Source: a bacterium
GTDB lineage: Bacteria; ARS69
DNA: 5,977 bases
Assembly: GCA_025774865.1 (NCBI GenBank)
Contig: JALGZO010000555.1
Location: 1-5,977, forward strand
Direction of reading: 5' to 3'
The position numbers were made by a program, and so were the translations under genes. Positions within the stretch are counted from its first letter, which is position 1, and each line of letters opens with the position of its first letter. Of the stretch, positions 1-5,977 are shown in pieces. The notes beneath the pieces are model-generated. The model did no database searches and was not told the origin of the DNA. It saw only the letters and a program-made list of their open reading frames with translations.

Positions 1-277
1 CCTCGGCTTGCCGTTTCTTCTCGTCGGCCCCGATCTGGGTCCGTTCGCCCCCCGGAACCGGTCGCTGCTGCTGCGCGCTGGCGTGGCGGCGGAGATCGAG
101 TCCGCGGCGGCCGCCCGGCGACTCGCGGAGATCGTGACCGGGCTTCGGTCATCGGGGCGATTGCTTCGAATGTCGGAGATGGGAGTGGGGCTTCCTTTCC
201 GCGGCTTCGAGCGGGCCGCGGAGCTTCTCATCGAGGAGGCGGATCGCCGCGCCAGGACGGGGGGAGAGACGCCGTGA
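1..277 (+). CDS. Glycosyltransferase, C-terminal fragment (MurG / diacylglycerol glucosyltransferase-like, GT28 type)
   Basis: The reading frame is already open at the left edge (codons from base 2), so the 5' part of the gene lies outside the window; 91 codons remain. The visible piece starts with GLPFLLVGPDLGPFAPRNRS, followed by a LLLRAGVAAEI segment and a helical tail that ends in AAELLIEEADRR. This matches the layout of the donor-binding C-terminal lobe in GT28-type enzymes: a 'G-x-P' strand-loop, an RN pair followed by a Leu-rich helix ending in 'aGvA', then a 'L..M......p.a...a..i' tail. Enzymes of that type move sugars from nucleotide sugars to membrane lipids on the cytoplasmic face. 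The substrate cannot be told from the fragment, and other GT-B families remain possible. The stop codon overlaps the start of the downstream peptidase gene as GTGA, implying one operon. Confidence 0.6.
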   Translation, partial: LGLPFLLVGPDLGPFAPRNRSLLLRAGVAAEIESAAAARRLAEIVTGLRSSGRLLRMSEMGVGLPFRGFERAAELLIEEADRRARTGGETP

Positions 278-1449
278 GCGCACCGGTCGAGAGCGGTCCG
301 CTCCTGGACACGGTTCGCGCGTTCGCGTTTCCGCGCTTTCCGGGGACGGACGGCGAGCGCAGAGCTGCGGACCTCGCAGCGGCGCGACTCGAGGCGGAGG
401 GGCTCTCCGTGACGCGGGAGCCGTTCCGGGCGAGCCTCACGGCACTTTGGCGCCTGCGTTTCCTCATCCACGGGGTGCTCGCGTGCCTCGTATTGACGGT
501 CGGGCTCGTGGCCCCGGCGAGCGCCGAGGTGGGCGCGTTCTTCGGGATCTCGTTCTTGCTGCTGGGCGCCGGAGTGTCGCGGTGGTCCAACGTCGTCGAG
601 AGCGCGTTCGACCGGGGTTCGGCGATCACGAGCGAGAACGTGGTCGGGCGGCGCGCGGGTCGCGGCGAGCATCCGCTCTGCTTCGTATTCCTCGCTCATC
701 TCGACAGCAAGTCCGCGCGCCTCGCCACGTTCTGGCCGTCGCTGATGATTCTCGCCGCGTTCACGATCGCGATCGGTTTGACGCTGGCCGCGGTTCTCTC
801 CGCGGGGCGGGGCTCGGGCGCACTGCCGGCGGCGATGTGTGTTCCGCTCGCGGTCGTGGCGGCCGCCGCCCTCCTCGCTTCGCCGTTCAATCCTTCCGGC
901 AACGAGTCACCGGGGGCGATGGACAACGCGTCGGGACTCGCGGTGTTGCTCGAGGCCGCGCGGACTTTGCCGGCCGACGTGGCCCTCGCCGACGCCGAGC
1001 TCGTCTTCCTTGCGACCGGGGCGGAGGAGATAGGGCTCGCGGGGGCGATGCGCTGGATTCAGGCGCACGAGAAGGAGCTCGATCGGAAGCGGACCGTGTT
1101 CGTGAACGTCGATTCGGTCGGGGTGGGGCGTGGCCTCATTGGGCTGAACGCGAAAGGGCACGTGCCGGGGGGCCGGTCGATGGCGAGCGTGGTGAAGGTG
1201 GCGGCGAGGGCGTCGGGAGTGCGGATGAAGTTCCTCGGAGCGCTTCCCGGGGTGGGCGTGGACACGATCCCGATCGCGAGCCGGGGATTCGCGACCGTGA
1301 CGATCGTGGGTCAAGTACTGGGGTCGGCCTCGAGACGAATACACTCACCGTCGGACACGATCGAGCACCTGAACGAGACGGGACTCGTGGACGCCGCGAC
1401 GGTGGTGGGCGAGATCGCGAGGACGATCGCCCTCTCCGCGCCCCGCTGA
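274..1449 (+). CDS. Membrane-embedded M28-family zinc metallopeptidase
   Basis: The product is 391 residues. The M28 metal-binding pattern is complete: His142 (in AHLDSK), Asp217 (in GAMDNASG), catalytic Glu251 with ligand Glu252 (in GAEEIG), Asp280 (in NVDSVG) and His357 (in RRIHSPSD). Family members are di-zinc aminopeptidases or related amide hydrolases. There is no cleavable signal peptide. Hydrophobic segments lie at about 63-81, 86-101, 154-176 and 184-202. The first pair precedes the catalytic core; the second sits between His142 and Asp217, which in soluble M28 enzymes are only about a dozen residues apart. Arg-rich flanks at 59-62, 103-149 and the very short, nearly uncharged outer loops put both termini and the active site on the cytoplasmic side (inference). 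The start is GTG, preceded by a GGGGGGAG run at 259-266 and overlapping the upstream stop, so it is probably translationally coupled to the glycosyltransferase. The substrate is unknown; family assignment is firm. Confidence 0.9.
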   Translation: MSAPVESGPLLDTVRAFAFPRFPGTDGERRAADLAAARLEAEGLSVTREPFRASLTALWRLRFLIHGVLACLVLTVGLVAPASAEVGAFFGISFLLLGAGVSRWSNVVESAFDRGSAITSENVVGRRAGRGEHPLCFVFLAHLDSKSARLATFWPSLMILAAFTIAIGLTLAAVLSAGRGSGALPAAMCVPLAVVAAAALLASPFNPSGNESPGAMDNASGLAVLLEAARTLPADVALADAELVFLATGAEEIGLAGAMRWIQAHEKELDRKRTVFVNVDSVGVGRGLIGLNAKGHVPGGRSMASVVKVAARASGVRMKFLGALPGVGVDTIPIASRGFATVTIVGQVLGSASRRIHSPSDTIEHLNETGLVDAATVVGEIARTIALSAPR

Positions 1450-1661
1450 GCCACGGGGACGGGGAGGGTAAGGGGGTCGGCACTCAGCGCATGGTCCGTC
1501 TGGAGGACGATCGAGTGGTACTGGCCATGGGAGGTCAGGGTTTCGGTCACCCAGCCCGTCGCCGGAGCGACGTGGGTGGCGAGGCTCGTGAGAGCGGTGG
1601 CCAGGCTGAGAGCCGCGATCTTCACGCCCTTGACGATCCAGAGAGTCAGCAGTGCGCCCAT
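1311..1661 (-). CDS. Small hypothetical protein with one N-terminal membrane segment; 3' end overlaps the peptidase gene antisense
   Basis: Not recognised as a known family. The chosen ATG (MGALLTLWIV...) is preceded by AAGGAGG five bases upstream, the strongest ribosome-binding site in the window. A longer version from a TTG at 1742 has no comparable site and would overlap the upstream gene. The product is 116 residues: a hydrophobic segment at about 4-28 interrupted by Lys11 and Lys14, then a polar stretch with WVTETLTSHGQYHSIVLQ. From about residue 71 onward the frame runs opposite the conserved end of the M28 gene, including the codon of its His357. The first 70 residues are therefore the part with independent coding evidence; the tail may be a read-on through stop-poor GC-rich antisense sequence after loss of an original stop near base 1450. 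It follows the 124-residue membrane-protein gene by 61 bases and is probably co-transcribed with it. Confidence 0.55.
   Translation of the reverse strand: MGALLTLWIVKGVKIAALSLATALTSLATHVAPATGWVTETLTSHGQYHSIVLQTDHALSADPLTLPVPVAQRGAERAIVLAISPTTVAASTSPVSFRCSIVSDGECIRLEADPST
1455..1476 (+). other. Putative G-quadruplex motif just after the peptidase stop codon
   Basis: Four G-runs (4, 4, 3 and 5 G) are separated by loops of 2, 1 and 3 bases, meeting the usual G3+N1-7 rule. The motif begins six bases after the TGA of the M28 gene, so it would sit in the 3' end of that mRNA. It also lies inside the opposing - strand frame, where it reads as Pro/Leu/Val codons. In GC-rich DNA such motifs also occur by chance. 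Confidence 0.4.
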
Positions 1662-1667
1662 CTCGTC

Positions 1668-1674
1668 CTCCTTG
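1668..1674 (-). promoter_or_regulatory. Shine-Dalgarno AAGGAGG deciding the start at 1661
   Basis: On the - strand AAGGAGG stands five bases before the ATG at 1661-1659. It is a near-perfect anti-16S match and is the main reason to accept the small frame as a gene and to reject the longer TTG start at 1742. Confidence 0.7.
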
Positions 1675-1722
1675 CTCCTGAGACGGAGGGAGCGCCCGAA
1701 ACGTTCAAACGGAAATCGGCCG

Positions 1723-2097
1723 TCAGAGGAGGCTTCCCGCAATGAACAGACCGGCGACCGCGCTCTTCACGACCGGGCAAAGTCGCATCGGGAGCACCGA
1801 GGTTCTCGCCCCGGTCAGAGTGCTCACGAGCGCCAGGGCGAGGAGCATGCCCGCTGAGAGGCGATAGACGAGGATCGCCGCCGGAGACTCGGCCCCGAGG
1901 GTCGGCGTCACCACGGCGACCAGAAGGCCCACGAAGACCATCGTGAGCCCCTCGTCGGTCCATTCCATGACGAGAATCCGGCGATTGTCCGGGGTGAGAA
2001 CCCCGAATCCGGCCACGACGGGGCGGAGCGCGGCGATGTGCGCGATCCCCCACGCCCCGATCACCACCGCTCCGAGATAGAGCAGCACACTGTTCAT
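1723..2097 (-). CDS. Small four-helix integral membrane protein, unknown function
   Basis: The 124-residue product is mostly hydrophobic, with likely membrane segments at about 4-24, 51-67, 73-95 and 107-123. Between the first two lies a conserved-looking polar stretch, GFGVLTPDNRRILVMEW (30-46), followed by Asp48 and Glu49; the third helix ends in TGART and is followed by a CP-VVK motif (107-111). I recall this arrangement from small uncharacterised membrane proteins of other bacteria, but I cannot name a family or a function. The start ATG follows an AGGGAGGG run (2110-2103 on the - strand) at normal spacing. It is the first gene of a - strand pair, divergent from the kinase gene, and its leader contains an 8-bp GC hairpin. 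The tandem CRP/FNR-type palindromes lie about 80-117 bases upstream of its start, so it is a plausible target of that regulator (inference). Confidence 0.85.
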   Translation of the reverse strand: MNSVLLYLGAVVIGAWGIAHIAALRPVVAGFGVLTPDNRRILVMEWTDEGLTMVFVGLLVAVVTPTLGAESPAAILVYRLSAGMLLALALVSTLTGARTSVLPMRLCPVVKSAVAGLFIAGSLL

Positions 2098-2113
2098 CGT
2101 TGCCCTCCCTGAG

Positions 2114-2132
2114 CCCGGCGCAGCGCGCCGGG
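2114..2132 (-). promoter_or_regulatory. Perfect 8-bp GC hairpin in the leader of the four-helix membrane protein gene
   Basis: CCCGGCGC and GCGCCGGG pair perfectly around a three-base loop. On the - strand transcript the hairpin ends three bases before the Shine-Dalgarno of the gene starting at 2097. It could stabilise the 5' end, limit ribosome access, or as DNA be a protein-binding palindrome. It has no T-tract, and no gene on the + strand ends here, so a terminator role is unlikely. Confidence 0.55.
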
Positions 2133-2140
2133 TCGTCCGG

Positions 2141-2146
2141 AATCTA
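2141..2146 (-). promoter_or_regulatory. Weak -10 candidate for the - strand gene pair
   Basis: The - strand reads TAGATT, four of six matches to TATAAT, with no recognisable -35 hexamer 16-18 bases upstream. If used, transcription would begin near 2134 and the GC hairpin would lie at the very 5' end of the RNA. The missing -35 would fit an activator-dependent promoter, but the match alone is weak. Confidence 0.25.
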
Positions 2147-2176
2147 CTCCGTCTCGCGCGACGCGGCGCCGGCCGA

Positions 2177-2192
2177 GCTGACGAAGATCAGC
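2177..2192. promoter_or_regulatory. CRP/FNR-superfamily-type operator, site 1
   Basis: A 16-bp palindrome with perfect five-base arms, GCTGA-N6-TCAGC. The core TGAC-GAAG-ATCA differs in one base from the FNR/DNR core TGAT-N4-ATCA and also fits the general CRP-type TGA-N6-TCA frame. It lies in the divergent region between the - strand membrane-protein gene and the kinase gene. The second, near-identical site starts 22 bp further on, which makes chance occurrence unlikely. Confidence 0.6.
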
Positions 2193-2198
2193 CCTTGC

Positions 2199-2214
2199 CA
2201 TGACAAAGATCATG
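2199..2214. promoter_or_regulatory. CRP/FNR-superfamily-type operator, site 2
   Basis: A 16-bp palindrome with perfect five-base arms, CATGA-N6-TCATG. The core TGAC-AAAG-ATCA is identical to that of site 1 except for one base. The 22-bp centre-to-centre distance equals about two helical turns, placing both sites on the same DNA face. Its centre is about 105 bases from the kinase start and 109 from the - strand start, so either or both transcripts may be controlled. Confidence 0.6.
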
Positions 2215-2298
2215 TTCACGGGAAGGTGGCCTGTGGATTCCTGGACTCGTCCGGGTCTTCGAGTCGCCTGGCCCCACGCGGTTTCGGAGCGCTGGGCC

Positions 2299-2303
2299 GG
2301 AGG
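2299..2303 (+). promoter_or_regulatory. Shine-Dalgarno GGAGG deciding the kinase GTG start
   Basis: GGAGG followed by one more G lies eight bases before the GTG at 2312. No other start codon near the beginning of the frame has such a site, and starting here keeps the full N-terminal membrane domain. Confidence 0.6.
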
Positions 2304-2311
2304 GAACAGCC

Positions 2312-4120
2312 GTGGAGCCACCGGAAATCGCCGCCGCGGGGAATGGTGGACACCGCATCGCCGCGAAGCTGGAGTCGGGTTCCTCCGAGGTACCCCTGGC
2401 TCCGGACGTCCACCGGAAAGCGTGCCGAAGGCTCGCCTGGGTCGCGCTCTGCTACGCCATCGGCTACGTGGTGGCCTTCGGCTACTACTGGTCGCAGGTC
2501 TTCACGCACCACGCACCGCGGCCGGACCTGTTCAGCAATGTCGTCTCCGCCGCGGCGATCTGTCTCGGTCTGTTCGTACACGTTCGCACCAAGATGTGCG
2601 TTCCCACCCCGGTGCGAACCTGCGATCCCGGGTGTCGCCGCCTCCCCATGCTGCCCTACGCGAAGCTCGCCTTCGTGTTCCAGGTGGTGGCGGCACTCGG
2701 GATCATCGCGGGCTGGGGCTGGGGATGGGAGCAGGATCTGGCCGCCAACGTGCTCGGGGCCGGGACCTCCCTGGGGATCGAGAACGCGAACCTGCAAGCG
2801 GATTTCGTCGAGCGGATCTCTCTCGGGAACGCTCGGCTCTTCCAGTTTCTCGGCGTCACCTGGGTGGGCGTCTGGATCATCTTCTTTCCGCTGCTCGTTC
2901 CGAGCGAGCCACGCGGTTCGGCCTGGGCCTCGCTTCTGGCCGCGACCACGGTGCCCTTCGTCATGTTCGGTTCGCTCCTCGCCCACGGGATTCCCGACGC
3001 GGCCCGTCCGTGGGTCGCCGAGTACCTCGGCAACATGATCGTGCCCACGTACATCTGTGCCGGGTTCGCCATCGTGGCCTCGCGCGTCGTCTACCGGATG
3101 ACTCACGACCTCTCGGTCGCTCGCCGGATGGGCAGCTACCAGCTGGTCGAGAGATTGGGCGCGGGGGGCATGGGAGAAGTGTGGAGAGCGAAGCACCGCA
3201 TGCTCGCGAGGCCGGGCGCGATCAAGATCATCCACCCCGAGACGCTGAGCGCGGGCAACCACGAGGAAGCGACCACGGCACTGAGGCGCTTCGAGCGCGA
3301 AGCACAAGCGACCGCAGCCCTGAGGTCGCCTCACACGGTCGATCTCTACGACTTCGGCATCACCGACGAGGGCAGCTTCTACTACGTGATGGAGCTCTTG
3401 GACGGGGTCGACCTGAGGACGCTCATCGAAAAGCACGGTCCGATGCCGGCGAGCCGGGCCGCATTCGTGCTCCAGCAAGCCTGCGCATCGCTCGCCGAGG
3501 CCCACGCCCGAGGGTTGATTCACCGCGACGTCAAACCGGCCAACATCTTCGTCTGCCGGCACGGTCTCGAGTACGACTTCGTGAAGGTCCTGGACTTCGG
3601 ACTGGTGAAGAGAGCTGATGATCGCGACGAAGCCGGGTCCCAGTTGACCGCCGCCGGGATGGCGCCGGGAACTCCCATGTTCATGTCCCCGGAAATGGCA
3701 CACGGGCGCCGCGTGCTCGACGCGCGCGTGGACATCTACGCCCTCGGATGCGTCGCCTACTGGCTCGTGACTGGACAGTTCGTCTTCGACGGAAACTCTG
3801 CGGTGGACATCATCGTCCGACACGCTCGCGACGTTCCCGTCCCTCCTTCCGTACGCACCGAGATCGATATCCCGAACGACTTCGATCGCATCGTGCTGGA
3901 TTGCCTCGAGAAGGACCCCGCGAAGCGGCCCCAGACCGCCGAGGAGCTCTCGCTCCGCCTCGGCGAGTGCGAGAGGCGAATCGGCCGGTGGACTCTCGAC
4001 TCGGCGGAGCGGTGGTGGAGCTTGCACGTCCCGCTCGCGGGGCCGGATCTCACCGTCGCGCTCGACGAGGCCGCGAGGACGCAGGAGGTTCGCCGCGCGG
4101 AGACGGTCCCACACTCCTGA
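2312..4120 (+). CDS. Hanks-type serine/threonine protein kinase with N-terminal six-helix membrane domain
   Basis: The product is 602 residues. Predicted membrane helices lie at about 41-60, 73-91, 115-135, 178-196, 205-223 and 239-261, followed directly by a kinase domain at about 276-555. The kinase has the glycine loop GAGGMGEV (283-290), Lys305 in AIK, Glu330 in the C-helix, HRDVKPAN (404-411), DFG (428-430), SPE (459-461), Asp474 and Arg539, so it should be active. Possible activation-loop phosphosites include Thr446 and Thr454. The order is the reverse of PknB, which has the kinase first and an outer sensor last. With the kinase inside, the largest outer loop is about 136-177. The inner loop between helices 2 and 3 has three Cys (96, 104, 108). 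The segment with GVTWVGVWIIFFPLLVP (181-197) resembles N-terminal regions I recall from other bacterial membrane kinases. A C-terminal tail (556-602) contains a WW motif. The ligand and phosphorylation targets are not visible. The gene has its own GTG start and Shine-Dalgarno, and its upstream region carries the tandem CRP/FNR-type sites. Confidence 0.93.
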   Translation: MEPPEIAAAGNGGHRIAAKLESGSSEVPLAPDVHRKACRRLAWVALCYAIGYVVAFGYYWSQVFTHHAPRPDLFSNVVSAAAICLGLFVHVRTKMCVPTPVRTCDPGCRRLPMLPYAKLAFVFQVVAALGIIAGWGWGWEQDLAANVLGAGTSLGIENANLQADFVERISLGNARLFQFLGVTWVGVWIIFFPLLVPSEPRGSAWASLLAATTVPFVMFGSLLAHGIPDAARPWVAEYLGNMIVPTYICAGFAIVASRVVYRMTHDLSVARRMGSYQLVERLGAGGMGEVWRAKHRMLARPGAIKIIHPETLSAGNHEEATTALRRFEREAQATAALRSPHTVDLYDFGITDEGSFYYVMELLDGVDLRTLIEKHGPMPASRAAFVLQQACASLAEAHARGLIHRDVKPANIFVCRHGLEYDFVKVLDFGLVKRADDRDEAGSQLTAAGMAPGTPMFMSPEMAHGRRVLDARVDIYALGCVAYWLVTGQFVFDGNSAVDIIVRHARDVPVPPSVRTEIDIPNDFDRIVLDCLEKDPAKRPQTAEELSLRLGECERRIGRWTLDSAERWWSLHVPLAGPDLTVALDEAARTQEVRRAETVPHS

Positions 4121-4121
4121 C

Positions 4122-4134
4122 CGACGTTACGTCG
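4122..4134. repeat. 13-bp palindrome between kinase and lipoprotein genes
   Basis: CGACGT and ACGTCG flank a single central T, starting two bases after the kinase stop codon. The centre would be about 89 bases upstream of the transcription start predicted for the lipoprotein gene. It could be an operator; the single-base centre makes an RNA hairpin of the full arms impossible. No second copy was seen in the window. Confidence 0.25.
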
Positions 4135-4201
4135 ACACCAGGGCGCGGAGCCTGACCAGTACCACGCCGTACCGTCTCCAGTCGCTGTCCAGCCCTCCTG
4201 T

Positions 4202-4210
4202 TGCTATAAT
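4202..4210 (+). promoter_or_regulatory. Extended -10 promoter of the lipoprotein gene (TGCTATAAT)
   Basis: A perfect TATAAT hexamer is preceded by TG plus one base, the extended -10 motif recognised by primary sigma factors. No good -35 hexamer is present at 16-18 bases (TCGCTG at 17), as often seen for extended -10 promoters. Transcription should start near 4217, giving a leader of about 28 bases. Such an AT hexamer is striking in this GC-rich surrounding. It also means the in-frame ATG at 4209, which overlaps the hexamer, cannot be the start on this transcript. Confidence 0.75.
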
Positions 4211-4233
4211 GCAAGACTCGCTCCCCAGCACGC

Positions 4234-4239
4234 GGGAGG
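4234..4239 (+). promoter_or_regulatory. Shine-Dalgarno GGGAGG deciding the lipoprotein start
   Basis: GGGAGG lies five bases before the ATG at 4245. Together with the promoter position and the lipoprotein signal peptide that begins directly at this Met, it selects 4245 over the upstream ATG at 4209. Confidence 0.75.
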
Positions 4240-4244
4240 CCGCA

Positions 4245-5573
4245 ATGTTTCGCCGCATCCTCATCCCGGCAGTCATCACCGCGGGGATCGTCAGCCTTGC
4301 CGGCTGCGGAGATTCTTCTCCCGATTCCGTCCTCAGTCTCGCCGGGGCGGACCGTTCGCTCGCCGGTGGATCGTCGGGACCGGTCATCACCCTCCGCTCG
4401 AACCTCCTCCCCACCCAGGTGAGCGGAGAACCGACCGAGCCGTTGGACGTGTTCGCCGGCAACGGCCTGCGGTTCACGTGGAGCGCGAAGCCCGGAGAGT
4501 CGGGCTCTCCCGTGGCCGGCTTCGGCTACGCGGTGGACGATACGTCGGAGTGGGCGCCGTTTTCTCTGGAGAACACGGAATGGCCGCCGAGCATCAAGGG
4601 TGAACCGCAGTTCTGGTTTCCAGACGCGGGCCCGCACAAGTTCTTCGTCCGGGCGATCGACGAAGAGCAGACGATCACCGTTCTCGTCGCCGAGTTCGTC
4701 GTCTTCCTCGGTCCTCAATTCTGCAGCGAGACGGAGCGTTTCATTCTCGTCGTGCTCGACACCGATCCGGTTCCGCTCGTCGCGAACGGGATCTGGCCGG
4801 CCGACTACCCCGACGTGGAGCGCGCGCTGGTCGACAGCTGGTTCGAAGGCTACGACTTCCAGCTCTGGGAGACCGGCGGTACGGCAGCGCCTCCCGTGAG
4901 CCTCATGAACTGCGCCTCCAGCACGTTCTGGATTCATGGCTCCGATGTCGGCGCCGGCGCCGCGTCGGTCCTCGAGTCGTATCACCTGGCGGGCGCGAAC
5001 ACCCTCCAATCGTATTCCGCCGCGGGGGGGAACATCTTCCTGGCCGGCATCCGGCCGTCCGAGGCGCTCCGCTGGTTCGAGTCGGCCGACGACGGGGACC
5101 GGATCCGCCAGGAGTACCCCGTCGCGTTCGACGAGACGCTGGGAGGGGCGTCCTGGGCGAACTGGGTGCCCCACTGGGCGGCGACCCGGCTTCCACTCGC
5201 TGAAGTGGAGAGGTCGGTCGGCGGAGGCCGGAGCGATGCCGATGCGCTGCCACGGATCACGGTGGCGACCTCTGCGGTCACGGGCGGCCCGAACCCGTAT
5301 CCCGAACTGCCTTGGGACCCTGCGCGGTGGACGGGCTTGACGCGGGGCTTCGGATACTTCGACTTCGCGGTGCGCCCCGAGGACGGCGAAGTCATCTACG
5401 AGTTGAACGCCACCGGTACGTCGCTCGGCGTGCGGCGGCTGATCGGTCCGGGCGTGCGGGGCAACGCGGTCTTCGTCGGGTTCCATCCGTACTTCGTGGA
5501 AGACTCCGCGTTCCGCAGCCTGGTACGCGCGGTGCTCATCGACTTCGGGGAGCCGACGGATCCCGAGAGGTAA
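4245..5573 (+). CDS. Secreted lipoprotein with Ig/Fn3-like module and amidotransferase-like C-terminal half
   Basis: The product is 442 residues. It begins with a type II signal peptide: MFRR, a hydrophobic core at 5-17, and the lipobox LAGC with Cys21. Gly follows the Cys, so no Asp+2 inner-membrane retention signal is evident. Residues about 47-154 look like an Ig/Fn3-type beta sandwich, with LRFTWSA (75-81), VAGFGYAVDD (90-99) and HKFFVRAIDE (131-140). This pattern resembles extracellular beta-sandwich modules I recall from Eisenbacteria-like genomes. Residues about 165-434 look like an alpha/beta fold: a FILVVLDTD strand (166-174), AGGNIFLAGIRPSEAL (260-275), and a final VFVGFHPYFVED (409-420) plus helix ending in DFG. 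This resembles class I amidotransferase-like or ThuA-like folds, but no catalytic Cys-His-Glu triad is evident, so a binding role is as likely. Cys160 and Cys223 could form a disulfide. The gene has its own promoter and appears monocistronic. The function is unknown. Confidence 0.85.
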   Translation: MFRRILIPAVITAGIVSLAGCGDSSPDSVLSLAGADRSLAGGSSGPVITLRSNLLPTQVSGEPTEPLDVFAGNGLRFTWSAKPGESGSPVAGFGYAVDDTSEWAPFSLENTEWPPSIKGEPQFWFPDAGPHKFFVRAIDEEQTITVLVAEFVVFLGPQFCSETERFILVVLDTDPVPLVANGIWPADYPDVERALVDSWFEGYDFQLWETGGTAAPPVSLMNCASSTFWIHGSDVGAGAASVLESYHLAGANTLQSYSAAGGNIFLAGIRPSEALRWFESADDGDRIRQEYPVAFDETLGGASWANWVPHWAATRLPLAEVERSVGGGRSDADALPRITVATSAVTGGPNPYPELPWDPARWTGLTRGFGYFDFAVRPEDGEVIYELNATGTSLGVRRLIGPGVRGNAVFVGFHPYFVEDSAFRSLVRAVLIDFGEPTDPER

Positions 5574-5744
5574 GCCGAGCGCCGCCGCAGGGACCCTGTC
5601 TCGGTTGGGCACCCGCAACGCCTCGTTCACGGTGGCTTCGTAGACACCATCGATCTGGGGATGCGGGCGAACGGGTTCGGCAGGTTGTCGCGCTGCTCTA
5701 CGCGCCGACGTAGCCCCGGTGCGTGGTTCGTGCTCGCTACGAAA
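5574..5744. other. Spacer after the lipoprotein gene, no supported gene
   Basis: No frame here has a convincing start with a Shine-Dalgarno. The stem AGCCGAG (5573-5579) / CTCGGTT (5600-5606), with a smaller CAGG/CCTG stem inside, directly follows the stop and might act in 3' processing. It has no T-tract, so an intrinsic terminator is not supported. A - strand stretch opposite 5595-5690 reads without stops (with words such as PQIDGVYEATVNEALRVP) but is not recognisable. Confidence 0.3.
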
Positions 5745-5773
5745 TTGCGCCGTCGGGCATCCTCAGGTATTCT
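5745..5773 (+). promoter_or_regulatory. Candidate promoter for the right-edge gene
   Basis: TTGCGC and TATTCT are separated by exactly 17 bases, matching three of six and four of six consensus positions. Transcription would begin near 5780, leaving a leader of about 86 bases. A second possible -35 (TTGACT at 5781-5786) has no good -10 at the proper distance. Confidence 0.35.
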
Positions 5774-5815
5774 GCGATTGTTGACTCACGTCTCATGAAT
5801 AGCCGCATTCGCGTA

Positions 5816-5823
5816 CCCCCCCC
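5816..5823 (+). repeat. Run of eight C in the leader of the right-edge gene
   Basis: Eight consecutive C lie about 43 bases before the start codon and 29 bases before the Shine-Dalgarno. Homopolymer tracts can vary in length by slippage; here it would change only the leader, not a reading frame. Confidence 0.4.
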
Positions 5824-5851
5824 GACCGCCAGTGTGGAGGATGACCCAGGC

Positions 5852-5857
5852 AGGAGG
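5852..5857 (+). promoter_or_regulatory. Shine-Dalgarno AGGAGG deciding the right-edge start
   Basis: AGGAGG lies eight bases before the ATG at 5866 but only two bases before the in-frame ATG at 5860, so 5866 is the better start. The ATG at 5841 is in another frame that gives no signal peptide. Confidence 0.6.
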
Positions 5858-5865
5858 ACATGACG

Positions 5866-5977
5866 ATGTCTCTCAACCTACGCTGGTTCACAGTGGGAGC
5901 GTCGCTGGCACAGCTGGCGACGCAGGTTCGGGCCGGAACCCCAGACGAATACTCTTGGCGCTATTACCGTCCTGGAA
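5866..5977 (+). CDS. N-terminus of a probable secreted protein, cut by the window edge
   Basis: Only 37 codons are present. They encode MSLNLRWFTVGASLAQLATQ followed by VRAGTPDEYSWRYYRPG. The first 23 residues look like a short Sec signal peptide with a likely cleavage site after VRA. The mature part starts with a DEYSWRYYRPG motif, rich in aromatic residues. I recall similar openings from large secreted proteins with repeated beta-propeller-like modules in uncultured bacteria, but the fragment is too short to test this. The upstream Shine-Dalgarno and candidate promoter support a real, separately transcribed gene. The rest lies beyond the right edge. Confidence 0.6.
   Translation, partial: MSLNLRWFTVGASLAQLATQVRAGTPDEYSWRYYRPG

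Follow-up and report, generated by a model that had tools for sequence, protein, structure and literature searches.

A tandem pair of Crp/Fnr-type palindromes with a fixed 22-bp step is a probable composite operator in a little-sampled bacterial lineage

Two near-identical palindromes in a divergent promoter region of a 5,977-nucleotide stretch of bacterial DNA (the window) form a real double site. Throughout the genome from which the window comes, 13 of the 14 strict pairs of the 12-bp core TGAYNNNNRTCA share a spacer of exactly 10 bp and the reversed control pattern yields no pair, which excludes chance as the origin of the two palindromes. Judged from its sequence, the pair is very likely a putative operator of a Crp/Fnr-family regulator. 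The explanation that best accounts for the observations as a whole, and one in which we have good confidence, is a composite operator: two FNR-type dimers would occupy a tandem pair phased at 22 bp and exert a redox-type global control.

The preliminary description of this DNA had reported two near-identical 16-bp palindromes, 22 bp apart, with five-base arms and a one-base difference between the cores, and the sequence bears this out (Table 1). The starts of sites A and B are separated by 22 bp, the five-base arms of both are perfect and the core TGACNAAGATCA is common to both, with one base different. Their placement between divergent membrane-protein and kinase genes is also as described, with 81 bp between the pair and the ATG of the former and 99 bp between the pair and the GTG of the latter. 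Searches of Pfam and NCBIfam with the predicted membrane protein returned no family match. Searched for in the window, the tandem pattern TGAYNNNNRTCA-N10-TGAYNNNNRTCA gives a single match, and 200 dinucleotide shuffles of the window give none. An initial search pattern, TGACNNAAGNATCA, contained the wrong gap, gave no matches and was dropped. No sigma-70-like promoter was seen near the pair in the intergenic region of the window, and no common −10 element was found at a fixed distance when one was sought across the pairs.

Table 1. Features of the window and their positions.
Feature	Position	Strand	Details
Site A	2177-2192	.	GCTGACGAAGATCAGC; core TGACGAAGATCA at 2179-2190
Site B	2199-2214	.	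CATGACAAAGATCATG; core TGACAAAGATCA at 2201-2212
34-bp tandem operator (putative), TGAYNNNNRTCA-N10-TGAYNNNNRTCA	2179-2212	.	unit recurring genome-wide with constant spacing
124-aa hydrophobic protein, predicted membrane, divergent gene	1723-2097	-	G002 ortholog 77% identical
602-aa Ser/Thr protein kinase, N-terminal half hydrophobic	2312-4120	+	Pkinase, E 1.6e-42; possible operator target
M28 peptidase gene	274-1449	+	one of four credible window genes
ORF of 454 aa, lipoprotein-like start, 3′ of the kinase gene	4209-5573	+	no Pfam match

Genomes were searched with degenerate patterns and reversed-pattern controls. The window is contig C559 of a 4.7-Mb genome (G000; 785 contigs, 92.65% complete, 8.3% contaminated), which, together with four relatives (G001 to G004), makes up a phylum sample of five genomes, all from one family. 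In G000, the core TGACNAAGATCA occurs 16 times (reversed control 0), and several of its contexts show a second palindrome 22 bp away. The 14 strict pairs mentioned above were obtained with TGAYNNNNRTCA-N{0,30}-TGAYNNNNRTCA; with the same pattern, all pairs in G002 (3/3) and G001 (2/2) lie at N10, and G003 and G004 contain no pairs (controls 0). When the pattern was loosened to paired TGAN6TCA with spacers of 0-30 bp, 16 of the 25 pairs in G000 fell at N10 and no other spacing was represented more than twice (reversed control 1); the corresponding fractions were 4/13 in G002, 2/3 in G001, 0/1 in G003 and 0/5 in G004. Under uniform spacings, the excess at N10 in G000 has a P of about 1e-18 to 2e-18. 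Allowing one mismatch in addition to the strict pairs gave 19 N10 pairs in G000, 2 in G001, 8 in G002 and 0 in both G003 and G004 (controls 0). Genes in these loci were called with a simple codon-position model and not with a trained gene finder; by these calls the loci are 82% coding, and 17 of the 19 pairs in G000 fall entirely in non-coding DNA. Of the remaining two, one shares 3 bases with a stop codon and the other 13 with a predicted start. The motif is therefore not scattered at random in coding regions, a result that strongly favours an intergenic operator. The functional unit is probably the 34-bp tandem pair and not two independent sites.

Motif composition was examined in 22 pairs (44 sites) from G000, G001 and G002. 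All of these sites carry TGA and TCA, that is, the palindromic core TGA-N6-TCA of Crp/Fnr-family operators. Also kept are C or T and G or A just inside these triplets, and the outer TGA is preceded by A or C (A in 25 sites, C in 18 and T in 1). The inner part, GAY-N4-RTC, is present as well, the inner base of the outer half always being C or T and that of the inner halves being C or T in 40 of 44. The sites do not conform to the outer T (TTGA) and A (TCAA) of the canonical FNR site, the outer contexts in the window being CTGA/TCAG and ATGA/TCAT. Spacer and flank positions are nearly free, most of them carrying about 0.1-0.4 bit. The preliminary description had regarded the flanking bases of the two sites (GC/GC and CA/TG) as compensatory; this does not hold as a rule, since the first flank position is complementary in 25 of the 44 sites against 18.7 expected and the second is at chance.

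A CRP/FNR-family gene, which the preliminary description had proposed to look for in the host genome, is present. Crp-type HTH domains score above the Pfam cut-off in G000 (C331 and C75), G001 (C623 and C556) and G002 (C63); borderline matches just above the cut-off, both weak, were obtained for C150 in G000 and C77 in G002, and a third Crp/Fnr gene of G000, C655, is truncated at a contig end. N10 pairs and clear Crp/Fnr-type HTH proteins thus occur in the same three of the five genomes; in G003 (100% complete) and G004 (82%), Crp-type HTH matches are sub-threshold only and N10 pairs are absent. This co-occurrence is drawn from five genomes, with the contamination of the G000 assembly to be borne in mind. 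Within the family, pairs also adjoin regulator genes: one lies 11 bp upstream of the C623 gene, one lies over the stop codon of the C75 gene, and imperfect tandem pairs lie on either side of the C331 gene (L078 700-733 and about 1584-1617), one of them 11 bp after the gene and the further imperfect one about 104 bp upstream. The sites are accordingly genome-wide, mostly intergenic and accompanied by a candidate cognate regulator, as befits Crp/Fnr operators. They are likely to be bound by C331, a Crp/Fnr protein with four cysteines, by its cysteine-poor paralogue C75 or by both.

C331 combines a cNMP-type sensor domain (PF00027, 56.4 bits) with a Crp-type HTH (PF13545, 66.9 bits). Its cysteines C13, C16, C62 and C115 are near-invariant in 23 aligned proteins. 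The cysteines of Escherichia coli FNR are C20, C23, C29 and C122, and the protein binds TTGAT-N4-ATCAA (PMC5398030). FnrN and FixK both recognise TTGANCNNGATCAANG, and of the two only FnrN has the cluster cysteines (PMC4999443). In an alignment of a Bacteroidota homologue with a structurally characterised FNR, FNR cysteines coincided with the CxxC and with the position of C115 (FNR C122); the homologue has no counterpart of FNR C29, and C62 is extra, so that the set differs from the four cysteines of FNR. Curated NCBIfam Fnr/FnrL models are the nearest to the Bacteroidota homologues, and these homologues, C75 and C63 of G002 all match such models far below the cut-off. We therefore refer to the regulator as FNR-like and do not call it FNR, because C29 is lacking and its relatives fall below the NCBIfam cut-off. 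Of the E-x-x-S-R motif in the FNR recognition helix, E202 and R206 are invariant, and where FNR has S212 the aligned proteins carry I, V, M or T. In FNR, S212 helps to read the outer T of the site, and its replacement would fit the absence of T outside TGA here. The C75 paralogue (L001 1384-2115) has lost most of the cysteines of its relatives and so resembles a partner that lacks cysteines and accompanies an FNR-type sensor.

A scan with four regulators retrieved 80 loci, chiefly from Bacteroidota, which were picked by protein similarity and not by motif. TGAYN4RTCA occurs 50 times in the 21.7 kb made up of the 350 bp before each regulator gene and 89 times in 516 kb elsewhere, an enrichment of about 13-fold, and in 47 loci a single site lies within 100 bp before the start of the regulator match. 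A site within 200 bp of the regulator gene was present in 12 of 22 genus-level groups, so that redundancy alone does not explain the enrichment. The regulator gene is followed by an exact N10 pair in L105 (a Cyclobacteriaceae MAG), L122 (Roseivirga) and L162 (an Ignavibacteria MAG), and by a pair with one mismatch in L128 (Shiella) and L095 (a Deltaproteobacteria MAG). A heavy-metal P-type ATPase gene (ccoI-like) is among the genes that come next, as is ccoN (cbb3 oxidase) in L162. When partner sites with at least 5/6 matches were counted in the regulator loci, 22 bp was the commonest distance (16, next 9), a modest signal. Because the loci were picked by protein similarity, these observations are independent evidence that this branch of regulators uses the core and, in part, the pairing.

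The strict N10 pattern was found in 18 of 386 genomes, a set spread over the domain and drawn almost wholly from other families, with at most two pairs per genome outside the family and none for the reversed control in any genome. The placement of these few outside pairs does not seem random. Two N10 pairs are conserved between two congeneric species (L088 2120-2153 and 11942-11975; L089 2172-2205 and 11994-12027): they lie upstream of cytochrome cd1/radical SAM genes and, separately, of a cytochrome c/COX1-type gene couple, which we take to be norC/norB. In two species of another genus, the pair lies between cytochrome c7-type and Rieske/cytochrome b genes (L090 3174-3207; L091 3340-3373), and a further outside pair adjoins a pyruvate:ferredoxin oxidoreductase (POR) gene. 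Three TGAYN4RTCA sites at 22-bp steps overlap the predicted start of a YceI-domain gene in G207 (L087 3585-3640). The expectation that the motif would mark respiratory genes, raised in the preliminary description, thus holds outside the family (cd1, Rieske/cytochrome b and others) but not in the own genome, where the targets are mixed and not mainly respiratory: peptidases, LVIVD, hydantoinase, RtcB/archease, FlgD-Ig and many secreted proteins. Redox-type genes linked to pairs within the family are POR with DHOD, decaheme and c7 cytochromes, and methionine sulfoxide reductase. The preliminary reading of the sites as belonging to the CRP/FNR superfamily is upheld by the shape of the motif, its co-occurrence with Crp/Fnr genes, the sites beside regulator genes and the respiratory targets elsewhere.

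The signal is rather more probably oxygen, redox state or NO than a cyclic nucleotide, because of the cysteines and the linked cbb3, cd1, nor-like, Rieske/cytochrome b, POR/DHOD, cytochrome and methionine sulfoxide reductase genes. A CRP-like binder that responds to a cyclic nucleotide, with the operator reporting carbon or second-messenger state, is unlikely. TGA-N6-TCA is common to CRP and FNR sites, the targets in G000 are metabolically mixed, the top-scoring model for the G002 regulator is a CRP model and the top PDB sequence matches of C331 are actinobacterial Crp/Fnr-family regulators, all of which would suit such a binder. Nevertheless, GTGA is absent and A or C precedes TGA, three of the four near-invariant cysteines occupy FNR positions, NCBIfam places the Bacteroidota homologues nearest Fnr/FnrL, and the linkage to cbb3 oxidase, cd1, Rieske/cytochrome b and POR genes also argues for an FNR-like protein.

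That another family of dimeric regulators reads TGA-N6-TCA, the link to Crp/Fnr being a coincidence, is improbable: the co-occurrence comes from only five genomes and the binder is predicted from sequence, but the core recurs before and after Crp/Fnr genes of several phyla in loci chosen only by protein similarity, and pairs adjoin three regulator genes inside the family. Dispersed palindromic repeats (REP- or MITE-like) or chance are barely credible as the source of the pairs, even though there are many intergenic copies of fixed internal geometry in one genome and the one orthologous promoter compared has no intact copy, since little sequence is common outside TGA/TCA, the geometry recurs in unrelated phyla beside regulator and respiratory genes, and the reversed pattern is missing from all 386 genomes; copies of a repeat element were rejected on the ground that the pairs do not have spacers and flanks in common.

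In the FNR-like mechanism that we favour, each 12-bp TGAYNNNNRTCA would be bound by one dimer of an FNR-type Crp/Fnr protein. The 22-bp step corresponds to about two helical turns and would place both dimers side by side on one face of the DNA, where, as the strict spacing suggests, they most likely touch or bind cooperatively. The two dimers quite probably act jointly as the functional unit. Oxygen, redox state or NO would be sensed through a presumed Fe–S cluster, and the regulator may then adjust electron-transfer, fermentation-type, envelope or secreted functions. Because the targets in G000 are mixed, a global role beyond respiration is possible. In the window, the predicted operator could act on either of the divergent genes, that for the membrane protein or that for the kinase, or on both.

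The proposal in the preliminary description that a CRP/FNR regulator controls a kinase module is compatible with the position of the pair, but the operator has decayed in G002, the sole relative that keeps the divergent gene order. Its promoter region aligns well with that of the window, and TGATCTTTGTCA is replaced by TAGTCTTTCTCA and TGATCTTCGTCA by TTGACTTCGTCA; in both 12-mers the TGA half is gone and TCA is kept. Conservation of the palindromes at the orthologous promoter, on which the earlier reading had depended, is therefore not seen. Relatives of the DHOD gene were also searched, and none has a pair. Targets thus seem fast to turn over, given the decayed kinase promoter of G002 and the DHOD relatives that have no pair. 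If the kinase is controlled at all, this would be lineage-specific, and we think such control somewhat less probable than its absence. Two DHOD-like proteins of G000 (C635 186-1181 and C744 691-1683) are 73% identical, and only one has an upstream operator; they are either paralogues or a product of the 8.3% contamination.

What emerges is a predicted DNA code, with a list of candidate targets, for a global regulator of a sparsely sampled, uncultured lineage that is represented here only by fragmented assemblies. The results also suggest a phase-locked double operator for an FNR-like branch that is widespread and, in Bacteroidota, common next to cbb3 oxidase genes. Oxygen or redox state would be tied to protein phosphorylation if the kinase proved to be a true target. 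A bolder and more doubtful proposal is that a widespread, little-described FNR-like branch (CxxC, beta-roll Cys, C122-position Cys, no C29) uses a new set of cluster ligands and acts as dimer pairs on 22-bp-phased operators, serving in this lineage as a global regulator whose targets would include a Ser/Thr kinase.

The operators of FNR, ANR, DNR and FnrN-FixK have the form TTGAT-N4-ATCAA (PMC5398030, PMC4999443). The sites described here resemble them in the 12-bp core TGAY-N4-RTCA, with an equal distance between half-sites, and the systems are alike in their respiratory targets (in other phyla) and in the E and R kept in the recognition helix. They differ in that the outer T is replaced by A or C, the sites are found chiefly in pairs with a step of exactly 22 bp, and the candidate regulator has no C29 and an extra conserved C62. 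The CRP operator, TGTGA-N6-TCACA, has the same TGA-N6-TCA geometry and is read by a protein of the same superfamily; by contrast, GTGA is absent here and the likely regulator has conserved cysteines. In E. coli, the distances between tandem CRP or FNR sites vary from promoter to promoter. Those promoters likewise carry more than one site of the superfamily, whereas a single distance, 22 bp, holds throughout this genome. Nothing specific on a fixed 22-bp tandem FNR/CRP pair was found in the literature covered, which included few subscription journals, so that its absence is weak evidence. The operator type is known; what is new is its phase-locked 22-bp tandem form.
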